Source: Archaeoglobales archaeon
GTDB taxonomy: Archaea > Halobacteriota > Archaeoglobi > Archaeoglobales > Archaeoglobaceae
Length of the DNA stretch: 64,000 nt
Direction: 5' to 3'
Assembly (NCBI GenBank): GCA_030055525.1
Contig: JASFYJ010000007.1
Span: 18,750 to 82,749 of the forward strand
The position numbers and the translations under genes were made by a program. The notes beneath the pieces were generated by a model that had not been told where the DNA came from, searched no databases, and worked only from the letters and a program-made list of their open reading frames with translations. Shown here one piece after another: positions 1 through 64,000 of the stretch. The stretch's first letter is position 1, and each line of letters starts with the position of its first letter.

Positions 1-974
<974 letters not shown>

Positions 975-1010
975 ATTTTTTAGTTTTATATTTTTATGCA
1001 CCTAATATTT

Positions 1011-1068
1011 ATACGAATGTATACGTTTTGTTATAAGCCATACGTTTACAATAGTAAAATTTATATTC
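1011..1068 (+). promoter_or_regulatory. Putative promoter and repeated ATACG element of the glutamate synthase operon
   Basis: The gap between glnK and the ferredoxin gene starts with a T-rich run (about 973-1000) that could end the amt-glnK transcript. It then has three copies of ATACG at 1011, 1021 and 1040; the last two are extended to ATACGTTT (1021-1028 and 1040-1047). An A/T box, AAAATTTATATTC (1056-1068), is centred 28 nt upstream of the ATG at 1090, which fits a leaderless archaeal promoter. The repeats lie just upstream of the box, where an activator or repressor could bind. The regulator is not known. Confidence 0.45.
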
Positions 1069-1089
1069 CTCTCGTTTATCTATAAAGGG

Positions 1090-1503
1090 ATGAGAATCGT
1101 CGTTAAGCCCGAAGTCTGTATGGGATGTCAAATCTGCGAAATCTGGTGCTTAGTAGCGCACTCTATGTCAAAAGACATTTTAAATGCCTTCCTTCTGGAG
1201 AAGCCAAGAGCGAAGCCAAGGATTGTGGTTGAAAGAAATCCATCAGAATACCTTATTTTGCAATGTAGAAACTGCGAAGAGCCGAAGTGTATGTTCGCAT
1301 GCATCAGCGGGGCGATCTATAAGGACAATGGAGTCCTGAAATACAATGAAGAGAAGTGTGTTTCATGCTTAAGCTGTGTAATGGCTTGTCCTTATGGTGC
1401 TGTGAAGTTTGAAGATGGGAAAATCGTTCGATGCGATCTCTGCAACTTAGATCCTGTCTGCGTAAAAGTCTGCCCAAATAAGGCATTGGAAGTGGTTTCA
1501 TGA
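1090..1503 (+). CDS. Poly-ferredoxin subunit of the glutamate synthase cluster (4 x 4Fe-4S type)
   Basis: A 137-residue iron-sulfur electron carrier of the HycB/CooF type. Cysteine groups in order are CMGCQICEIWC (near residue 10), CRNCEEPKCMFAC (near 58), CVSCLSCVMACP (near 90) and CDLCNLDPVCVKVCP (near 117), enough for about four 4Fe-4S clusters. It overlaps the following FAD protein by 4 nt (ATGA), so the two are translationally coupled. By analogy with the glutamate synthase small subunit, I infer that it carries electrons from the FAD subunit to the FMN subunit. Its physiological electron donor cannot be read from sequence. Confidence 0.85.
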   Translation: MRIVVKPEVCMGCQICEIWCLVAHSMSKDILNAFLLEKPRAKPRIVVERNPSEYLILQCRNCEEPKCMFACISGAIYKDNGVLKYNEEKCVSCLSCVMACPYGAVKFEDGKIVRCDLCNLDPVCVKVCPNKALEVVS

Positions 1504-2777
1504 AGTTCGAAAACGTGATCATCGGTAATTCTTCCGCAGCTATTGGATGCGTTGAGGCGATAAGAGAGATAGACAGCGATGCAGATATACTCATGGTTTC
1601 CGCTGATCGACAGGCGTATTCAAGAGCTCTGATTCCCTATTACCTCAGAGGTAAGATTGAATTAGAGGGTTTGCTTTACAGAAGGCAAGAGTTCTTTGAG
1701 AGGTTAAACGTTGAAACAAAGTTTGGCATTAGAGTTGAGAGAATAGACACCAACAAGAAGGAAATAACGCTCGAAAATGGCGAGATTGTTGGATACGAGA
1801 AGCTCCTGATCGCAACTGGCGGAAAACCGTTCATTCCAAAAATTGAAGGGCTGAATGCTCGCGATTTCTTCACTTTCCAGACGCTCGAGGATGTGCTAAG
1901 AATAAAGGAAGCGGTTGAAAAGGCTGAGAGCGCTGTAATTCTTGGAGCTGGCATAATAGGGCTGATGCTTGCGGAAGCGCTTGTTGAGAAGGGATTAGAA
2001 GTTAAAGTTGTGGAACTCGCGGACAGAGTTCTCGCTCCAGTGCTTGATAAAAAGACTTCTGAGATTGTGCAAAGGAAATTCGCTGAAAAAGGTGTTGAAA
2101 TTCTGCTGAACAACACGATCTTAGAGGTGCGAAGGAACGAAAAGAAAATACTAAGGCTAAAGGATGGAAGGGAAATAGAGACGGATCTACTCGCAATAGC
2201 AGTAGGTGTTGTTCCAAACGCTGAATTGGCAAAGAATGCGGGAATAAAGGTAAACAGAGGAATAGTTGTGAACAAAAGAATGGAAACCTCTGTAAAAGAC
2301 GTTTACGCTGCGGGAGACTGCGTTGAAATATTCGACAGCATTGCCAAAACGAGTAGACCAATACCCCTCTGGATCACAGCCTACATGGGCGGAAGAATTG
2401 CGGGATTCAACATGAGCGGGATTCCAAGGGATCTTAGCTTTGTTACCGCAATGAACTCGATGCACTTCTTCGACTACTACATAATCACCGCTGGCTTGAG
2501 CAATTCAGAAGATGGCGAAGTGATTTCGAGACTTGAAGGTGAGAACTACAGAAGGTTCGTGCTAAGAGATGGAAAGATCGTTGGTTTCATAATCGCTGGA
2601 AAAGTTGGAAGGGCGGGTATATTCACGAGATTGATGGAAGAAGAATTGGAGGTTTCTGGATTTAAGGATAAGCTCCTTAACGATAACTTCGGCTATGTTG
2701 ACATTCCTGAAGCAATTAGATGGAATTTGCTCAAGGAAAAGGTAAAGTTTGGGGTGGTAAGGGATGCGTGGATTTGA
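1500..2777 (+). CDS. FAD/NAD(P)-dependent pyridine nucleotide-disulfide oxidoreductase
   Basis: A 425-residue flavoprotein of the NADH oxidase / nitrite reductase NirB-like family. The N-terminal FAD fold has the relaxed motif IIGNSSAAIGCVEAI, a second Rossmann motif VILGAGIIGLMLAEAL near residue 145 binds NAD(P), and VYAAGDCVEI near residue 265 is the second FAD-binding motif. No redox CxxC disulfide of the lipoamide dehydrogenase type is evident. It sits between the ferredoxin gene and the glutaminase domain gene, and its end overlaps the next start by 14 nt. The likely role is to feed NAD(P)H electrons into glutamate synthase, replacing the classical GltD subunit; this is inference from context. 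Confidence 0.85.
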   Translation: MKFENVIIGNSSAAIGCVEAIREIDSDADILMVSADRQAYSRALIPYYLRGKIELEGLLYRRQEFFERLNVETKFGIRVERIDTNKKEITLENGEIVGYEKLLIATGGKPFIPKIEGLNARDFFTFQTLEDVLRIKEAVEKAESAVILGAGIIGLMLAEALVEKGLEVKVVELADRVLAPVLDKKTSEIVQRKFAEKGVEILLNNTILEVRRNEKKILRLKDGREIETDLLAIAVGVVPNAELAKNAGIKVNRGIVVNKRMETSVKDVYAAGDCVEIFDSIAKTSRPIPLWITAYMGGRIAGFNMSGIPRDLSFVTAMNSMHFFDYYIITAGLSNSEDGEVISRLEGENYRRFVLRDGKIVGFIIAGKVGRAGIFTRLMEEELEVSGFKDKLLNDNFGYVDIPEAIRWNLLKEKVKFGVVRDAWI

Positions 2778-3864
2778 AAAGGTTCACGACGCCTGTGGAC
2801 TCTTTGGAGTTATAGACAGAAGCGGTAGTAGATTTGATTCAGATATGGTTGTTACTGCGATGAAGAACATGAAAGTAAGAGGCAACGGCTTAGGAGGGGG
2901 TTTTGCTGCCTATGGAATTTATCCTGACTTTAAGGATTACTATGCTCTCCACGTTATGCTCGAAACTTCTGAAGTGAGAAAAGACGTTGAAAGCTTTTTG
3001 GAAAAGAACTTCGATGTTGTAAATGCTGAGGAGATACCAACCAATTTAGAGGCAAACGTTTTCAGACCACCGGTGTTTTGGAGATACTTTGTAATGCCAA
3101 AAAACGATGAGGGCGATGACTACGTTGTTTCGAAGGTTATGGAGATAAACACAAAAATAGACGGAGCTTATGTTATCTCTTCAGGCAAGAACATGGGTGT
3201 ATTCAAGGGCGTTGGGTTCCCTGAGGATATTGCAGAGTTTTTCCTACTTCATGAATACAGGGGTTATATGTGGATAGGACACTCAAGATTCCCAACAAAC
3301 ACCCCTGGCTGGTGGGGAGGAGCGCATCCCTTCAACATCCTCGATTGGAGCGTTGTGCACAACGGTGAGATCTCATCCTACGGCACAAACAAGCGCTATT
3401 TGGAAATGCGAGGCTACTTCTGCACTCTTTTAACAGATACGGAAGTGATGGCTTACGCAGTAGACTTGCTGATGAGAAAGCAAGGATTACCGATCGAGAT
3501 CGTGGCAAAGATCTTAGCTCCACCGATGTGGGATCAAATCGACAGGATGGATGAAAAAAGCAAGAAGATCTACACAGCTCTAAGGATCACATACGCTCCT
3601 CTGCTCATCAATGGTCCATGGACGATCATTGTAGCAAGGCATGGGGAGATGTTTGGGATCACAGATCGCATAAGGCTAAGACCAATAACCTCAGGAGAGA
3701 AGGGAGATCTATTCTTTGTCTCTTCTGAAGAAGCAGCAATAAGGGCTGCATGTGGAGAACTGGATAGAGTTTACACACCAATGGGCGGGGAACCAGTAGT
3801 TGGAAGACTTTACAAATTTGAAAAAGCGGAGAGAAGGTCTCAGAGAGGTGAAGTTTTTGCTTAA
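2764..3864 (+). CDS. gltB1: Glutamate synthase, glutaminase (class II amidotransferase) subunit
   Basis: A 366-residue Ntn-type glutamine amidotransferase domain that releases ammonia from glutamine, corresponding to domain 1 of bacterial GltB. The nucleophile is Cys11 in HDACGLFGV, so about ten residues must be removed to expose it. WIGHSRFPTNT and VHNGEISSYGTNKRYLE are the conserved glutamine-binding elements. The ATG at 2764 is preceded by GGGGTGGTAAGG and overlaps the upstream gene by 14 nt. In bacteria this domain is fused to the FMN domain; here it is a separate gene, the normal archaeal arrangement. Confidence 0.92.
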   Translation: MRGFEKVHDACGLFGVIDRSGSRFDSDMVVTAMKNMKVRGNGLGGGFAAYGIYPDFKDYYALHVMLETSEVRKDVESFLEKNFDVVNAEEIPTNLEANVFRPPVFWRYFVMPKNDEGDDYVVSKVMEINTKIDGAYVISSGKNMGVFKGVGFPEDIAEFFLLHEYRGYMWIGHSRFPTNTPGWWGGAHPFNILDWSVVHNGEISSYGTNKRYLEMRGYFCTLLTDTEVMAYAVDLLMRKQGLPIEIVAKILAPPMWDQIDRMDEKSKKIYTALRITYAPLLINGPWTIIVARHGEMFGITDRIRLRPITSGEKGDLFFVSSEEAAIRAACGELDRVYTPMGGEPVVGRLYKFEKAERRSQRGEVFA

Positions 3865-5386
3865 AAAAGATGAAATGTTTAGCTTCATGCTCCCAGAATT
3901 TCTCGTTGAAAGGAGAGGAGATCGTTGTATAAAGTGCAGGGTATGCGAGAGACAATGCGGTTTCGGCGTTCACAGCTACGATGAGATGAGCAATACGATG
4001 AGAGCTGACGAAATGAAGTGCGTAGGCTGCCAACGTTGTGCAGTGATGTGCCCAACAAAAGCGCTCATCATTCGCCCTCATCCCTCAGATTATCGCCCCA
4101 ACGCCAATTGGACAAGAGAAAAAATACAAGACTTGAAGAAACAAGCTGAAAGCGGTGGAGTTATTTTAACGGGAAGCGGTTGCGACAAGCCCTATCGCAT
4201 ATACTGGGATCACATCGTGTTGAACGCTGCCCAAGTCACAAATCCAGCAATAGATCCGCTAAGAGAACCAATGGAGCTTCGAACTTTCCTTGGAAGGAAG
4301 CACGACAAGCTTGAGTTTGCCTTTGATGGCGGAGAAATTGAGCTCGTAACAGAGCTATATCCGAACGTGCAAATCGAAACTCCCATCCTTTTTTCAGCGA
4401 TGAGCTATGGAGCTATAAGCTACAACGCCTTCAAAAGCCTTGCGATGGCTGCAAGTGAGTATGGGACTCTCTTCAACACTGGCGAGGGTGGATTGCCAAA
4501 AGAACTAAGGAAGTTTGGTAAAAACGCAGTTGTGCAGTGTGCAAGTGGCAGATTTGGTGTTGATCCAGAATACTTGAACGTCGCTGCGGTTGTGGAGATA
4601 AAAATAGGGCAAGGGGCAAAGCCAGGGATTGGTGGTCATTTGCCAGGAGAAAAAGTTACTAAGCCAATCTCTGTGACAAGGATGATCCCTGAAGGAACCG
4701 ATGCATTATCGCCTGCTCCACAGCATGACATCTATTCGATCGAAGATCTAAGCACGCTCATATATGCTTTGAAGGAAGCGACGAATTACGAGAAGCCAGT
4801 AAGCGTTAAGATTGCAGCGGTTCACAACGTCGCTGCAATTGCAAGTGGTATTGCAAGGGCGGGAGCGGATATAATTGCAATCGATGGCATTCGAGGGGGC
4901 ACTGGAGCGGCGCCAAAGATTATAAGAGACAACGTAGGAATTCCGATTGAGCTTGCGATTGCTTCGGTAGATGAAAGGTTGAGAAGGGAAGGGATAAGAA
5001 ACAAGGTCTCATTGATCGCTGCGGGAGGCATTAGGAATAGCGCAGATGTTGTGAAAGCCATAGCGTTGGGAGCGGATGCGATTTACATTGGCACTCCCGC
5101 ATTAATTGCGATGGGTTGCACTCTATGCCAGAAGTGCCATACGGGAATTTGCAACTGGGGAATTTGCACACAGGATCCGCAGTTATCCAAGAGACTGAAT
5201 CCCGAAATAGCTTCAAAGAGACTTGTAAACCTGCTAAAGGCTTGGAGTAATGAAATAAAGGAGATGCTTGGGGCAATGGGAATAAATGCAATCGAAAGTC
5301 TGCGAGGCAACAGAGAGATGCTTCGCGGTGTTGGTTTGCAAGAATGGGAGCTTGAAGTTCTTGGAATAAAGGGGGCGGGAGAATGA
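3848..5386 (+). CDS. gltB2: Glutamate synthase, Fe-S/FMN catalytic subunit
   Basis: The central synthase domain, which reductively transfers ammonia to 2-oxoglutarate on FMN. It is about 512 residues from the chosen start. Two N-terminal 4Fe-4S motifs (CIKCRVCERQCGFG and CVGCQRCAVMCP) precede the FMN barrel, which has EGGLPKEL, GQGAKPGIGGHLPG, DGIRGGTGAAP and AAGGIRNSADVVKAIALGAD. The motif CQKCHTGICNWGICTQ matches the 3Fe-4S loop of GltB. The start is uncertain: TTG 3800, GTG 3848, TTG 3857 (5 nt after GAGGTGA) and ATG 3875 are all in frame. The next gene overlaps its stop by 4 nt. Confidence 0.93.
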   Translation: MKFLLKKDEMFSFMLPEFLVERRGDRCIKCRVCERQCGFGVHSYDEMSNTMRADEMKCVGCQRCAVMCPTKALIIRPHPSDYRPNANWTREKIQDLKKQAESGGVILTGSGCDKPYRIYWDHIVLNAAQVTNPAIDPLREPMELRTFLGRKHDKLEFAFDGGEIELVTELYPNVQIETPILFSAMSYGAISYNAFKSLAMAASEYGTLFNTGEGGLPKELRKFGKNAVVQCASGRFGVDPEYLNVAAVVEIKIGQGAKPGIGGHLPGEKVTKPISVTRMIPEGTDALSPAPQHDIYSIEDLSTLIYALKEATNYEKPVSVKIAAVHNVAAIASGIARAGADIIAIDGIRGGTGAAPKIIRDNVGIPIELAIASVDERLRREGIRNKVSLIAAGGIRNSADVVKAIALGADAIYIGTPALIAMGCTLCQKCHTGICNWGICTQDPQLSKRLNPEIASKRLVNLLKAWSNEIKEMLGAMGINAIESLRGNREMLRGVGLQEWELEVLGIKGAGE

Positions 5387-6204
5387 AGTTTTACGACCTC
5401 TTCCTCGATTTTTCAAGAAAATTAGATGAGTTAATCCCAAGAATTAGAGTCCAAGGAGATCTTGCGGAGATCGATGCAAAGGATTTAACACACAAGGAGA
5501 TCAACGATCTGATTCGTTATGCGGTCTTTGAGCATAACTGCAACAAGATCAGGCTTTTGAATGTCGTAGGACAGAGATACATTGGAACAAGGATCTTTTC
5601 AAGAAATCCAAGGAAAATAAGCGTTGAAATCTTCGGATACCCAGGCAATGATCTCGGAGCCTTTCTTGCAGGTCATAAAATTGTTGTTCACGGCAACGCT
5701 CAAGATGGAGTTGGCAACACGATGGATGACGGTGAGATAATAGTCCACGGCAGAGCCGGAGACGTTGTTGCGATGTCAATGCGTGGCGGTAGAATTATGA
5801 TCAGAGACGACGTTGGCTATAGAACAGCGATTCACATGAAGGAGTATAAAGAGAAGGTACCAGTGCTTATCGTGGGTGGAACGAGTCAGGACTTCTTGGG
5901 AGAATACATGGCCGGCGGAAGAGTTATTCTCTTAGGGCTTTACAGTGCAAAGCATAGGGGAAGATACATAGGCACTGGAATGCATGGCGGAATCATCTAC
6001 GTTCGTGGAAAACTTGAGCCTTGGCAAGTGGGAAGAGAGGTTGGGATTTTGGAGCTAAGTAGCGAGGACTTCAAGTTTCTTGAAAAGCACGTTGGAGACT
6101 TCTGTAAAGAGTTTGGATTCAATGCAGACGAGATACTCGGAGATAAATTCGTAAAGCTTTTACCTGTGTCAAAGAGACCATACGGAAAAGTATACGTCTA
6201 CTGA
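5383..6204 (+). CDS. gltB3: Glutamate synthase GXGXG-domain subunit
   Basis: A 273-residue right-handed beta-helix protein corresponding to the C-terminal domain of GltB, a fold shared with FwdC of formylmethanofuran dehydrogenase. Repeated G-x2-G-x3-G turns are visible in NAQDGVGNTMDDGEIIVHG, GRAGDVVAMSMRGGRIMIR and GGTSQDFLGEYMAGGRVILL. The domain has no catalytic residues of its own; it braces the ammonia tunnel between glutaminase and FMN domains. It starts inside the stop of the FMN subunit gene (ATGA overlap), so the two polypeptides are probably made in equal amounts. Confidence 0.92.
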   Translation: MKFYDLFLDFSRKLDELIPRIRVQGDLAEIDAKDLTHKEINDLIRYAVFEHNCNKIRLLNVVGQRYIGTRIFSRNPRKISVEIFGYPGNDLGAFLAGHKIVVHGNAQDGVGNTMDDGEIIVHGRAGDVVAMSMRGGRIMIRDDVGYRTAIHMKEYKEKVPVLIVGGTSQDFLGEYMAGGRVILLGLYSAKHRGRYIGTGMHGGIIYVRGKLEPWQVGREVGILELSSEDFKFLEKHVGDFCKEFGFNADEILGDKFVKLLPVSKRPYGKVYVY

Positions 6205-6205
6205 T

Positions 6206-6889
6206 ATGAGAGCCCTTGCAATCAGACATGTGGAAATAGAACATCTTGGCTTAATTGAAAGAGTTCTTGAAGCTCTAAATTTCGAATTTGAATACTTTGA
6301 CGCTTACAAGAATCAATCCTTAAATCGCAGTATTCGCGATTACTCGCTCATTTTTGTTCTTGGAGGCCCGATGGGTGCCTATGAAGAAGAACTCTATCCT
6401 TTTCTAAAGCGGGAGTTCCAGATAATTGCAGAAGCGATAAAAAATAGAATTCCTTTGCTCGGAATATGTCTTGGAGCGCAGATGATTGCAAAAACTCTTG
6501 GGGCTAAAGTTTACAGAGGCGAGAATGGAAAAGAAATTGGATGGATTAATGTTCGTAAAGTGGCAAATCACGAGCTTTTTTCAGAATTCCCAGATGAGCT
6601 TAGAGTTTTGCAATGGCATCAGGACACATTTGATTTGCCAGTGGGGGCTTTAAGAATTTATTCCTCTCAAAAATACGCAAACCAAGCATTCGTCTTCGAT
6701 AAAGCGGTAGGTTTACAGTTCCACATTGAAGTAACGAGAGAGATGGTTAAACAGTGGGCCGAAGTTTACAGCGATGATTTGAGCGATGAAGGCTTAAGCA
6801 AAGAAGAAATTCTTGAATACTCAAAGAGGGATGAAGAGTTCAATGCGGAAATGATAGAGAGTTTAATCTCAAGACTGCTCAATTTTTAG
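6206..6889 (+). CDS. Class I glutamine amidotransferase (GuaA-like domain), acceptor unknown
   Basis: A 227-residue stand-alone class I glutaminase domain. The nucleophile elbow LLGICLGAQMIA (Cys near residue 93) and the His/Glu pair in GLQFHIEVTREM complete the catalytic triad, and FVLGGPMGAYEE forms the oxyanion region. Similar free-standing proteins are often labelled GMP-synthase-like, but no synthetase domain is present. It starts 1 nt after the GXGXG subunit gene and closes the operon. It could be a second source of ammonia or a gamma-glutamyl hydrolase; the physiological substrate is unknown. Confidence 0.85.
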   Translation: MRALAIRHVEIEHLGLIERVLEALNFEFEYFDAYKNQSLNRSIRDYSLIFVLGGPMGAYEEELYPFLKREFQIIAEAIKNRIPLLGICLGAQMIAKTLGAKVYRGENGKEIGWINVRKVANHELFSEFPDELRVLQWHQDTFDLPVGALRIYSSQKYANQAFVFDKAVGLQFHIEVTREMVKQWAEVYSDDLSDEGLSKEEILEYSKRDEEFNAEMIESLISRLLNF

Positions 6890-7200
6890 ACTTCCACGAC
6901 CTTATCTCAGCTTAATCCTCAGCCTTCAATTTTGCGAATTCGTTAAATTAGCAAATTATCGCTCTGAAAGGGCTTAAACTCCTAAAAGCTGATTGAAGAA
7001 TTGCAATATTGGATGAGTATATTTTAAATTTCTTCAATTTTTTACGGTAATCCTCATACAAACACAGAAAATTACCATTTAACTTAAAAATTTTTTATAT
7101 GTGTTTGTCTGTATTGGTTAGAGTCTATTAGTTTAGAACGTATATAACCAAAAAACTTTTATGCTTACCACTGTCAAAATCGCAAGACGGAGGTGGAAAA
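6890..7200 (+). promoter_or_regulatory. Intergenic control region upstream of the second FMN protein
   Basis: No gene is seen in these 311 bases. They hold a 9-nt perfect inverted repeat, ACAAACACA (7058-7066) and TGTGTTTGT (7100-7108), and inside its left half a second one, GGTAAT (7046-7051) and ATTACC (7071-7076). The octamer AACGTATA at 7137-7144 is the reverse complement of TATACGTT found upstream of the glutamate synthase operon. TATATAACC (about 7141-7149) and CTTTTATGC (about 7157-7165) are possible TATA boxes. A strong ribosome binding site GGAGGTGG (7190-7197) precedes the ATG at 7201. Confidence 0.45.
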
Positions 7201-8805
7201 ATGGAGAGGGTGCAGAAGAATTCCGCATACCTGAATGCGATGTCTACAACTGGCACAAGAACGAGAGTTCGCGACGTGAATCCGCAAAGCGGAATGTGCC
7301 CAATTTGCGTTAGCGACTGCCCATTTATCTGCGAAATCGCTCTTTCGACCTTCAGAGCAAACGAAGCTTTGTATCCAGAGCCAAGGTATTTTGGCGAAAG
7401 CACTGCTTCTTCGCTAAAAGACTATGGCTTGGATTGGGCGCACTTCAATTTACTTCCAAGACTTAGGGGTGCGGAAGGCATTGAGCCGGATCCAGACCTT
7501 GCGATTTTCCCCAACGCGAGCGTTGAGTCAAAGATCGGAAAAACGAAAGTGAAGTTCCCTCTCGCAATGGGTGCATTTGGTTCGACTGAAGTTGCGCGCC
7601 GCTACTGGGACGGACTTGCTGTGGGTGCAGCCTTAGCTGGTTGTATTCTCATAATTGGCGAGAACGTCTGCGGAGTTGATCCAAAGTCTGAATTCAAGGA
7701 TGGCAAAGTCGTGAGATCGCCAGAGATGGAAAGAAGAGTTAAGAGGTTCAAGGAATTCTGGGATGGGAAGTATGGAGACATAGTGGTGCAGGTAAACGTT
7801 GAAGACACCCGCTTTGGTGTTTACGAATACGTTGTTTCAAAGCTCGAAATCGATACTGTTGAGATCAAGTGGGGGCAAGGAGCGAAGGCAATAGGCGGAG
7901 AGATTAGAGTAAGAGATTTGCAGAGGGCAATTGAGCTAAAGAAGAGGGGCTACGTTGTTCTGCCCGATCCTGAAGATCCAGTGGTTCAGCAGGCTTTCAA
8001 GGATGGTGTAATTGAAAGCTTTGAGAGGCACAGCAGAGTTGGAATGCCTACGGAGAAGGGTCTCATAGATTTCGTTGAAGAGATCCGTGATTTAGGAGCA
8101 AAGAGTGTTACACTAAAAACGGGTGCTTATCGTCCAGAAGATGTTGCATGGCAGATGAAGGCTGCAAGTGAGGCGGAAGTGGATTACATAACTTTCGATG
8201 GCGCAGGCGGTGGAACTGGAATGAGTCCAGTACCAATAATGAATGAGATGGGAATTCCAACGGTTTACCTCGAAGCTCTCGTGCTCAAGGCTGCGAGAAA
8301 GCTGAAGGAAAAGGGCAGATATGTGCCCGACATAAGCATAGCTGGTGGCTTTATCAATGAAACACAAATTGTGAAGGCAATAGCAATGAGCAACTTCGGA
8401 GATGGACCATTTGTGAAGACAGTTACAACTGGAAGAGCGCCATTGACTGCAGTTATGAAGTCTGAATACTTCGTAAAGCTTGCAAAGGAAGGCAAGTTGC
8501 CGAAGAGCTTTACCGAAGTATATGGCGATAAGCCAGATAAGTTCTTCGCCCTTGCAGATGAATTCAAGGCTAAGTTTGGTGAAAAGATTGGCAACGCAAT
8601 TCCATGGAGCGCGGTAGGGCTTTACAGCTATGTATACAGAATGAGCGTTGGTATGAAGCAGTTGCTCGCTGGAATGCGAAAATTCAAGCTTGAGCTTGTG
8701 AGCAGAGAGGATCTTGCAGCTTTGTCGCCGTTGGCAAGTGAAGTGACTGGAATTCCAATGATGCACAAGGTAGATGAAAAAGTATTTGAAAGTATTCTGA
8801 TGTAA
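7201..8805 (+). CDS. FMN-binding glutamate-synthase-like protein with N-terminal Cys motif
   Basis: A 534-residue relative of the GltB FMN barrel. Visible FMN-barrel elements are VEIKWGQGAKAIGGEIRVRD, TFDGAGGGTGMSPVP and ISIAGGFINETQIVKAIAMS. Near the N terminus CPICVSDCPFIC (Cys 33, 36, 40, 44; C-x2-C-x3-C-x3-C) may hold an Fe-S cluster. The 3Fe-4S loop and ferredoxin motifs of true GltB are missing, and no glutaminase or GXGXG gene is attached. It is transcribed alone from its own promoter region with a strong ribosome binding site. The substrate is not known; the family membership is clear, the reaction is not. Confidence 0.8.
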   Translation: MERVQKNSAYLNAMSTTGTRTRVRDVNPQSGMCPICVSDCPFICEIALSTFRANEALYPEPRYFGESTASSLKDYGLDWAHFNLLPRLRGAEGIEPDPDLAIFPNASVESKIGKTKVKFPLAMGAFGSTEVARRYWDGLAVGAALAGCILIIGENVCGVDPKSEFKDGKVVRSPEMERRVKRFKEFWDGKYGDIVVQVNVEDTRFGVYEYVVSKLEIDTVEIKWGQGAKAIGGEIRVRDLQRAIELKKRGYVVLPDPEDPVVQQAFKDGVIESFERHSRVGMPTEKGLIDFVEEIRDLGAKSVTLKTGAYRPEDVAWQMKAASEAEVDYITFDGAGGGTGMSPVPIMNEMGIPTVYLEALVLKAARKLKEKGRYVPDISIAGGFINETQIVKAIAMSNFGDGPFVKTVTTGRAPLTAVMKSEYFVKLAKEGKLPKSFTEVYGDKPDKFFALADEFKAKFGEKIGNAIPWSAVGLYSYVYRMSVGMKQLLAGMRKFKLELVSREDLAALSPLASEVTGIPMMHKVDEKVFESILM

Positions 8806-8809
8806 AATT

Positions 8810-9289
8810 TTATTTTTTACTCCCTCTAGCCATCGCAACTTTTCCCGTTCTTGCAAGTTCCTTTATCCCGTACTGTCTCATCAGGTCGATGAAAGCTTCG
8901 ATTTTTTCCTCATCTCCGGTTATTTCAATAATAAAGCTATCTCTCGAAACATCCACGATCCTTGCTCGGAATATGTTCGCAAGCTCTATTATTTCTCCCC
9001 TTTTTTCTGGTTGAACGTTGACTTTTACTAAGCAAAGTTCTCTTTCAACTGCATTTTTTGTAACGTCGCTAACTTTAATAACATCTATCAGCTTGTTAAG
9101 CTGCTTGGTTACCTGCTCAACAACCTTTTCATCACCTTCAACAACTATAGTCATTCTAGATAGATCTTCTCTCTCCGTTCTACCAACAGAAAGACTATCT
9201 ATGTTGAATCCTCTTCTTCTGAACAGTGAAGCAACTCTTGCAAGCACTCCAGGCTTGTTCTCAACGAGTGCTGCGATCGTGTACTTCAT
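8810..9289 (-). CDS. ilvN: Acetolactate synthase regulatory (small) subunit
   Basis: The ACT-domain subunit that stimulates acetolactate synthase and gives it feedback inhibition by valine. It has 159 residues, the normal length. The ACT fold begins at ALVENKPGVLARVASLFRRR, followed by GFNIDSLSVGRTE and a C-terminal half with FRARIVDVSRDSFIIEITG. Two adjacent ATGs exist; the second (9289) is chosen because AGGAGGTG lies 5 nt upstream, against 2 nt for 9292. It overlaps the ilvB stop, so the subunits are coupled. Only 4 nt separate it from the convergent FMN protein gene. Confidence 0.95.
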   Translation of the reverse strand: MKYTIAALVENKPGVLARVASLFRRRGFNIDSLSVGRTEREDLSRMTIVVEGDEKVVEQVTKQLNKLIDVIKVSDVTKNAVERELCLVKVNVQPEKRGEIIELANIFRARIVDVSRDSFIIEITGDEEKIEAFIDLMRQYGIKELARTGKVAMARGSKK

Positions 9290-10953
9290 CATTCCACCTC
9301 CTCGTCAATAACCTCATGCAGAGCTTTACCTGGAGGAACCATCGGCAAAACATTTGCATGTTGATCAACTTTAAAGTCGACTATGACCGGATCGTCTATA
9401 TCCTTTAATTCTCTAAGAACATCTTCTACTTCACTTGGTTTTTCAACTGTCATCCCTACAGCTCCAAAACCCTGAGCAATTTTTTCAAAACTGTGTTCTC
9501 TGCATCCGATGCATGTAGCAGAGTATCTTTCTCTGTAAAAAAGTTGCTGCCACTGTCTAACCATTCCTAGGAACCCATTGTTCAGTATGAAAACTCTAAC
9601 TGGCAAAGAATAATAAACGCAAGTTGCGATTTCTTGGATGTTCATAAAAAAGCTGCCATCCCCAGCTATGTCTATCACCGTCTTGTTAGGGTAGGCAACT
9701 TGAGCTCCTATCGCCGCTGGAAAACCAAAACCCATTGTTCCCAGACCTCCACTTGTGATAAACTGTCTAGGATATTTGACTTTAAAATACTGGGCAGCCC
9801 ACATCTGATTTTGTCCAACCTCGGTAGTTATTATTGCATCAGGATAAATTTCACAGACTTTTTCCACCACATACTGCGGCTTGAAACCATCCTTTTTGTA
9901 CCTCAACGGATATTTTCTTCTTAGCTCGTTAATCTTATCTTCCCACTCTTTTCTGCGCTTGTATTTAATGTAGCTTATAAGTTTTGAAAGGACCCTCTTT
10001 GCATCCCCAACGATTGGAACGTCAACTCTTACGTTTTTGCCGATCTCTGCGGGATCTATGTCGATGTGTATTATTTTAGCGTTCGGCGCAAATTCTGAAA
10101 CCTTACCTGTGCTCCTATCGCTGAATCTGCATCCGATGGCAATTACTAAATCACTTTCTTGAACCGCATAATTTGCATATTTTGAGCCATGCATACCTAT
10201 AAATCCCAGACATAGTGGATGAGCTTCTGGAATTGCACCTTTTCCAAGTAGAGTTGTTACAACAAAAGCAGGGATAAGTTCAGCAAGTTTTAAAAGTTCT
10301 TCTGAAGCATTAGACCACTTAACTCCACCACCTGCTAAAATTATAGGTCTTTCCGACTTCATGATAAGTTCTGCAGCCTTCTCTATTTGCTTTATGTGCC
10401 CTTCATAACTTGGCTTGTAACCCTCCAGAACCACTTTCTTTGGATAGTTGTACTCTATATCTGCAGCTGTAACGTTCTTTGGCAGATCAACTAGCACCGG
10501 CCCAGGACGGCCAGTTGAAGCTATGTAGAATGCTTCTTTAACTACAGACAGCAATTTTTTAGGATCTGTAACTAGATAGTTATGTTTCGTTATCGGCATC
10601 GTTATTCCGGTTATATCTGCCTCCTGAAAAGCATCGTTTCCAATCAAATTTGTTGAAACTTGGCCGGTGAAAACAACGATTGGTGAAGAATCCATGTATG
10701 CTGTAGCTATCCCTGTAACAGTGTTCGTTGCTCCAGGCCCTGAAGTGGCCATGGCAACGCCAACCCTCCCAGTTGCTCTTGCATATCCATCCGCAGCATG
10801 CACAGCAGCCTGTTCGTGTCTTACAGTAATGTGAGCTACTCCTGCATCATAAAGAGCATCGTAAACTTCCAAAATCGCTCCTCCGGGTAATCCAAAAATG
10901 ACTTCAACACCCTCTTCAACAAGGGCCTTCGCAAGAGCATTTGCAGCACGCAT
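9289..10953 (-). CDS. ilvB: Acetolactate synthase catalytic (large) subunit
   Basis: A thiamine-diphosphate enzyme that condenses two pyruvates (or pyruvate and 2-oxobutyrate), the first step of valine, leucine and isoleucine synthesis. It has 554 residues. The motif FGLPGGAILEVYDAL near the N terminus carries the activating Glu region (RHEQAAVHAADGYARATG), and DIAGDGSFFMNIQEIAT near residue 435 is the ThDP/Mg motif. GAGGTGGTG precedes the ATG at 10953. A TTTTTTAAACT box (about 11037-11047) would place the transcript start some 55-60 nt upstream of the gene, giving a short leader unlike the many leaderless genes here. Confidence 0.96.
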   Translation of the reverse strand: MRAANALAKALVEEGVEVIFGLPGGAILEVYDALYDAGVAHITVRHEQAAVHAADGYARATGRVGVAMATSGPGATNTVTGIATAYMDSSPIVVFTGQVSTNLIGNDAFQEADITGITMPITKHNYLVTDPKKLLSVVKEAFYIASTGRPGPVLVDLPKNVTAADIEYNYPKKVVLEGYKPSYEGHIKQIEKAAELIMKSERPIILAGGGVKWSNASEELLKLAELIPAFVVTTLLGKGAIPEAHPLCLGFIGMHGSKYANYAVQESDLVIAIGCRFSDRSTGKVSEFAPNAKIIHIDIDPAEIGKNVRVDVPIVGDAKRVLSKLISYIKYKRRKEWEDKINELRRKYPLRYKKDGFKPQYVVEKVCEIYPDAIITTEVGQNQMWAAQYFKVKYPRQFITSGGLGTMGFGFPAAIGAQVAYPNKTVIDIAGDGSFFMNIQEIATCVYYSLPVRVFILNNGFLGMVRQWQQLFYRERYSATCIGCREHSFEKIAQGFGAVGMTVEKPSEVEDVLRELKDIDDPVIVDFKVDQHANVLPMVPPGKALHEVIDEEVE

Positions 10954-11098
10954 AGCACCACCTCAGTGTGAAATTAGAAAAGTACTACTACTCCAAGCAA
11001 CAAAGATACAAACATTGAAGTCAAAAGAGCGTGTTAGTTTAAAAAACTTTTCGTTAAGCTGAAAGAAAATTTTTTAAAAATTCTTCAAAAGAGTGTAG

Positions 11099-12019
11099 AT
11101 GGAGCTTGAAGTTATCATCTCGTTTGCGGTCTTCTTCGTTGGTATAGGCTTTGTAGTTAAAGGTAGCGACCTTTTTGTTGCAGCAGCTACAAGAGTTGCA
11201 AAAGGGCTGAGAGTTAGCGAGTTCATAATAGCCTTGGTGTTGGCAAGCATAGCTACAACACTTCCAGAAATTACAACTTCTGTAATCGCATCCTTCTATG
11301 GAAACAGTGGAATAGCCTTGGGAAATGCCGTAGGAAGCGTACTTGTTAATATCGCCTTGATTTTAGGTTTGTGCGCTTTAATAATGCCCCTGAAGGTAGA
11401 TGATGTAGCCTGGAAGAATTCGATATTCTTAGCTTTTACAACTCTTTATGCCTGGATTCTAATGCTGGATTTTGAAATTTCGAGGTTAGAGGGGTTTACG
11501 CTTGTTTTGGTATATTTTCTCTACCTCTACTACCTCTACAAAAAGCATGTAAGTTTCGGAAGATTTGAACCACAAGGTAAAGTAAAAAGAGACGTTCTGT
11601 TGCTTTTTGGTAGCGGATTATTTATAGTTTTTGGAGCAAGAATAGTAGTTAGCAGTGCTGTCGAAATTGCAGCAAATTTTGGAGTGAGTGAGGCGGTGAT
11701 AGGGCTAACCTTAGTGGCCATCGGAACTTCTCTACCGGAGCTCGCCAATTCCCTTGTAGCAACGCTGAAAAAAGTTCACAACATAAGTGTGGGTAATATA
11801 ATTGGAGCATGCATAATAAACGTTCTTGTGGTAATTGGCCTAGCATCACTTGTAAAACCAGTCAGCGTAGATCCGGGCATCTTCAGTTTTTCTACACCTC
11901 TAGCCATACTTCTGACCATAATTTTAACAATTTCGCTGAAAAAAGATAATATAGTTGGCAGAAAAACAGCCACGACATTTTTAGTTCTTTATGCAATATT
12001 TATATATTTACAAATCTAG
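11099..12019 (+). CDS. Sodium/calcium exchanger family membrane protein (CaCA)
   Basis: A 306-residue membrane antiporter made of two inverted halves of about five helices. The two alpha repeats are recognisable: ATTLPEITTSVIA with GNAVGSVLVNIALILGL in the first half, and GLTLVAIGTSLPELANSL with GNIIGACIINVLVVIGL in the second. The first repeat has TTLPE where the second has TSLPE. Family members exchange Ca2+ or other divalent ions for Na+ or H+. An A/T-rich box (about 11066-11082) lies about 25 nt upstream of the ATG with no leader. It is convergent with trpB2, with a 6-nt gap. Confidence 0.9.
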   Translation: MELEVIISFAVFFVGIGFVVKGSDLFVAAATRVAKGLRVSEFIIALVLASIATTLPEITTSVIASFYGNSGIALGNAVGSVLVNIALILGLCALIMPLKVDDVAWKNSIFLAFTTLYAWILMLDFEISRLEGFTLVLVYFLYLYYLYKKHVSFGRFEPQGKVKRDVLLLFGSGLFIVFGARIVVSSAVEIAANFGVSEAVIGLTLVAIGTSLPELANSLVATLKKVHNISVGNIIGACIINVLVVIGLASLVKPVSVDPGIFSFSTPLAILLTIILTISLKKDNIVGRKTATTFLVLYAIFIYLQI

Positions 12020-12025
12020 AAAAAA

Positions 12026-13312
12026 TTAAGTGTCAGGTAGTGAGCCTCTCAAAAACTCATCGTAAGCTTTTAAATCAAAGTAACCATGACCGCTCAAGTT
12101 GAAGGCTATGACCCTTTCTTCCTCTTTCGACTTTAGAGCCTCATCTATTGCCACTCTTATTGCATGTGCAGACTCTGGAGCCGGGAGTATCCCTTCTGTT
12201 CTTGCAAACAGAACTGCGGCATCAAAAACCTCTCTCTGCCCAACAGCCCTTGCTTCTACAACTCCTTTTTTGACTAACAAACTCAAAGATGGTGCACAGC
12301 CATGATATCTAAGCCCACCGGCATGTATCGGTGGCGGTATGAAGTCGTGGCCTAAAGTGTACATCTTCAAAAGCGGTGTTAGGCCTGCTGTATCGCCATA
12401 GTCATATTCGTAAATTCCTTTCGTCATACTTGGACAAGCTTTTGGTTCTACAGCTAGGAGTTTTATGTTTTCCTTTTCTGCATCTTTGACGAATGGATAA
12501 CAGAAACCTGCAAAATTACTACCACCACCAACGCATCCGATCATTATATCAGGCTTCTCATCTATGATCTCGAACTGCTTTTTCACTTCTAAACCTACGA
12601 TAGTTTGATGAAGCAGTACATGATTTAGAACGCTGCCTAAACTATACTTTGTATTTTCGGATTTTACCGCTGTTTCAACCGCTTCGCTTATAGCTATACC
12701 CAAGCTCCCTGGACATTTTGGATCCTTCTCTAGTATTTTTCTTCCACTTTCTGTTAAATTGCTTGGAGATGGGATAACCTGAGCCCCCCAAGTTTCCATC
12801 ATTATCCTTCGATATGGTTTTTGTTCGTAGCTCGATCTAACCATGTAAACCTTGCATTTTAAATCAAAAAGTTTAGTTGCAAATGCTAAAGCAGAACCCC
12901 ATTGACCAGCTCCCGTTTCCGTTGTAAGTGTCTCAACTCCCTCTTTCATGTTGTAGTAAGCTTGAGCAATTGCTGTATTTGGTTTGTGGCTTCCAGGAGG
13001 GCTTACACCTTCGTACTTGTAGTAGATCTTAGCCTTTGTTTTCAGAAATTTTTCTAGCCTTCTTGCCCTGTAAAGCGGCGTTGGGCGATAGTAGCTGTAT
13101 ACCTCCAAAACTTCGTCGGGTATTCTTATCCACCTATCTTCACTTACTTCTTGCTTTATTAAAGACTTGGGGAAAATTTTTTCGAGCTCTTGCGGTTTTA
13201 CCGGTTCTTTGGTGACTGGATTTAGAGGTGGCGGAAGTTTTTCTGGAAGATCCGGTAGTATGTTATACCACCTTTTGGGCATCGCTTCATCATTTAGTAT
13301 ATTTTTTGTCAT
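12026..13312 (-). CDS. trpB2: Tryptophan synthase beta chain, TrpB2 type
   Basis: A PLP enzyme that joins indole and serine. At 428 residues, with the N-terminal insertion after [13 protein letters not shown] and the block SHKPNTA holding the PLP lysine, it belongs to the TrpB2 subgroup rather than TrpB1 (about 390-400 residues). [10 protein letters not shown] contains the catalytic Glu, and [16 protein letters not shown] is the phosphate loop. No trpA or other trp gene is adjacent, so it may act alone or salvage indole. CTTATATTA (about 13333-13342) on the minus strand lies about 25 nt before the ATG, suggesting a leaderless message. An internal Met at residue 11 is a less likely start. Confidence 0.93.
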
Positions 13313-13422
13313 ATAGTTAGGTGTAGTCCCGTAATATAAGCATTTTCATTTAGTATGGGCATGTTCTTGTTTTGAACGCGAAGATGTACAAGAGTTATAT
13401 GCTGCTATGAAGAAGAAACGCA

Positions 13423-13776
13423 ATGGTATCCTATGTACTGATAATGTTTTGTGATTCCCCATCAAAGTTAAAAGTCGGATCCTTAGGCATCTTGAGTTTC
13501 AAAGATGGGTACTACTATTACGTTGGAAGCGCAAACTGCGGTATGCATAGAATTAAGAGACATTTTAAAAAAGACAAGAAAAAAAGGTGGCACATAGACT
13601 ACATAACTCCAGCGATGCAAATCGTTGGAGCAATAATTTTGAAAGATATAGAATGCAGGGTTGCCGAGAAGTTTAAAGGATTTGAAAGAATAAAAGGTTT
13701 CGGATGTTCAGATTGTAGTTGTGATTCACATCTTTTTTACTCGCAAAATCTTACGCTTGAGTTCTTATCTACATGA
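13423..13776 (+). CDS. DUF123 / Uri-type GIY-YIG nuclease-like protein
   Basis: A 117-residue protein of the DUF123 family, a compact relative of GIY-YIG endonucleases. GYYYYVGSANCGMHRIKRHF is the GIY-YIG-like core with the conserved Arg/His, followed by KKRWHIDYI. The C-terminal CSDCSCDSH cluster could bind metal. The DNA substrate and the role in the cell are not established. A TTATATGC box about 25-30 nt upstream suggests a leaderless message. The 3' end overlaps the convergent OB-fold gene by 40 nt. The gene lies next to single-strand-binding and RNA-repair genes, but on the opposite strand. Confidence 0.82.
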   Translation: MVSYVLIMFCDSPSKLKVGSLGILSFKDGYYYYVGSANCGMHRIKRHFKKDKKKRWHIDYITPAMQIVGAIILKDIECRVAEKFKGFERIKGFGCSDCSCDSHLFYSQNLTLEFLST

Positions 13777-14327
13777 ACTTCCTTCTCTCCCCTCCTACTC
13801 AACTTTACGATCCCGTTTATAATCTCAACACAGCTTCCTATATCTACCTTCATATAAAAATCCTTACAGTTCCACAACACAACCTTAATTCTCCCAGTAG
13901 CATCCGAAAGGTAGATTTCTCGGCCGAATTTCACGTCTCCTATACCACTAACTCTCCCCCTTAAATTGACCCTTTTTTCCGGTACGAGCTTCTCTATAGC
14001 TGTAAATTCAAATCGAACAGAGACGTTATCTACGTCGAAAACTTCTAATCTATTATCCACTATCTTTCCCCTCGCTGATAAAAACATCCCAGGAAGGATC
14101 TCGATTTTTGAAGCTTCTCCCCACAAGGTCACCCTTAAGTTTGAGTCCAGATAGACTGTTTTGATATTTTTCCCACCAAAATTTCCTTCATACACCTTTT
14201 TAACAATCCCTTCGACTTTGCTGCTTACATCTATCTCTCCTAAGGCATATCTTAAAAGCAGGTCTACTATATTGTCATCGATTAGATTTGCAAAATGCCT
14301 TTTTAGTTCTTCTCTACTAGGTATCAT
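13737..14327 (-). CDS. OB-fold nucleic-acid-binding protein (RPA-like)
   Basis: A 196-residue protein with two OB-fold stretches. The first (about residues 32-110) has VTLWGEASKIEILPGMFLSA; the second (about 120-190) has VNLRGRVSGIGDVKFGREIY and IKVVLWN, the RPA pattern for single-stranded DNA binding. No zinc finger is seen, so it is shorter than full archaeal RPA41. The start ATG overlaps the dphB stop by 4 nt, placing it last in the operon rtcB-dphB-OB. It could bind RNA rather than DNA given these neighbours; that is inference. Confidence 0.78.
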   Translation of the reverse strand: MIPSREELKRHFANLIDDNIVDLLLRYALGEIDVSSKVEGIVKKVYEGNFGGKNIKTVYLDSNLRVTLWGEASKIEILPGMFLSARGKIVDNRLEVFDVDNVSVRFEFTAIEKLVPEKRVNLRGRVSGIGDVKFGREIYLSDATGRIKVVLWNCKDFYMKVDIGSCVEIINGIVKLSRRGEKEVHVDKNSSVRFCE

Positions 14328-15076
14328 TTTAAGATCTGCTCCAATTCTTTTGGAGCGTTCGCAAACAGAGAGAGGTACTCGTACTCCACTATGTGCAGCT
14401 TTGGTGCCAGTACAACAATACAGTGAGGCGTTGCTCCAAAGTTGTGATCTCTAATTTTTGAAAGCGTATCGCAGTAAACTTCAGAACTTTCACCAATTCT
14501 AGCTAACCCAACAGCGTAAAAATTCAAAACCCTTGAATCTATAGAAGCAAGAATATCGACTGCTTCACTGATCTGCATGGGTTTTGGATGAAGATCAAGT
14601 AAAAGCAGAGTATGAGCATCGATCTTTCTGTTTGCTTCTATTACATCTAGTGGAGCTCTCGACTTTGTCCAACTAACAGTTGCAGTTTTTCCGAATCTAT
14701 AGCTTTGCAACCCTGTAGCACCGCAAACAGCACTCATTATGCTGGAAGAATGTATTATCTTGCTCTCAACTCCTCTCCTCTTAGCTTCAACCCTTAAAAT
14801 TGAATGCGTTGTTGCTACCATTGGATCTCCCGGTATCAATATGACAATGTTTTTGTTCTTCGCTTCTTCAACAATTTTTATACAATCTTCTTCAAGATCC
14901 TTCCTTTCAAGAACTTCAACTCTTTTTCCAATTTTCTCAGCTATTTCATCTGGGCTTGAAAAAAACAAAGATGTGTAATATTCCACGTACACCTTATCTG
15001 CTTTCTTTGCAGCTTCAAGCCCCCTTATCGAGATGTCTCTGATATCCCAGAGACCGAGACCTACTAAGATCAGCAT
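14324..15076 (-). CDS. dphB: Diphthine synthase
   Basis: An S-adenosylmethionine-dependent methyltransferase that methylates the modified histidine of elongation factor 2 on the way to diphthamide. It has 250 residues. The tetrapyrrole-methylase-like fold opens with MLILVGLGLWDIRDIS, has the GDPMVATTH loop near residue 85, and the archaeal DphB segment SSIMSAVCGATGLQSYRFGK. Its ATG shares one base with the rtcB stop (TGATG), and it overlaps the OB-fold gene downstream, so the three genes form one transcript. Confidence 0.96.
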   Translation of the reverse strand: MLILVGLGLWDIRDISIRGLEAAKKADKVYVEYYTSLFFSSPDEIAEKIGKRVEVLERKDLEEDCIKIVEEAKNKNIVILIPGDPMVATTHSILRVEAKRRGVESKIIHSSSIMSAVCGATGLQSYRFGKTATVSWTKSRAPLDVIEANRKIDAHTLLLLDLHPKPMQISEAVDILASIDSRVLNFYAVGLARIGESSEVYCDTLSKIRDHNFGATPHCIVVLAPKLHIVEYEYLSLFANAPKELEQILK

Positions 15077-16518
15077 CAGCCCTTTGCAACTCCCAAAGGT
15101 ATTAATTTCGCAACTAGCAACGAAATACCCGCTCTGTGAACAACATCAACAACATCATCGCTGCTCTTGTATGCTTCTGGCGCCTCTTCTGCAAGTAAAG
15201 CACCCTCGGTAGCTCTTACATAGATCCCCTTCTGTTCAAGCTTGCTTTTTACAACGTTACCCCTAAGTTTCCTCTTGGCTTCTGCTCTGCTTAAAAGCCT
15301 ACCACTTCCATGACATGTAGAGCCGAAGCTTTCTTCCATAGCCTTCTTAGTCCCAATAAGAACATAACTTGGGGTACCCATACTTCCTGGAATCAAAACA
15401 GGTTGGCCAATATCTCTATACTCAAGCGGTACATCCTGACTTCCAGGACCAAAAGCTCTCGTAGCTCCTTTTCTGTGTACACAAACTTTCATCTTTTTGC
15501 CATCTACTTCATGCTCTTCAAATTTGGCTATGTTGTGAGCGACATCGTAAACCAGATCCATTCCAAGCTCATCTTCCTTCATTCCAAAAACCTTTGAAAA
15601 GGCTTCTCTAGTCCAATGAGTGATTATCTGCCTGTTGCACCAGGCATAGTTCGCGCTTGCAGCCATTCCTGCAAAATAATCTTCACCCTCCCTACTTTTT
15701 ATTGGTGCACATGCAAGTTGCCTATCTGGTAGCTGAATACCATATTTTTTAACAGCTCTATCGAGAATCTCTAGAAAATCCGTACATACCTGGTGCCCCA
15801 ATCCCCTGCTACCGCAGTGGATCATGACTGTGACTGTGCCCTCTTCAAGACCGAGCTTCTTTGCAACTTCTGAATTGTAGACTTTCTCAACATACTGAAC
15901 TTCCAAAAAATGATTTCCGCTACCAAGTGTTCCAAGTTGAGGTCTACCTCTGTCTCTAGCTTTTTTGCTTACAACTTCCCCCCTTGCCCCATCCATCGCT
16001 CCCTCTTCTTCACATCTTTTTAGATCTTTTTCATCTCCATAGCCTTTTTCGATGGCCCATTCTGCTCCGCTAACGAATATTTCGTCCAAATCTTTGTCTG
16101 AAACTCTCAATCTCCCCTCGCTACCAACTCCTGAAGGAACAGCAACGAAAAGCTCATCTATCAGCTTTTTAATATTTTTTCTGACATCTTCAACTTTTAA
16201 GTTGCTCCTTAGCAGTCTTACACCGCAGTTTATGTCGAAACCTACTCCACCAGGGGACACCACACCCTCTTCCATACTAAAAGCTCCAACACCACCGATT
16301 GGAAATCCATAACCAACATGAACGTCAGGCATAACAAGAGATGCTTTTTGAATTCCAGGCATCGTTGCTACATTCGCTGCCTGCTCGACAGCATCTTTTT
16401 CAAGGGCCTGCATAAGCTTTCTGTTTATGTAGAAGTAAGCAGGAACTCTCATTCCAGCTTTGTAACTCTTTGGGAGCTCCCACTTAAAGTCCGTAATCTT
16501 CTTAAGAATGTCTTCCAT
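15076..16518 (-). CDS. rtcB: RNA-splicing ligase RtcB
   Basis: A Mn2+/GTP-dependent ligase that joins 2',3'-cyclic phosphate and 5'-OH RNA ends, needed for tRNA splicing in archaea. GFDINCGVRLL (metal-binding Cys), HCGSRGLGHQV, and STCHGSGRLLSR, which carries the histidine guanylated during catalysis, are all present. The start is set at ATG 16518, giving 480 residues, close to Pyrococcus RtcB (481); the N terminus then aligns as ITDFKWELPK. Upstream in-frame ATG 16536 and TTG 16569 exist. A minus-strand TATTTAAAC box lies at about 16583-16591. No intein is present. Confidence 0.95.
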   Translation of the reverse strand: MEDILKKITDFKWELPKSYKAGMRVPAYFYINRKLMQALEKDAVEQAANVATMPGIQKASLVMPDVHVGYGFPIGGVGAFSMEEGVVSPGGVGFDINCGVRLLRSNLKVEDVRKNIKKLIDELFVAVPSGVGSEGRLRVSDKDLDEIFVSGAEWAIEKGYGDEKDLKRCEEEGAMDGARGEVVSKKARDRGRPQLGTLGSGNHFLEVQYVEKVYNSEVAKKLGLEEGTVTVMIHCGSRGLGHQVCTDFLEILDRAVKKYGIQLPDRQLACAPIKSREGEDYFAGMAASANYAWCNRQIITHWTREAFSKVFGMKEDELGMDLVYDVAHNIAKFEEHEVDGKKMKVCVHRKGATRAFGPGSQDVPLEYRDIGQPVLIPGSMGTPSYVLIGTKKAMEESFGSTCHGSGRLLSRAEAKRKLRGNVVKSKLEQKGIYVRATEGALLAEEAPEAYKSSDDVVDVVHRAGISLLVAKLIPLGVAKG

Positions 16519-16606
16519 GAGTGAAGAGGATTGCATCGACTTAAAGAATTTACCACCCTGAGACTTCAAGATTATTGATCAGTTTAAATACCCCCAGACA
16601 GGGAAA

Positions 16607-16618
16607 GGTTTTATAAAC
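16607..16618 (+). promoter_or_regulatory. TATA box of tRNA-Glu
   Basis: GGTTTTATAAAC is centred 28 nt upstream of the mature tRNA 5' end, with a purine-rich stretch (GGGAAAGG) before it in the BRE position. It lies back to back with the TATTTAAAC box of rtcB about 20 nt away on the other strand. Confidence 0.7.
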
Positions 16619-16640
16619 AAAGCCATCGCAATTTAGACAA

Positions 16641-16715
16641 GCTCCGGTGGTGTAGCCCGGTCAAACATAAGGGACTCTCGATCCCTTGCCCCGGGTTCAA
16701 ATCCCGGCCGGAGCA
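16641..16715 (+). tRNA. tRNA-Glu (CTC)
   Basis: Cloverleaf folded by hand: acceptor stem GCTCCGG/CCGGAGC with discriminator A at 16715, anticodon stem AGGGA/TCCCT enclosing loop CTCTCGA (anticodon CTC, reading GAG), and T stem CCGGG/CCCGG around TTCAAAT. No CCA is encoded and no intron is seen. Confidence 0.96.
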
Positions 16716-16841
16716 CTTAAATTTTTGAAAAGTTTTTGAGTTAACAACAGAATTCGTTTTACATCGTTTTATGAAATTGGTTTTTAAACTCCAACTTTAA
16801 AAAAGAAAGGCTTAAGTGTTTTGAGCTTCGAAAAAATTGTG

Positions 16842-19343
16842 ATGGAAACCAAATGGTGGGCGCTCGAAAATGAAGAAGTTCTAAAAATCTTGCAAAGTGA
16901 TCCGAAGGGTTTAAAAGAAGATGAACGAAGAAAGAGACTTGAAAATTTTGGTCCAAACGAGATCAAAGGAAAAGAAAAGACCTTTATCGAGGTTTTTATA
17001 AAGCAATTTAAAAATCCGCTTTTAATCATACTAGTAATTTCGATCTTTGCATTCATGTTCCTGAATTTTACTGCTGAAGCTGTTGTTGTATTTATAATCG
17101 TTATCCTTAGTGCTTTGGTTGGTTTTTTTCAAGAATGGAAGTCTGAAAACGTAATGAGAGAACTTAAAAAGTTCCTGATACCAAAGGCCATCGTATACGT
17201 TGATGGTAAAGTTCTGGAGATCGATTCAAGATTGCTGGTGCCAGGAGATATAATCTTACTCGAAGCTGGAATGAAAGTTCCAGCCGATGCTAGGATCTTG
17301 GAAAGCAAAGAACTATCTGTGGATGAATCTATCCTAACAGGAGAATCTTTCCCAGTCAGCAAAAATAGTAAAAAGGTCAAAGAAGACACTTCACTGCTCG
17401 AAAGAACTTGCATGATCTATGCCGGAACCCTAGTAACATCTGGATGGTGCAAGGCTGTTGTCGTTGCCACTGGTAACTCTACAGAGATGGGCAAGATCAG
17501 CAGAAGTATTGAAAGTGTCGAAATCAGAAGTCCATTGATTTTAAGACTCAGTAATTTTTCAAAACAGCTTTCCATAGCAGTAGCCGCCATCTCTATGTTC
17601 ATATTTGTTGCTGGAATCTTGCGGGGTTATGATACCCTATATGTTTTCGTAGCTTCACTCAGCTTTGCAGTTGCATTAATACCCGAAATTTTACCTGCAA
17701 CTGTAACCCTAGCACTTGCATTCGGCGTAAGAGAGATGGCGAAAAGAAATGCTTTAGTAAAGTCCTTACCGGCCGTTGAAACACTCGGGAGTGTAGACGT
17801 AATCTGCACAGACAAAACAGGAACCCTAACCCAAAACAGAATGAAGGTTGTCAAGATAGTAACAGAGAATGCAGAGTACGACTTGGATTCGAACTACGAT
17901 GAGCTGAAAGAAAAAGAAGATTTAAAAAGAATTGTGTTGGCAGGATACTTCTGCAACAAGGCTGTTTGCGAAAACGGAACATGTAGAGGGGATCCAATGG
18001 AAATCGCCCTACTTGAAGTCGCTTTAAAAATGGGCATAAATGAAGAATTCACGCTAATAGATGAGATTCCATTCGATTCAAAAAGAAAATATATGGCTGT
18101 TGCCGTTAAAACAGATGGAAAGTTTTACGTTGTAGTTAAGGGTGCACCAGAAGTCTTAAAAATGATGATCAACGGAAAAATAAATCTCGATCCGGAAAAA
18201 TATGCTAAAAGCGGGATGAGAGTTCTAGCTTTTGCTTGGAAAGAGTTAGAAAACTTTAAAGGTTTTAATATATTTGATCTTAAAAATTTAGATTTTCTTG
18301 GCTATCAATGCTTTATAGATCCCCCAAGAGAGAACGTTAAGGAAAGCATAACGAAGTGCAAGGAAGCTGGAATAGAAGTTTTGATGATAACAGGTGATCA
18401 CCCAGCTACAGCATCTACTGTCGCAAGATGGGTTGGAATCGAAGGAGAGACGATAACTGGTTTAGAACTGGAAAAAATCGGAATAGAGAACGCTTTAAAA
18501 GATTACAGAGTTTTCGCTCGTACGACTCCGGAACAAAAGCTCGAAATAGTCAAAATTTTAAGAGAAAACGGTAAGATAGTCGCAGTAACTGGAGATGGTG
18601 TAAACGATGCCCCAGCTTTAAAGCAGGCAGATATAGGGGTGGCTATGGGTAGTGGAAGCGAGGTTGCTAAGGAAGCCGGTGATATGGTACTGCTCGACGA
18701 TAGCTTTTCTACAATAGTGAACGCAATTGAAGTAGGTAGAGACGTTTTTAGAAAGTTACAGAGAATAGTTGCTTGGCTTTTACCGACAAACGGTGGTCAG
18801 AGTTCAATAGTTTTAGCGGCGTTCCTTTTAGGAATTTCAATGCCCATGACTCCTATTCACATACTATGGATAAACACTATAACTTCTGGACTGCTTGGAA
18901 TGATGCTTGTTTTTGAAAAGATGGAAGAAGGTTTACTTAAACTGAAACCAACAAGGGAAGAGATTATAAACAAGAGGATAGTTGCAAGAATAGCCTATGT
19001 CTCTGCGATATGTCTGGTTGTAGCTTATTATCTATACACAGATATTGGAAAAATGTCTGCAGCGGTAAATGGAGTGATATTTGTACAGGCTTGGTACCTT
19101 CTAACTCCATACTTAGAGAAGAGCTTCTTTAAAGTTGGTTTCAGGAACAAGTTTGCTCTTCTGGGAATCTTTGCGACTTTTATAATTCAATTAGTGCTTA
19201 CAACAGCCGGAGTTATGAACCTAGAGCCTATGAGCGCATACGAGTGGATCAAGACAATTTTAATAGCATCTTTATGCTTCTTTGCGGTTGAAGCTGAAAA
19301 GCTCGCTGCATCGATCGTAGAGAGGACTATACGAAAGAGTTAA
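16842..19343 (+). CDS. Cation-transporting P-type ATPase (P2-like)
   Basis: A membrane pump of about 833 residues. Motifs in order: LTGES of the actuator domain, ALIPEILPATVTLA in helix 4, phosphorylation site DKTGTLT, VKGAPEVL of the nucleotide domain, and TGDGVNDAPAL. Ten helices are expected. The helix-4 motif is PEILPA instead of PEGLPA, and helix 6 reads WINTITSGLLG where Ca2+ pumps have an Asp (N-x2-x-D-G), so one Ca2+ ligand is missing and the transported ion is uncertain. ATG 16842 is chosen; in-frame GTG 16839 and TTG 16821 also exist. Confidence 0.9.
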   Translation: METKWWALENEEVLKILQSDPKGLKEDERRKRLENFGPNEIKGKEKTFIEVFIKQFKNPLLIILVISIFAFMFLNFTAEAVVVFIIVILSALVGFFQEWKSENVMRELKKFLIPKAIVYVDGKVLEIDSRLLVPGDIILLEAGMKVPADARILESKELSVDESILTGESFPVSKNSKKVKEDTSLLERTCMIYAGTLVTSGWCKAVVVATGNSTEMGKISRSIESVEIRSPLILRLSNFSKQLSIAVAAISMFIFVAGILRGYDTLYVFVASLSFAVALIPEILPATVTLALAFGVREMAKRNALVKSLPAVETLGSVDVICTDKTGTLTQNRMKVVKIVTENAEYDLDSNYDELKEKEDLKRIVLAGYFCNKAVCENGTCRGDPMEIALLEVALKMGINEEFTLIDEIPFDSKRKYMAVAVKTDGKFYVVVKGAPEVLKMMINGKINLDPEKYAKSGMRVLAFAWKELENFKGFNIFDLKNLDFLGYQCFIDPPRENVKESITKCKEAGIEVLMITGDHPATASTVARWVGIEGETITGLELEKIGIENALKDYRVFARTTPEQKLEIVKILRENGKIVAVTGDGVNDAPALKQADIGVAMGSGSEVAKEAGDMVLLDDSFSTIVNAIEVGRDVFRKLQRIVAWLLPTNGGQSSIVLAAFLLGISMPMTPIHILWINTITSGLLGMMLVFEKMEEGLLKLKPTREEIINKRIVARIAYVSAICLVVAYYLYTDIGKMSAAVNGVIFVQAWYLLTPYLEKSFFKVGFRNKFALLGIFATFIIQLVLTTAGVMNLEPMSAYEWIKTILIASLCFFAVEAEKLAASIVERTIRKS

Positions 19344-19346
19344 AAA

Positions 19347-19377
19347 CTGTTAACCAAATTTGATTTATGGTTAACAG
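19347..19377 (+). promoter_or_regulatory. Perfect inverted repeat overlapping the bioY start: probable biotin repressor (BirA) operator
   Basis: CTGTTAACCA (19347-19356) and TGGTTAACAG (19368-19377) are perfect reverse complements with an 11-nt spacer. The core, GTTAACC...GGTTAAC, resembles the BirA operator that controls biotin genes in bacteria and some archaea. It lies between a likely TATA box (AGTTAAAAAC, about 19339-19348) and the ATG at 19367, and covers the start codon, so a bound repressor would block a leaderless transcript. No birA-like gene is in the window. Confidence 0.75.
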
Positions 19378-19966
19378 CCCTGTAAAACTAACTTTAGCAA
19401 TAGCTATGGCAGCAGTTACAGCGATATCTGCACAGATCAGTTTTAAAGTTGGTCCGATTCCGTATACCATGCAAAACTTTGGTGTTATGCTTTCTGGATT
19501 CCTTCTTGGCCCAAGGTATGGCACTTTTTCAATTCTAATATACGTCGGAATGATTGCTCTAGGCTTACCTTTTGCCTCTGGCGGAGGAGGACTGGGAGTG
19601 CTTCTAGGACCTACAGCAGGTTTTATATATGGTTTTATTTTTTCTGCTTTTCTTGCAGGTGTATTTAGAGATTTTATCGGAGATAAAAAGCTGCTACTCT
19701 GGATTTCCACCTTAATTGCTTCAATACCGACTTATCTATTCGGTTTCATCGTTTTTTACCTATTCGCATTTAACGATTTGAGTATGTTGGAATCGGTATC
19801 AAAGATTGCAAAAAATCTTGGATTTGAAGGTTCAGAAATTTTTTTGATCTTCGCTGCAACTGTACTCATTTTTATTCCTCAGGATTTCCTTGTAGATCAC
19901 CTTCTTGCGGTTGTGGTGTACTTCTATCTGAAAAAGATGCTAACTGAGAGAGGGATGGAGCTTTGA
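19367..19966 (+). CDS. bioY: Biotin ECF transporter substrate-binding protein BioY
   Basis: The membrane S component that captures biotin. It has 199 residues and six predicted helices. The BioY hallmarks are QISFKVGPIPYTMQNFGVML, LLGPRYG and LGLPFASGGGGLG...GPTAGF near the middle. The C-terminal half, IPQDFLVDHLLAVVVYFYLK, is also typical. It is the first gene of a three-gene operon with ATPase and EcfT-like subunits, and its start codon is buried in an inverted repeat resembling a BirA operator. It overlaps the ATPase gene by 4 nt. Confidence 0.95.
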   Translation: MVNSPVKLTLAIAMAAVTAISAQISFKVGPIPYTMQNFGVMLSGFLLGPRYGTFSILIYVGMIALGLPFASGGGGLGVLLGPTAGFIYGFIFSAFLAGVFRDFIGDKKLLLWISTLIASIPTYLFGFIVFYLFAFNDLSMLESVSKIAKNLGFEGSEIFLIFAATVLIFIPQDFLVDHLLAVVVYFYLKKMLTERGMEL

Positions 19967-21054
19967 TAGAGTTTGAAGTCGAAGAGTACTGCTACCCTAA
20001 CGGAAATTTTGGGTTAAAAAATTTCAAAGAAAAATTTTATGGCTGTGAATTCATTACTGGAGCTACCGGATGTGGAAAGAGTACGATATTAAGGATGATG
20101 AATGGGGCTATCCCGAAACTCTACTCTGGAACCCTGAAAGGCAAAGTAAAGTTTTGTGGGAAGGAGGTTGACTGCAGAAAGATCTTTCTAGTTCCTCAAA
20201 ATATCGAGGAATCTGTCGTTTGTAGTACTGTTATTGAAGAGGTTGCTTTTCCGCTCATTCAGAGAAATTTTTCTATTAACGAAGCTAAAAAAATTGCTGA
20301 AGAAGTCTGTGAAGAAATCGGGATCGGGCATTTAATTTACAAGGATCCACTTAAGATTTCTACAGGAGAACTTCAACTTGTCGAAATAGCTTCCGCAATC
20401 GCTTGTGGATCTTTTTTAGCTCTCGATGAACCTTTTGCCCATCTTAGCAGAAGAAACGTTGAAAAAGTGATTAAGATTGTTAAAGATTTCCACCACGTCG
20501 TTGCAGATCACAGAATTGAATTTGCGGGCGAATTTGACAGAGTTGTTAACTTAGGACTTAAAATTGAGGATTTTGAAATTCCATATTATGAATACGAATT
20601 AGGAGAAGTGATTTACGAACCTCTAAATTTGAGAGAAGGAGAAATTATAGCGATAACTGGTGATAACGGATCTGGTAAAACAACAATGCTAAAAAGATTG
20701 GCCAAAGACATGAGAAGTAAAAAAATAGACTTTTCCATAGTACTTCAGCATCCGGCGTACCATCTGAACGCATCAACAGTCTTAGCTGAATGTGGAAACT
20801 TTATATGTGATTTTGAACTCGAAAGTTTTGCCGAAAAGCATCCCCAATCCTTAAGCTTTGGTCAGATGATGCGTGTTGCAATTGCAAAAGCTTTTAAATC
20901 AAAAATTTTGTTGCTCGATGAACCTACGGCTGGGCAAGATATCAACTTCAGAAAAAAAATTGTAACTTTGCTTAGAAAATACAAAAAAGGTGCAGTAATC
21001 GCTACTCACGATGAAGAACTAGCAAAGCTTTGTGATAGAAGGATAGAACTATGA
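19963..21054 (+). CDS. ECF transporter ATPase with two fused ABC domains
   Basis: A 363-residue protein with two compact ABC ATPase domains in tandem. The first has Walker A GATGCGKST (near residue 33), degenerate signature STGELQLVEIA and Walker B FLALDEPFAH. The second has Walker A GDNGSGKTT (near residue 230), signature LSFGQMMRVAIA and Walker B LLLDEPTAGQD. The usual ECF module has two separate subunits of about 270-280 residues, so this is a trimmed fusion. Translation starts at TTG 19963, overlapping the bioY stop (TTGA). It powers biotin uptake together with bioY and the next gene. Confidence 0.9.
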   Translation: MIEFEVEEYCYPNGNFGLKNFKEKFYGCEFITGATGCGKSTILRMMNGAIPKLYSGTLKGKVKFCGKEVDCRKIFLVPQNIEESVVCSTVIEEVAFPLIQRNFSINEAKKIAEEVCEEIGIGHLIYKDPLKISTGELQLVEIASAIACGSFLALDEPFAHLSRRNVEKVIKIVKDFHHVVADHRIEFAGEFDRVVNLGLKIEDFEIPYYEYELGEVIYEPLNLREGEIIAITGDNGSGKTTMLKRLAKDMRSKKIDFSIVLQHPAYHLNASTVLAECGNFICDFELESFAEKHPQSLSFGQMMRVAIAKAFKSKILLLDEPTAGQDINFRKKIVTLLRKYKKGAVIATHDEELAKLCDRRIEL

Positions 21055-21614
21055 TCGAAGGTAGATGTTGCCTTCTCTCTACAATTCTGCTCACAATATC
21101 CGTTTATATTTCAGTTAACCCTATCGTATCAGCTTATGTGATTTTAGTCTCAGCACTTGCGACGAGAGGTTTCTCCTTTAAGGTTTTGAAGCTTTTTTTA
21201 CCGCTAATTATGGTTTTTTCAATATCAGCCTTGTTGCTTCAAAACTTGAACCTTATTTTAAAGTTCGTAGCTATCTTGTCTTGTGGTTCGCTTGTGTTTG
21301 CGACGCAGCAATCACAGATTGCTGGAGCTTTGAAATTTTTAAGGATCCCTGAAAAGTTTATAAGCGTAACAATGCTTGCCTTGAATTTTTTCAAGTTGAT
21401 TACATGGGACTTGGAAAATATGAAAACTTTGAACCTCCCAAAAAGAGATTTGTTAAAAACGCTAGCATCTATGTCTGTTCTAAGAGCAATCGGTATGGCA
21501 GAATCACTTTACTCCAAATGTTACAACTACAGAGCTTTTTATGAGGTAAGAAAGGTTTCTAAGAGGGATGCTTTGCTGATTGCAGCCTCCATCCTTGCAC
21601 TAATTCTACGCTAA
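21051..21614 (+). CDS. EcfT/BioN-like transmembrane protein of the biotin transporter
   Basis: A 187-residue membrane protein with four to five hydrophobic helices and a cytoplasmic part with LKFLRIPEKFISVTMLALNF and ESLYSKCYNYRAFYE, matching the coupling region of EcfT proteins; the Ala-Arg-Gly motifs of classical EcfT are poorly kept. It starts 4 nt inside the ATPase gene, and its position after bioY and the ATPase gene supports the assignment. It is shorter than typical EcfT (about 260 residues). Confidence 0.8.
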   Translation: MIEGRCCLLSTILLTISVYISVNPIVSAYVILVSALATRGFSFKVLKLFLPLIMVFSISALLLQNLNLILKFVAILSCGSLVFATQQSQIAGALKFLRIPEKFISVTMLALNFFKLITWDLENMKTLNLPKRDLLKTLASMSVLRAIGMAESLYSKCYNYRAFYEVRKVSKRDALLIAASILALILR

Positions 21615-21648
21615 TAATCGAAATATTTTTAAAAATCAGGTATTTTGC

Positions 21649-22905
21649 ATGATCATGGCTAGTATAGGTTGGTCGTTATATAAGCCATCAACACGCCTTC
21701 TAGTCGCAGCAAGCGGTTCAAGAACAATGCGAAGATTGCAGGGATACTTTTTATGTCCAAAGATATATATGGGGAGCCTTGCACTTTCCACAACACTGCT
21801 AGGACTTTCTTCACTGATGAAGAAGAAAAGAGCTTTTATAGTGACAGATAAAGCAATTAGAAAACTAGCTGAAGAAATTTTGCCAGTATTTAGACTTTTT
21901 GGGTTTGAAGTATATTTATGCGACAAAGCAGAACCGGAACCGCCTATAGGGGTTGTTGAAGAGATAGCAAGAGAGATGCTTCAATTTGAGCCGGATTTGA
22001 TAGTAGCAGTTGGTGGTGGGTCTGCTATAGATTCTGCCAAAGGTGCCTGGCTTAAGTACGAATTTCCAAACTTAGATATAGGAAGTCCCGTTCCTCTAAC
22101 TACAATAGGCTTAAGATCAAAAGCTATACTTATGGCAATACCAACAACAGCCGGTACTGGAAGCGAAGCAACTGCTGCACTAGTGCTTACAGATACGACT
22201 ACTGACCCTCCAAGGAAAGTTGCGCATCTGCATCAAGAACTAGTTCCAGATCTTGCAATTCTAATTCCAGAGATGACTATGGAAATGCCAAAAGAGCTCA
22301 CCATTGGAACCGCTTTAGATGTACTTGCCCATGCATTCGACTCTTACATAAATAGGAATTGGGCAAATCCATTAACTGATTCCCTATCTATTGGAGCTAT
22401 AAAGACAGTTTTCAAAAATCTACCAAAAGTTCTTGAAGATCCAAGAAATTTTGAAGCTCGCTTTAATATGCAAATAGCGGCAACTATGGGTGGATTAGCA
22501 TTTTCAAACGCTTCAGTCGGATTAACACATGCGTTGGGACATGCTATTGGCAAGGTTTTCCGAATTCATCATGGAAAAGCTGTAGGAATAACAATCCCCT
22601 ATGTTCTGAACTTCATTGCACATGTTGACGATGGATATCTTAACTTAGCTGAAGAACTTGGAATTCATGACGGTGATAGGTTAGAAAAGCTAACAAGAAA
22701 ATTTGTTGATTTTATAGAAAGCTTAGGTGTATCTATAGCTCTTAAAGCTTACGTGAATGAAGAAGAATTTAAAAAGAACTTGGAAATTGTTGCAAAATAT
22801 GCTTTTGAGGATCCAACAACTGCTCAAAGTATTAGACAGCCGGGAGTTGACGAAATGAGGAAACTGGTTGAGTACATGTACTATGGAAGAATGCCAGACT
22901 GGTGA
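21649..22905 (+). CDS. Iron-containing (group III) alcohol dehydrogenase
   Basis: An NAD(P)-dependent enzyme that interconverts alcohols and aldehydes or ketones. The dinucleotide motif VGGGSAIDSAKG is near residue 123, TTAGTGSEATA follows, and the metal ligands lie in GTALDVLAHAFDSY, GLTHALGHAIG and FRIHHGKAVG. The chain is 418 residues with about 35 extra residues before the CPKIYMG strand where most relatives begin. A TATA-like run at 21620-21636 supports a leaderless start at ATG 21649 or 21655, so the extension seems genuine. The next gene, an aldehyde oxidoreductase, overlaps its stop, implying a joint alcohol-to-acid route. Confidence 0.92.
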   Translation: MIMASIGWSLYKPSTRLLVAASGSRTMRRLQGYFLCPKIYMGSLALSTTLLGLSSLMKKKRAFIVTDKAIRKLAEEILPVFRLFGFEVYLCDKAEPEPPIGVVEEIAREMLQFEPDLIVAVGGGSAIDSAKGAWLKYEFPNLDIGSPVPLTTIGLRSKAILMAIPTTAGTGSEATAALVLTDTTTDPPRKVAHLHQELVPDLAILIPEMTMEMPKELTIGTALDVLAHAFDSYINRNWANPLTDSLSIGAIKTVFKNLPKVLEDPRNFEARFNMQIAATMGGLAFSNASVGLTHALGHAIGKVFRIHHGKAVGITIPYVLNFIAHVDDGYLNLAEELGIHDGDRLEKLTRKFVDFIESLGVSIALKAYVNEEEFKKNLEIVAKYAFEDPTTAQSIRQPGVDEMRKLVEYMYYGRMPDW

Positions 22906-24731
22906 TGAATATGTACGGATATATGGGTAAGTTACTATTTGTAGATCTTACAGATAGAAAAATTAAGGAGTTAGAGTTAAAGGAGAGAGATGCAAAGCTT
23001 TTTATCGGTGGCAGCGGTTTAGCGGCAAGAATCATCTACAACTATCTAACAGCCGATCTAAGTCCCTTTTCTCCATCCAACCCAATTGTCTTTATGACTG
23101 GACCTTTTACAGCAACTTCAGTACCTTCAGGAAGTAGGTACAGTGTTTCATCTCTCTCAGCTTGGGGTTACTGGGGGGAGTCGACTTCTGGTGGCTATTT
23201 TGGAGCATTCTTAAAGAGAAGTGGATACGATGGAATCTTTGTAATCGGAAAATCCGAAAAACCAGTTTATTTGGCGATTTCAGACAATAAAGCTGAGATA
23301 AGGAGTGCAGAACATCTCTGGGGTTTAGATACATACAAAACACAAGAGGAGGTGAGGAAGGAGTTTGATAAAAGAGCGAGAGTAGCTTGTGTAGGCATCG
23401 CTGGCGAAAATCTTGTCAAATTTGCCGCCATAATGAACGATGCTGGAAGGGCTGCAGGAAGAACTGGAATGGGAGCCGTAATGGGTAGCAAAAAACTTAA
23501 AGCTATCGCTGCTGTAGGAAATAGAAGCGTAGAAGTTGCAAACGAGGATGCTTTAAAGGCTACAGTTGAGGCTGTAAATGCTGGAAGTTACATGAATATT
23601 ACATTTAATCTGCTCTCAAGGTATGGTACGCTAGGTTATTTAGAGCTTGGAGCACTGCTTGGAGATGTGCCTGCAAGGTACTACACAAAAACTGTTTTTC
23701 CAGCAGAGAAAGTGGATAGTATAGCTTTGATAGAAAAATACAAAACCAGAAAATATGCTTGCTACAACTGCCCATTAGGTTGTGGAAAAATTGTAAAGTT
23801 CGGTAAGATGGGTGTTGATGAAGTTGATACGCCAGAATATGAAACAGTAGCCGCATTTGGGCCACTTTGCGAGAACTATGATCTTGACAGCATCATCTAC
23901 GCAAATCATCTCTGCAATGCGTATGGATTAGACACGATAACGATGGGCGTAAGCATTGCTTTCATGATGTACCTGTCGGAAAAGAAAGTAATAGAGAGAG
24001 AAGAAAGAATAGAGTGGGGAGACAAAGAGAAGATCCTGTCTTTCATACACATGACAGCGAAGAGAGAAGGAATAGGCAACGTGCTGGCTGAAGGTGTCAA
24101 AGGAATAGCAGCTAAATACAAAGTTAGTATGGATTATGCTGCACAGGTTAAAGGCTTAGAGATACCGATGCACGACCCAAGAGCATTCTTTGGTCAAGCT
24201 TTAACTTATGCAACTTCCAGTAGAGGAGCATGCCATTTAAAGCCTGACTGGTACATGCTTGATATAGGTGCTGGACTAGCAGAGATAGGCTTGATGCCTG
24301 GAGAAGTGGAGATAGGGGTAAATCCCGGGGATAGATTTAACATGAGCAGCAGAATACAAAGTTTCGTAACCTTACAAAATTTCAAAGAGCTCTACGATGC
24401 TTTAATACTCTGCAAGTTCTCTCAAGCTACACCTTTCCAGATTTTGGGAATGTTCAACGCTATAACTGGATTCAACTTTGATATAGATACTTTTCTGAAA
24501 GCGGGAGAGAGGATAATAAATCTTAAGAGGTTAATAAACATTAAAAGGGGTATGGGTAGGTTCGATGACAAACTGCCAAAGATCGTGACGGATGCTCTAA
24601 AACATGGCCCCACCTCAGAGAAGTCACCAAACGTCGATGAAATGCTTGAGGAGTATTACAAAGTAAGGAAATGGATAGAAGGTATACCTACAAAGGAAAA
24701 GCTTACTGAACTCGAGCTTGACTTTATTTAA
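22905..24731 (+). CDS. aor: Tungsten-containing aldehyde:ferredoxin oxidoreductase
   Basis: A 608-residue enzyme that oxidises aldehydes to acids, reducing ferredoxin. The N-terminal domain opens with YMGKLLFVDLTDRKI, AGRTGMGAVMGSKKLKAIA lies near residue 200 in the pterin-binding region, and CYNCPLGCG near residue 285 with Cys in ALILCKF near residue 500 are the four 4Fe-4S ligands. ATG 22905 overlaps the alcohol dehydrogenase stop (TGATG); GTG 22902 is the alternative. Its 3' end overlaps the convergent hdrA gene by 8 nt. The aldehyde substrate cannot be read from sequence, though the neighbour suggests a product of the Fe-alcohol dehydrogenase. Confidence 0.95.
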   Translation: MNMYGYMGKLLFVDLTDRKIKELELKERDAKLFIGGSGLAARIIYNYLTADLSPFSPSNPIVFMTGPFTATSVPSGSRYSVSSLSAWGYWGESTSGGYFGAFLKRSGYDGIFVIGKSEKPVYLAISDNKAEIRSAEHLWGLDTYKTQEEVRKEFDKRARVACVGIAGENLVKFAAIMNDAGRAAGRTGMGAVMGSKKLKAIAAVGNRSVEVANEDALKATVEAVNAGSYMNITFNLLSRYGTLGYLELGALLGDVPARYYTKTVFPAEKVDSIALIEKYKTRKYACYNCPLGCGKIVKFGKMGVDEVDTPEYETVAAFGPLCENYDLDSIIYANHLCNAYGLDTITMGVSIAFMMYLSEKKVIEREERIEWGDKEKILSFIHMTAKREGIGNVLAEGVKGIAAKYKVSMDYAAQVKGLEIPMHDPRAFFGQALTYATSSRGACHLKPDWYMLDIGAGLAEIGLMPGEVEIGVNPGDRFNMSSRIQSFVTLQNFKELYDALILCKFSQATPFQILGMFNAITGFNFDIDTFLKAGERIINLKRLINIKRGMGRFDDKLPKIVTDALKHGPTSEKSPNVDEMLEEYYKVRKWIEGIPTKEKLTELELDFI

Positions 24732-27036
24732 TTTTGTTAAGTTCTCTTATTTTTTCTACGAACTCATTTACACTATTTGAAAACTTTTCTGCCTCTCCTG
24801 AGGATACCCAAAGGCATGATATTCTTTTATCTAATCCGAATTTTTCTAAAACTTTTTTTAACGCTTCAACTCTCTCGCTAGCTCTCAAATTTCCTTTTTT
24901 AAAGTGGCATTCCCCTAGCCGACAACCGATGATGAGTACTCCATCGACTCCATTCTGAAAAGCCCTCAGAATCCATTCTGGATTTATCCTCCCAGTGCAC
25001 AGAACTCTTATTACTCTTACATTCGGCTCGTACTGCAACCTCATCGTTCCTGCCAAATCTGCCGCACCGTAACCGCAATACCAACATGCAAAAGCTAATA
25101 TCAAAGGGTCTGCATTCCTCTCTTCAGCTAATGCATCTATCATAGCCTGTATTCCGGAGTTATCGAAGTATCCCATATCTATAGCGTTTGTAGGGCAGGC
25201 AGAAACACAGACACCGCAATTTGTGCATGCAGCAGCTTCTATCTTTGCCCTATCTTCAACTTTTATAGCTTTAAATTCGCATACCTTTTCACATATTCTG
25301 CATCCGATGCATTTTTCCTCATTAACGTAAGCATAGTATGGGTCGAATTCTATTTCAGAACTTGAGATGATCTCTAAAGCCTTTGAAGCGGCTAAACCTG
25401 CAGAAGAAACGCTATCCTGTATGTCCTTAGGTCCGCTAACACAACCAGCTACGAATATACCCCTAATATGTGTCTCCGAAGGGCGCAACTTTGGATGAGC
25501 AACCTCCACAAACCCATCATCACCGATCCCTATTCCAAGCTTTTTGGCTATCTCGTTCTCAGCCTCTAAACCTACAGAAAGTACTACAAGATCGAACTCT
25601 TCCATTTTGACTTCTCCTTCAAGTGTGCTTTCATAGCTAAGTATCAAATTTCCGTTTTCAAGTTCAACTATCTCTCCAACTTTCCCCCTCACGAATCTGA
25701 CTCCACTTTCTTGCACTCTTTTATAAAATTCCTCGTACATTCTTCCAAAGGCTCTGATATCTATATAGAATATTGCAACCTCGGTTTCGGGATATCTATC
25801 TTTTATAGCATACGCATTTTTCAAACTAGCCATACAACATACCCTGCTGCAGTATCTATTTGTTTTTTCATCTCTGCTTCCAACACATTGAATGAAGGCT
25901 ATCTTTTTTGGAACCGTGGAGTCTGAAGGTCTCAAAAGTTTTCCTTTTGTCGGCCCACTCGCCGAGAGCAATCTTTCAAGTTCAAAAGTCGTTATAACGT
26001 TTGGATACTTCCCATACCCAAGTTCGGGTTTTTTGCGGGCATCGAAGATCTTGTAGCCAGTTGCAACAATTATCGCGCCCACTTCGATTTCGATTCTTTC
26101 AGGCTGCTGGTTAAAATTTATCGCCTTAGGTTCACAAGCTTTTTCACATAATCTGCAACCGATACAGTTTTCCCTATCTATTGTCGCGTATAAAGGAGTA
26201 GATTGTGGAAAAGGTATATATATTGCTTTCCTTGGACCCATCCCGAAGTTATACTCGCTTGCAACCTCAACAGGGCAAACACTACTACAATCTTCTATGC
26301 ATCCTTTGCATTTGCTTTCATCTACGAACCTAGGGTATTTTTTTATCTTCAATTTAAAATTTCCAACACTTCCACTGATTTCTTCAACTTCTGCATTGGT
26401 TATAACATGAATTTTCTCGTTATTCCATGCAGCACTCATCTTTGGACCCAAGATGCAAATTGAACAGTCGTTAGTTGGAAAAACTTCATTTAATAAAGCC
26501 ATATGCCCTCCTATCGTCGGTCTCTTTTCGATTAAGTGTACCTCGACACCTGCATTTGCCAAAGTTAGGGCTGCTTCTATTCCAGAAACTCCACCACCAA
26601 TTACAGCAACGCTCTTTTTTACACCACTTTTAACTTTATAAAGCGGAGTATCCTTCCTAGCTTTAGCGACTGCCATCCTTATAAGATCCTTCGCTTTAGC
26701 CGTTGCTGATTTAGGTTTACCCCTGTGAACCCAAGAACATTGCTCCCTTATATTTACAATCTCAACCATGTATGGACTTATACCTGCCTTTGTAGCTGCA
26801 TTACGAAAAGTCGTTTCGTGTAGCTTTGGCGTGCATGCGACAACAACGATTGCATCAAGTTCATTTTCTTTGATGGATTTTATAATTTCTTCCTGTCCAG
26901 AATCTGAACAAGCGTAATCAAGATCTTTTGCGAAAACGACATCTTTCAATCTTTTAGCATAATCTACGAGTTCTTTAACATCAACGACCTTTGCTATGTT
27001 AAGGCCACAGTGGCAGATGAATACACCGACGTTCAT
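24724..27036 (-). CDS. hdrA: HdrA-MvhD fusion (heterodisulfide reductase subunit A with 2Fe-2S hydrogenase delta domain)
   Basis: A flavin-dependent electron-bifurcating subunit of 770 residues. In order: N-terminal Cys motif FICHCGLN, FAD motif VIGGGVSGIEAAL (near 150), the Cys insertion FPTNDCSICI, 4Fe-4S motifs CKGCIEDCSSVCP, CIGCRLCEKACEP, CIGCRICEKVCEF and CTNCGVCVSACP, then from about residue 640 an MvhD domain with FACWYCGYGAADLAG, VRVLCTGRI-like and IIGCRLGECHFKKGN. No hdrB or hdrC gene is adjacent. ATG 27036 is preceded by TATTTTAAAT about 24 nt upstream; GTG 27051 is less likely. It may exchange electrons with the convergent aldehyde oxidoreductase system. Confidence 0.93.
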   Translation of the reverse strand: MNVGVFICHCGLNIAKVVDVKELVDYAKRLKDVVFAKDLDYACSDSGQEEIIKSIKENELDAIVVVACTPKLHETTFRNAATKAGISPYMVEIVNIREQCSWVHRGKPKSATAKAKDLIRMAVAKARKDTPLYKVKSGVKKSVAVIGGGVSGIEAALTLANAGVEVHLIEKRPTIGGHMALLNEVFPTNDCSICILGPKMSAAWNNEKIHVITNAEVEEISGSVGNFKLKIKKYPRFVDESKCKGCIEDCSSVCPVEVASEYNFGMGPRKAIYIPFPQSTPLYATIDRENCIGCRLCEKACEPKAINFNQQPERIEIEVGAIIVATGYKIFDARKKPELGYGKYPNVITTFELERLLSASGPTKGKLLRPSDSTVPKKIAFIQCVGSRDEKTNRYCSRVCCMASLKNAYAIKDRYPETEVAIFYIDIRAFGRMYEEFYKRVQESGVRFVRGKVGEIVELENGNLILSYESTLEGEVKMEEFDLVVLSVGLEAENEIAKKLGIGIGDDGFVEVAHPKLRPSETHIRGIFVAGCVSGPKDIQDSVSSAGLAASKALEIISSSEIEFDPYYAYVNEEKCIGCRICEKVCEFKAIKVEDRAKIEAAACTNCGVCVSACPTNAIDMGYFDNSGIQAMIDALAEERNADPLILAFACWYCGYGAADLAGTMRLQYEPNVRVIRVLCTGRINPEWILRAFQNGVDGVLIIGCRLGECHFKKGNLRASERVEALKKVLEKFGLDKRISCLWVSSGEAEKFSNSVNEFVEKIRELNKIK

Positions 27037-27123
27037 TAAGCTTCGTTGCACATCTATTTTAAATCTCTTTTTATTCTAACCTATGGCCAATAAATATTTT
27101 ATCCCCGAAGTATATGGGCTGCA

Positions 27124-27690
27124 ATGAAAATCGGTTGGGATGGAAGCCATGGAGAATTCTCGATAAACGACTACTACTATTTTTCAAAACTTTTAAAGTA
27201 TGCAGAAAAAGAAGGGTTAGAGTTGGAAGAGGTTGATAGTTTCTGGAAGCTTCAAAAGTACGATGTTATAGTCTTCAACTATCCGGAAAAGGTGTTCAAA
27301 GCTAGAGAGATAAGTAGAATAAAAAGTTTGACGAGGAAGGGGAAAAAAATAATCTTTGCAGCATATTACAACAACTTTGATAACGTTGCAGCAATCATAA
27401 ACAGAGCTGTTGCCGAGTTTGGGATGAAGATAAACTACGATATTATAAAAGATCCTGAACACAATGTTGGTGATGAATTTTATCCGATCGTCGAATGGGA
27501 TGGTCTTGAGATAGTTCTGCCATGCTCTGCTTCAGTGCAGGGAGAACCTTTCATAGCAGGAAAAAACGTTTTTGCTGCAAGAAATGGGAATGTGATAGTT
27601 TTAGGTACATGCGTTTTCTGGGATAACTATTGCATAGATCTCCTTAACAATAAAGAATTTGCAATTAGACTTCTCAGCTGGGAACTATGA
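27124..27690 (+). CDS. Uncharacterised protein, possible GATase-like/DUF4350-type fold
   Basis: I do not recognise this 188-residue protein with certainty. The start MKIGWDGSHGEFSI, the strand YDVIVFNYPEKVF and the block KGKKIIFAAYYNNFDN resemble class I glutamine amidotransferase-like domains that lack the catalytic Cys. No signal peptide or membrane helix is seen. A TATA-like AATAAATATTTTAT lies 28 nt before the ATG, so the message is leaderless. It overlaps the PfkB-type kinase gene by 4 nt, and the group continues into the ether-lipid genes. Confidence 0.55.
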   Translation: MKIGWDGSHGEFSINDYYYFSKLLKYAEKEGLELEEVDSFWKLQKYDVIVFNYPEKVFKAREISRIKSLTRKGKKIIFAAYYNNFDNVAAIINRAVAEFGMKINYDIIKDPEHNVGDEFYPIVEWDGLEIVLPCSASVQGEPFIAGKNVFAARNGNVIVLGTCVFWDNYCIDLLNNKEFAIRLLSWEL

Positions 27691-28556
27691 TGATCGCTAC
27701 CCATGCTCCAGCACTTGTCGATTACATATACATGATCGACAGATATCCTGAAAAAGGAGGACATGCGTTAGTTAAAAGCACTTCAAAATCTCCAGGTGGT
27801 GCTGGAGCTAATGTTATGCACAATCTTGCTAAACTCGGCGTTGATGCAGCAATTTTTACAACACTCGGCGAAGATGAGGATGCAGAGTTTTTTATAAAAA
27901 ATACTTTTGCAAAAATTTTCTATGAGGTAACAGATAAAAAAACAGGAAAAGTTCATGTTTTTGTAGATTCAAGTGGGGAGAGAACATTCTTTGTTGAACC
28001 AAATGCAGCAGCCAAACCAGTCGTATTCATACCGAAATGTGACTACCTATACATCGACCCCTTTCCCAGCGAAAAGAGTTTTGAAGTTCAACTTAAAGTA
28101 CTTGAGGAATCTAGATCGTTCAAAATCCTAAATCCTGGATTTTTGTACGTATCATACGGTTTCGAAAAACTCAAAAAAATGCTTAAACTCGTTGATATGA
28201 TCATACTTTCAAGAGAAGAATTTAAGATGCTTGGTGTTGACAAAAAAGATATTTTAGATCTCGTTAATTACCTGATAATCACGGAAGGTAGCAAAGGTAG
28301 TATGTGTTTCACTAAAGAGGGAGAATTCTTTGCAGAAGCGTACAAAACTAAAGCCATTGACACAACCGGAGCTGGAGATGCTTTTGCTGCAGGTTTTCTT
28401 TATGCTTTCATGAATTCATTACCAATTGAGACCTGTCTTAAGCTTGGTAATTTTTGTGGAGCTTACAAAGTTGCAAGAATTGGAGCTAGAAACTTTCCCG
28501 AAAAGAAAGTTGTTGATGAAGTCTTAGCAACAATTTTAAATGGGCGAAGCGAGTAG
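27687..28556 (+). CDS. PfkB-family carbohydrate/nucleoside kinase
   Basis: A 289-residue sugar or nucleoside kinase of the ribokinase fold. The N-terminal PfkB signature GGAGANVMHNLAKLG is near residue 37 and the second signature DTTGAGDAFAAGF, with the catalytic Asp, is near residue 230. Substrate-specific residues cannot be assigned by eye. It starts inside the upstream unknown gene (ATGATG) and overlaps the possible longer start of the following small gene. The surrounding genes make lipids, but no direct link is established. Confidence 0.85.
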   Translation: MMIATHAPALVDYIYMIDRYPEKGGHALVKSTSKSPGGAGANVMHNLAKLGVDAAIFTTLGEDEDAEFFIKNTFAKIFYEVTDKKTGKVHVFVDSSGERTFFVEPNAAAKPVVFIPKCDYLYIDPFPSEKSFEVQLKVLEESRSFKILNPGFLYVSYGFEKLKKMLKLVDMIILSREEFKMLGVDKKDILDLVNYLIITEGSKGSMCFTKEGEFFAEAYKTKAIDTTGAGDAFAAGFLYAFMNSLPIETCLKLGNFCGAYKVARIGARNFPEKKVVDEVLATILNGRSE

Positions 28557-28560
28557 AATT

Positions 28561-28734
28561 ATGAACTTAAGATTACTTGCCGAGCAGCTTGGACTTAAAA
28601 GAGTATATAAAGAAGATTGTGAGTTATGCATCATCGGCTACACAGGAAAAAAATGTCCTTATCTAAAAAAGATTGGTAAGGAGTTTTTCTGCACCAAGAA
28701 TGCTGCAAAGATCGACGAAAGGTTAAGATTTTAA
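28561..28734 (+). CDS. Small four-cysteine protein, unknown
   Basis: A protein of 57 residues (64 if ATG 28540 is used). The cysteines follow C-x2-C-x8-C-x11-C in CELCIIGYTGKKCPYLKKIG and FFC, consistent with a zinc knuckle or a small Fe-S site. A basic C-terminal half is visible. It lies 4 nt after the kinase stop (or overlaps it by 17 nt) and 21 nt before the GGGP synthase gene, so it is probably translated from the same message. I know no family for it. Confidence 0.6.
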   Translation: MNLRLLAEQLGLKRVYKEDCELCIIGYTGKKCPYLKKIGKEFFCTKNAAKIDERLRF

Positions 28735-28755
28735 ATTGGAACACTACTTAAAGCG

Positions 28756-29442
28756 ATGAACTGGAAAAAGTGGAGACATATAACTAAGCTAGACCCAGAT
28801 AGGCCAAACGATGAAAAGTTAATCTCTGTCGTTGCAAAAAGCGGCACTGATGCCGTAATGGTATCTGGAACTCAGAACGTTACTTTTGAAAAAGCGAAGA
28901 AGTTGCTATCTATGCTTAAAGATCATGGAATACCCACTGTCGTTGAACCTTCAGATCCATCCAACATAGTTTACGATGCTGATTATCTTTTTGTTCCTAC
29001 AGTTCTTAACGCTGCCGATGGAGATTGGATAACAGGAAAGCATGCAAAATGGATATACAGCTTTAATAATCTGAAGGAATTCGAAAGAATACTAAATAAG
29101 GTTGTTTTTGAGGGTTACATCGTTCTAAATCCGAAAGCCGCTGTTGCGAGGGTAACAAGGGCCATTTGTGATATAGATAGAAAGATGGCAGCAAGCTACG
29201 CTTTAGTTGGTGAAAAGATGATGAACCTTCCGGTGATCTACATAGAATACAGCGGAACATACGGAGATCCTTATCTGGTTAAGACTGTAAAAGAAGCCGT
29301 CGAAAGAGCGAAGTTGTTTTATGGGGGTGGCATAAATTCCAGAGAAAAAGCTTTGGAAATGTTAAACTATGCAGACACGATAATAGTAGGAAATGTGATA
29401 TACGAAAAGGGTTTCGATGCCTACCTTTCTACAATACCTTAA
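28756..29442 (+). CDS. Geranylgeranylglyceryl phosphate synthase
   Basis: The first committed enzyme of archaeal membrane lipids, joining geranylgeranyl diphosphate to sn-glycerol 1-phosphate by an ether bond. It has 228 residues in a TIM barrel. [10 protein letters not shown] at the N terminus, [41 protein letters not shown] and the phosphate-binding end IIVGNVIYE are diagnostic. Its end overlaps the next gene, the second ether-bond enzyme, by 26 nt, so both steps are coupled genetically. Confidence 0.95.
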
Positions 29443-30277
29443 ATCCTACTGGGAACTCTTCAGGCTTGAACATGGATTGATGTATGGATTGGCAGTTTTG
29501 GTGGGGGTTTTTGTTTCGGATACTAACTACAGCAATCTACAAAAAATAATTTTTGCATATTTAACAGCCGTCTTACTTCAAGCTTCAACGTTTGCACTGA
29601 ACGATTCCTTCGATTATGAAGTCGATATTAAAAATAAGCGCTTTGATAGACCACTAGTTAGAGGGGAGATTAGTAAAAGAGGAGCGTTGATTTCTTCCGT
29701 GCTTCTTTTTCCGTTAGGACTTTTTACAGCACTTCTAATCTCTTTGGAATCTTTTATATTTGCAACTGCGGTTTCAGTTGCTGGTGTACTTTATGACGTA
29801 AAGCTTAAGGAGTTTGGGATCGCTGGAAACATCTATGTTGCTTTTTCAATGGCTGCTCCATTTATTTTTGGTAGTATAGTCGCTTTAGACTCAATCTACA
29901 GCATGGCAACAATTCTAGCAATGATAGCATTTTTCTCGGGGCTTGGGAGAGAGATAATGAAAGGCATAGAAGACGTTGAAGGTGATAAGCTTAGAAACGT
30001 TAGGAGTGTAGCGATAGTAAAAGGAGAAAACTTTGCTTCAAGACTTTCAGCCTACTTCTACTTGTTAGCCGTTCTTTTAAGTTTTTTACCAGTTTTAAAT
30101 CCAGAATACTTGGATTTCAAGTACCTGATACCAGTAGCGATTGCAGACCTGATGTTTTTTGATGCTTCGGCTAAGCTTTTAAGAGGAGCAAAAAAAGAGA
30201 GTATCCCAAAATTTAGGAAAAAAACGCTTTTTGCAATGCTTTTTGGACTTGTAGGTTTCTTGCTTGGAACATTCTGA
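29417..30277 (+). CDS. Digeranylgeranylglyceryl phosphate synthase (UbiA family)
   Basis: An integral membrane prenyltransferase that adds the second geranylgeranyl chain. It has 286 residues and about eight to nine helices. Two Asp-rich motifs that hold Mg-diphosphate are present: [18 protein letters not shown] near residue 62 and [13 protein letters not shown] near residue 187. The start ATG lies 26 nt inside the GGGP synthase gene. Other UbiA enzymes act on quinones or heme; the position directly after the first ether-lipid enzyme favours the lipid role. Confidence 0.93.
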
Positions 30278-30308
30278 ATCGACTCGATCTAATTATTTAA
30301 TTTTCAGA

Positions 30309-32090
30309 TCACCTTCCCCAGAATGGATTTTCCTTCCTTTTAATATTTAGAAACTCCATAAAGACCTTTTTAGTCTCCTCGTCAAGAGCCTCTAGAAGGT
30401 CCTTCTCTATCACTTTAGCGTGTTTTTCAGGAACGTCAACGTAAAGTTCCTCATCTCCCTGTAGTTGCCTTCCAATTGTTACCTCCTCTATAGCTATCGC
30501 AACCTCATCACCGGCTTTGGCAAGGGCTATGTTCTTACCCTCCTTTTGCATTGTCCTTATACTTCCGACCTTTGTTCCATCCGGTTTTATCAGATCTACA
30601 CCCCTTCTAACCTCCCCAGCCAAAACTTTTATACCAACAATCGCAGGTTTACTTCTTCTGAAAATAAACTCTTTAAGCAACTTTATCTTCCCGGGCTTTA
30701 TTAAGGATTCTATCTTCTGTTTCTCCCTTGCGATCTTTTCCTCCTCTCTCCACTTCGTGTATCTCTCGATCAACGAGTAGATTATATCATCAGTGAAGAT
30801 CCTTACTCCGTACTTTTTCGCTTCCTCCTCAGCACCTGGAAGAAGCTTTACGTTGAAGGCTAAAACAACCCTGTTGAGTTCATCTTTATTCGTGGATGCA
30901 TCAACAACATCCCTTTTATCAACATCTCCGACTTCTGCTTTCTTTATGGGAATGCTGTTGATTTTAAGCTCGCTTATCAAAGCTTCAAGTGATCCCAAAG
31001 CGTCAGTTTTCAAAACAACTCCTTCCTCATCAGTTCTTATTGCGATCTCCTCGTATTCTTTTTTAATTCTGTTTTTGAAGTCCTCCACGTCTTTATCACT
31101 TTCAACAACCTCAAATTCGCTTCCAGCGAGAACTTTTTCTAAGTTTGGAGCAACTATCTTTATCCCAGCAGCTGCTGTAACACTTTTCACGCTTTTGAAC
31201 TTGCTTTCCATTCTCATCTCCCTAAGTGGGGCCAACTTAAGTATGGCTTTTACATTTGTAACCACTATTTCATCCTTACCTGCAATTGCAATCTTGTCTC
31301 CAACTTTAAGCGTACCATCGTAAAGTATTGCATCACATGTAACTCCCAAGCCCTTTTCCTCTTTTATTTCCAATATTGTTCCTTTGCCTTTACCCTCAAC
31401 TTGAAGTCTTAGACTGCTTTCAAGGTACCTCTGGGCCAAACCGACCAATATTAAAAGCAGTTCAGGGATGCCTTCACCAGTCAGAGCTGATACTGGGACT
31501 ATTGCAAGTGTTTTTGTAAAGTCCTTTATTCTGTCAAACCTGTCAGCATTAAAGTTGTGCTTATACAGTTCTGCGATTATTTCATAGATCTTATTTTCAA
31601 GCCTCTGTTTTGTTACATCATCCTGTGAAGCGTAGCTTTTTGTAAATGGTGCTCTTTCTATACTTTGCCATCCGGGTATTTTATCTATCTTGTTTGCAGC
31701 TACAACAAATGGTGTTTTGAAAGTTCTCAAAATAGATAAAGCTTCCTCAGTTTGAGGCATGAAGCCCTCATTTATATCTACAACCAGAATTGCTAAATCA
31801 GATAAAGCCCCACCTCTCTTCCTTAAATTTGTGAACGCCTTATGCCCGGGTGTATCGATGAAAAGAAGGCCAGGGATTCTTACATTAACTTTCCATATAT
31901 CTTTGCAGATCTCCTTTATGGCATCTATTGGAACTTCTGTAGCACCAATGTGCTGCGTTATACCTCCTGCCTCCTTTGCAGCAACCCGACTTTTTCGTAT
32001 ACTGTCAAGTAGTGTTGTCTTACCATGATCGACATGTCCAAGCACCGCGACGATTGGTGTTCTAAGGTTTTTATCAGTCTTCTCAACCAT
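30309..32090 (-). CDS. infB: Translation initiation factor aIF5B (IF-2)
   Basis: A GTPase that promotes joining of the ribosomal subunits. It has 593 residues, normal for archaea. The G motifs are GHVDHGKTTLLD, DTPGHKAF and NKIDKI, followed by the beta-barrel domain 2, a Rossmann-like domain 3 and the C-terminal barrel. No intein is inserted. TGTTTAAAAAAGT (about 32112-32124) lies about 25 nt upstream of the ATG on the minus strand, which fits a leaderless message. The ndk gene lies just upstream on the same strand, a pairing common in archaea. Confidence 0.97.
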   Translation of the reverse strand: MVEKTDKNLRTPIVAVLGHVDHGKTTLLDSIRKSRVAAKEAGGITQHIGATEVPIDAIKEICKDIWKVNVRIPGLLFIDTPGHKAFTNLRKRGGALSDLAILVVDINEGFMPQTEEALSILRTFKTPFVVAANKIDKIPGWQSIERAPFTKSYASQDDVTKQRLENKIYEIIAELYKHNFNADRFDRIKDFTKTLAIVPVSALTGEGIPELLLILVGLAQRYLESSLRLQVEGKGKGTILEIKEEKGLGVTCDAILYDGTLKVGDKIAIAGKDEIVVTNVKAILKLAPLREMRMESKFKSVKSVTAAAGIKIVAPNLEKVLAGSEFEVVESDKDVEDFKNRIKKEYEEIAIRTDEEGVVLKTDALGSLEALISELKINSIPIKKAEVGDVDKRDVVDASTNKDELNRVVLAFNVKLLPGAEEEAKKYGVRIFTDDIIYSLIERYTKWREEEKIAREKQKIESLIKPGKIKLLKEFIFRRSKPAIVGIKVLAGEVRRGVDLIKPDGTKVGSIRTMQKEGKNIALAKAGDEVAIAIEEVTIGRQLQGDEELYVDVPEKHAKVIEKDLLEALDEETKKVFMEFLNIKRKENPFWGR

Positions 32091-32174
32091 AGATATCCCG
32101 AATGTTCACAATGTTTAAAAAAGTACTTAACTCTTCCGCTCGAGGTGTAAGACTAAAAATAAACCTTTGAAATC

Positions 32175-32630
32175 TCAATTTTTCTCATATATCCAGTTTT
32201 CGTCATATTTAGAGTATTCGTAAATTTCCTCTGAGCTGAAAAACAAAGCTATCTCTCTTTTTGCCGACTCCAAGGAATCTGATGCATGGATTACGTTTCT
32301 ACCAACATCTAATCCGTAGTCCCCTCTTATAGTACCTGGCTGTGCCTCGGCTGGATTTGTTGCACCGACTATACTTCTTACAACTTTTACAGCATTTTTT
32401 CCCTCGATAACCATCGCAATTACCGGAGAAGATGTTATATAATTCAATAGTCCCTCAAAAAACGGTTTCCCCTTATGTTCGGCATAATGCTTCTCCGCTA
32501 GTTCTCTGCTTATCTTAAGCATCTTCATTGCTACTATCTTGAATCCCTTTCTTTCGAACCTACTGATTATTTCGCCAACTATTCCTCTTTGCACAGCATC
32601 TGGTTTTAGCATAACGAAAGTCCTTTCCAT
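32175..32630 (-). CDS. ndk: Nucleoside diphosphate kinase
   Basis: This enzyme balances nucleoside triphosphate pools by moving phosphate through an active-site histidine. The chain has 151 residues from ATG 32630 (the in-frame TTG at 32636 is less likely). [16 protein letters not shown] opens the fold and [12 protein letters not shown] carries the phosphorylated His. It precedes infB on the same strand, with an 84-nt gap that contains the infB promoter. Confidence 0.97.
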
Positions 32631-32656
32631 GCACAAGCTAACTGCAGTTTGGCTTT

Positions 32657-33817
32657 TTAAATTATTCTGAGTTTACTCTGGGCATAACTCAGTCCGAACT
32701 TTATAAGAAGTAGGGTAAAGACGAAGTGAGAATAGAAGAACCTCTTAAGACTACCCTCCTTGAGATCTATCATTGAGGGAATGTCTATTTTAAGCGGACA
32801 AGCGGAAACGCATTTTCCGCAACCTAGACATAACTTAACTTCGTCGCTTCCGTTCAAGGAGTAGTACAAGGAAAATCTACCACCTTTATAATATTCATTG
32901 AATAAGTGCATTGGGCAAACAGTCACACAACTTCCACATCCGATGCAATAAAGAACTTCCCTAAAGTTGCTTTTTGCGATATCGCTCCTTCCATTATCTA
33001 AAAGAATTACCAAAGCATCCCCGCCAATTCTTACTGGCTTTTTCTCTATATCTGAAGTTGATGCAGCGCCAGAAACGATCTCAATGAAAGATGTAGAGTC
33101 TTTTCCTGTGGCGAAGAAGCTTTGCAACTTTATAGCCTTTAGAGCATCGTATACCGATGGATAAATTTTATCTATACCTGTTATGCATATCCACCTCCTC
33201 TTCCTAAGAACTTCAGCTATATTACCTTCGTTGTGCGCTAATAAAATTAAACCGTCGGAAGTTATAGCATTTGCACCACTTATACCTACATTTGCCTTTT
33301 CAATGTGTTTACTAATCTCGTTCTTTAAAAATTTAGCTATAGATTCTGCTTTTGCCTCAACTTCAACTCCATAGATTTCTTTAATTTTTTTAGCAATTCT
33401 TTCAGCACTTAAATGGGCTGCAGGTCCGGTTGGATGCGCTGGTTCACCACCAAATATCTGCATGATTCTATCTCCTATATCTGTCTCGATCACTTCTATC
33501 CCATTTGCTATCAGATTTTCAGCAAGTTTTATCTCTTTACAAACGTTTGATTTCGATTTTATGACTATTTTCTCATCTCCTATCTCTTTTAAGACTAACT
33601 TTATTGCATCCTCACATTTTTCAGCTATTTCAACTCTAAAACCTCTTGATCTGAGATTTCTAACAGTTTCATCAATCAATTTTTGATTGCAAACACTCTC
33701 TTCCCTTATTTTCCTAACCTCCTTGCACAAGTCCTGATACTTCTCCTTCTCTTTCTCAATTTTCTCCCTCAGCATTTTAAAGCTCTTATACATCGTAATT
33801 GATCTTTCAAAGTCCAT
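32657..33817 (-). CDS. LutB-like LUD-domain protein with two 4Fe-4S motifs
   Basis: A 386-residue iron-sulfur protein related to LutB of lactate oxidation. The LUD domain (about residues 60-280) includes [15 protein letters not shown] and [28 protein letters not shown] and [12 protein letters not shown] near residues 292 and 333 are ferredoxin motifs. The C terminus ends in a hydrophobic stretch, [16 protein letters not shown], that could contact the membrane. No lutA, lutC or lactate permease lies beside it, so the substrate is open. It is divergent from the deoxyhypusine synthase gene, with one symmetric TATA element between them. Confidence 0.85.
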
Positions 33818-33833
33818 CAAAAAACTAAAGAGT

Positions 33834-33851
33834 AAAGTTTAATTAAGCTTT
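33834..33851 (+). promoter_or_regulatory. Near-palindromic shared TATA element for divergent genes
   Basis: AAAG-T-TTAATTAA-G-CTTT is symmetric at 16 of 18 bases. Its centre (33842.5) is 25 nt from the ATG at 33817 on the minus strand and 25 nt from the ATG at 33867 on the plus strand. One element may therefore place TBP for both genes, in either orientation. Confidence 0.55.
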
Positions 33852-33866
33852 ACTGTCATTCGAAAC

Positions 33867-34766
33867 ATGAAAGTTAAAAGCCCCGAAATCAAAGTAGGTA
33901 TGCGCATATCAGACTTAATTGATTCATTAAGTCTTACAGCCTTCAACGCTAGAAGACTCGCAAATGCTGCAAAAATTTGTGTTGAGATGGTTAAAAATGA
34001 TGCTTTTGTTTTTTTGACAATAGCTGGAGCCATGATACCTGCAGGTATGAGGAATATAATTAAAGGGATGGTAGAAAACAGATTTATAGACGCTATCGTT
34101 CTTACTGGAGCAAATTTTGTTCATGAGCTTGTAGAAGCTTTGGGTTTTGGTCATGAGATATCCTCCCCCTATATAAACGATTTAGAGCTTGCAGATTCAA
34201 GTTTGAACAGAATATATGACGTGCTTGTAGATAATTCAGCCTTTGAAGGTATTGAAAAGTTTTTGGAAGATATAATATTTCAAACACACGGAAAAATCGG
34301 AAGCTACGAGTTCTTATGGATCGTTGGTAGTAAAATTGAGAATTCTTTCTTAAGATCTGCCTACAATTTAAAAGTACCTATTTTTTGCCCGACTCTACAT
34401 GATTCTATCGCTGGATTGCATCTGATGATATATTCAAAGGATCTCACGATCGATTTCACAAAAGATATAAAATTCCTAACAGATCTCTGCTTTGAGGCTA
34501 AAAAGAGTGGTATTATAATACTTGGCGGTGGTGTGCCGAAAAACTTTACTTTGCAAGCGATGCTTTTAGCTGAAGGTTTTGACTATGCTGTTCAAATCAC
34601 AACAGATTCGCCACATTTTGGTGGGTTGAGCGGCGCGACACTTGAGGAAGCGAAAAGTTGGTGTAAGCTTAAGAAGGGTGCAAAAGCTGTGACAGTTTAT
34701 TGCGACTCAACTATAGCACTCCCGCTGATATATCTATACATGCTTGAAAAGATCCGATCGCAATAG
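33867..34766 (+). CDS. dys: Deoxyhypusine synthase
   Basis: This enzyme transfers an aminobutyl group from spermidine to a lysine of initiation factor aIF5A. It has 299 residues. Conserved blocks include TIAGAMIPAGMRNIIKGMVE, IVLTGANFVHELVEALG, ILGGGVPKNFTLQAMLL and DSPHFGGLSGATLEEAKSW, the last with the Lys at SWCKL that forms the covalent intermediate. It is transcribed alone as a leaderless gene. Archaeoglobus has more than one synthase-like paralogue, so the substrate could differ. Confidence 0.93.
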   Translation: MKVKSPEIKVGMRISDLIDSLSLTAFNARRLANAAKICVEMVKNDAFVFLTIAGAMIPAGMRNIIKGMVENRFIDAIVLTGANFVHELVEALGFGHEISSPYINDLELADSSLNRIYDVLVDNSAFEGIEKFLEDIIFQTHGKIGSYEFLWIVGSKIENSFLRSAYNLKVPIFCPTLHDSIAGLHLMIYSKDLTIDFTKDIKFLTDLCFEAKKSGIIILGGGVPKNFTLQAMLLAEGFDYAVQITTDSPHFGGLSGATLEEAKSWCKLKKGAKAVTVYCDSTIALPLIYLYMLEKIRSQ

Positions 34767-34793
34767 TTATAACCTCTCACAACAAATTTAATT

Positions 34794-35231
34794 GTGCTCG
34801 TAGCTGAAGTGTTTGGAGTGTTTGCGGAGAAAAGTGTACTTGGTTTCTCACCCGTGGTAGCTTTAAGGGCGGAAGATGGGAGAATTTTGCCTATTTACAT
34901 TGGGATATCTGAAGCTCTCTCCATATATTCAGCAATTAAGGGCGATGTGCCTCCAAGGCCGATGACTCATGATCTTCTTGCAGATGTTATTTCAAAGCTC
35001 AATGGCAGGGTTGAAAAGATAGTAATCGATGATCTGATAGATAACACATTTTATGCTCGTCTTGTTATAAAACAAAATGATAAAACTATAGAAGTCGATT
35101 CTCGACCAAGTGATAGTATAGCTCTAGCTGTTCGTATAAAATGTCCAATATTCGTGGAAAAGGAAGTTCTTGATGAAGCTGGCATAGATGAGCTACCAAA
35201 CACTTACGTGGATCTAGGCCAGATGGTTTAA
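34794..35231 (+). CDS. DUF151 / bifunctional nuclease family protein
   Basis: A 145-residue protein of the DUF151 family. PIYIGISEALSIYSAIKG and DSRPSDSIALAVRIKCPIFV are the family signature blocks. Plant members have been described as nucleases with DNase and RNase activity; the archaeal function is unknown. The start is GTG at 34794 after a short 27-nt gap from the deoxyhypusine synthase gene. It is convergent with purA, with no gap at all (stop codons abut at 35231/35232). Confidence 0.88.
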   Translation: MLVAEVFGVFAEKSVLGFSPVVALRAEDGRILPIYIGISEALSIYSAIKGDVPPRPMTHDLLADVISKLNGRVEKIVIDDLIDNTFYARLVIKQNDKTIEVDSRPSDSIALAVRIKCPIFVEKEVLDEAGIDELPNTYVDLGQMV

Positions 35232-36245
35232 TTAGAGTTTTTCTTTCCGGAGGTCTATTATCTGCTTCAGCTCGGGGCCTGTGGAGATCAAGGTTACTGG
35301 TGTTTTTGTATCCTGTTCAACCTGCTCTATGAACTTCCTAGCCTTTGGAGTTAGCTTTTCCCATTCTCTTACACCGTAACACTCCCTATCTAACTTATCT
35401 ACACCGGTTATGGCTACCTGAGTAGCACCGTTCAGCATTGCTGAATACCTCGCCATTTTACTATCCCAGTACCCGATCCTCCTTCTTCTACCAGTCACAG
35501 TACCGTACTCTACAATTCCAAGTTTTTCTGCTTCCTCTTGAGGCATCTCTGTTGGGAAAGGTCCACCTCCAACCCTCGTTGGGAAGCACTTGAAGACCAC
35601 TATTACATCATCCACTCTCGTCGGCCCTAGACCTACATCCGAAGCTATAGCTGATGCAGTTGTGTCTTTAGAAGTAACGTAAGGATAAGTTCCGTAGTAA
35701 AGACTCAATCCAAAACCCTGAGAACCTTCGAGTAGAACGAACTCTCCCCTCTCAACTGCCTCGTTCACTTCTAGTGCAACGTCTGTAAGGTAAGGTTTAA
35801 GAACATCTATATCTTTCGCTTGCTTGGCTATTCTATATATTCTATCCGCGTTCGCTGGCCCACAACCAGTTCCGGTAGTACCTATATTCTCCTTTAAATG
35901 TTTATCCCCTCTGTCTGCTTCTATATGCTTTGGCTCAATTATTGCACATCTGTAATCAACACCTACTCTATCTGCAACTTTTAAAAGCTCGACTTCACGC
36001 AGAAAAACACTGGGATCAACAAGTACTCCCGCACCAATCAGCAGTCTTGCATCCTTGTAAACAAAACCAGAGGGGACCATCCTTATTCCGTATTTTTGGC
36101 CATTTACTTCTACAGTATGACCGGCATTGGGTCCAACGCCACCTCTTGCAATTATCTTCGGCCTATCAGTGTAGGCGACGTGAGCTACAATTTTTCCCTT
36201 TCCTTCGTCACCCCAAAATCCACCTACGATGATTGCTGCACCCAT
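35232..36245 (-). CDS. purA: Adenylosuccinate synthetase
   Basis: It joins IMP and aspartate with GTP in AMP synthesis. The 337-residue chain is the short archaeal type (bacterial ones are about 430). The GTP loop [16 protein letters not shown], the catalytic [29 protein letters not shown] and [10 protein letters not shown] are all present. GTATTTAAAAAC (36265-36276) sits 25 nt upstream of the ATG, giving a leaderless message. No other purine gene is nearby. Confidence 0.96.
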
Positions 36246-36392
36246 AATTGGCTTTTCAACTTAAGTATTTAAAAACTTGCTGGGAAGTTCTGGATTGCAT
36301 ATCAGATAAAATTGTTTTAAGCTCGATTCGACAAAGAGTTGAGGACCAAGATGCATATATGGTTCGTTTAAATGCAAAAATTTATAAAAATT

Positions 36393-37304
36393 TTATTTTA
36401 AACTAAGCCTTGTGACAACAATTGACGCCTTTTCCTGACCAAAATACTCATAGACTCCTCCTTTACTTCCGGGTTTTACATTAGGATCTCCAAAGTAGCC
36501 CGCATCAACAAGCTGAACTAGCAACTTCGGTGGCGCCCATTTTGGGTCTTTTGTCATCTCATACATGCTCTCGTATATCCTAAGTCTCGTATCTAAACCC
36601 ACCAGATCTCCCGTCTCTATCGGTCCCATTGCATGTCCATAGCCGAGCATCATAGCTATATCTATCTCCTGCGGTGTAGCAATACCTTCCTGTACCATCA
36701 ACAAAGCCTCTTTACCAAGCAAAAGCCCTAACCTTGTCGTTGCAAATCCTGGAGAATCTTTTACAACAATTGGGACCTTTCCAAGTTTTGTAAGAAAATC
36801 TTTAACATCTCTAATCACTTCATCACTCGTAAGCAACCCCTTAACGAGCTCTACCAGCTTCTGAATTTGTGCAGGATTGAAGAAGTGAATTCCAAGGAAC
36901 TTTCCAGGATTCTTTACTGCCGAACCTAACTTTGTTATGCTTATTGATGATGTGTTCGATCCGACTACTGCATCAGTTACCTCAGATATTCTTCCGAGGA
37001 CTTTCTTCTTTAAATCGATGTCTTCGAATACAGCTTCTATAACCAGCTCTACCTCTTTCAAACTATCATAACTTGTGGAGGTTCTAATTCTTGAGATTAT
37101 AGCTTCGGCCTCATCTTTAGTTATCTTTCCTTTTTCAACCAACTTCATCAAACCAAATCGACCATTTTTAATTTCATTGATTCCACGCTTTAACTTTTCA
37201 TCATCGACGTCAATCGCTATAACTTCAACTCCATTCTGAGCTAAAAACTGCGCTATCTGAGTACCCATCAAACCAAAACCTACCACACCAACTTTTTTAA
37301 ACAT
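36393..37304 (-). CDS. hbd: 3-hydroxyacyl-CoA dehydrogenase
   Basis: The third enzyme of beta-oxidation, NAD-dependent. It has 303 residues. The Rossmann motif GFGLMGTQIAQFLAQNG is at the N terminus, GSNTSSISITKLG and GIHFFNPAQIQKLVELV hold the active-site Ser and the His-containing motif, and DSPGFATTRLGLLLGKEAL starts the C-terminal helical domain. It is the last gene of the operon and has no fused hydratase domain. The gap of about 147 nt downstream to purA contains only A/T-rich sequence and the purA promoter. Confidence 0.95.
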   Translation of the reverse strand: MFKKVGVVGFGLMGTQIAQFLAQNGVEVIAIDVDDEKLKRGINEIKNGRFGLMKLVEKGKITKDEAEAIISRIRTSTSYDSLKEVELVIEAVFEDIDLKKKVLGRISEVTDAVVGSNTSSISITKLGSAVKNPGKFLGIHFFNPAQIQKLVELVKGLLTSDEVIRDVKDFLTKLGKVPIVVKDSPGFATTRLGLLLGKEALLMVQEGIATPQEIDIAMMLGYGHAMGPIETGDLVGLDTRLRIYESMYEMTKDPKWAPPKLLVQLVDAGYFGDPNVKPGSKGGVYEYFGQEKASIVVTRLSLK

Positions 37305-37308
37305 AAAT

Positions 37309-38073
37309 TCACCTTCCCTTAAATTCTGCCTTTCTTTTCTCCAAGAATGCCTTCATACCTTCCTTCGCATCCTCTGTGCTGAATAATATCGAAAACAGTG
37401 AAAGTTCATATCTTAATCCATCCAGCAAACTCATGTTTCTCGAAGCGTTTAAAGCCTTTTTTGCATACCTCACAGCAAGTGGCGGCTTTTCGAGTATCTT
37501 TCTTGCGATCTCTTTTGCTCTTTCCATCAGCTTTTCATCATCCACTACCTCTTCAACTAATCCAATCCTGAAAGCTTCCTCAGCATCTATCATTTCCCCT
37601 GTTAGAACCATCTTCTTTGCCATTCCTAAACCGACAAGTCTTGGCAATCTCTGTGTACCTCCTGCACCGGGTATTATTCCTATGTTTATCTCAGGCTGGC
37701 CAAACTTAGCTTTTTTACTCGCAATTCTTATATCGCAAGCCATAGCCAATTCACAGCCACCACCAAGTGCAAACCCATTTATGGCTGCGATAGTAACCAG
37801 ATCACTTTCCTCAATTCTATTGAACAATTCGGTACCAAGTTTTCCAGCTTCCAAAGCAATCGATGGAGTTCTCTGAATGAGTTCATTTATATCTGCTCCA
37901 GCAGCAAACGCTTTTCCGCTCCCTGTTATTATTGCAACTCTTGCTCTCTGTTCAGCTTGATTGAACACCTCCATGAGTTCTTTTCTTGTTTCTGTGTCTA
38001 AAGCGTTCAGCTTTTCCGGCCTATTTAGAGTGATGATAGCTATTTCTCCATCAAACTCGAGTTTGACCCTCAA
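37309..38073 (-). CDS. Enoyl-CoA hydratase
   Basis: The second enzyme of beta-oxidation, adding water to trans-2-enoyl-CoA. It has 254 residues, the normal crotonase length. The CoA loop AFAAGADINELI and oxyanion motif GFALGGGCELAMACDIRIA are near residues 56 and 98, and FGQPEINIGIIPGAGGTQRL holds catalytic Glu. It overlaps the acyl-CoA dehydrogenase stop by 4 nt and lies 4 nt from the next gene, so these genes are translationally coupled. Confidence 0.95.
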   Translation of the reverse strand: MRVKLEFDGEIAIITLNRPEKLNALDTETRKELMEVFNQAEQRARVAIITGSGKAFAAGADINELIQRTPSIALEAGKLGTELFNRIEESDLVTIAAINGFALGGGCELAMACDIRIASKKAKFGQPEINIGIIPGAGGTQRLPRLVGLGMAKKMVLTGEMIDAEEAFRIGLVEEVVDDEKLMERAKEIARKILEKPPLAVRYAKKALNASRNMSLLDGLRYELSLFSILFSTEDAKEGMKAFLEKRKAEFKGR

Positions 38074-39233
38074 GACCCTCCCTCCAGCTTTCCAATAAGT
38101 CTTCGAGCTATGATCTGTTTTTGTATCTCTTTAGTCCCTTCGTATATCTCCGTAATCTTTGCATCTCTGTAGTAACGTTCAGCTGGATACTCCCCTACGT
38201 AGCCGTAACCTCCATGAAGCTGAACACACCAATCAGCGACATAAACAGCCGTTTCACCAGCAAACCATTTTGCCATCGACGAAAGTTCAGGCTTTGGATC
38301 TTTTATGCTGCACTGCCATGCAGCGTACCAACACAACAATCTGGCTGCTTGAATTCTTGTAGCCATCTCAGCCAATTTAAACTGAGTATGCTGAAATGCA
38401 GCAATTGGCTGGCCAAACTGTTTTCTTTGTTTTGTGTACTTCAAAACAAGTTCAAAAGCTCCCTGTGCTATCCCTACTGCCTGAGCCGCAACCCTTGGGC
38501 GGGTGTGATTGAAAAACTCCATAAGCTGATAGAAACCTTCACCAGGTTTGCCAAGTATGTTCTCATCTCCAACTCTGACATCTTTAAATACGAGCTCAGC
38601 AGTATCGCTTGCCCTCAAACCCAGCTTATTCTTGATTTTCGTAGCCTTTACACCTTTTTGTTTCGTTTCGACTATTGCGAAAGTCAAGCCTTCATGCCTC
38701 TTTTTACCTTCCGAAGTTCTTGCTAAAACTAAAGCGAAATCGCATACTGTGCCATTTGTTATAAATGTTTTAGTTCCGTTTATAACCCACTCATCTCCAT
38801 CTTTTACCATCTTTGTCTTTATACTTGCCACATCACTGCCTGCTTCGGGTTCTGTTGATGCCATGGCTGAAATGCCATCCTTTTCAGTCAACCACCTGAG
38901 GTACTTTTCTTTCTGTTCTTCAGTGCCAAAAAGTTCTATAAGCTCAGAACCAAATGTAGAACTCATGCACGCACTTCCAATGCCTGGACTTACTCTGTAG
39001 AATTCCTCAGTTATCAAGCACTCCTCTAAGAGCGTTAAACCCATACCTCCGTACTCTTCCGGGATCTTTACAATCGAGAATCCAAGCTTTCTGGCTTTTT
39101 TTACAATGTCTATAGGATAAATTTCTTCTCGGTCACACTTCTCTATAATTTCAGGCGTAAATTCCTTCTCTGCAAACTCTCTTGCGGCTCGTCTTATATC
39201 TTCCTGCTCGGGACTCAGTTTGAAGTTTAGCAT
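38070..39233 (-). CDS. Acyl-CoA dehydrogenase
   Basis: The FAD enzyme of the first beta-oxidation step. It has 387 residues. MASTEPEAGSDVASIKT and FITNGTVCDFALVLART are the family signatures of the flavin-binding middle domain, and YRDAKITEIYEGTKEIQ carries the catalytic Glu region and the end of the helical domain. Electrons would leave through an electron-transfer flavoprotein, not encoded here. It abuts the DUF35 gene directly (39233/39234). Confidence 0.95.
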   Translation of the reverse strand: MLNFKLSPEQEDIRRAAREFAEKEFTPEIIEKCDREEIYPIDIVKKARKLGFSIVKIPEEYGGMGLTLLEECLITEEFYRVSPGIGSACMSSTFGSELIELFGTEEQKEKYLRWLTEKDGISAMASTEPEAGSDVASIKTKMVKDGDEWVINGTKTFITNGTVCDFALVLARTSEGKKRHEGLTFAIVETKQKGVKATKIKNKLGLRASDTAELVFKDVRVGDENILGKPGEGFYQLMEFFNHTRPRVAAQAVGIAQGAFELVLKYTKQRKQFGQPIAAFQHTQFKLAEMATRIQAARLLCWYAAWQCSIKDPKPELSSMAKWFAGETAVYVADWCVQLHGGYGYVGEYPAERYYRDAKITEIYEGTKEIQKQIIARRLIGKLEGGS

Positions 39234-39629
39234 TTAAACCACCTCCAAATAAACTTTCCAAACACCAGCTGCGTCCTTTGCTGTATAGGCTCTGACTTTG
39301 TCACCGACCTTCACATTCTTGCCCCAACCCATAACCCTGACGTTTCCAAATCTGGCTATGACTATCGTATAAGGTTCGCTCCATTCAAAACCTTTAGGAA
39401 TCGTATGGATTGTAGTAAAAGCTTCAACAACTCCTACTCCACTTATTTCAACCCAATCTGTTTCGCATCTGCAAAAAGTACATTCAGCTTGCGGTGGTGA
39501 ATACTCCTTACCACAATTCTTGCAGACTGTTTTGTAAATTTTACCCTCTTCAAGCCCTTTCCAGTATTTTTCAGTTTTTTTAACAGAGATGTTGTGTTTA
39601 AGTGGCAGCTCTCTACTTTCAATTATCAT
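39234..39629 (-). CDS. DUF35 Zn-ribbon/OB-fold protein, thiolase partner
   Basis: A 131-residue protein with a zinc ribbon, CKNCGKEYSPPQAECTFC (Cys pairs near residues 37-40 and 51-54), followed by an OB fold (VGVVEAFTTIHTIPKGFEW). In archaea these proteins hold thiolase and acyl-CoA together. The gene lies 5 nt from the thiolase gene and before the dehydrogenase. Start ATG 39629. Its presence suggests a thiolase-DUF35 complex as in other archaeal acyl-CoA pathways. Confidence 0.88.
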   Translation of the reverse strand: MIIESRELPLKHNISVKKTEKYWKGLEEGKIYKTVCKNCGKEYSPPQAECTFCRCETDWVEISGVGVVEAFTTIHTIPKGFEWSEPYTIVIARFGNVRVMGWGKNVKVGDKVRAYTAKDAAGVWKVYLEVV

Positions 39630-39634
39630 TTAAA

Positions 39635-40795
39635 TCACCTCTTTAATATAAAAACCCATGCAAAATGTCCCGTACCACCAACATTATGCGTTAAACCTCT
39701 ATAGTTCTTCAGATCCACCTGTAAAGCTCCAGCTTCCTCTCTAAGCTGCTTTGTAACTTCATAAATCATCGCTATACCTGTAGCTGCTAGTGGATGGCCC
39801 TTAGCTTTCAATCCACCAAAAGTGTTTACTGGTATCTTTCCTCCAAAATCACTTTCTCCTCTCTCAGCAAATTTTCCCCCTTCACCTTTTCTACAAAAAC
39901 CAAGATCTTCATAGGCCATGATTTCGGCAATTGTAAAGCAGTCATGAACTGTAGCTATATCAAGTTGTTTTATAGGATCCTCAATTTTTGCCATCTTGTA
40001 AGCCATTCTACTTGCCTGTACGCTGGCTTTTAAACCAACAAAATTCTCTCTTCTCGTCATATTGGAGGTATCTGAGGAGTAACCTACTCCCTCTATCCAG
40101 ACGGCATCCAGATTCAATTCTCGGATTTTTTCCTCACTCGCCAGTATAGCTGCTGCAGAACCGTCGCTTATCGGTGAGCAATCAAAAAGCTTGAGAGGAT
40201 AGGCAATATATCTCGACTTCAATACTGTTTCAACCGTTACCTCCTTTTGAAAATGTGCCTTTGGATTCTTAGCAGCATTTCTGTGAGCTTTGACTGCAAC
40301 CAAGGCCATTTGTTCTTCAGTTGTTCCAAACTTTGCCATATGAGCTGAGGCGTGCATCGCATAGTATGCGGGAAAAGTCGTACCATATTGGTGAAACTCC
40401 CAAAGATAATTGCCTGCTCTCCCCCCAACGGCGTTAGAAGTTGCCGTATCAACTTCTGTCATTTTCTCGACTCCTATAGCTATAGCTAGGTCCACAATAC
40501 CACTAGCGATAGATGTGTAAGCAGTATATATCGCAGCACTTCCCGTAGCACACGCAGCTTCAACCCTTATTGGTCCTTTACCAACAAATCCACAGTATTC
40601 GTTTACTGGAACGGCAGGCATGAATTCATAGGTTCGCGTCCCAACGCAACCCACAACGCTCAGCTCTATTTCTTCTTGTGTAAGTCCAGCATCATTTAGT
40701 GCTTCATAAACAGCTTCAAATGCTAGCTCCTGTAATGTGACTTCCCTATTTCCAAACTTCGAACAGCCAACACCAACGACACCTACTTTTCTCAT
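39635..40795 (-). CDS. Thiolase (acetyl-CoA C-acyltransferase, archaeal/SCP2 type)
   Basis: The last step of beta-oxidation, or acetoacetyl-CoA formation. It has 386 residues. The nucleophile is in VEAACATGSAAIY near residue 81; HDCFTIAEIMAYEDLG and GGLKAKGHPLAATG supply the catalytic His and Gly-rich loop. SCP2-type thiolases that pair with DUF35 proteins are typical of archaea. It is the first gene of a five-gene operon with an A/T box 24-28 nt upstream and a palindrome further upstream. Both thiolytic and condensing directions are possible. Confidence 0.9.
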   Translation of the reverse strand: MRKVGVVGVGCSKFGNREVTLQELAFEAVYEALNDAGLTQEEIELSVVGCVGTRTYEFMPAVPVNEYCGFVGKGPIRVEAACATGSAAIYTAYTSIASGIVDLAIAIGVEKMTEVDTATSNAVGGRAGNYLWEFHQYGTTFPAYYAMHASAHMAKFGTTEEQMALVAVKAHRNAAKNPKAHFQKEVTVETVLKSRYIAYPLKLFDCSPISDGSAAAILASEEKIRELNLDAVWIEGVGYSSDTSNMTRRENFVGLKASVQASRMAYKMAKIEDPIKQLDIATVHDCFTIAEIMAYEDLGFCRKGEGGKFAERGESDFGGKIPVNTFGGLKAKGHPLAATGIAMIYEVTKQLREEAGALQVDLKNYRGLTHNVGGTGHFAWVFILKR

Positions 40796-40815
40796 CTATG
40801 GAAGAATAGTAAATT

Positions 40816-40868
40816 TATTTTAAAAAGATTTCGGTTATAATTTAAATCAGTTTTCGTAATTTACGAAA
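40816..40868 (-). promoter_or_regulatory. Promoter and palindromic operator candidate of the beta-oxidation operon
   Basis: Reading on the minus strand, CTTTTTAAAATAA (about 40816-40830) lies about 27 nt upstream of the thiolase ATG (40795), fitting a leaderless promoter with a BRE-like CGAAA before it. Upstream of it is the palindrome TTTCGTAA-T-TTACGAAA at 40852-40868, perfect over 8 bp per arm with a 1-nt spacer. This symmetry resembles binding sites of TetR/MarR-type regulators. The remaining bases to 41047 are A/T-rich and may hold the promoter of the next plus-strand gene. Confidence 0.6.
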
Positions 40869-41047
40869 GATAGTTTTCCAAATTAAGATTTTGGTAGTTT
40901 GATATGGCAACGTATGCAGTAGTAAAGATACGCAGCTTTTTACAGATAAATCGTTTAAGTTACTTTTTTTTTGAAAAATATTTCGATTATAGCCCTTTTT
41001 GGCCAGTTTAGCAAAATTTAAAAGATATTGTAGCTAACAACGAACTC

Positions 41048-42199
41048 ATGTCTGCAAGTGACGTTGAACACATCTTAGCAGAAATGGGACCAGACCCGAT
41101 CGTTTCGTTAGCTCTTTTCATCATGCTCGGACTCGTACTAATACTACCCTTTAAGGTGAAGAAGGTAGAGGAGAACCTTGAACCGTTCTTCTTCGTTATG
41201 GGTGTCCTAGCTGTAACAGTTACTCACTTTGCACTAATGATTCATGCTGGTCTACCGATGTGGACTTCCGAACTTCTACTTCATGCACTCGAATCGCCGA
41301 TTGGCATCGTGAAAATAGATGATATACCAGTTCTCGGGATATTCCAAGTAGTTCTAGTAGTTGGCTTGATAATTTACTTCTTCAACAAACCGATCTATTC
41401 AGCTCTTTTGAACATGATGAGAAAGATAGGAATGCGAACCTTCACATTTGTTTTTATAGTTCTTTTTGGTTTACTTTCAAGCGTAATGTCTGTTATAGTT
41501 TGTTCGGTACTCTTAGCTGAGATAGCCCTCGCTACACCGCTTGAAAGAAAAAAGAAAATTGAGTTCATAGTTATAGCCTGCTTCGCAGTGGGCTTGGGAG
41601 CTGCCTTAACACCCATCGGCGAACCTCTATCAACGATTGCGGTTAGAAAGTTAAGTGGACCACCATACTATGCGGATTTCTTTTATCTAATCGATTTGAT
41701 AGGCCTATATGTAGTTACGGGGGTTGTAGCCCTAGGAGTATACGGTGCCTACAGAGTAGGAAATGTAAAAATAGAAAACATCGAAATTCCCGAGTATACT
41801 GAAAGGATAAGAGCTGTGATAATCAGGGCTGTTAAAGTCTACATCTTTGTAGCCGCACTTGAGCTGCTAGGTGCTGGATGCGCTCCAATCATCGTATGGT
41901 ATATATCTCATGTTCCAGCTTGGGGACTATACTGGGTCAACATGATCTCAGCTTTCTTAGATAACGCTACACTGACAGCTGCTGAAATAGGGCCATCACT
42001 TACGGAATTCCAGATAAAGAGTGCACTCATGGGGTTGTTAGTAGCTGGAGGTATGCTTGTTCCGGGCAACATACCGAACATAGTAGCTGCAGCGAGGATG
42101 AAGATAACTATGGGCGAATGGGCTAGAATAGGTGTTCCGCTGGGTTTTGTGCTTATGTCAGTCTATTTCGCTTGGCTTTATATCCCAGAACTTCTCTAA
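41048..42199 (+). CDS. DUF1646 family membrane transporter
   Basis: A 383-residue membrane protein with about ten helices. TPIGEPLSTIAVRKLSG, AFLDNATLTAAEIGPSL and PGNIPNIVAAARMKI resemble the discontinuous-helix motifs of the ion-transporter superfamily that includes NhaD and ArsB, so Na+/H+ exchange is a reasonable guess; the substrate is unknown. The N terminus is predicted outside or cytoplasmic but soluble for about 15 residues. It stands alone, with a T-rich run right after the stop that may terminate transcription. Confidence 0.82.
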   Translation: MSASDVEHILAEMGPDPIVSLALFIMLGLVLILPFKVKKVEENLEPFFFVMGVLAVTVTHFALMIHAGLPMWTSELLLHALESPIGIVKIDDIPVLGIFQVVLVVGLIIYFFNKPIYSALLNMMRKIGMRTFTFVFIVLFGLLSSVMSVIVCSVLLAEIALATPLERKKKIEFIVIACFAVGLGAALTPIGEPLSTIAVRKLSGPPYYADFFYLIDLIGLYVVTGVVALGVYGAYRVGNVKIENIEIPEYTERIRAVIIRAVKVYIFVAALELLGAGCAPIIVWYISHVPAWGLYWVNMISAFLDNATLTAAEIGPSLTEFQIKSALMGLLVAGGMLVPGNIPNIVAAARMKITMGEWARIGVPLGFVLMSVYFAWLYIPELL

Positions 42200-42719
42200 T
42201 TTTTTATCGTTGTTTGTTGAAAATATTTTTGAGGCTAAAAATATGTAATCTCCTAAAGAATTTTGAAGGGATCATGTACAAAAAAGCGTGGAAAAATCGA
42301 AATGATTGAGATCCGAACCAAACATAATGAAGCTCCTAAAAGCGCTTAAATCAAATCCATAGAATTTTATGAATTCTGCGATAGAGTACTTCAAGAAGAT
42401 GTCGCTTTGCCTGAGAGTTTCAAGTTCCTAATGGTTATAGCATGGGAGTTCGAAGGAGTTGTAAATAGTGTGTAATTCCAGCTATGATAGGCGTTAAAAA
42501 TCGAGAAAACGGCGAAGAAAAGATAATTGAATGTTACCGGCGGTGCTTCGATTGTTTCAGCTTTTAGAGAGGCTATGAGGGGGCTCAAAAAATTTAAACC
42601 TGTTTTTTATATTTTTATTCTAGAAACAATTCCACAACCTTCAAACCGAAAATCAAGCCATTTAGAAAATCGAGAATTCAAGAAAGGCAATTCGACTGTT
42701 TTAAAACTTGAAAATAAAC
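42200..42719. other. Gene-poor stretch before tRNA-Lys
   Basis: These 520 bases carry no intact gene that I can support. The first part has a T-rich run after the DUF1646 gene. The middle, about 42327-42475, has an open stretch that looks like decayed coding sequence. The last part (42490-42719) is A-rich, with a short open frame in each of several phases but no ribosome binding site or homology that I recognise. No repeat or hairpin stands out. Confidence 0.4.
42327..42475 (+). pseudogene. Possible frameshifted remnant of a small gene
   Basis: ATG at 42327 begins MKLLKALKSNP and stops at TAG. A second phase from 42350 is open to the TAA at 42473-42475 and reads IEFYEFCDRVLQ, then VALPESFKFLMVIAWEFEG. 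A one-base frameshift near 42357 would join the two into one protein-like chain of about 48 residues with a hydrophobic-amphipathic pattern. I recognise no family. It may instead be chance. Confidence 0.25.
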
Positions 42720-42793
42720 CGGGCCGAGAGGGATTTGAACCCCCGACTGCGGGATTAAGAGTCCCGCGCTCTTCCTGGCTAAGCTATCGGCCC
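42720..42793 (-). tRNA. tRNA-Lys (CTT)
   Basis: Folded by hand on the minus strand: acceptor stem GGGCCGA/TCGGCCC with discriminator G, anticodon stem CGGGA/TCCCG with loop CTCTTAA (anticodon CTT, reading AAG), and T arm with TTCAAAT loop. No CCA and no intron. A minus-strand CATAAATATCC (about 42818-42828) is centred about 29 nt upstream and probably is its TATA box. Confidence 0.96.
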
Positions 42794-42826
42794 TCCGTTT
42801 TGGATAACAAATTCAGGATATTTATG

Positions 42827-42888
42827 CTTGTCGCTCTGCCTACCGACCCGAGTTCATGCTTTTCACCCGGGTGTGAGAGGCAGAGCTA
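42827..42888 (-). ncRNA. H/ACA guide RNA candidate (single hairpin)
   Basis: On the minus strand a 9-bp stem GCTCTGCCT (42886-42878) pairs with AGGCAGAGC (42841-42833). Inside is a pocket (CTCAC on the left, CGGT on the right), a second stem ACCCGGG/CTCGGGT (one G-T pair), and an apical loop with two TGA motifs as in a K-turn/K-loop. After the basal stem comes G then ACA (42831-42829), 14 nt from the top of the pocket, as expected for archaeal H/ACA RNAs. Its target would be of the form ACCG-UN-GTGAG. A promoter is found upstream. Confidence 0.75.
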
Positions 42889-42910
42889 GGTAAAGTTATT
42901 CATGGGACTT

Positions 42911-42921
42911 TAAAAACTTTC
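42911..42921 (-). promoter_or_regulatory. TATA box of the H/ACA RNA candidate
   Basis: On the minus strand AGTTTTTAAAG is centred about 28-30 nt upstream of the base of the hairpin at 42886. This spacing would start the transcript at about 42888, just before the basal stem, and supports an independent small RNA gene. Confidence 0.5.
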
Positions 42922-43000
42922 GTTGTTTTGTTGATAGGTCAGCATTCTAACAACGTAGAGGTTAAATAATGATAAGTCTAAAAACATTTCGGTGATATTC

Positions 43001-43342
43001 ATGTTTGAAAACGTCATAGCGGATATATTCAAGTTAAATGGTGTAAAAGGAGTATATATAGCTGACATGGATGGCAACCTAGTAGAGTCTGAATCGACAA
43101 GAGAAGATGATGAGATATTTGCAGCGCTTGTTGTCGAACTTTTCAAGAAATCAAGCGATATAATGGCTAAGATCTCAAACGGGGATGTTAACTTTTTAGT
43201 TGTTGAAAACTCTAAGGATAGAGTTATCATCACAAAGGCCAGCGAGTTAATATTAGGTGTTTTTTCGGAAAGTAGTGTTAATTATGGTTTGCTTAAGATA
43301 GAGATCAAAAAAGCAGCTGAAAAGATAGAGGCCTTGGTTTGA
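43001..43342 (+). CDS. Roadblock/LC7-like domain protein
   Basis: A 113-residue protein with a roadblock/LC7-like alpha-beta fold: LNGVKGVYIADMDGNLVESE is the first hairpin, followed by helix AALVVELFKKSSDIM and the strand NFLVVENSKDRVIITKAS. Roadblock proteins of the MglB type usually regulate small GTPases, but none is adjacent. The start is ATG 43001, preceded by GGTGAT 4 nt upstream; GTG 42992 is the alternative. It sits 9 nt before the DUF2226 gene, so both form one operon, and that link is the main clue to its role. Confidence 0.75.
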   Translation: MFENVIADIFKLNGVKGVYIADMDGNLVESESTREDDEIFAALVVELFKKSSDIMAKISNGDVNFLVVENSKDRVIITKASELILGVFSESSVNYGLLKIEIKKAAEKIEALV

Positions 43343-43351
43343 GGTGTCAAA

Positions 43352-44098
43352 ATGCTCATCCCGAAAGGAGAGAAAGTGGAGATAAGAAAGAACTGTAGGG
43401 TTTCCGAAATTTTGGAGGAGTTAAGCAATTCAGCCTTTACTGGCTACGTTGAGTTCTACTATAAGTACGGAGAATTATCCAAGGGTCAGCTTGTACTTAG
43501 AAATGGAAATTTAATTGCCGGAAGTGTTGAAAAAATAGTTTCTAAAAAAGAAATTCTGGGAGATAAAGCATTGGATGAGCTTAAAAAAATAGAGAACTGC
43601 GTAGCAGAAATTTATGTTTTAGAAGATGAAAAAGTTGAAAAAGCATTAAACTGGAACAAGAATGCTCTGATACGCCTTGAACCGAAAATAACTGTAGCTT
43701 CCGATGTTAATAACTCGAAAACCGAAACAACAATAGATCTAACACATTATAGGGGAAAAGAAATTGCTGCTCCGGATAGGAAAAAGATACTTGAAAAATA
43801 TGGGATAAGAGAGCCAACGCCAGAGGAGATCGATGCCCTAATTAAGAATGCATTCGATGAAGTTCCACTGGAGATGAATAAAGAGGAGGTAGTAAATGAG
43901 GTCAGGAAGATCATCGAGGATCGATTCGGAAAATTATCTAAAAAACTACTGGAAATATTAGATGAATGCAAAACCGTGGATGAATTGGCAAAGAATTTTG
44001 AGTTATTAGAAAGAGAAGCTAGAAAACTCTCTTTGTTTGTACCAAGAAAGAAAATAGATGAAACTCTAGAGGAAATTAGGCAGATTATCGGATCTTGA
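43352..44098 (+). CDS. DUF2226 family protein
   Basis: A 248-residue protein of a family I associate with Archaeoglobi. The N-terminal half (about 1-110) reads like a DUF4388-type sensor domain (EILEELSNSAFTGYVEFYYK, GQLVLRNGNLIAGSVEKI). A central acidic stretch leads to IREPTPEEIDALIKNAFDE and a C-terminal helical part (about 180-248) with FGKLSKKLLEILDECKTVD. Function is unknown. It follows the roadblock gene closely, and the end overlaps the convergent protease gene by 14 nt. Confidence 0.75.
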   Translation: MLIPKGEKVEIRKNCRVSEILEELSNSAFTGYVEFYYKYGELSKGQLVLRNGNLIAGSVEKIVSKKEILGDKALDELKKIENCVAEIYVLEDEKVEKALNWNKNALIRLEPKITVASDVNNSKTETTIDLTHYRGKEIAAPDRKKILEKYGIREPTPEEIDALIKNAFDEVPLEMNKEEVVNEVRKIIEDRFGKLSKKLLEILDECKTVDELAKNFELLEREARKLSLFVPRKKIDETLEEIRQIIGS

Positions 44099-45089
44099 TG
44101 CTATCTATGAACTTAAGTCTTTTTGGTAGCGGTGGATGAGTGGATAGAAATTCCTCTAGCGGAGAAACTTTCATGTTCTTTAGTCTTTCTATCTCATACC
44201 TTGTGAATGGGTTAGCTGCGGCGTTAACTAAAGCGTAGATGAACAGTGTTCTGAACTTGCTTTCAGCTATTTGTTCAGAAAGCTGTGGATATCTATGGTA
44301 GAAGAGATGTATTTTGGCTAAACTTGATTGCATAGCTTCTTTTCCAGCTACGAGGGTTCCTTCAAAGTCTGCATAGTATTCTCTAAGTCTGCTGAACGCC
44401 AAAACTAGTATCTGAACAACAAATGAAACCAAAACTGCTGCAATGCCAGCTATAGCAAGCTGGATACCTCTTCTATCATCACCGAAGGAGGACCTTATTA
44501 GCGCATATCCTAAGTAGAAGATCACAGACGGTAGAATTCCAAACAGTAGCATTACCATATTGTCCTTATGCTTATGATGGCCTATTTCATGTCCTACAAC
44601 AGCCTCCAGTTCATCCTTGCTTAACATATTCATCAAAGAATTTGAAACGGCAACGTACTTTCCTGTTAAGATGTTACCGTAAGCAAAAGCATTCGGTGGG
44701 CTGTTGACTACCACTGCTTTGGGCGGTTTCATGCCCATTTTATATGCAACGTTGTTAACCAATACTTGTAGATCTTCGCTCTTCTTTGCTCCATAGCTTA
44801 GGTTAATCATGTACGGCGATATCAGGTAAATTAGGAGGTTCGTTATGAGTACGAAAGCAAGTATTGCATAAAAGCTAACGTAAAGTCCTGAAAGGTATAG
44901 GATAGCGTATATTGTCGCTGCAGATATCCCTAGTATTAGAATAGCTAATAGCAGCATCGAAACATGCAGTGAAAATCTTCCGGAAATTCTGTTGGCCAAC
45001 TTTGGTGCTACAGTGCTTGCTAATGCGAACATTATTAAGTACCCAAGCACAGCCAATAGCATGTAAAGCGGATCGAATATCAGGAACAT
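44085..45089 (-). CDS. htpX: HtpX-type M48 membrane zinc metalloprotease
   Basis: A 334-residue membrane protease that degrades damaged membrane proteins. Two N-terminal helical hairpins are followed by EAVVGHEIGHHKHKDN (HExxH zinc site near residue 165), another helix pair, and YADFEGTLVAGKEAM in which a Glu is the third ligand. ATG 45089. It is convergent with the DUF2226 gene and overlaps it by 14 nt. In many archaea htpX lies near transcription and translation genes, as here. Confidence 0.93.
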   Translation of the reverse strand: MFLIFDPLYMLLAVLGYLIMFALASTVAPKLANRISGRFSLHVSMLLLAILILGISAATIYAILYLSGLYVSFYAILAFVLITNLLIYLISPYMINLSYGAKKSEDLQVLVNNVAYKMGMKPPKAVVVNSPPNAFAYGNILTGKYVAVSNSLMNMLSKDELEAVVGHEIGHHKHKDNMVMLLFGILPSVIFYLGYALIRSSFGDDRRGIQLAIAGIAAVLVSFVVQILVLAFSRLREYYADFEGTLVAGKEAMQSSLAKIHLFYHRYPQLSEQIAESKFRTLFIYALVNAAANPFTRYEIERLKNMKVSPLEEFLSTHPPLPKRLKFIDSIKIR

Positions 45090-45129
45090 GTTTGTATGTT
45101 CTAAAAAGCTGTTAATAAATCTATCGTCG

Positions 45130-46262
<1,133 letters not shown>

Positions 46263-46271
46263 TTTATCACC

Positions 46272-46577
46272 TCAACTCTGTGTTTGCCCTTTTTCTTCTT
46301 TTTTACCAAAATTTCTAGCCAATATATGCTTATCTTCGATCTTCTCAAGCTGTTCTTTTGAGTCATATATCTTTACATAAGCCTTCGCTTCCATCCTTCC
46401 AAATTCGGTTTTTATATAGTCTACAACTATCCTCTCTGGCTCGGCGGCGAACAATCCAGAAATCTTCGACCTGACCTCTTCTCTCGTTGGTGTCTTACCC
46501 TCATAGGAAATCCTGCAGTAAATCTCTTTTCTCCTGAGCAAAGGGTTGTATCTTTCTAAATCTACAAAGACTTCCAT
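46272..46577 (-). CDS. rps24e: 30S ribosomal protein S24e
   Basis: A 101-residue small-subunit protein. PLLRRKEIYCRISYEGKTPT near residue 12 and ERIVVDYIKTEFGRMEAKAY are family-typical, with a Lys-rich tail. The start is ATG 46577 because GGGAGGTGA is just upstream; the longer open frame to 46622 overlaps the upstream dephospho-CoA kinase gene and is unlikely. Only 9 nt separate it from rps27ae. Confidence 0.95.
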   Translation of the reverse strand: MEVFVDLERYNPLLRRKEIYCRISYEGKTPTREEVRSKISGLFAAEPERIVVDYIKTEFGRMEAKAYVKIYDSKEQLEKIEDKHILARNFGKKEEKGQTQS

Positions 46578-46578
46578 T

Positions 46579-47127
46579 TCACTCACCTCCCAAAAGTTCA
46601 TCCAAATCTCCACAATCCCCAATTTTCTCCATTTGCCTCAAAATCTCTCTAAAGCGTTTTTTACTACTTGAGTCAATTTTAACAGCTACTACTCCTTCCT
46701 TCGGCTGGCCGTAAAGAATAACCGAGTTTTCAGGCAGAAGTAAAGCGAGCGGTAAAGCTGCGAGGTCCTCTTCACCATCCACTCTAACACAAACTTTCTT
46801 ACCACTTAAAGCATCTCTTACGGCTATTTTTAACACATTTAAGAGTTTGCAGGTGATGACTCCTGCTGGATTTTCAACTTCCAAGATTTCAAAAAATCTG
46901 ATGTCAAAATCTAAACTTTTTTCCCTCAGAGTTTTCCCATCTATAACTGCTATATTAACATCAACACCGAACTTCGTGGCTTGGATGGTAACCAAATCTC
47001 CTACGCATGCGATCATTTTTGAAGTTTTAATTTCCTCTATCCTCTCATAAACTCTTTCGCCATCCTTATAAAGCTTTCCTTGTGGCTTTGCAAGTTTACT
47101 TCTCAGATAGTCAGGAAGTTTCAGCAT
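46579..47127 (-). CDS. GTP-dependent dephospho-CoA kinase (DUF359)
   Basis: The last step of coenzyme A synthesis in archaea, phosphorylating dephospho-CoA with GTP. It has 182 residues. VGDLVTIQA and VDVNIAVIDGKT are the family blocks near residues 43-65, and VDGEEDLAALPLALLLPENS lies near residue 116. The family was assigned biochemically in Thermococcus. It is a single domain, with no P-loop typical of bacterial CoaE. It overlaps spt4 by one base. Confidence 0.9.
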   Translation of the reverse strand: MLKLPDYLRSKLAKPQGKLYKDGERVYERIEEIKTSKMIACVGDLVTIQATKFGVDVNIAVIDGKTLREKSLDFDIRFFEILEVENPAGVITCKLLNVLKIAVRDALSGKKVCVRVDGEEDLAALPLALLLPENSVILYGQPKEGVVAVKIDSSSKKRFREILRQMEKIGDCGDLDELLGGE

Positions 47128-47315
47128 TACTCTACCCTCAAGGCGTATTTTCCGGGAATTCTTATGTCAACCCTCTTTGCTATCTCACTTCTCTCTGGGT
47201 CTAGAATTATCAGATATCCGTACCACTCTTTCGTCAGTTCAGTGCTACCACAATTTTTGCATATAGAAACATCCGAATTTATAAATTTGCATTTTTTACA
47301 GGCCAGTTCTGTCAT
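47127..47315 (-). CDS. spt4: Transcription elongation factor Spt4 (RpoE'')
   Basis: A 62-residue zinc-ribbon protein that binds Spt5 and keeps RNA polymerase processive. CKKCKFIN and CKNCGSTEL hold zinc, and EWYGYLIILDPERSEIAK binds the NGN domain of Spt5. It starts inside the rpo7 stop (4-nt overlap), the standard archaeal pairing. Spt5 is not in the window. Confidence 0.95.
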   Translation of the reverse strand: MTELACKKCKFINSDVSICKNCGSTELTKEWYGYLIILDPERSEIAKRVDIRIPGKYALRVE

Positions 47316-47887
47316 GGATTAACACCCTTCTCTTTACTTAGCTTCTCTATCTCCTCTTCTATCCATTTAAGAGCTCCAAGCCAAGGTTGTCTCATTGTTA
47401 GACCTATTCTGCTCTTTTCCGGTTCCCTCTCTTTTAGACTTATGGAAACTATCCTTGCCCTAACGAAGTCTCCTTCCTGCAAGGTTTTTTTTGTCTCTTT
47501 TCCAACGAATCTTTTGTTCTTTTCATCAAATACCATAAAGTCATCTGTTATTTGGCTCATATGAAGCAAAGCATCAAAAGGACCTATAGAAACGAAAGCT
47601 CCGAACTCTACAACTTCAACCACTTCTCCCTCGACGATCTCTTGAAGGTTTGGTTTAAAACATATAGCCCCAAATACAACATCGAAGTAAACAGCACCAT
47701 CCCCTTCTATAATTCTCCCTTCACCAATTTCCTCAATGTTTTCAATTCCAATAACCATTCCGTACTCTCTATCAATTCTTCCCTCGAATTGCTCCCAAAG
47801 TAGCGATCTTATTACTTCTTCGAGGTTTTCACCAAGTTTTGAAGGAGGAACTCTAACTGTGTCTTTGATCTTGATCCTAGCATACAT
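47312..47887 (-). CDS. rpo7: RNA polymerase subunit Rpo7 (RpoE')
   Basis: A 191-residue subunit of the polymerase stalk that binds nascent RNA. The N-terminal RNP-like domain (YARIKIKDTVRVPPSKLG) is followed by an S1 domain (EGEVVEVVEFGAFVSIGPFD, near residues 85-105). A promoter AATATAAATTT (47912-47922) lies about 30 nt upstream of ATG 47887 on the minus strand. This gene starts the operon that runs through spt4, dephospho-CoA kinase, rps24e, rps27ae and kae1. Confidence 0.96.
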   Translation of the reverse strand: MYARIKIKDTVRVPPSKLGENLEEVIRSLLWEQFEGRIDREYGMVIGIENIEEIGEGRIIEGDGAVYFDVVFGAICFKPNLQEIVEGEVVEVVEFGAFVSIGPFDALLHMSQITDDFMVFDEKNKRFVGKETKKTLQEGDFVRARIVSISLKEREPEKSRIGLTMRQPWLGALKWIEEEIEKLSKEKGVNP

Positions 47888-48037
47888 AACATCATCGCAC
47901 TATTGTGAAGCAATATAAATTTAACTCCCCCCGCCAGATGGGTTTCACATTTAGATATCTAAGAGCTTCAAATTGTTTTTTATAATCTGACATATACGCC
48001 CCAAAATATTTTTAAGCATTTTATAGAGTGAGAAAAC

Positions 48038-48856
48038 ATGCTACATTACCTACTGCTCTCCTCGTTTGCGATGTTCTTCATAGCTATACTACTGAACTTT
48101 TCAAAGTATTTTCGAGCAGTCCATCTAAGATGTGAAGTCTATCCAATTCCACATGAGATCAATTATAAACACGGTGGCAGTTATTATGAATGGTCCGAAT
48201 GGTGGAGAAGATCTTTTGAAAGACCAAGACGTTGGAAGTTGAAAACCATCTTAGGGATTCTGCTCATAAATCGAAAGAAAATGTCTCTTCAACCAAAACA
48301 CTGGTTTGCAACATTCATGTTTCACCTAGGTATATTTTTCCACGCGATTTGGATTTTAATGTGGATACTGTGTGCTTTCTTTAACATCTCGACGAAAATT
48401 TTAAAGATGGCATCACTTCTAGCTTTTTTTGGTTCAATTTTAATGCTAGCTTTTGGTATGTACTTGTTCTTAAGAAAACTTAGACCACCACTCAGATACT
48501 ATGTTCCATTACGAGATCATCTCATATTGATTTTCGTGCTCCTTCTGGCCTCAACGGGACTTTTAAATTTTTTAGAAGATTTTCATATATTTCCTAATGA
48601 TCTACAGCCTTTTTTTGAAAGCTTCAAAACAGTTCATCTGATTCTGTACTCCGCACTTATCCTTTCACTACCCCTTACAAAGGTAACACATTACATAGCC
48701 CTAATTTTTACTCATCTTATACTCTGGGATAATGAAAAAATGAGCGAAAAACTCGAGGAGAGGTTGAAGGAGAAGCTACATTGCAGAGTAGAATGGGGAG
48801 CTCAACATATAGCAAAAAAAACGTGGATAGAGAACTTTTTGGAGGTTGAAAAATGA
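48038..48856 (+). CDS. Cytochrome b-like membrane subunit of an Hdr-type complex (DsrM/TmcC/HdrE-like)
   Basis: A 272-residue membrane protein with about five helices. Histidines within or near the helices (HWFATFMFHLGIFFHAIW, VHLILY, VTHYIALIFTHL) fit heme b binding, as in the NarI-like family. A long loop rich in Trp and Arg (EWSEWWRRSFERPRRW) precedes them. It overlaps the Fe-S gene by 4 nt. It may pass electrons between menaquinone and the cytoplasmic HdrD-like partner; direction and donors are not visible in the sequence. AAATATTTTTAAG 28 nt upstream of the ATG marks the promoter. Confidence 0.75.
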   Translation: MLHYLLLSSFAMFFIAILLNFSKYFRAVHLRCEVYPIPHEINYKHGGSYYEWSEWWRRSFERPRRWKLKTILGILLINRKKMSLQPKHWFATFMFHLGIFFHAIWILMWILCAFFNISTKILKMASLLAFFGSILMLAFGMYLFLRKLRPPLRYYVPLRDHLILIFVLLLASTGLLNFLEDFHIFPNDLQPFFESFKTVHLILYSALILSLPLTKVTHYIALIFTHLILWDNEKMSEKLEERLKEKLHCRVEWGAQHIAKKTWIENFLEVEK

Positions 48857-50409
48857 AAGACCAAATAAAACTATCAGACGTACTAAAAGAGGGGCAACTT
48901 TTAAAAATAGGACCTGAAGACCTTATAAAACTCCCAAACTACGATTTTAAAGACGAATTTAAAGAAATAAATCCTGAATGGAAAAAGTACGTATTTGAAC
49001 TCGATGGATTCATAGGGATCGATTTAGAATGGAAACCAAAGAATAAAGAGGAAGAGAACGAACTTCTTCTGAAGTTCACAGAAGGTTTAAAGAAGTTGCT
49101 TAGCGAAGAAAACAACTGGACATTTCTGTATCCCTTACTTCTGAGTTTAGACTACTGCACTCGCTGTAAATCTTGTAGCTCGGCGTGTCATGTTTACTTA
49201 GCTTCAGGTAAAAAGGAAATTTATCGTCCAACATTCAGATCAGAGATTTTGAGAAGGATCATTAAAAAAAGCAAATTCGGTAAAAAACTTTTTGGTAGTT
49301 TAGATGTAAACAAAAACCTGATCCTTCGCTTGGCCGAACTTGCATATCGCTGTAACCTTTGCAGAAGATGTGTACAGTTCTGTCCTTTGGGGATAGATAA
49401 TGGATTGATCACAAGAGAAATCAGAAAACTATACTCTCAAGAACTAGGTGTTGCCCCAAAAGCTTTACACGAGAAAGGAACTGTACAACAACTAAATATA
49501 GGTTCCTCTACAGGTTTGAGATCGGAAGGATTTAGAAGCATAATTAAATTTGTTGAAGAAGAGATATTCGAGAGAACTGGCAAGAAAATTAAAATTCCAG
49601 TAGATGAAAAGGGTTCCGATATTTTGCTGCTTCACAATGCAGGAGATTATCTAAGCAGGTTGGAAAATGTTATGGCCTTTGCCATAATTTTTGAAGAAGC
49701 TTCGCTAAGTTGGACTTTAAGCAGCGAAGCCTTTGGATACGATGCAGTAAACTATGGGATATGGTATGACGATTTTCAACTTGGAAAGATTGCATTTAAA
49801 CATTTAGAAATAGCAAGAAAACTTGAAGTGAACAGAGTCGTTGTTGGAGAGTGTGGACATGCACATAAAGCCCTAATATCCGTTGCAGATAGGTTGATTT
49901 TTGGCGAATACCAAATACCACGAGAGAGCTGTCTTCCTATACTCTTAGACTTGGTAAAGAAGAAACTGAACCTTGATCCAGAAAAGAATAGTTTTCCTGT
50001 TACTTTGCATGACCCATGTAACATAGTAAGACTCATGGGTGTCGTTGAGCCGCAAAGAGAGATTCTTCGCAAGATATGTCCTTCTTTTAAAGAAATGAAA
50101 CCAAACGGAGTTTACAATTACTGCTGCGGTGGGGGTGGAGGATTAGCGATAATGAATTCGCTAAACTTTCCAGAATTCAGAAATAAAATCTCATCAAGAG
50201 TTAAGTTTTGCCAAATTTTGGATGCATTTAGAGATGTTCTCAATTCTGAAAGCAAAAAATACGTATGTGCTCCATGCAGCAACTGTAGGGCAACTATAAG
50301 AGACTTTTTAGATTACTATAAAGCCAAAGATAAGTTTAAAATAGACTGTTGTGGTTTAGCCGAGCTGATAGTAAATTCCATGGTCGATTTCGATGGATTT
50401 CTGGAATAA
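48853..50409 (+). CDS. HdrD/DsrK/TmcB-like iron-sulfur protein
   Basis: A 518-residue soluble Fe-S subunit. Two 4Fe-4S motifs, CTRCKSCSSACHVY and CNLCRRCVQFCPLGI, lie near residues 98 and 175. The C-terminal part has cysteine-rich CCG-type blocks: HDPCNIVRLMG with YNYCCGGGGGLAIMN, and VCAPCSNC with IDCCGLAEL. The first CCG block (about VGECGHAHK) has a single Cys, so it is reduced. Heterodisulfide or DsrC-like thiols are possible substrates. It forms a two-gene operon with the cytochrome b subunit. It is not the sulfite-reduction complex proper, because the other Dsr genes are missing. Confidence 0.82.
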   Translation: MKDQIKLSDVLKEGQLLKIGPEDLIKLPNYDFKDEFKEINPEWKKYVFELDGFIGIDLEWKPKNKEEENELLLKFTEGLKKLLSEENNWTFLYPLLLSLDYCTRCKSCSSACHVYLASGKKEIYRPTFRSEILRRIIKKSKFGKKLFGSLDVNKNLILRLAELAYRCNLCRRCVQFCPLGIDNGLITREIRKLYSQELGVAPKALHEKGTVQQLNIGSSTGLRSEGFRSIIKFVEEEIFERTGKKIKIPVDEKGSDILLLHNAGDYLSRLENVMAFAIIFEEASLSWTLSSEAFGYDAVNYGIWYDDFQLGKIAFKHLEIARKLEVNRVVVGECGHAHKALISVADRLIFGEYQIPRESCLPILLDLVKKKLNLDPEKNSFPVTLHDPCNIVRLMGVVEPQREILRKICPSFKEMKPNGVYNYCCGGGGGLAIMNSLNFPEFRNKISSRVKFCQILDAFRDVLNSESKKYVCAPCSNCRATIRDFLDYYKAKDKFKIDCCGLAELIVNSMVDFDGFLE

Positions 50410-50415
50410 TTTGCC

Positions 50416-51252
50416 TTAAATCAAATTTCTGATCTTAAAGACCGTTCTTTCTAGGGTACCAAGCATCTGGCTAAAAAAAGACAAAGTATACTGCTTTTTT
50501 AATTTTTCAACATCTCTGCTTGTTTCTATTTCATCTTCAGAAATTTTGTACCTTTCTAAAGCCACTCTAATATGTCCAACATCTTTAAAACCCATAAGCT
50601 GTGATGCAACGTAATCTACAGCAATTATATTGTCTCCAGCTACAATGACACCGTGTTTTAGGGGTTTTGTTGATATCTCAGAATAGTTTCCTCCTATTAT
50701 TCCATCGACTATCGTAATCTTTGGCCAAAAGACTTTAAGAAGGTCCGCCAACTTTTCATCTATACACGCGTGCATATAGATTGCAGGTTTTTTAAGAAAA
50801 CCAATGTTATTCTTTATTCCAAGAGTGACCTTGGTCAGATGATGCACCTTCATTTTTGGAACGCTAATAAATTCTTTGTTGAACACAGATTTTGCAATTT
50901 CCGCTCTCCTTAACTTTTTTCCTTTCACTTCAACTTCGATGAACTCATCTTTGTTTAAGTTGATGCAATAGGCTACCCTTTTAAGTCCAAATCTTTCAAA
51001 GCAGAGGTCTGCAGAATCTTTGCTAAAACCACCTTCGACAATCTTTACATCAACACCCTCTCTGTTTAAAACCTCTAAAATTGCCTTCAAGAAATCTGGA
51101 TGGGTTATACATCCATTCTCTGGATTATCAAACTTCAAAAAGTTCGGCTTAAGTAGCACTTCTTCCTCAACTTCAAATGTTTCGAATACTTCCTTTAAAA
51201 CATCCCGAACGTTTTCGTAACCATCCGATCTCTCTACAATTACGTAAGGCAT
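50416..51252 (-). CDS. DUF362 family protein
   Basis: A 278-residue protein of the DUF362 family, whose members are often linked to Fe-S or radical chemistry. LLKPNFLKFDNPENGCITHP near residue 35, SVPKMKVHHLTKVTLGIKNN near 125 and DGIIGGNYSEIS near 185 are family-typical. No ferredoxin domain is fused. It is convergent with the HdrD-like gene (6-nt gap) and lies only 1 nt after the DUF131 gene, so it is in the MinD operon. Function unknown. Confidence 0.8.
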   Translation of the reverse strand: MPYVIVERSDGYENVRDVLKEVFETFEVEEEVLLKPNFLKFDNPENGCITHPDFLKAILEVLNREGVDVKIVEGGFSKDSADLCFERFGLKRVAYCINLNKDEFIEVEVKGKKLRRAEIAKSVFNKEFISVPKMKVHHLTKVTLGIKNNIGFLKKPAIYMHACIDEKLADLLKVFWPKITIVDGIIGGNYSEISTKPLKHGVIVAGDNIIAVDYVASQLMGFKDVGHIRVALERYKISEDEIETSRDVEKLKKQYTLSFFSQMLGTLERTVFKIRNLI

Positions 51253-51253
51253 A

Positions 51254-51529
51254 TTAAAAGCTAAGGAAGAAAAATCCGATTAATACGAGCATCAGTACTG
51301 TTGCAAGGAGGAGTGTGTAGAAAGCATACTTGCTATCTCCAAAAACAATCGGTATTGGACCCACAATTACAACTCCTCCAGCTTTCACATCGGTTTTCTT
51401 TTCATTCTCCTTATCCTTTTTTTCAATTTCGAAAGTTTCAAATTTCTTTCTTACATTTCTGTCGATTAACCCCAGAAAAATCAGTAGTAAACCAAAAATT
51501 ACCAAAATGGCTCCTACCAATTCGAGCAT
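51254..51529 (-). CDS. DUF131 membrane protein (copy 1)
   Basis: A 91-residue protein with two membrane helices, one at each end (about 1-24 and 68-90), and a charged central stretch. VKAGGVVIVGPIPIVFGDS is the DUF131 signature (TIGR00304 group). The copy 2 gene lies 3 nt upstream and shares the GPIPI/GPVPI core. Function unknown; both are encoded with a MinD-type ATPase. Confidence 0.75.
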   Translation of the reverse strand: MLELVGAILVIFGLLLIFLGLIDRNVRKKFETFEIEKKDKENEKKTDVKAGGVVIVGPIPIVFGDSKYAFYTLLLATVLMLVLIGFFFLSF

Positions 51530-51532
51530 ATA

Positions 51533-51742
51533 CTACCACCTCGTCGCAAACAGCATGAATAACACCGCAAATACAGCGAATAAAACTAAAAAAGGAACTA
51601 AAGATGCATCCGATGAGAACAGGATCGGAACTGGGCCTATTATAAATATACCACCGTAACTAACCTCACCAGAACTTGCAACCAGTAAACCAAACCCTAG
51701 CATTAACAAGCTCAATCCCAACATTACTTTTCTGAGATCCAT
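51533..51742 (-). CDS. DUF131 membrane protein (copy 2, short)
   Basis: A 69-residue protein with two membrane helices and the motif YGGIFIIGPVPILFSSD between them, the same core as copy 1, but without the charged loop. The two copies probably arose by duplication. It lies 30 nt downstream of the membrane coiled-coil gene. Confidence 0.7.
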   Translation of the reverse strand: MDLRKVMLGLSLLMLGFGLLVASSGEVSYGGIFIIGPVPILFSSDASLVPFLVLFAVFAVLFMLFATRW

Positions 51743-51772
51743 GAATAAATTATGAAAGCAAGATTTAAAAAT

Positions 51773-51967
51773 TTAAATCTCTCCTTTCATTTTTTCAAGT
51801 CTCCTTCGTATCTGCGAAAGTTCTTCTTTTGTGACGCTTACACGAGCTCCGACTTCCTTCAGTTCCTTGTTTAACTGTCTAACCTTTTTTAACAAGACCA
51901 AGTTTAGAATTATGCTTAAAATTAGAAGAACCAGCAGAAGGTATTCTATCCAGTCCTCCATCATCAT
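51773..51967 (-). CDS. Small membrane-anchored coiled-coil protein
   Basis: A 64-residue protein with one N-terminal membrane helix ([19 protein letters not shown], about residues 6-24) and then a predicted coiled coil with heptad-like spacing of Leu, Val and Ile (residues 25-60). It overlaps minD by 4 nt (ATGA), so the two are translationally coupled. It has no known family. A role as membrane anchor or partner of MinD is a guess from coupling. Confidence 0.6.
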
Positions 51968-52758
51968 TTCCGCCTCCTAAAAACTTTCAACATTTTAGCA
52001 ATTGCTCCTTCTTTCTTCTTTTCTTCGATTGCCAATGGTTTCTTTTCTTTTCTTACACCAACCAACGTCTGTGCGAGTTCCATTATCGCTTTCGATGCAG
52101 GAGATTCGGGACTTCTGAGGACTACTGGCTTTCCATAAGCAGCAGACTTCCTTACTTCTGGGTCTTCAGGGATTAATCCAACAACCTTTGTCTCAAGTAT
52201 CGCCTCAATTTCGCTTTTTGCCATCTCAACACCCAACGTTGTAATTCTATTAACTATAGCCCCGATCACCTTTGTGCCCAACCTTTCGGCTACTATCTTA
52301 GTCTTCAAACCGTCAGTTATTGAAGAAATCTCAGGGTTTACAACCAGCAGAAGTTCTTGAGCGCTGGCGATAGCTATTACAGCATTTCTTTCAAGTCCAG
52401 CTGGAGCATCAAGGAGTAAAATGTCTGTGTTCTCCATAAGATGAATTAGTACGTCTTCAAGTTTTTCAGGATTTGCTTTCCTTAGACCTTCGAGACTTAC
52501 TCCAGCAGGAACTATTTTTACACCGCCTGGGCCTACATAAACCGCTTCCTCAATTTTTGCCTCTCCCGCTAAGACGTTCTGCAAAGTTATTGGTAACCCC
52601 TCCATCCCTAAAACAAGCTCAAGGTTGGCCATGGCTATATCAGCGTCGACAATTGTAACATCGTAGCCTAACTGTGATAAAGCTACACCCAAGTTTGCAG
52701 CGATCGTTGTCTTTCCAGTCCCACCCTTCCCAGAAGCGATAGTGATTGTCCTTGTCAT
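51964..52758 (-). CDS. minD: MinD/ParA-type ATPase
   Basis: A 264-residue deviant Walker ATPase. [16 protein letters not shown] is the nucleotide loop with the signature Lys, [14 protein letters not shown] and DAPAGLERN are the switch regions, and a basic C terminus ([16 protein letters not shown]) could form a membrane-targeting helix. Archaeal MinD proteins place chemosensory arrays and other machines; the cargo here is unknown. A GGAGGT 8 nt before the ATG is the ribosome binding site. It heads the operon with the coiled-coil, DUF131 and DUF362 genes. Confidence 0.9.
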
Positions 52759-52857
52759 ACTAATACCTCCTAATGATTATTATCACTTTTCAATTCCAAT
52801 TATTTAACCTTTTTGAATAACCGAAGTACAATTTAAAAAACTGACGTTATCTAACTT

Positions 52858-53079
52858 GTGCGAGCCCACATATGTATAGGTGTCGATAAAGAAATTTTTA
52901 GTGCTTTAAAGCCCGAAGCTGAAACATCCATAACTTATGCAAAACTTTATCTATCTGAACGGGGGCTTGAAATAGAACTCTCCACGAAGTCGATATCCGA
53001 TCTGAGAGCCGCTTTAAATTCGTGGTTGAGGTTGGTAAAAATGTGTATCGAAATTGAAGAGGTGTTGAGAGATGAGTGA
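52858..53079 (+). CDS. pcc1: KEOPS subunit Pcc1
   Basis: A 73-residue protein that dimerises and binds Kae1 in the tRNA t6A enzyme. SLKPEAE-type block AETSITYAKLYLSERGLEIE and the C-terminal LRAALNSWLRLVKMCIEIEE match the Pcc1 fold. It starts at GTG 52858; an A/T box, CAATTTAAAAAAC, lies about 25 nt upstream, so it is leaderless. It overlaps the prefoldin gene by 8 nt. Confidence 0.9.
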   Translation: MRAHICIGVDKEIFSALKPEAETSITYAKLYLSERGLEIELSTKSISDLRAALNSWLRLVKMCIEIEEVLRDE

Positions 53080-53422
53080 GCTTCCACCTGCGGTACAAAA
53101 TATGGTTGCCCAGCTGCAACAACTTCAACAGCAGCTACAGGTAATAATAAACCAGAGAATTCAATTAGAGGGGCTACTTAAGGAAACCGAACAAGCTATT
53201 GCAGAAATTGAAAAAAAGGTTGAAGATGTGCCGATGTATAAAGCTGTAGGAAACATACTTGTTAAAGACACGAGGGAGAACATTTTAAAAGAGCTGAAAG
53301 AAAAAAAGGAGACCTACGAAATCAGAATAAAAACCCTCCAAAGACAGGAAGAGAGATTAAGAGAGAGGTTTGCTGAAACGCAGAAAAAATTGCAGGAAAT
53401 GCTGAAGGTCCAAGCAGGCTAA
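53072..53422 (+). CDS. pfdB: Prefoldin beta subunit
   Basis: A 116-residue chaperone subunit that delivers unfolded proteins to the thermosome. Two long coiled-coil helices (residues about 10-45 and 70-110), rich in Gln, Glu, Lys and Leu, flank the beta hairpin DVPMYKAVGNILVKDTREN. It follows pcc1 with an 8-nt overlap, a common archaeal pairing. The stop overlaps the convergent regulator gene by 4 nt. Confidence 0.95.
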   Translation: MSELPPAVQNMVAQLQQLQQQLQVIINQRIQLEGLLKETEQAIAEIEKKVEDVPMYKAVGNILVKDTRENILKELKEKKETYEIRIKTLQRQEERLRERFAETQKKLQEMLKVQAG

Positions 53423-54192
53423 TTTTTAGATACATCTACAATTTCAAATTTTAAACCCTCATCGATCAGACTCCGCAGCAGGTCATCCAACCTGTTTTCT
53501 GTACATACAGCTATAACTCCGCTTCCATGATGTGCAGCTTCAATACAAACTTCCTTTGCTCCAAAGAAAATTGGTTCAATTCCCACCTTTCTGCATGTTA
53601 CTAGGGCCTCAACACCGATAGCTACTACAATACTTTTAGTTCTATTCTTTATTATTTCAGAGAGTTTTTCAAGTTCAACTGCTCTACTACCACCGGCAGA
53701 CACGTTTGGTACTCTTACTACTACTATCTCTCCCTTAGATGGTGGAACCAAATTTCCCGTAGGTTTTATTAAAACTTCTTCTCCGTTTTCAGCTACAGTA
53801 AGGGCAATTCCATTGCCGTTTTTGTTCAACTTTGCGAATATAAAACCATCTTCAAACCAATAATCAACTTCCTCGCCTCTACTTATCTTTTCTTTTGCTA
53901 TTGCAACGATTGTTTTTGAATAAACCTTTTTTAAAAGCTCTTCACTGAAAACATGTATATCAAGCAAAGCTTTCGACATCCAGTCCTCTCCACTTTTAGT
54001 CAATTCATAAAAACCCTTGTGGATAGTTCTAATTAGACCCTCGTTTACGAGTTCCTTGAAATGTTCAGATATGGCTTGTGGAGTTAACTGAAGCTTGTTT
54101 GCTATATCTCTCTGATTGCATTCGGGGTTCTTAGCCAATTCACATAATATCAATAATCTTACGGTATCTTTTCTGCTTAGTAAAACATTCAT
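53419..54192 (-). CDS. Winged-helix transcriptional regulator with C-terminal ligand-like domain
   Basis: A 257-residue protein. The N-terminal winged helix (residues about 8-65) has NQRDIANKLQLTPQAISEHF as the recognition helix region. The rest has an alpha/beta fold with PTGNLVPPSKGEIVVVRVPN and TCRKVGIEPIFFGAKEVC, related to a domain family found in archaeal regulators of unknown ligand. ATG 54192 is used because GGTGG is upstream; GTG 54201 is alternative. It is the last gene of the fbp, ThiF-like, gatE operon, so it may regulate that operon. Confidence 0.75.
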   Translation of the reverse strand: MNVLLSRKDTVRLLILCELAKNPECNQRDIANKLQLTPQAISEHFKELVNEGLIRTIHKGFYELTKSGEDWMSKALLDIHVFSEELLKKVYSKTIVAIAKEKISRGEEVDYWFEDGFIFAKLNKNGNGIALTVAENGEEVLIKPTGNLVPPSKGEIVVVRVPNVSAGGSRAVELEKLSEIIKNRTKSIVVAIGVEALVTCRKVGIEPIFFGAKEVCIEAAHHGSGVIAVCTENRLDDLLRSLIDEGLKFEIVDVSKN

Positions 54193-54193
54193 A

Positions 54194-56017
54194 TCAACCA
54201 CCCAAGATCTTCTTTATCTCATTCATGAGTTTTTCAGATACGGTTCTACCATCAACTTTCCCCCTAACCTCCTTCATCACAAGACCCATCAACGGCTTAA
54301 ATGCTGCCTCCCTTTTTTCAAGTATAATATCTCTTTTTTCTTTAACGATCTTTGATATGATCTCATCTAGATTGACCTTCGAAGCAAATTCTCTCTCTAA
54401 ATCAGCGTTTGGATTTGCAGCCAGCATTTTTATTGCTTCCTCAGCCCCCTCCTTAGCTATTTTTCCTTCAGCTATTAAGCTTAGAACTGTCTTAAAATGA
54501 TGTTCGGAGAGTTTTGAAACCTCTACACCCTCTCTTTTGAGCTGAGAAGGTATGGAATACAAAACTCTCGCAACTATTGTTGGTTGCAGAATTTGACAAT
54601 ACTCTTCAAAAAGCTTGTAGTATTGAGAATCAGCTATCTCCCAAGCTAAATCAGGAGGCAAGATCTCGCTGTATCTCTTAGCCCTCTCCTCTATCAACTC
54701 AGGAATTTCAACTTCAAGCAGATCTTTATCCACAACTACGGGTGGTACATCGGTTTCGGGATACATCCTCGCAGCCCCCGGTAGTGGGCGTAAATAAGAA
54801 GTTGTCCCATCTTCGTTTGCTTTTCTTGTTTCTTCTGGAACGCCTATTAAGCAGTATTTTGCTCTTTCGATGATCCTTTTTAAAGCTTTTTCGACCCTTT
54901 CAGCGCTTCCTGCTGCTATAACTACAGCATCACTTTTTTCAGCATTTAAGAATTTTTTTAACCTTTCAACCTCTTCAGCAGATATTCCGTAAGCTGGAAG
55001 TTCATCAGTGTGAAATATCCCACCCAATCCAAAACTTTTTGCGATATCAGCAAACTCAGTACCCAGTCTTCTACCTGGTTGAACTTCTTTTCCAATTATA
55101 CCACCAAATCCTTTAAGTACTACGGCCTTTACCTTTTTTCCTTTGATGATTCTGCATTGAGTGTTTGCAAATAACTCTGAAACATCATGGATCTCCTCCG
55201 AGACATAAGCATTTCTTTTTTGTAATTCATTTTTCAAACTTAGAAGGTTTCTTTGCCTCAAGACTTCATATTCCACGATTTTGCTGAGAATATCTAGCTC
55301 CTGAACACCCTTTATCTCTACTCTTGCTCCACTGATAATACTTACGTTTACATCTTGTCTTATCGTTCCCAGACCCCTTTTTACTTTTCCAGTAGACCTT
55401 AGTATCATACCAAGTTTTGCAGCAACTTTTTTCGCTAATTCTGGAGAATCTATTTCGGGTTTTGTGCCTATCTCTACTAAAGGTATTCCAAGTCTGTCTA
55501 GAGAGTATTTTGCATAGCCTTCTCCTTCTTCAATTTTTCTGCATGCTTCCTCTTCAAGACAAAGAGTTGCTATTCCTATTTTTTTACCATCAACTTCAAC
55601 ATAACCGTCAAACGCTACTAAGGCTGTTCTTTGGAACCCCGTAGTATTACTACCATCGATGACGATTTTTCTCATGACATGGATTTCATCCACTATCTCC
55701 ATGTTCAGCATCTTTGCAATCTGTATCGCAATTTTCAAAGCTTCTTTGTTTATCTCAGTTGGCGGTTCTTCATCAGCTTCGATAAGACATGTAGCATCCT
55801 GAAAATCATAAATAAACTTCCTACTTCTTGCAACCTCTTCTTTAGCTGCTCTATCCTCTTCGCCGATTTCACTTCTTTTAAGTCTTAGATACCTTGTAAA
55901 ATCGAACTTTTTTGTTCCAGACTCAGTCGGACAACGGCAAAATAACTTCTCCTTCGTATCTAATTGTTGATGTATCTCTATACCCACTTTTAGTCCTAAA
56001 GATTTGTAATCGATCAT
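54194..56017 (-). CDS. gatE: Glutamyl-tRNA(Gln) amidotransferase subunit E
   Basis: The archaeal subunit that activates glutamate charged on tRNA-Gln and amidates it. It has 607 residues. KVGIEIHQQLDTKEKLFCRC opens the GatB-type kinase domain, an AspRS-like insertion is in the middle (about residues 260-400), and the YqeY-type tail ends with FKPLMGLVMKEVRGKVDGRT. It overlaps the ThiF-like gene by 4 nt. The partner GatD, which makes ammonia, is not in this window. Confidence 0.95.
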   Translation of the reverse strand: MIDYKSLGLKVGIEIHQQLDTKEKLFCRCPTESGTKKFDFTRYLRLKRSEIGEEDRAAKEEVARSRKFIYDFQDATCLIEADEEPPTEINKEALKIAIQIAKMLNMEIVDEIHVMRKIVIDGSNTTGFQRTALVAFDGYVEVDGKKIGIATLCLEEEACRKIEEGEGYAKYSLDRLGIPLVEIGTKPEIDSPELAKKVAAKLGMILRSTGKVKRGLGTIRQDVNVSIISGARVEIKGVQELDILSKIVEYEVLRQRNLLSLKNELQKRNAYVSEEIHDVSELFANTQCRIIKGKKVKAVVLKGFGGIIGKEVQPGRRLGTEFADIAKSFGLGGIFHTDELPAYGISAEEVERLKKFLNAEKSDAVVIAAGSAERVEKALKRIIERAKYCLIGVPEETRKANEDGTTSYLRPLPGAARMYPETDVPPVVVDKDLLEVEIPELIEERAKRYSEILPPDLAWEIADSQYYKLFEEYCQILQPTIVARVLYSIPSQLKREGVEVSKLSEHHFKTVLSLIAEGKIAKEGAEEAIKMLAANPNADLEREFASKVNLDEIISKIVKEKRDIILEKREAAFKPLMGLVMKEVRGKVDGRTVSEKLMNEIKKILGG

Positions 56018-56613
56018 TTTTTCCTCAACTCCATTTTTTTCAAATAACCTTCAACTCTTAGATCGACAACATACGCTTCCGGTGCTATAGCTGGAAGATC
56101 ATAACCAGTGAGAAGTTTAAACACTTCGGCAGCCTGTATGCTGCAGTTAATAGAGTAAGAAATTGGATCATACATGATTTTCGGGATCTCGACTTCGAAG
56201 AAGTTTACTCCATCTGGTAGAAATGTTGTTATAAAATTTGGAACGTAGGGTACGCCCAACTTTTCAGCAACATCTGCGACTTCTTCGATGTATTTATGTG
56301 CTACAATTAAATCGGAACCTCTGAGAAGTTTCTTTAGCTCATTTCTATCTTCAGGATACAAGTACGAAATTACGCAGCATTCTTCGTTTTGGGGTGAAAC
56401 GATGTCATAAGAGTTCGCTTCAAATGGTTGTAGAGTGCAATCTATTGCCACATCGTTCGGGGTTACAAAATCTGAAATGTATTTTATGCAGCCGAAACCA
56501 CAGCGTGATAGAATGTTCAGAAGCAATCTGCTCCCGACGATGGATAGAGTATACTTGGAGAGGTAGGAGATCCGATCTTCGTCGACCCAACTCCAGAATG
56601 CCAGCTTCATCAC
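56014..56613 (-). CDS. Degenerate E1/ThiF-like protein
   Basis: A 199-residue protein with the outline of a ThiF/MoeB/E1 fold. The segment LSIVGSRLLLNILSRCGFG stands where the E1 dinucleotide loop GxGxxG is, but that loop has lost the pattern. A C-terminal block SIQAAEVFKLLTGYDLP matches the end of MoeB-type domains. No catalytic Cys or zinc-binding CxxC is clear, so the activity may be lost or altered. It overlaps both the fbp and gatE genes by 4 nt, implying one transcript. Confidence 0.65.
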   Translation of the reverse strand: MMKLAFWSWVDEDRISYLSKYTLSIVGSRLLLNILSRCGFGCIKYISDFVTPNDVAIDCTLQPFEANSYDIVSPQNEECCVISYLYPEDRNELKKLLRGSDLIVAHKYIEEVADVAEKLGVPYVPNFITTFLPDGVNFFEVEIPKIMYDPISYSINCSIQAAEVFKLLTGYDLPAIAPEAYVVDLRVEGYLKKMELRKK

Positions 56614-57722
56614 ACATCTTCAAATCTACTCTTCAGCTTATTAAGAACTTTCGGTAACGTAGTGTACTCCATCTCCTCCTCCGGCAACCTGTGGGGTTCG
56701 AATGGTCCATGCCTGCGTATGTAATCTGCTACCTCCATAGCCCTCATCCTTGTGTAGTCAAAAGCTGGATCGTCAAACAAGTCTATAGGGCCAACAAGTT
56801 TAGCGTTGCAAATTTGAAATCCAGCTGCAATGCATCTCGGTGGCCCATCGAAACGTGTACACTTTGAATACCTGAAAGGTACCGGCATTATCGGCCCAAT
56901 ATGGCTTCCACGCATCCATCCACTTACGAGGTGTGGAAAAGCAAAGGCCTCCAAAATTTCTCCAACTGCAGGTAATCCACTTTGAGCTCTAACAAGCGCA
57001 ACTGGATCATCCTTGCCTATGTACTCTCCAGCAACTTCAAATAGCTTTTCTGTACTGACAACAGCTACCGGTTCGCTTGGTGGAAGTTTTCCTCCCTCTT
57101 TTGGGTAAACTCTCTTTATGACGAATCTGCTCTTGCTCCCTATTAAAGCTAAGATATCGTAGATCTCTTCCGGAGTTCTCATCATTACTTTTTTGTGTCT
57201 CTTTATATCCCATATCTCGAAGACAAAACCGTTGTGCATTGAAGGATCTATCACCAAGCCGGCTGTATTGAATGGATCTGCAAAGATCCTGAATATAGGT
57301 AGATTAAATGCTCCAGGTTCTGTTTTGTCCATCATAAAAGCTATTAAGGGCTCTGCTCCTCGCTCTGTGAATTCCATCTCAGCCACACCAGGTCCGAGAC
57401 CTCTTACATTGCCTGAAAAAGCATCTTTAAGCAAGTCCTGTCCAGCACCATACAACTTGAGCTCCTTAGCTCTTCCAGCAGCTTTGTAAAATGTATCCCA
57501 AGCCAGTTTGTGTATTTCCTCGTTATCAACCCCTTTCTTGTGACTCATTAGTAACTCGAGATCATCTCCAGCATTGAAAACTCTAAAATCTTCTATCAAA
57601 CCACTTTCTTTAGCATCCTGAAGGCATTTTTCTGCTATACTTATTAGATCTGGATGCACAATTGAATGCCCGGCAACACTTCCTACGTCGGCCTTTATCA
57701 GAGATACAGTAACTTTCGCCAT
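56610..57722 (-). CDS. fbp: Bifunctional fructose-1,6-bisphosphate aldolase/phosphatase
   Basis: The archaeal gluconeogenesis enzyme that makes fructose 6-phosphate from triose phosphates in one active site. It has 370 residues from ATG 57722. SLIKADVGSVAGHSIVHP (metal Asp and His), FNAGDDLELLMSH, GADEP-like TEPGAFNLPIFRIFADPFN and SGWMRGSHIGPIMPV are the family blocks. The longer open frame to 57890 runs through the promoter of the divergent KaiC-like gene and is unlikely. A TTTAAATTA box about 25 nt upstream fits a leaderless message. Confidence 0.95.
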   Translation of the reverse strand: MAKVTVSLIKADVGSVAGHSIVHPDLISIAEKCLQDAKESGLIEDFRVFNAGDDLELLMSHKKGVDNEEIHKLAWDTFYKAAGRAKELKLYGAGQDLLKDAFSGNVRGLGPGVAEMEFTERGAEPLIAFMMDKTEPGAFNLPIFRIFADPFNTAGLVIDPSMHNGFVFEIWDIKRHKKVMMRTPEEIYDILALIGSKSRFVIKRVYPKEGGKLPPSEPVAVVSTEKLFEVAGEYIGKDDPVALVRAQSGLPAVGEILEAFAFPHLVSGWMRGSHIGPIMPVPFRYSKCTRFDGPPRCIAAGFQICNAKLVGPIDLFDDPAFDYTRMRAMEVADYIRRHGPFEPHRLPEEEMEYTTLPKVLNKLKSRFEDV

Positions 57723-57740
57723 GCTCACAGTTTGCGTAAA

Positions 57741-57757
57741 TAATTTAAACTTTAAGG
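57741..57757. promoter_or_regulatory. Divergent promoter between fbp and KaiC-like gene
   Basis: TAATTTAAACTTTAAGG contains A/T boxes for both directions. Minus-strand TTTAAATTA is centred about 25 nt from the fbp ATG (57722); plus-strand ACTTTAAGG is about 26 nt from the ATG at 57779. Both transcripts would be leaderless and the two boxes overlap. Confidence 0.45.
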
Positions 57758-57778
57758 TTTGGAAAGTAATTGATTGAT

Positions 57779-58513
57779 ATGCTGGAAAGGGTGCCAACAG
57801 GTATACCAGGTTTTGATGAACTTTGTGGTGGAGGTTTATTGAGAGACAGAAGCTATCTTCTCTCTGGACCTTCAGGTTCTGGAAAAACAATATTTGCTTC
57901 CCAATTTATAGTCAACGGAATTGAAAAATACAATGAGCCAGGAATAATAATTGCAACTGAAGAGAGGCCCCAACACCTTAGAGAGCATTTGGCAGTCTTC
58001 GGCTGGGAGCTTGAGAAATATGAAGACGAGAACATGCTAGCTATTGTAGATGCCACTTCAACTAAGATAGGTCTGCCATCTGATGAAAGGTACATAGATG
58101 TCCGACCCTTTGATGTTAGATCTCTCCTCGATCAGATAATAACAATCCAGGATGAGATTGAGGCGAGGAGAGCTGTACTTGACTCAACAACATCCATAGG
58201 ATTTACCATCGGAGACCCGGCAAAGTTCAGAGTGGAGTTACTGAAAATATCCACCACAATGGAAATTCTAGGTTTGACATCCATTCTAACCTGCGAGGTT
58301 GTTGAGGGGCAGAGTGATGCAATAAGTAGATTCGGTGTGGAGAACTTTGTTGTTGAAGGAACAATAGTTCTCTACTACTCAAAACTGGAAAATACGAGAG
58401 TAAGAGCCATCGAGATATTCAAGATGAGGGGTAGCAACCATAGTAAAAAGATACACCCGTTCGAAATAACAGACAAGGGTATAGTGGTCTATTCGAGAGA
58501 GGAGATATTCTAG
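57779..58513 (+). CDS. KaiC/RAD55-like ATPase
   Basis: A 244-residue single-domain RecA-like ATPase. VPTGIPGFDELCGGGLLRDR and the Walker A loop GPSGSGKTIFAS open the fold; ATEERPQHLREHL follows, RAVLDSTTSIGFT is Walker B, and FKMRGSNHSKKIHPFEITDK is the KaiC-type C-terminal block. Archaeal members are often tied to signalling. Start ATG 57779 (TTG 57770 in frame). It is divergent from fbp and convergent with the VWA gene, overlapping by 4 nt. Confidence 0.88.
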   Translation: MLERVPTGIPGFDELCGGGLLRDRSYLLSGPSGSGKTIFASQFIVNGIEKYNEPGIIIATEERPQHLREHLAVFGWELEKYEDENMLAIVDATSTKIGLPSDERYIDVRPFDVRSLLDQIITIQDEIEARRAVLDSTTSIGFTIGDPAKFRVELLKISTTMEILGLTSILTCEVVEGQSDAISRFGVENFVVEGTIVLYYSKLENTRVRAIEIFKMRGSNHSKKIHPFEITDKGIVVYSREEIF

Positions 58514-59751
58514 GTTTTTGTCATGTAGCTGTGCAGAACGAAATTCTTTAAATTGAGAGGATCAGAAACGTGGATTAGATTTGCATTACCGCTTAATTTT
58601 GCTAGATTTTTGCATAATTCGAGAAACTTGCCCTCATTACCGAGCATTATTATCTGTAGTCTTGCCCTGACACTTCTCAAATTTTTTGCCTCGTTCATTG
58701 CGCACTTCCAGGGTGTCAAGTAGGGATTATAGCTAGAAGTGGGCTCTCCATCGGAGATTAGGAAAATAATCGGTGTTCCACTACTCAGTTTACATAACTC
58801 TCTAGCCTTCTTTAAAGCCAAGCCTATATCTGTTCTCCCCTTCGCTTCTAGATTTGCAATCTCTCCCTCTTTTATTTCCCTCACTTTATGGTTGAAAGCA
58901 AGAACTCTAAGTTCATCCTGATTTCCTCTTTTTCTGATAGCTCTCTTAAGCCCGAGTGCGGATTCTATTGCCCCTATAAGTTTTTTACCTCTCATTGAAT
59001 CACTAACATCGATAAGCATAATATATATGCACTTTTCAGCGTGTTTTGGCTGTTTTGCAACAAGATCGTTCTCGTCTAATTCTATCACTCCCTTAACTGC
59101 AGATCTTAGCAAACTCTCAACGAAATCTATTGCATCAAAATGGTGCACGAAAGGATCGAATTCAACCATTTTCTCCCCCAAGAATATAGATGTCCCTTCA
59201 GCGTCTGTAACATTCTCACCAAAATTCCTCTTTTCGAGTTTCTTTAGACTTAACTCTAAAATCTTCTCACCAAGTATTTTCTCGGCGATCTTCGAATACT
59301 TTATCTGCCTTCTCTGGAATCTGTTATCTACACTTCTCAAATACCCGATCTTCATGAGTTCTTCGATAACCTCATCGAGAAAGTTGTCAACAATTTGACT
59401 TGCACTCAACTCTTCTGGCAGTATTTCCCCAGTTTTTAGCTTATCTTTCAACTCCACCCATGCACTCTTCTTAGCTTTTCTAAAATTTTCAAGCTTTTCC
59501 AACCAGTAGCTGCTTAAAAATCCAAAATTTTTTATCAGTTCTGAAAAAGTGTAAGAGAAGAGTTCAAAGTTCTTGCTATCTTCACCAAGATGCTTTTTTA
59601 TCAGCTCAGTAACATCGTAAGAACCGGTTTCTTTGTGATAGGGGTTAAACAGAGAGTAAAGTAAATCATCTGCCAGAGATTTCAGACCCTCATCTTTTTC
59701 ACAACTCTTGCATGGTGGTTTATCCTTTAATTCCAGCACAGACGTATACAC
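58510..59751 (-). CDS. VWA domain protein, partner of the MoxR-type ATPase
   Basis: A 413-residue protein. The N-terminal half is helical; the C-terminal von Willebrand A domain (about residues 240-410) has the MIDAS motif LIDVSDSMRGKK, then GRTDIGLALKKA and LISDGEPTSSYNP. Such proteins work with MoxR ATPases as metal-ion or complex-inserting chaperones. Translation probably starts at GTG 59751 or TTG 59754, overlapping the MoxR gene by about 32 nt. CKSCEKDE at the N terminus is a lone Cys pair. Confidence 0.82.
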   Translation of the reverse strand: MYTSVLELKDKPPCKSCEKDEGLKSLADDLLYSLFNPYHKETGSYDVTELIKKHLGEDSKNFELFSYTFSELIKNFGFLSSYWLEKLENFRKAKKSAWVELKDKLKTGEILPEELSASQIVDNFLDEVIEELMKIGYLRSVDNRFQRRQIKYSKIAEKILGEKILELSLKKLEKRNFGENVTDAEGTSIFLGEKMVEFDPFVHHFDAIDFVESLLRSAVKGVIELDENDLVAKQPKHAEKCIYIMLIDVSDSMRGKKLIGAIESALGLKRAIRKRGNQDELRVLAFNHKVREIKEGEIANLEAKGRTDIGLALKKARELCKLSSGTPIIFLISDGEPTSSYNPYLTPWKCAMNEAKNLRSVRARLQIIMLGNEGKFLELCKNLAKLSGNANLIHVSDPLNLKNFVLHSYMTKT

Positions 59752-61147
59752 CAACCCCTATTTTTTCTAACAATCCTGTACATCTCGCTATAGCTTCTAA
59801 AGTCATTTCAACAGCTGAAGCAACCTCCTCAGGGTGCTTGCACATGGAAGATGCGAAAGAGTACAAACTGCTACCAAAGTCGTCATCTTCATAAACGTTC
59901 ACAATCTCAGCTTTAGCCAATTCATCCATAATTTCGGTAAAGGTGTTTCTTGGAATAGACGAATATATCTCACTTCCGATTTTATCTATCGAATCTTCCA
60001 CAACTCCCTCTATTATGCTGTCTTTGTCCACTTCTTCTTCATAATCTACTTCAAATCTACTTTTTAGCGCTAACTTCACATTTTCATAGCTTTTGCCATA
60101 ATCTGCAAACATAACGACCTTTCTTTTGTTCAGCATAGCAGAAGCTCTTAAATGGTCGAAAAGCTTAATAGTTGCTCTACAACTTGGTTCGAATTCTATC
60201 CTGCTTGCATATCTACATTCTTTGCTTCTCATACACCTAACAGCTCCTGCTAAAATTCTGAGGTGCCACTCAGGTATTAAAGGTCCAATTTTAAGGCTCA
60301 TGTTTCTCATTGCTATCTCGATCTCTTCTTCAATAGTTTCCGGTGGGCCTATCTCTATCTGCTCCATTCTATCCAATAAGGGTTCCTTTATATCTGAGAC
60401 ACCTTTATAGTTCGCTGGATTTGTAGAGGCGATCACTATACAGTCTATCTTTAAAGGTACTATATCTCCCTCTGGTGTTGTGATCTGCTTCTCCTCAAAA
60501 AGTTCGTGAAGTAACGTTTGCAGTGCAGATGGAATTGATCCCAGCTCATCGAAGTAAGCTATACCTCTGTGAGCCTTCAAAACCCTACCGGGAGCAAAAA
60601 CTTCTGGATGATCTAAATCGTACCCTTCCTTAATTTTTTGTAAACTGATACCGCCAATAAGCTGGCGAGTAGTCATCATGGGATCACCAGCGATCCTTAT
60701 CCATTTTCTTGGAACAAAAGTTAGTTCGACTTTTTCATCCTCCAGAACTTTCCTCTTGCATGAAAAACAAACTGGCCTAGTTGGATCGTCATGGATCTTA
60801 CATCCTTTAATTGCCAAAATTTTTTCCGGTAAAAATTTTGCAATACTTTTTGAAAATGTAGTCTTTCCATAGCCCTTTTTACCTTTAAAAAGGATATTAG
60901 AACCGCTTAAGAGTGCTATTTTGACCATGTTCTTTTCAACTGTTTTTCCAACAATTTCTGGAAAAAGATCCAAACCTTTTTCTTCCATTTCGAGTATCTT
61001 TTCTCTTACGTATTCAACGATGCTTTTTGAATGAAACTTTAAAAGTGCATCATCCCAGATGTCGACCTCTTTGCCATTAATTGTGAAGCTTGGAGCATTG
61101 CTAGGCTTAACAACGACATCCTCGAAGATGTACTCAAATTCTTTCAT
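59720..61147 (-). CDS. MoxR/ChlI-type AAA+ ATPase with a Cys-rich insertion
   Basis: An AAA+ ATPase of about 475 residues (480 from ATG 61162). Walker A is FKGKKGYGKTTFSK, Walker B IAYFDELG, sensor region IASTNPANYKG, and LLDRMEQIEIGPPE provides the Arg finger side. Between Walker A and B lies CKIHDDPTRPVCFSCKRK, a candidate metal site not usual for MoxR. It resembles magnesium-chelatase subunit I. With the overlapping VWA gene it forms a two-component remodelling system. The target is unknown. Confidence 0.82.
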   Translation of the reverse strand: MKEFEYIFEDVVVKPSNAPSFTINGKEVDIWDDALLKFHSKSIVEYVREKILEMEEKGLDLFPEIVGKTVEKNMVKIALLSGSNILFKGKKGYGKTTFSKSIAKFLPEKILAIKGCKIHDDPTRPVCFSCKRKVLEDEKVELTFVPRKWIRIAGDPMMTTRQLIGGISLQKIKEGYDLDHPEVFAPGRVLKAHRGIAYFDELGSIPSALQTLLHELFEEKQITTPEGDIVPLKIDCIVIASTNPANYKGVSDIKEPLLDRMEQIEIGPPETIEEEIEIAMRNMSLKIGPLIPEWHLRILAGAVRCMRSKECRYASRIEFEPSCRATIKLFDHLRASAMLNKRKVVMFADYGKSYENVKLALKSRFEVDYEEEVDKDSIIEGVVEDSIDKIGSEIYSSIPRNTFTEIMDELAKAEIVNVYEDDDFGSSLYSFASSMCKHPEEVASAVEMTLEAIARCTGLLEKIGVGVYVCAGIKG

Positions 61148-61232
61148 ATATTTTAATGTCATTGACAGCTATTTTTTAATTTTGCTTGCTTGGATTCACA
61201 AGGGTTATAAATTAAAAGGCAAAAAACCATCG

Positions 61233-62297
61233 ATGCTCCTGAATTCGCTCAACGTCTGCATGCAATGTGGTATTTGTAGCTCGGCTTGTAGTGTTAGATT
61301 TGAATTAAACATAAGAAAATTAATTGCTGAATTCATGGGGAAAAAAAGCTTCTGGAATTCACAACTCTGGAACTGTACGAGCTGCAGAATTTGTCAGGAC
61401 AGATGTCCCAGAAATATTAAACTAGCTGAACTAATAATTGAAGCCAAAAAGAATGCTATTGAAAGTGGAAAAGTACCGGATGAAATCAGAAAGTTGCTTG
61501 AAAGCACTTATAAATTTGGAAATCCTTTTGGTGTTGGAAAGCATGTGAAGAAAAAGTGGATGGATGATCTAAATTTGAAGATTGCCGAAAGAGACAGTTT
61601 TGAGTATCTCTTCTTCGTAGGTTGTGGAGTTGTGAGCGAAAGAGTTGCTGAAGTTGCTAGAAAAACTGCTGAACTTCTAAAAATTGCTGAAGTTGACTTT
61701 GCAGTCCTTGAGAATGAAGATTGTTGTGGAAATGATGTTCTTTCCATTGGTGAAGAGGGTCTTTTTGAGCTTCTAAAGGAGAAAAATAGAAAGATCTTCG
61801 AAGAACACAACGTAAAAAAGATTATAACTCTATCGCCCCATTGCTACAATGCATTCAAAAATTATTACGGACTGGAAGTTTATCACACATCTCAAATTCT
61901 TTTAAAAGCGATTAAAAAAGCTAAGATTAAATTTAAAAACGTTTTTGATGCTAAAGTTACCTACCACGATCCCTGTTATCTTGGAAGATACAACGGGATC
62001 TATGAAGAGCCTAGGGAAGTTCTGAAGGCAGTTCCTAACTTAAAATTAGTTGAAATGCCAAGAAGTAGAGATTTAGCCATATGTTGCGGTGGTGGAGCAG
62101 GAAACATCGTCCGAGAATTGAAAAATAGACCATCAAATTTTAGAATAAACGAGGCTGCGATCGTTGGCGTAGATGTTGTGGCAGTTTCATGCCCGTTCTG
62201 CTTGATGATGCTAGAGGATGCGGCAAAATTAAATAAAAGTAAAATTCAGATTAAAGATGTCGCTGAAATCATCTACGATTCTGTTTTTGATTCTTGA
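61233..62297 (+). CDS. HdrD/GlpC-like iron-sulfur oxidoreductase subunit
   Basis: A 354-residue Fe-S protein. Two motifs, CMQCGICSSACS and CTSCRICQDRCPRNI, bind 4Fe-4S clusters; two CCG domains follow, with NEDCCGNDVLSIGEEG and HDPCYLGRYNGIYE, ICCGGGAGNIV. The start ATG 61233 has TTATAAATTAAAAGG (61205-61219) 22 nt upstream, so it is leaderless. The longer open frame back to 61059 overlaps the divergent MoxR gene and is rejected. No HdrE-like membrane gene is beside it. Its 3' end overlaps the convergent FKBP gene by 25 nt. Confidence 0.82.
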   Translation: MLLNSLNVCMQCGICSSACSVRFELNIRKLIAEFMGKKSFWNSQLWNCTSCRICQDRCPRNIKLAELIIEAKKNAIESGKVPDEIRKLLESTYKFGNPFGVGKHVKKKWMDDLNLKIAERDSFEYLFFVGCGVVSERVAEVARKTAELLKIAEVDFAVLENEDCCGNDVLSIGEEGLFELLKEKNRKIFEEHNVKKIITLSPHCYNAFKNYYGLEVYHTSQILLKAIKKAKIKFKNVFDAKVTYHDPCYLGRYNGIYEEPREVLKAVPNLKLVEMPRSRDLAICCGGGAGNIVRELKNRPSNFRINEAAIVGVDVVAVSCPFCLMMLEDAAKLNKSKIQIKDVAEIIYDSVFDS

Positions 62298-62992
62298 ACT
62301 TCGGGTTTTTCTTCAGTTTTCTCCTGCTTAAAATCTTCTTTTCTGATTCTCTCGATTATCTCGACTTCTTCTGCATTTAGGAATTTGAAAACATCCTGTG
62401 CAGCACGGTATTTTCCTATCAAGAACATTTGGGAGAAGTAAGCTTCTTTCGGAACCTCTATGACTACTCTGTTTCCATCTAATCTTACATTCTTTACTTC
62501 AACCCCCGAATGTATCAGGAATATCGCTTTAACCTTGTCTTCTGGTTTCTCTACTTTCTCCTTTATTTCGTACTCAAAAAGGATATTTTTTCCAGCCAGT
62601 GGATGGTTGAAGTCCACTATGACTCTCCTGCCAACTATCCTTTCAACGATTCCTATTTTGTTTCCAACCCTCACCCTCTGTCCAACCTCAGGCTTTTCAC
62701 TGAACTTCGTTATCGCTACTGCATCTTTGTTTTTTGGATCGTATTTTCCAAAAGCTTTTTCAGGTGGTAAAAGAACGTTTCCTTTGTAGCCAACATCTTT
62801 TCCAACGATGTCCTCATCAAGCCCTTCGACGATTTGCTTTTCACCTACTATTATGTAAACGTCACCGTATCTAGTGTTCTCGTTGTAGATTCCAAACTCT
62901 TTTGCCGTTTTCTCGTCTGTCGTATCGATTACACTTCCATCTTCAAGTTTTGCAGTAAAACTAATCCTAACGAAATCACCCTTTGCGATCAT
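62273..62992 (-). CDS. FKBP-type peptidyl-prolyl isomerase (SlyD-like)
   Basis: A proline isomerase and chaperone of 239 residues. FVRISFTAKLEDGSVIDTTD starts the FKBP core, IVEGLDEDIVGKDVGYKGNV and VDFNHPLAGKNILFEYEIKE end it, and an IF-type insertion lies between (about residues 85-135). A C-terminal domain with VEVPKEAYFSQMFLIGKYR-type residues (about 170-210) and an acidic tail (EKTEEKPEVQESKTES) follow. A GTGATG-rich start is at 62992. The acidic tail shape suggests a long archaeal subtype. Confidence 0.92.
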   Translation of the reverse strand: MIAKGDFVRISFTAKLEDGSVIDTTDEKTAKEFGIYNENTRYGDVYIIVGEKQIVEGLDEDIVGKDVGYKGNVLLPPEKAFGKYDPKNKDAVAITKFSEKPEVGQRVRVGNKIGIVERIVGRRVIVDFNHPLAGKNILFEYEIKEKVEKPEDKVKAIFLIHSGVEVKNVRLDGNRVVIEVPKEAYFSQMFLIGKYRAAQDVFKFLNAEEVEIIERIRKEDFKQEKTEEKPEVQESKTES

Positions 62993-63044
62993 TGCATCAC
63001 CTTTTTAAGCAGTCTGTACTGGATTTAAAAAGGTTGAGATCAAC

Positions 63045-63557
63045 ATGGAAATCGAAGTAAAGTTTCCTCTTAAAGATCATGTAGAAGAGAAGATAAAAAA
63101 CTTTGCAGAGTTTGTTAAAGAAAAATTTGAGGAGGATCTCTATTTCAGCCATCCTTCAAGGGATTTCAGTATTACTGACGAGGCTTTAAGAATTAGAAAG
63201 GATATGGAAGGAGTTACGATAACTTACAAGGGACCGAAAATCGATAAGGAAACGAAAAGCAGAGAAGAGATCAAATTAAAAGTTTCTGATTTTGAGTCAG
63301 CCGTATTGCTTTTCGAGAGGTTGGGATTTAGAAAGTTTTGGACTGTTAGAAAGAGAAGAAAGATTTACAGGTTCAAAGACGTGATTTTTTGCATAGACGA
63401 AGTCGAACTACTCGGAAAGTTCATCGAGATAGAACTCGAGGGGGGAATTGAAAGAAAAGAGGAGCTTTTTACTTTGGCTTCTATGCTTGGATACAAAAAA
63501 GAAGAGAGCATAACAAAATCCTATCTAGAGATGTTGATCGAACTTAAAAATCCTTAG
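63045..63557 (+). CDS. cyaB: CYTH domain protein (class IV adenylate cyclase, CyaB-like)
   Basis: A 170-residue triphosphate-tunnel protein. MEIEVKFPL contains the ExExK motif, and FSITDEALRIRKDMEG, YKGPKIDKETKSREEIKL and FCIDEVELLGKFIEIELEG line the tunnel. Family members are adenylate cyclases or thiamine/inorganic triphosphatases; the activity here is not resolvable by sight. It is the first gene after the divergent FKBP gene and lies 14 nt before the amidohydrolase gene, so they may share a transcript. Confidence 0.9.
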   Translation: MEIEVKFPLKDHVEEKIKNFAEFVKEKFEEDLYFSHPSRDFSITDEALRIRKDMEGVTITYKGPKIDKETKSREEIKLKVSDFESAVLLFERLGFRKFWTVRKRRKIYRFKDVIFCIDEVELLGKFIEIELEGGIERKEELFTLASMLGYKKEESITKSYLEMLIELKNP

Positions 63558-63571
63558 TCCATCTTAGATCT

Positions 63572-64000
63572 ATGCATGATCTGGTCATATATGGCGGAAA
63601 GTGCTGGATAGACAAAAAACTTGTAGAGTGCTGTATAGCTTTAGATGGAAACAAAATATCGTACATTGGCAAGGAAGATGTTAAGGGAGAGGTAAATTTG
63701 AATGCTAAAAACTGTATAGTTTTACCAGCTTTTTTTAACGCGCATACGCATGCAGCAATGACTCTGCTTAGAGGTGTAGCTGAAGGTGTACCCTTCTACG
63801 AATGGCTTAACAATGTCCAAATGTTGGAAAGAGATTTGAGAGATGAGGACGTCTATTGGGGTTCTCTGCTCGCATGCTTGGAGATGATAAAGAATGGAGT
63901 TGCAGCTTTTTCAGATATGTACATATACATGGACTCAGTTGCTGAAGCAGTCATTGAAGCAGGGATGAGAGCTGCTTTGGGTTACGGAATGGCTGATAGA
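63572..64000 (+). CDS. Amidohydrolase, MtaD/S-adenosylhomocysteine deaminase type (3' end outside window)
   Basis: The frame is open from ATG 63572 to the end of the window, giving 143 visible residues of a protein usually near 420. The start reads MHDLVIYGGK; NAHTHAAMTLLRGVAEGVPF contains the HxH metal ligands and the substrate region typical of deaminases of 5'-methylthioadenosine, adenosine or S-adenosylhomocysteine. The remaining metal ligands lie outside. It follows the CyaB-like gene closely. Confidence 0.85.
   Translation, partial: MHDLVIYGGKCWIDKKLVECCIALDGNKISYIGKEDVKGEVNLNAKNCIVLPAFFNAHTHAAMTLLRGVAEGVPFYEWLNNVQMLERDLRDEDVYWGSLLACLEMIKNGVAAFSDMYIYMDSVAEAVIEAGMRAALGYGMADR

Follow-up and report, generated by a model that had tools for sequence, protein, structure and literature searches.

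An unannotated single-hairpin box H/ACA guide RNA gene of the Archaeoglobales, orthologous to Pab91

The minus strand of the window (i.e., the whole stretch of 64,000 nucleotides of Archaeoglobales DNA that was analyzed) contains a hairpin RNA gene and, 35 nt beyond the ACA box of this RNA, a tRNA-Lys(CTT) gene (Table 1). On the plus strand, a Roadblock/LC7-domain gene and, after it, a DUF2226 gene (42992–44098) are divergent from the hairpin RNA. An open reading frame of 120 aa (42527–42889, plus strand) runs antisense across both tRNA-Lys and the hairpin RNA; it had no Pfam match and was taken as spurious. A gene caller might mistakenly annotate this open reading frame.

Table 1. Features of the guide RNA locus and its neighborhood, listed in the direction of the minus strand (positions refer to the window).
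Feature	Position	Strand	Basis
Roadblock/LC7 gene, divergent from the H/ACA RNA	42992–43342	+	
BRE + TATA box (ACGAAAGTTTTTAA) of the guide RNA	42909–42922	−	Ungapped alignment, 45 loci
H/ACA guide RNA (Pab91 orthologue, probably Afu-46 too)	42829–42886	−	58-nt core, lower stem through ACA; Rfam RF02795, covariation
Lower stem, 5′ strand GCTCTGCCT	42878–42886	−	Fold; compensatory changes at 7/9 pairs
5′ guide UCUCAC	42873–42878	−	Complementary to GUGAGA 3′ of the target U
Upper stem, 5′ strand ACCCGGGU, and start of K-loop GAAAAGCAUGA (UGA...UGA, L7Ae-binding motif)	42853–42872	−	GNGA...UGA invariant in 36 orthologues
Upper stem, 3′ strand ACUCGGGU	42846–42853	−	Fold; covariation
3′ guide CGGU	42842–42845	−	Invariant in 36 orthologues; complementary to ACCG 5′ of the target U
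Lower stem, 3′ strand AGGCAGAGC	42833–42841	−	Fold; covariation
ACA box	42829–42831	−	14 nt from upper stem; invariant in 36 orthologues
tRNA-Lys (CTT), neighbor outside the guide RNA	42720–42793	−	ARAGORN; Rfam RF00005, 65.9 bits

Read along the minus strand from 42886 to 42829, the RNA consists of GCTCTGCCT, CTCAC, ACCCGGGT, GAAAAGCATGA, ACTCGGGT, CGGT, AGGCAGAGC, G, and ACA, in this order. Pairing of GCTCTGCCT with AGGCAGAGC forms a lower stem of 9 bp and pairing of ACCCGGGT with ACTCGGGT an upper stem of 8 bp; the two strands of the pocket are UCUCAC and CGGU, the apical K-loop is GUGA AAAGCA UGA, and the 3′ end is G-ACA. The first U of the 5′ guide UCUCAC may alternatively serve to close the lower stem. 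The ACA box is located 14 nt (4 + 9 + 1) from the closing pair of the upper stem, and the rule for archaeal H/ACA RNAs is a distance of 14–15 nt (PMC4652768). The other hallmarks of archaeal box H/ACA RNAs are also present, i.e., a hairpin with lower stem, pocket, and upper stem, an apical K-turn/K-loop (UGA/UGA with tandem G-A), and a pair of guide strands that match rRNA on either side of an unpaired U-N; the RNA is an archaeal H/ACA guide RNA of the canonical single-hairpin type, and its gene had been unannotated until now. A preliminary description of this DNA had claimed an unannotated H/ACA guide RNA on the minus strand, with a 9-bp basal stem, an internal pocket, a second stem, two TGA motifs at the apex, and ACA at 14 nt; each of these elements was recovered in the fold (the TGA motifs as the UGA/UGA of the K-loop), and the identification agrees with the Rfam Pab91 model, with covariation, and with an exact rRNA target, as described below. 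The hairpin has a minimum free energy of −31.2 kcal/mol (z = −5.28), and none of 200 dinucleotide shuffles reached an equally low value. A strict archaeal H/ACA descriptor matched the window only once, at this hairpin, and gave no match in 60 dinucleotide-shuffled windows, counts that represent an estimate of frequency and not a blind test, as the descriptor was composed after the motif was known.

At the Rfam gathering thresholds, a search of the whole window called two tRNAs only, and not the guide RNA. With an E-value threshold, the locus matched Pab91 (RF02795) over the full length of the model, with 37.5 bits and an E-value of 8e-6 in 301 bases, and a search of the whole genome with the same model found this locus as its sole match (E = 1e-5). 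The lack of an Rfam annotation is thus explained by the score of 37.5 bits, which falls under the curated Pab91 cut-off of 71 bits. Four other Archaeoglobi orthologues scored between 33.6 and 49.1 bits against the Pab91 model and a Thermococcus orthologue scored 77.9 bits; the Archaeoglobi and Thermococcales RNAs form a single continuous family, and within it only the Thermococcales branch scores above the Rfam cut-off. The RNA in the window is a Pab91 orthologue beyond the present boundary of the Rfam family, and its failure to reach the cut-off is a matter of threshold.

The 23S rRNA of the same genome (contig C11) contains TTTAGACCG-T-C-GTGAGACAGG, which matches both guides exactly. This target (ACCG-UC-GUGAG) pairs with the guides in nine of nine Watson-Crick pairs and occurs once in the 16S and 23S rRNAs of the genome, where the next-best U reaches five pairs; when the guides were permuted, 28 of 3000 versions found a full match anywhere. 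The target U aligns with residue 2590 of a 2,901-base E. coli 23S gene; this gene is three short of standard numbering here, the known A2602 being found at 2599, and the target therefore corresponds to E. coli U2593, nine bases 5′ of A2602. The predicted target U lies in the peptidyl-transferase region of 23S rRNA and is the same U as that experimentally proven for Pab91, U2685. A U at this position is known to be a pseudouridine both in P. abyssi (U2685) and in A. fulgidus (U2639) (PMC6138745, PMC4652768), so that the search for ACCG-UN-GTGAG in 16S and 23S rRNA proposed in the preliminary description ends in an exact match at a known archaeal pseudouridine site. Pab91 of P. abyssi is reported to pseudouridylate U2685, in the peptidyl-transferase region of 23S rRNA, in vivo as well as in vitro (PMC6138745, PMC4652768).

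When 36 sequences (34 distinct rows) were aligned, both stems showed evidence of covariation. Standard pairs were found in 89.3% of the stem cells, and 58 cells showed double-sided changes, as compared to 16.6 ± 3.3 in shuffles and to 13 or fewer double-changed cells in a control in which the partner strand was slid by 1–3 columns; double changes were seen at 10 of 16 pairs. The conservation of the stems in relatives, another proposed check, is thus upheld by compensatory changes. Invariant in all 36 orthologues were the 3′ guide CGGU, the GA/UGA letters of the K-loop (GNGA...UGA), and ACA; the K-loop pattern was required for collection of the named orthologues and not for those found by similarity or with a covariance model. 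The innermost (ninth) pair of the lower stem, U-A, is peculiar to the copy in the window and is unpaired in 32 of 34 rows; by eye, many relatives have an outer pair as the ninth pair instead, which makes their fold 10/5/9-like, similar to that of Pyrococcus (classification of PMC4652768). The 5′ guide reads CCCAC for CTCAC in seven of 45 distinct orthologous loci (L016, L018, L019, L021, L111, L115, and L116), which belong to Geoglobus-like genomes, a putative A. veneficus genome, and an outgroup family. Targets checked in relatives of this type (G010, G031, and G014) were unchanged or near-identical, and the CCCAC guide therefore breaks one guide-target pair; the calculated energy of the 5′ part of the duplex changes from −4.7 to −1.7 kcal/mol.

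The RNA is present in congeners and family members, as found with blastn. A scan of the genomes of 84,980 species for exact patterns found 34 stretches, comprising named Archaeoglobaceae/Archaeoglobi and Thermococcus as well as three matches evidently due to chance; the pattern ACCGNTNNGTGAG forms no part of these results. The three matches, in a planctomycete, a gammaproteobacterium, and Nocardioides (L059, L061, and L063), were rejected because by eye they lack a paired lower stem. A covariance model (R1) built from the 36 orthologues had a single significant match in the window (79.3 bits, partly circular as the window sequence is included in the model) and exactly one match per genome in 48 of the 59 genomes of the class, representing 12 of 16 genera. 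R1 found nothing further in the other genomes of a 295-genome phylum sample, a result that is weak for distant groups, in which relatives could be missed owing to filters and divergence. Eleven genomes of the class presented no match, including all six of genus g4 (G012, G023, G032, G065, G066, and G067) and two of family f2 (G036 and G037), and a laxer search left this unchanged. The 23S target site is unchanged in G032, one of the genus g4 genomes, which together with the result of the laxer search may indicate that the guide was lost or replaced in genus g4 and family f2; a genus without a match that keeps the target offers a natural experiment on whether this modification can disappear.

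When 45 upstream regions were aligned without gaps and anchored on the start of the RNA, an AAA peak was found at −34 to −32 and a box of only T or A at −29 to −25; these peaks represent the archaeal BRE/TATA arrangement, a promoter conserved at a fixed distance from the RNA. Conservation 3′ of ACA was low. The preliminary description had placed a promoter box upstream of the RNA and assigned the downstream tRNA-Lys a box of its own; the former is borne out by the BRE/TATA conservation across the 45 loci (between about −34 and −25 relative to the stem), and the latter agrees with a TATA-like CATAAATATC found by eye about 22–33 nt upstream of the tRNA.

The neighboring tRNA raises the possibility of a shared transcript. 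In a congener (G002; locus L118, G002:C29:21500-25500, about 1898–2035, minus strand), ACA ends 4 nt before tRNA-Lys(CTT), a gap short enough to make a shared transcript likely there and suggesting co-transcription of guide and tRNA-Lys. For the genus, we consider it possible, at somewhat less than an even chance, that the guide is linked to tRNA-Lys, with guide and tRNA in G002 forming one transcription unit in which RNase P, by cleaving at the 5′ end of the tRNA, would also generate the guide 3′ end. Dicistrons of tRNA and C/D sRNA are known in plants, and an arrangement of this kind, if true, would be the H/ACA counterpart of these and of the archaeal ones. The archaeal tRNA-C/D sRNA dicistrons have been described (PMC7994747); a limited literature search found no report of an H/ACA-tRNA dicistron. 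By extension, the hairpin in the window could itself be part of a dicistronic H/ACA-tRNA-Lys precursor, be freed by tRNA 5′ processing (RNase P), and guide the same site. While the 4-nt spacer of G002 is too short for a separate TATA box and a tRNA-Leu(CAA) is found 35 nt downstream of the RNA in another genome (G006), the spacer in the window is 35 nt and carries a TATA-like box that is suitably spaced from the tRNA, and no adjacent tRNA was found in the loci scanned from other genera; such a precursor in the window is thus unlikely. A position directly upstream of a tRNA and the presence of a K-loop could also be expected of a cis-acting element (i.e., a terminator, attenuator, or L7Ae-bound leader) of the neighboring tRNA or genes with no guide function, and K-turns in mRNA leaders are also bound by L7Ae (PMC6298567). 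However, the neighbors vary among relatives that retain the RNA and its promoter, and the invariant parts of the RNA (the 3′ guide in the pocket and ACA) match a known rRNA modification site; with the covariation, the wide spread of orthologues, and the absence of the motif from the shuffled windows, these observations led us to reject a cis-regulatory hairpin as highly improbable. A chance hairpin was rejected as having a negligible probability, given the stem covariation, the orthologues in 48 of 59 class genomes, and the lack of motifs in 60 shuffled windows.

The fold, its conservation and covariation, the promoter, and the exact and unique rRNA target described above make it almost certain that the locus encodes a box H/ACA guide RNA with a single hairpin, an orthologue of Pab91 and very probably of Afu-46 that is predicted to act at the equivalent of U2593. 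By analogy with characterized relatives, the RNA would, in this organism, be transcribed from its own BRE/TATA promoter, with L7Ae binding the K-loop and Cbf5-Nop10-Gar1 binding the lower stem and ACA. The pocket would pair with 5′-ACCG-UC-GUGAG(A)-3′ of 23S rRNA and leave the U at the position of E. coli U2593 unpaired, and Cbf5 would isomerize this exposed U to pseudouridine. The value of the finding is mostly one of annotation, i.e., the Archaeoglobaceae gain a previously unannotated and very well supported guide RNA, and the Rfam Pab91 cut-off (71 bits) is seen to exclude an entire class of orthologues; modest leads are the linkage to a tRNA and the patchy pattern of loss.

The relationship with Afu-46 was assessed in a genome (G060) that we take to be A. 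fulgidus DSM 4304 and that contains one orthologue (413565–413622). The positions published for A. fulgidus are L1364, L1970, L2601, L2639, and L2878, with L2639 guided by Afu-46 (PMC4652768). Among 61 numbering offsets tried on G060, all five positions were U at one only, and at this offset L2639 is the predicted target; Afu-46 and the RNA in the window therefore guide the same U (A. fulgidus U2639) as far as the consistency of the published numbering indicates, and the orthologue in G060 very probably represents Afu-46. An alternative target for Afu-46, a U located 13 nt upstream (E. coli U2580 position), is contradicted by the published numbering, and a loop sequence considered for the crystallized Afu46 RNA is absent from G060; this alternative was rejected. 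The crystallized chimeric Afu46 RNA represents the 10/6/9 fold class (PMC4652768), whereas the RNA in the window reads as 10/5/9-like.

The orthology to Pab91, and very probably to Afu-46, was not part of the preliminary description; given this orthology, the RNA is not a new kind of RNA. The check with a covariance model that had been proposed there was upheld, as the independent Rfam Pab91 model picks out the locus. The RNA links Pyrococcus Pab91 and, very probably, A. fulgidus Afu-46 in a single family of orthologues that act next to the peptidyl-transferase center. The RNA in the window shares with Pab91 of Pyrococcus/Thermococcus the single hairpin, the lower stem, the UCUCAC and CGGU guides, the K-loop, ACA, and the same target U; it differs in its stems, which are replaced throughout via paired changes, and in its K-loop, which is 2 nt longer (UGAAAAGCAUGA against GGAGAGGUGA). 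Hvo1 of Haloferax/Haloarcula, which acts on 23S U2621, is likewise an archaeal H/ACA guide near the peptidyl-transferase center (PMC4652768), but both its target U and its guide differ from those of the RNA described here.
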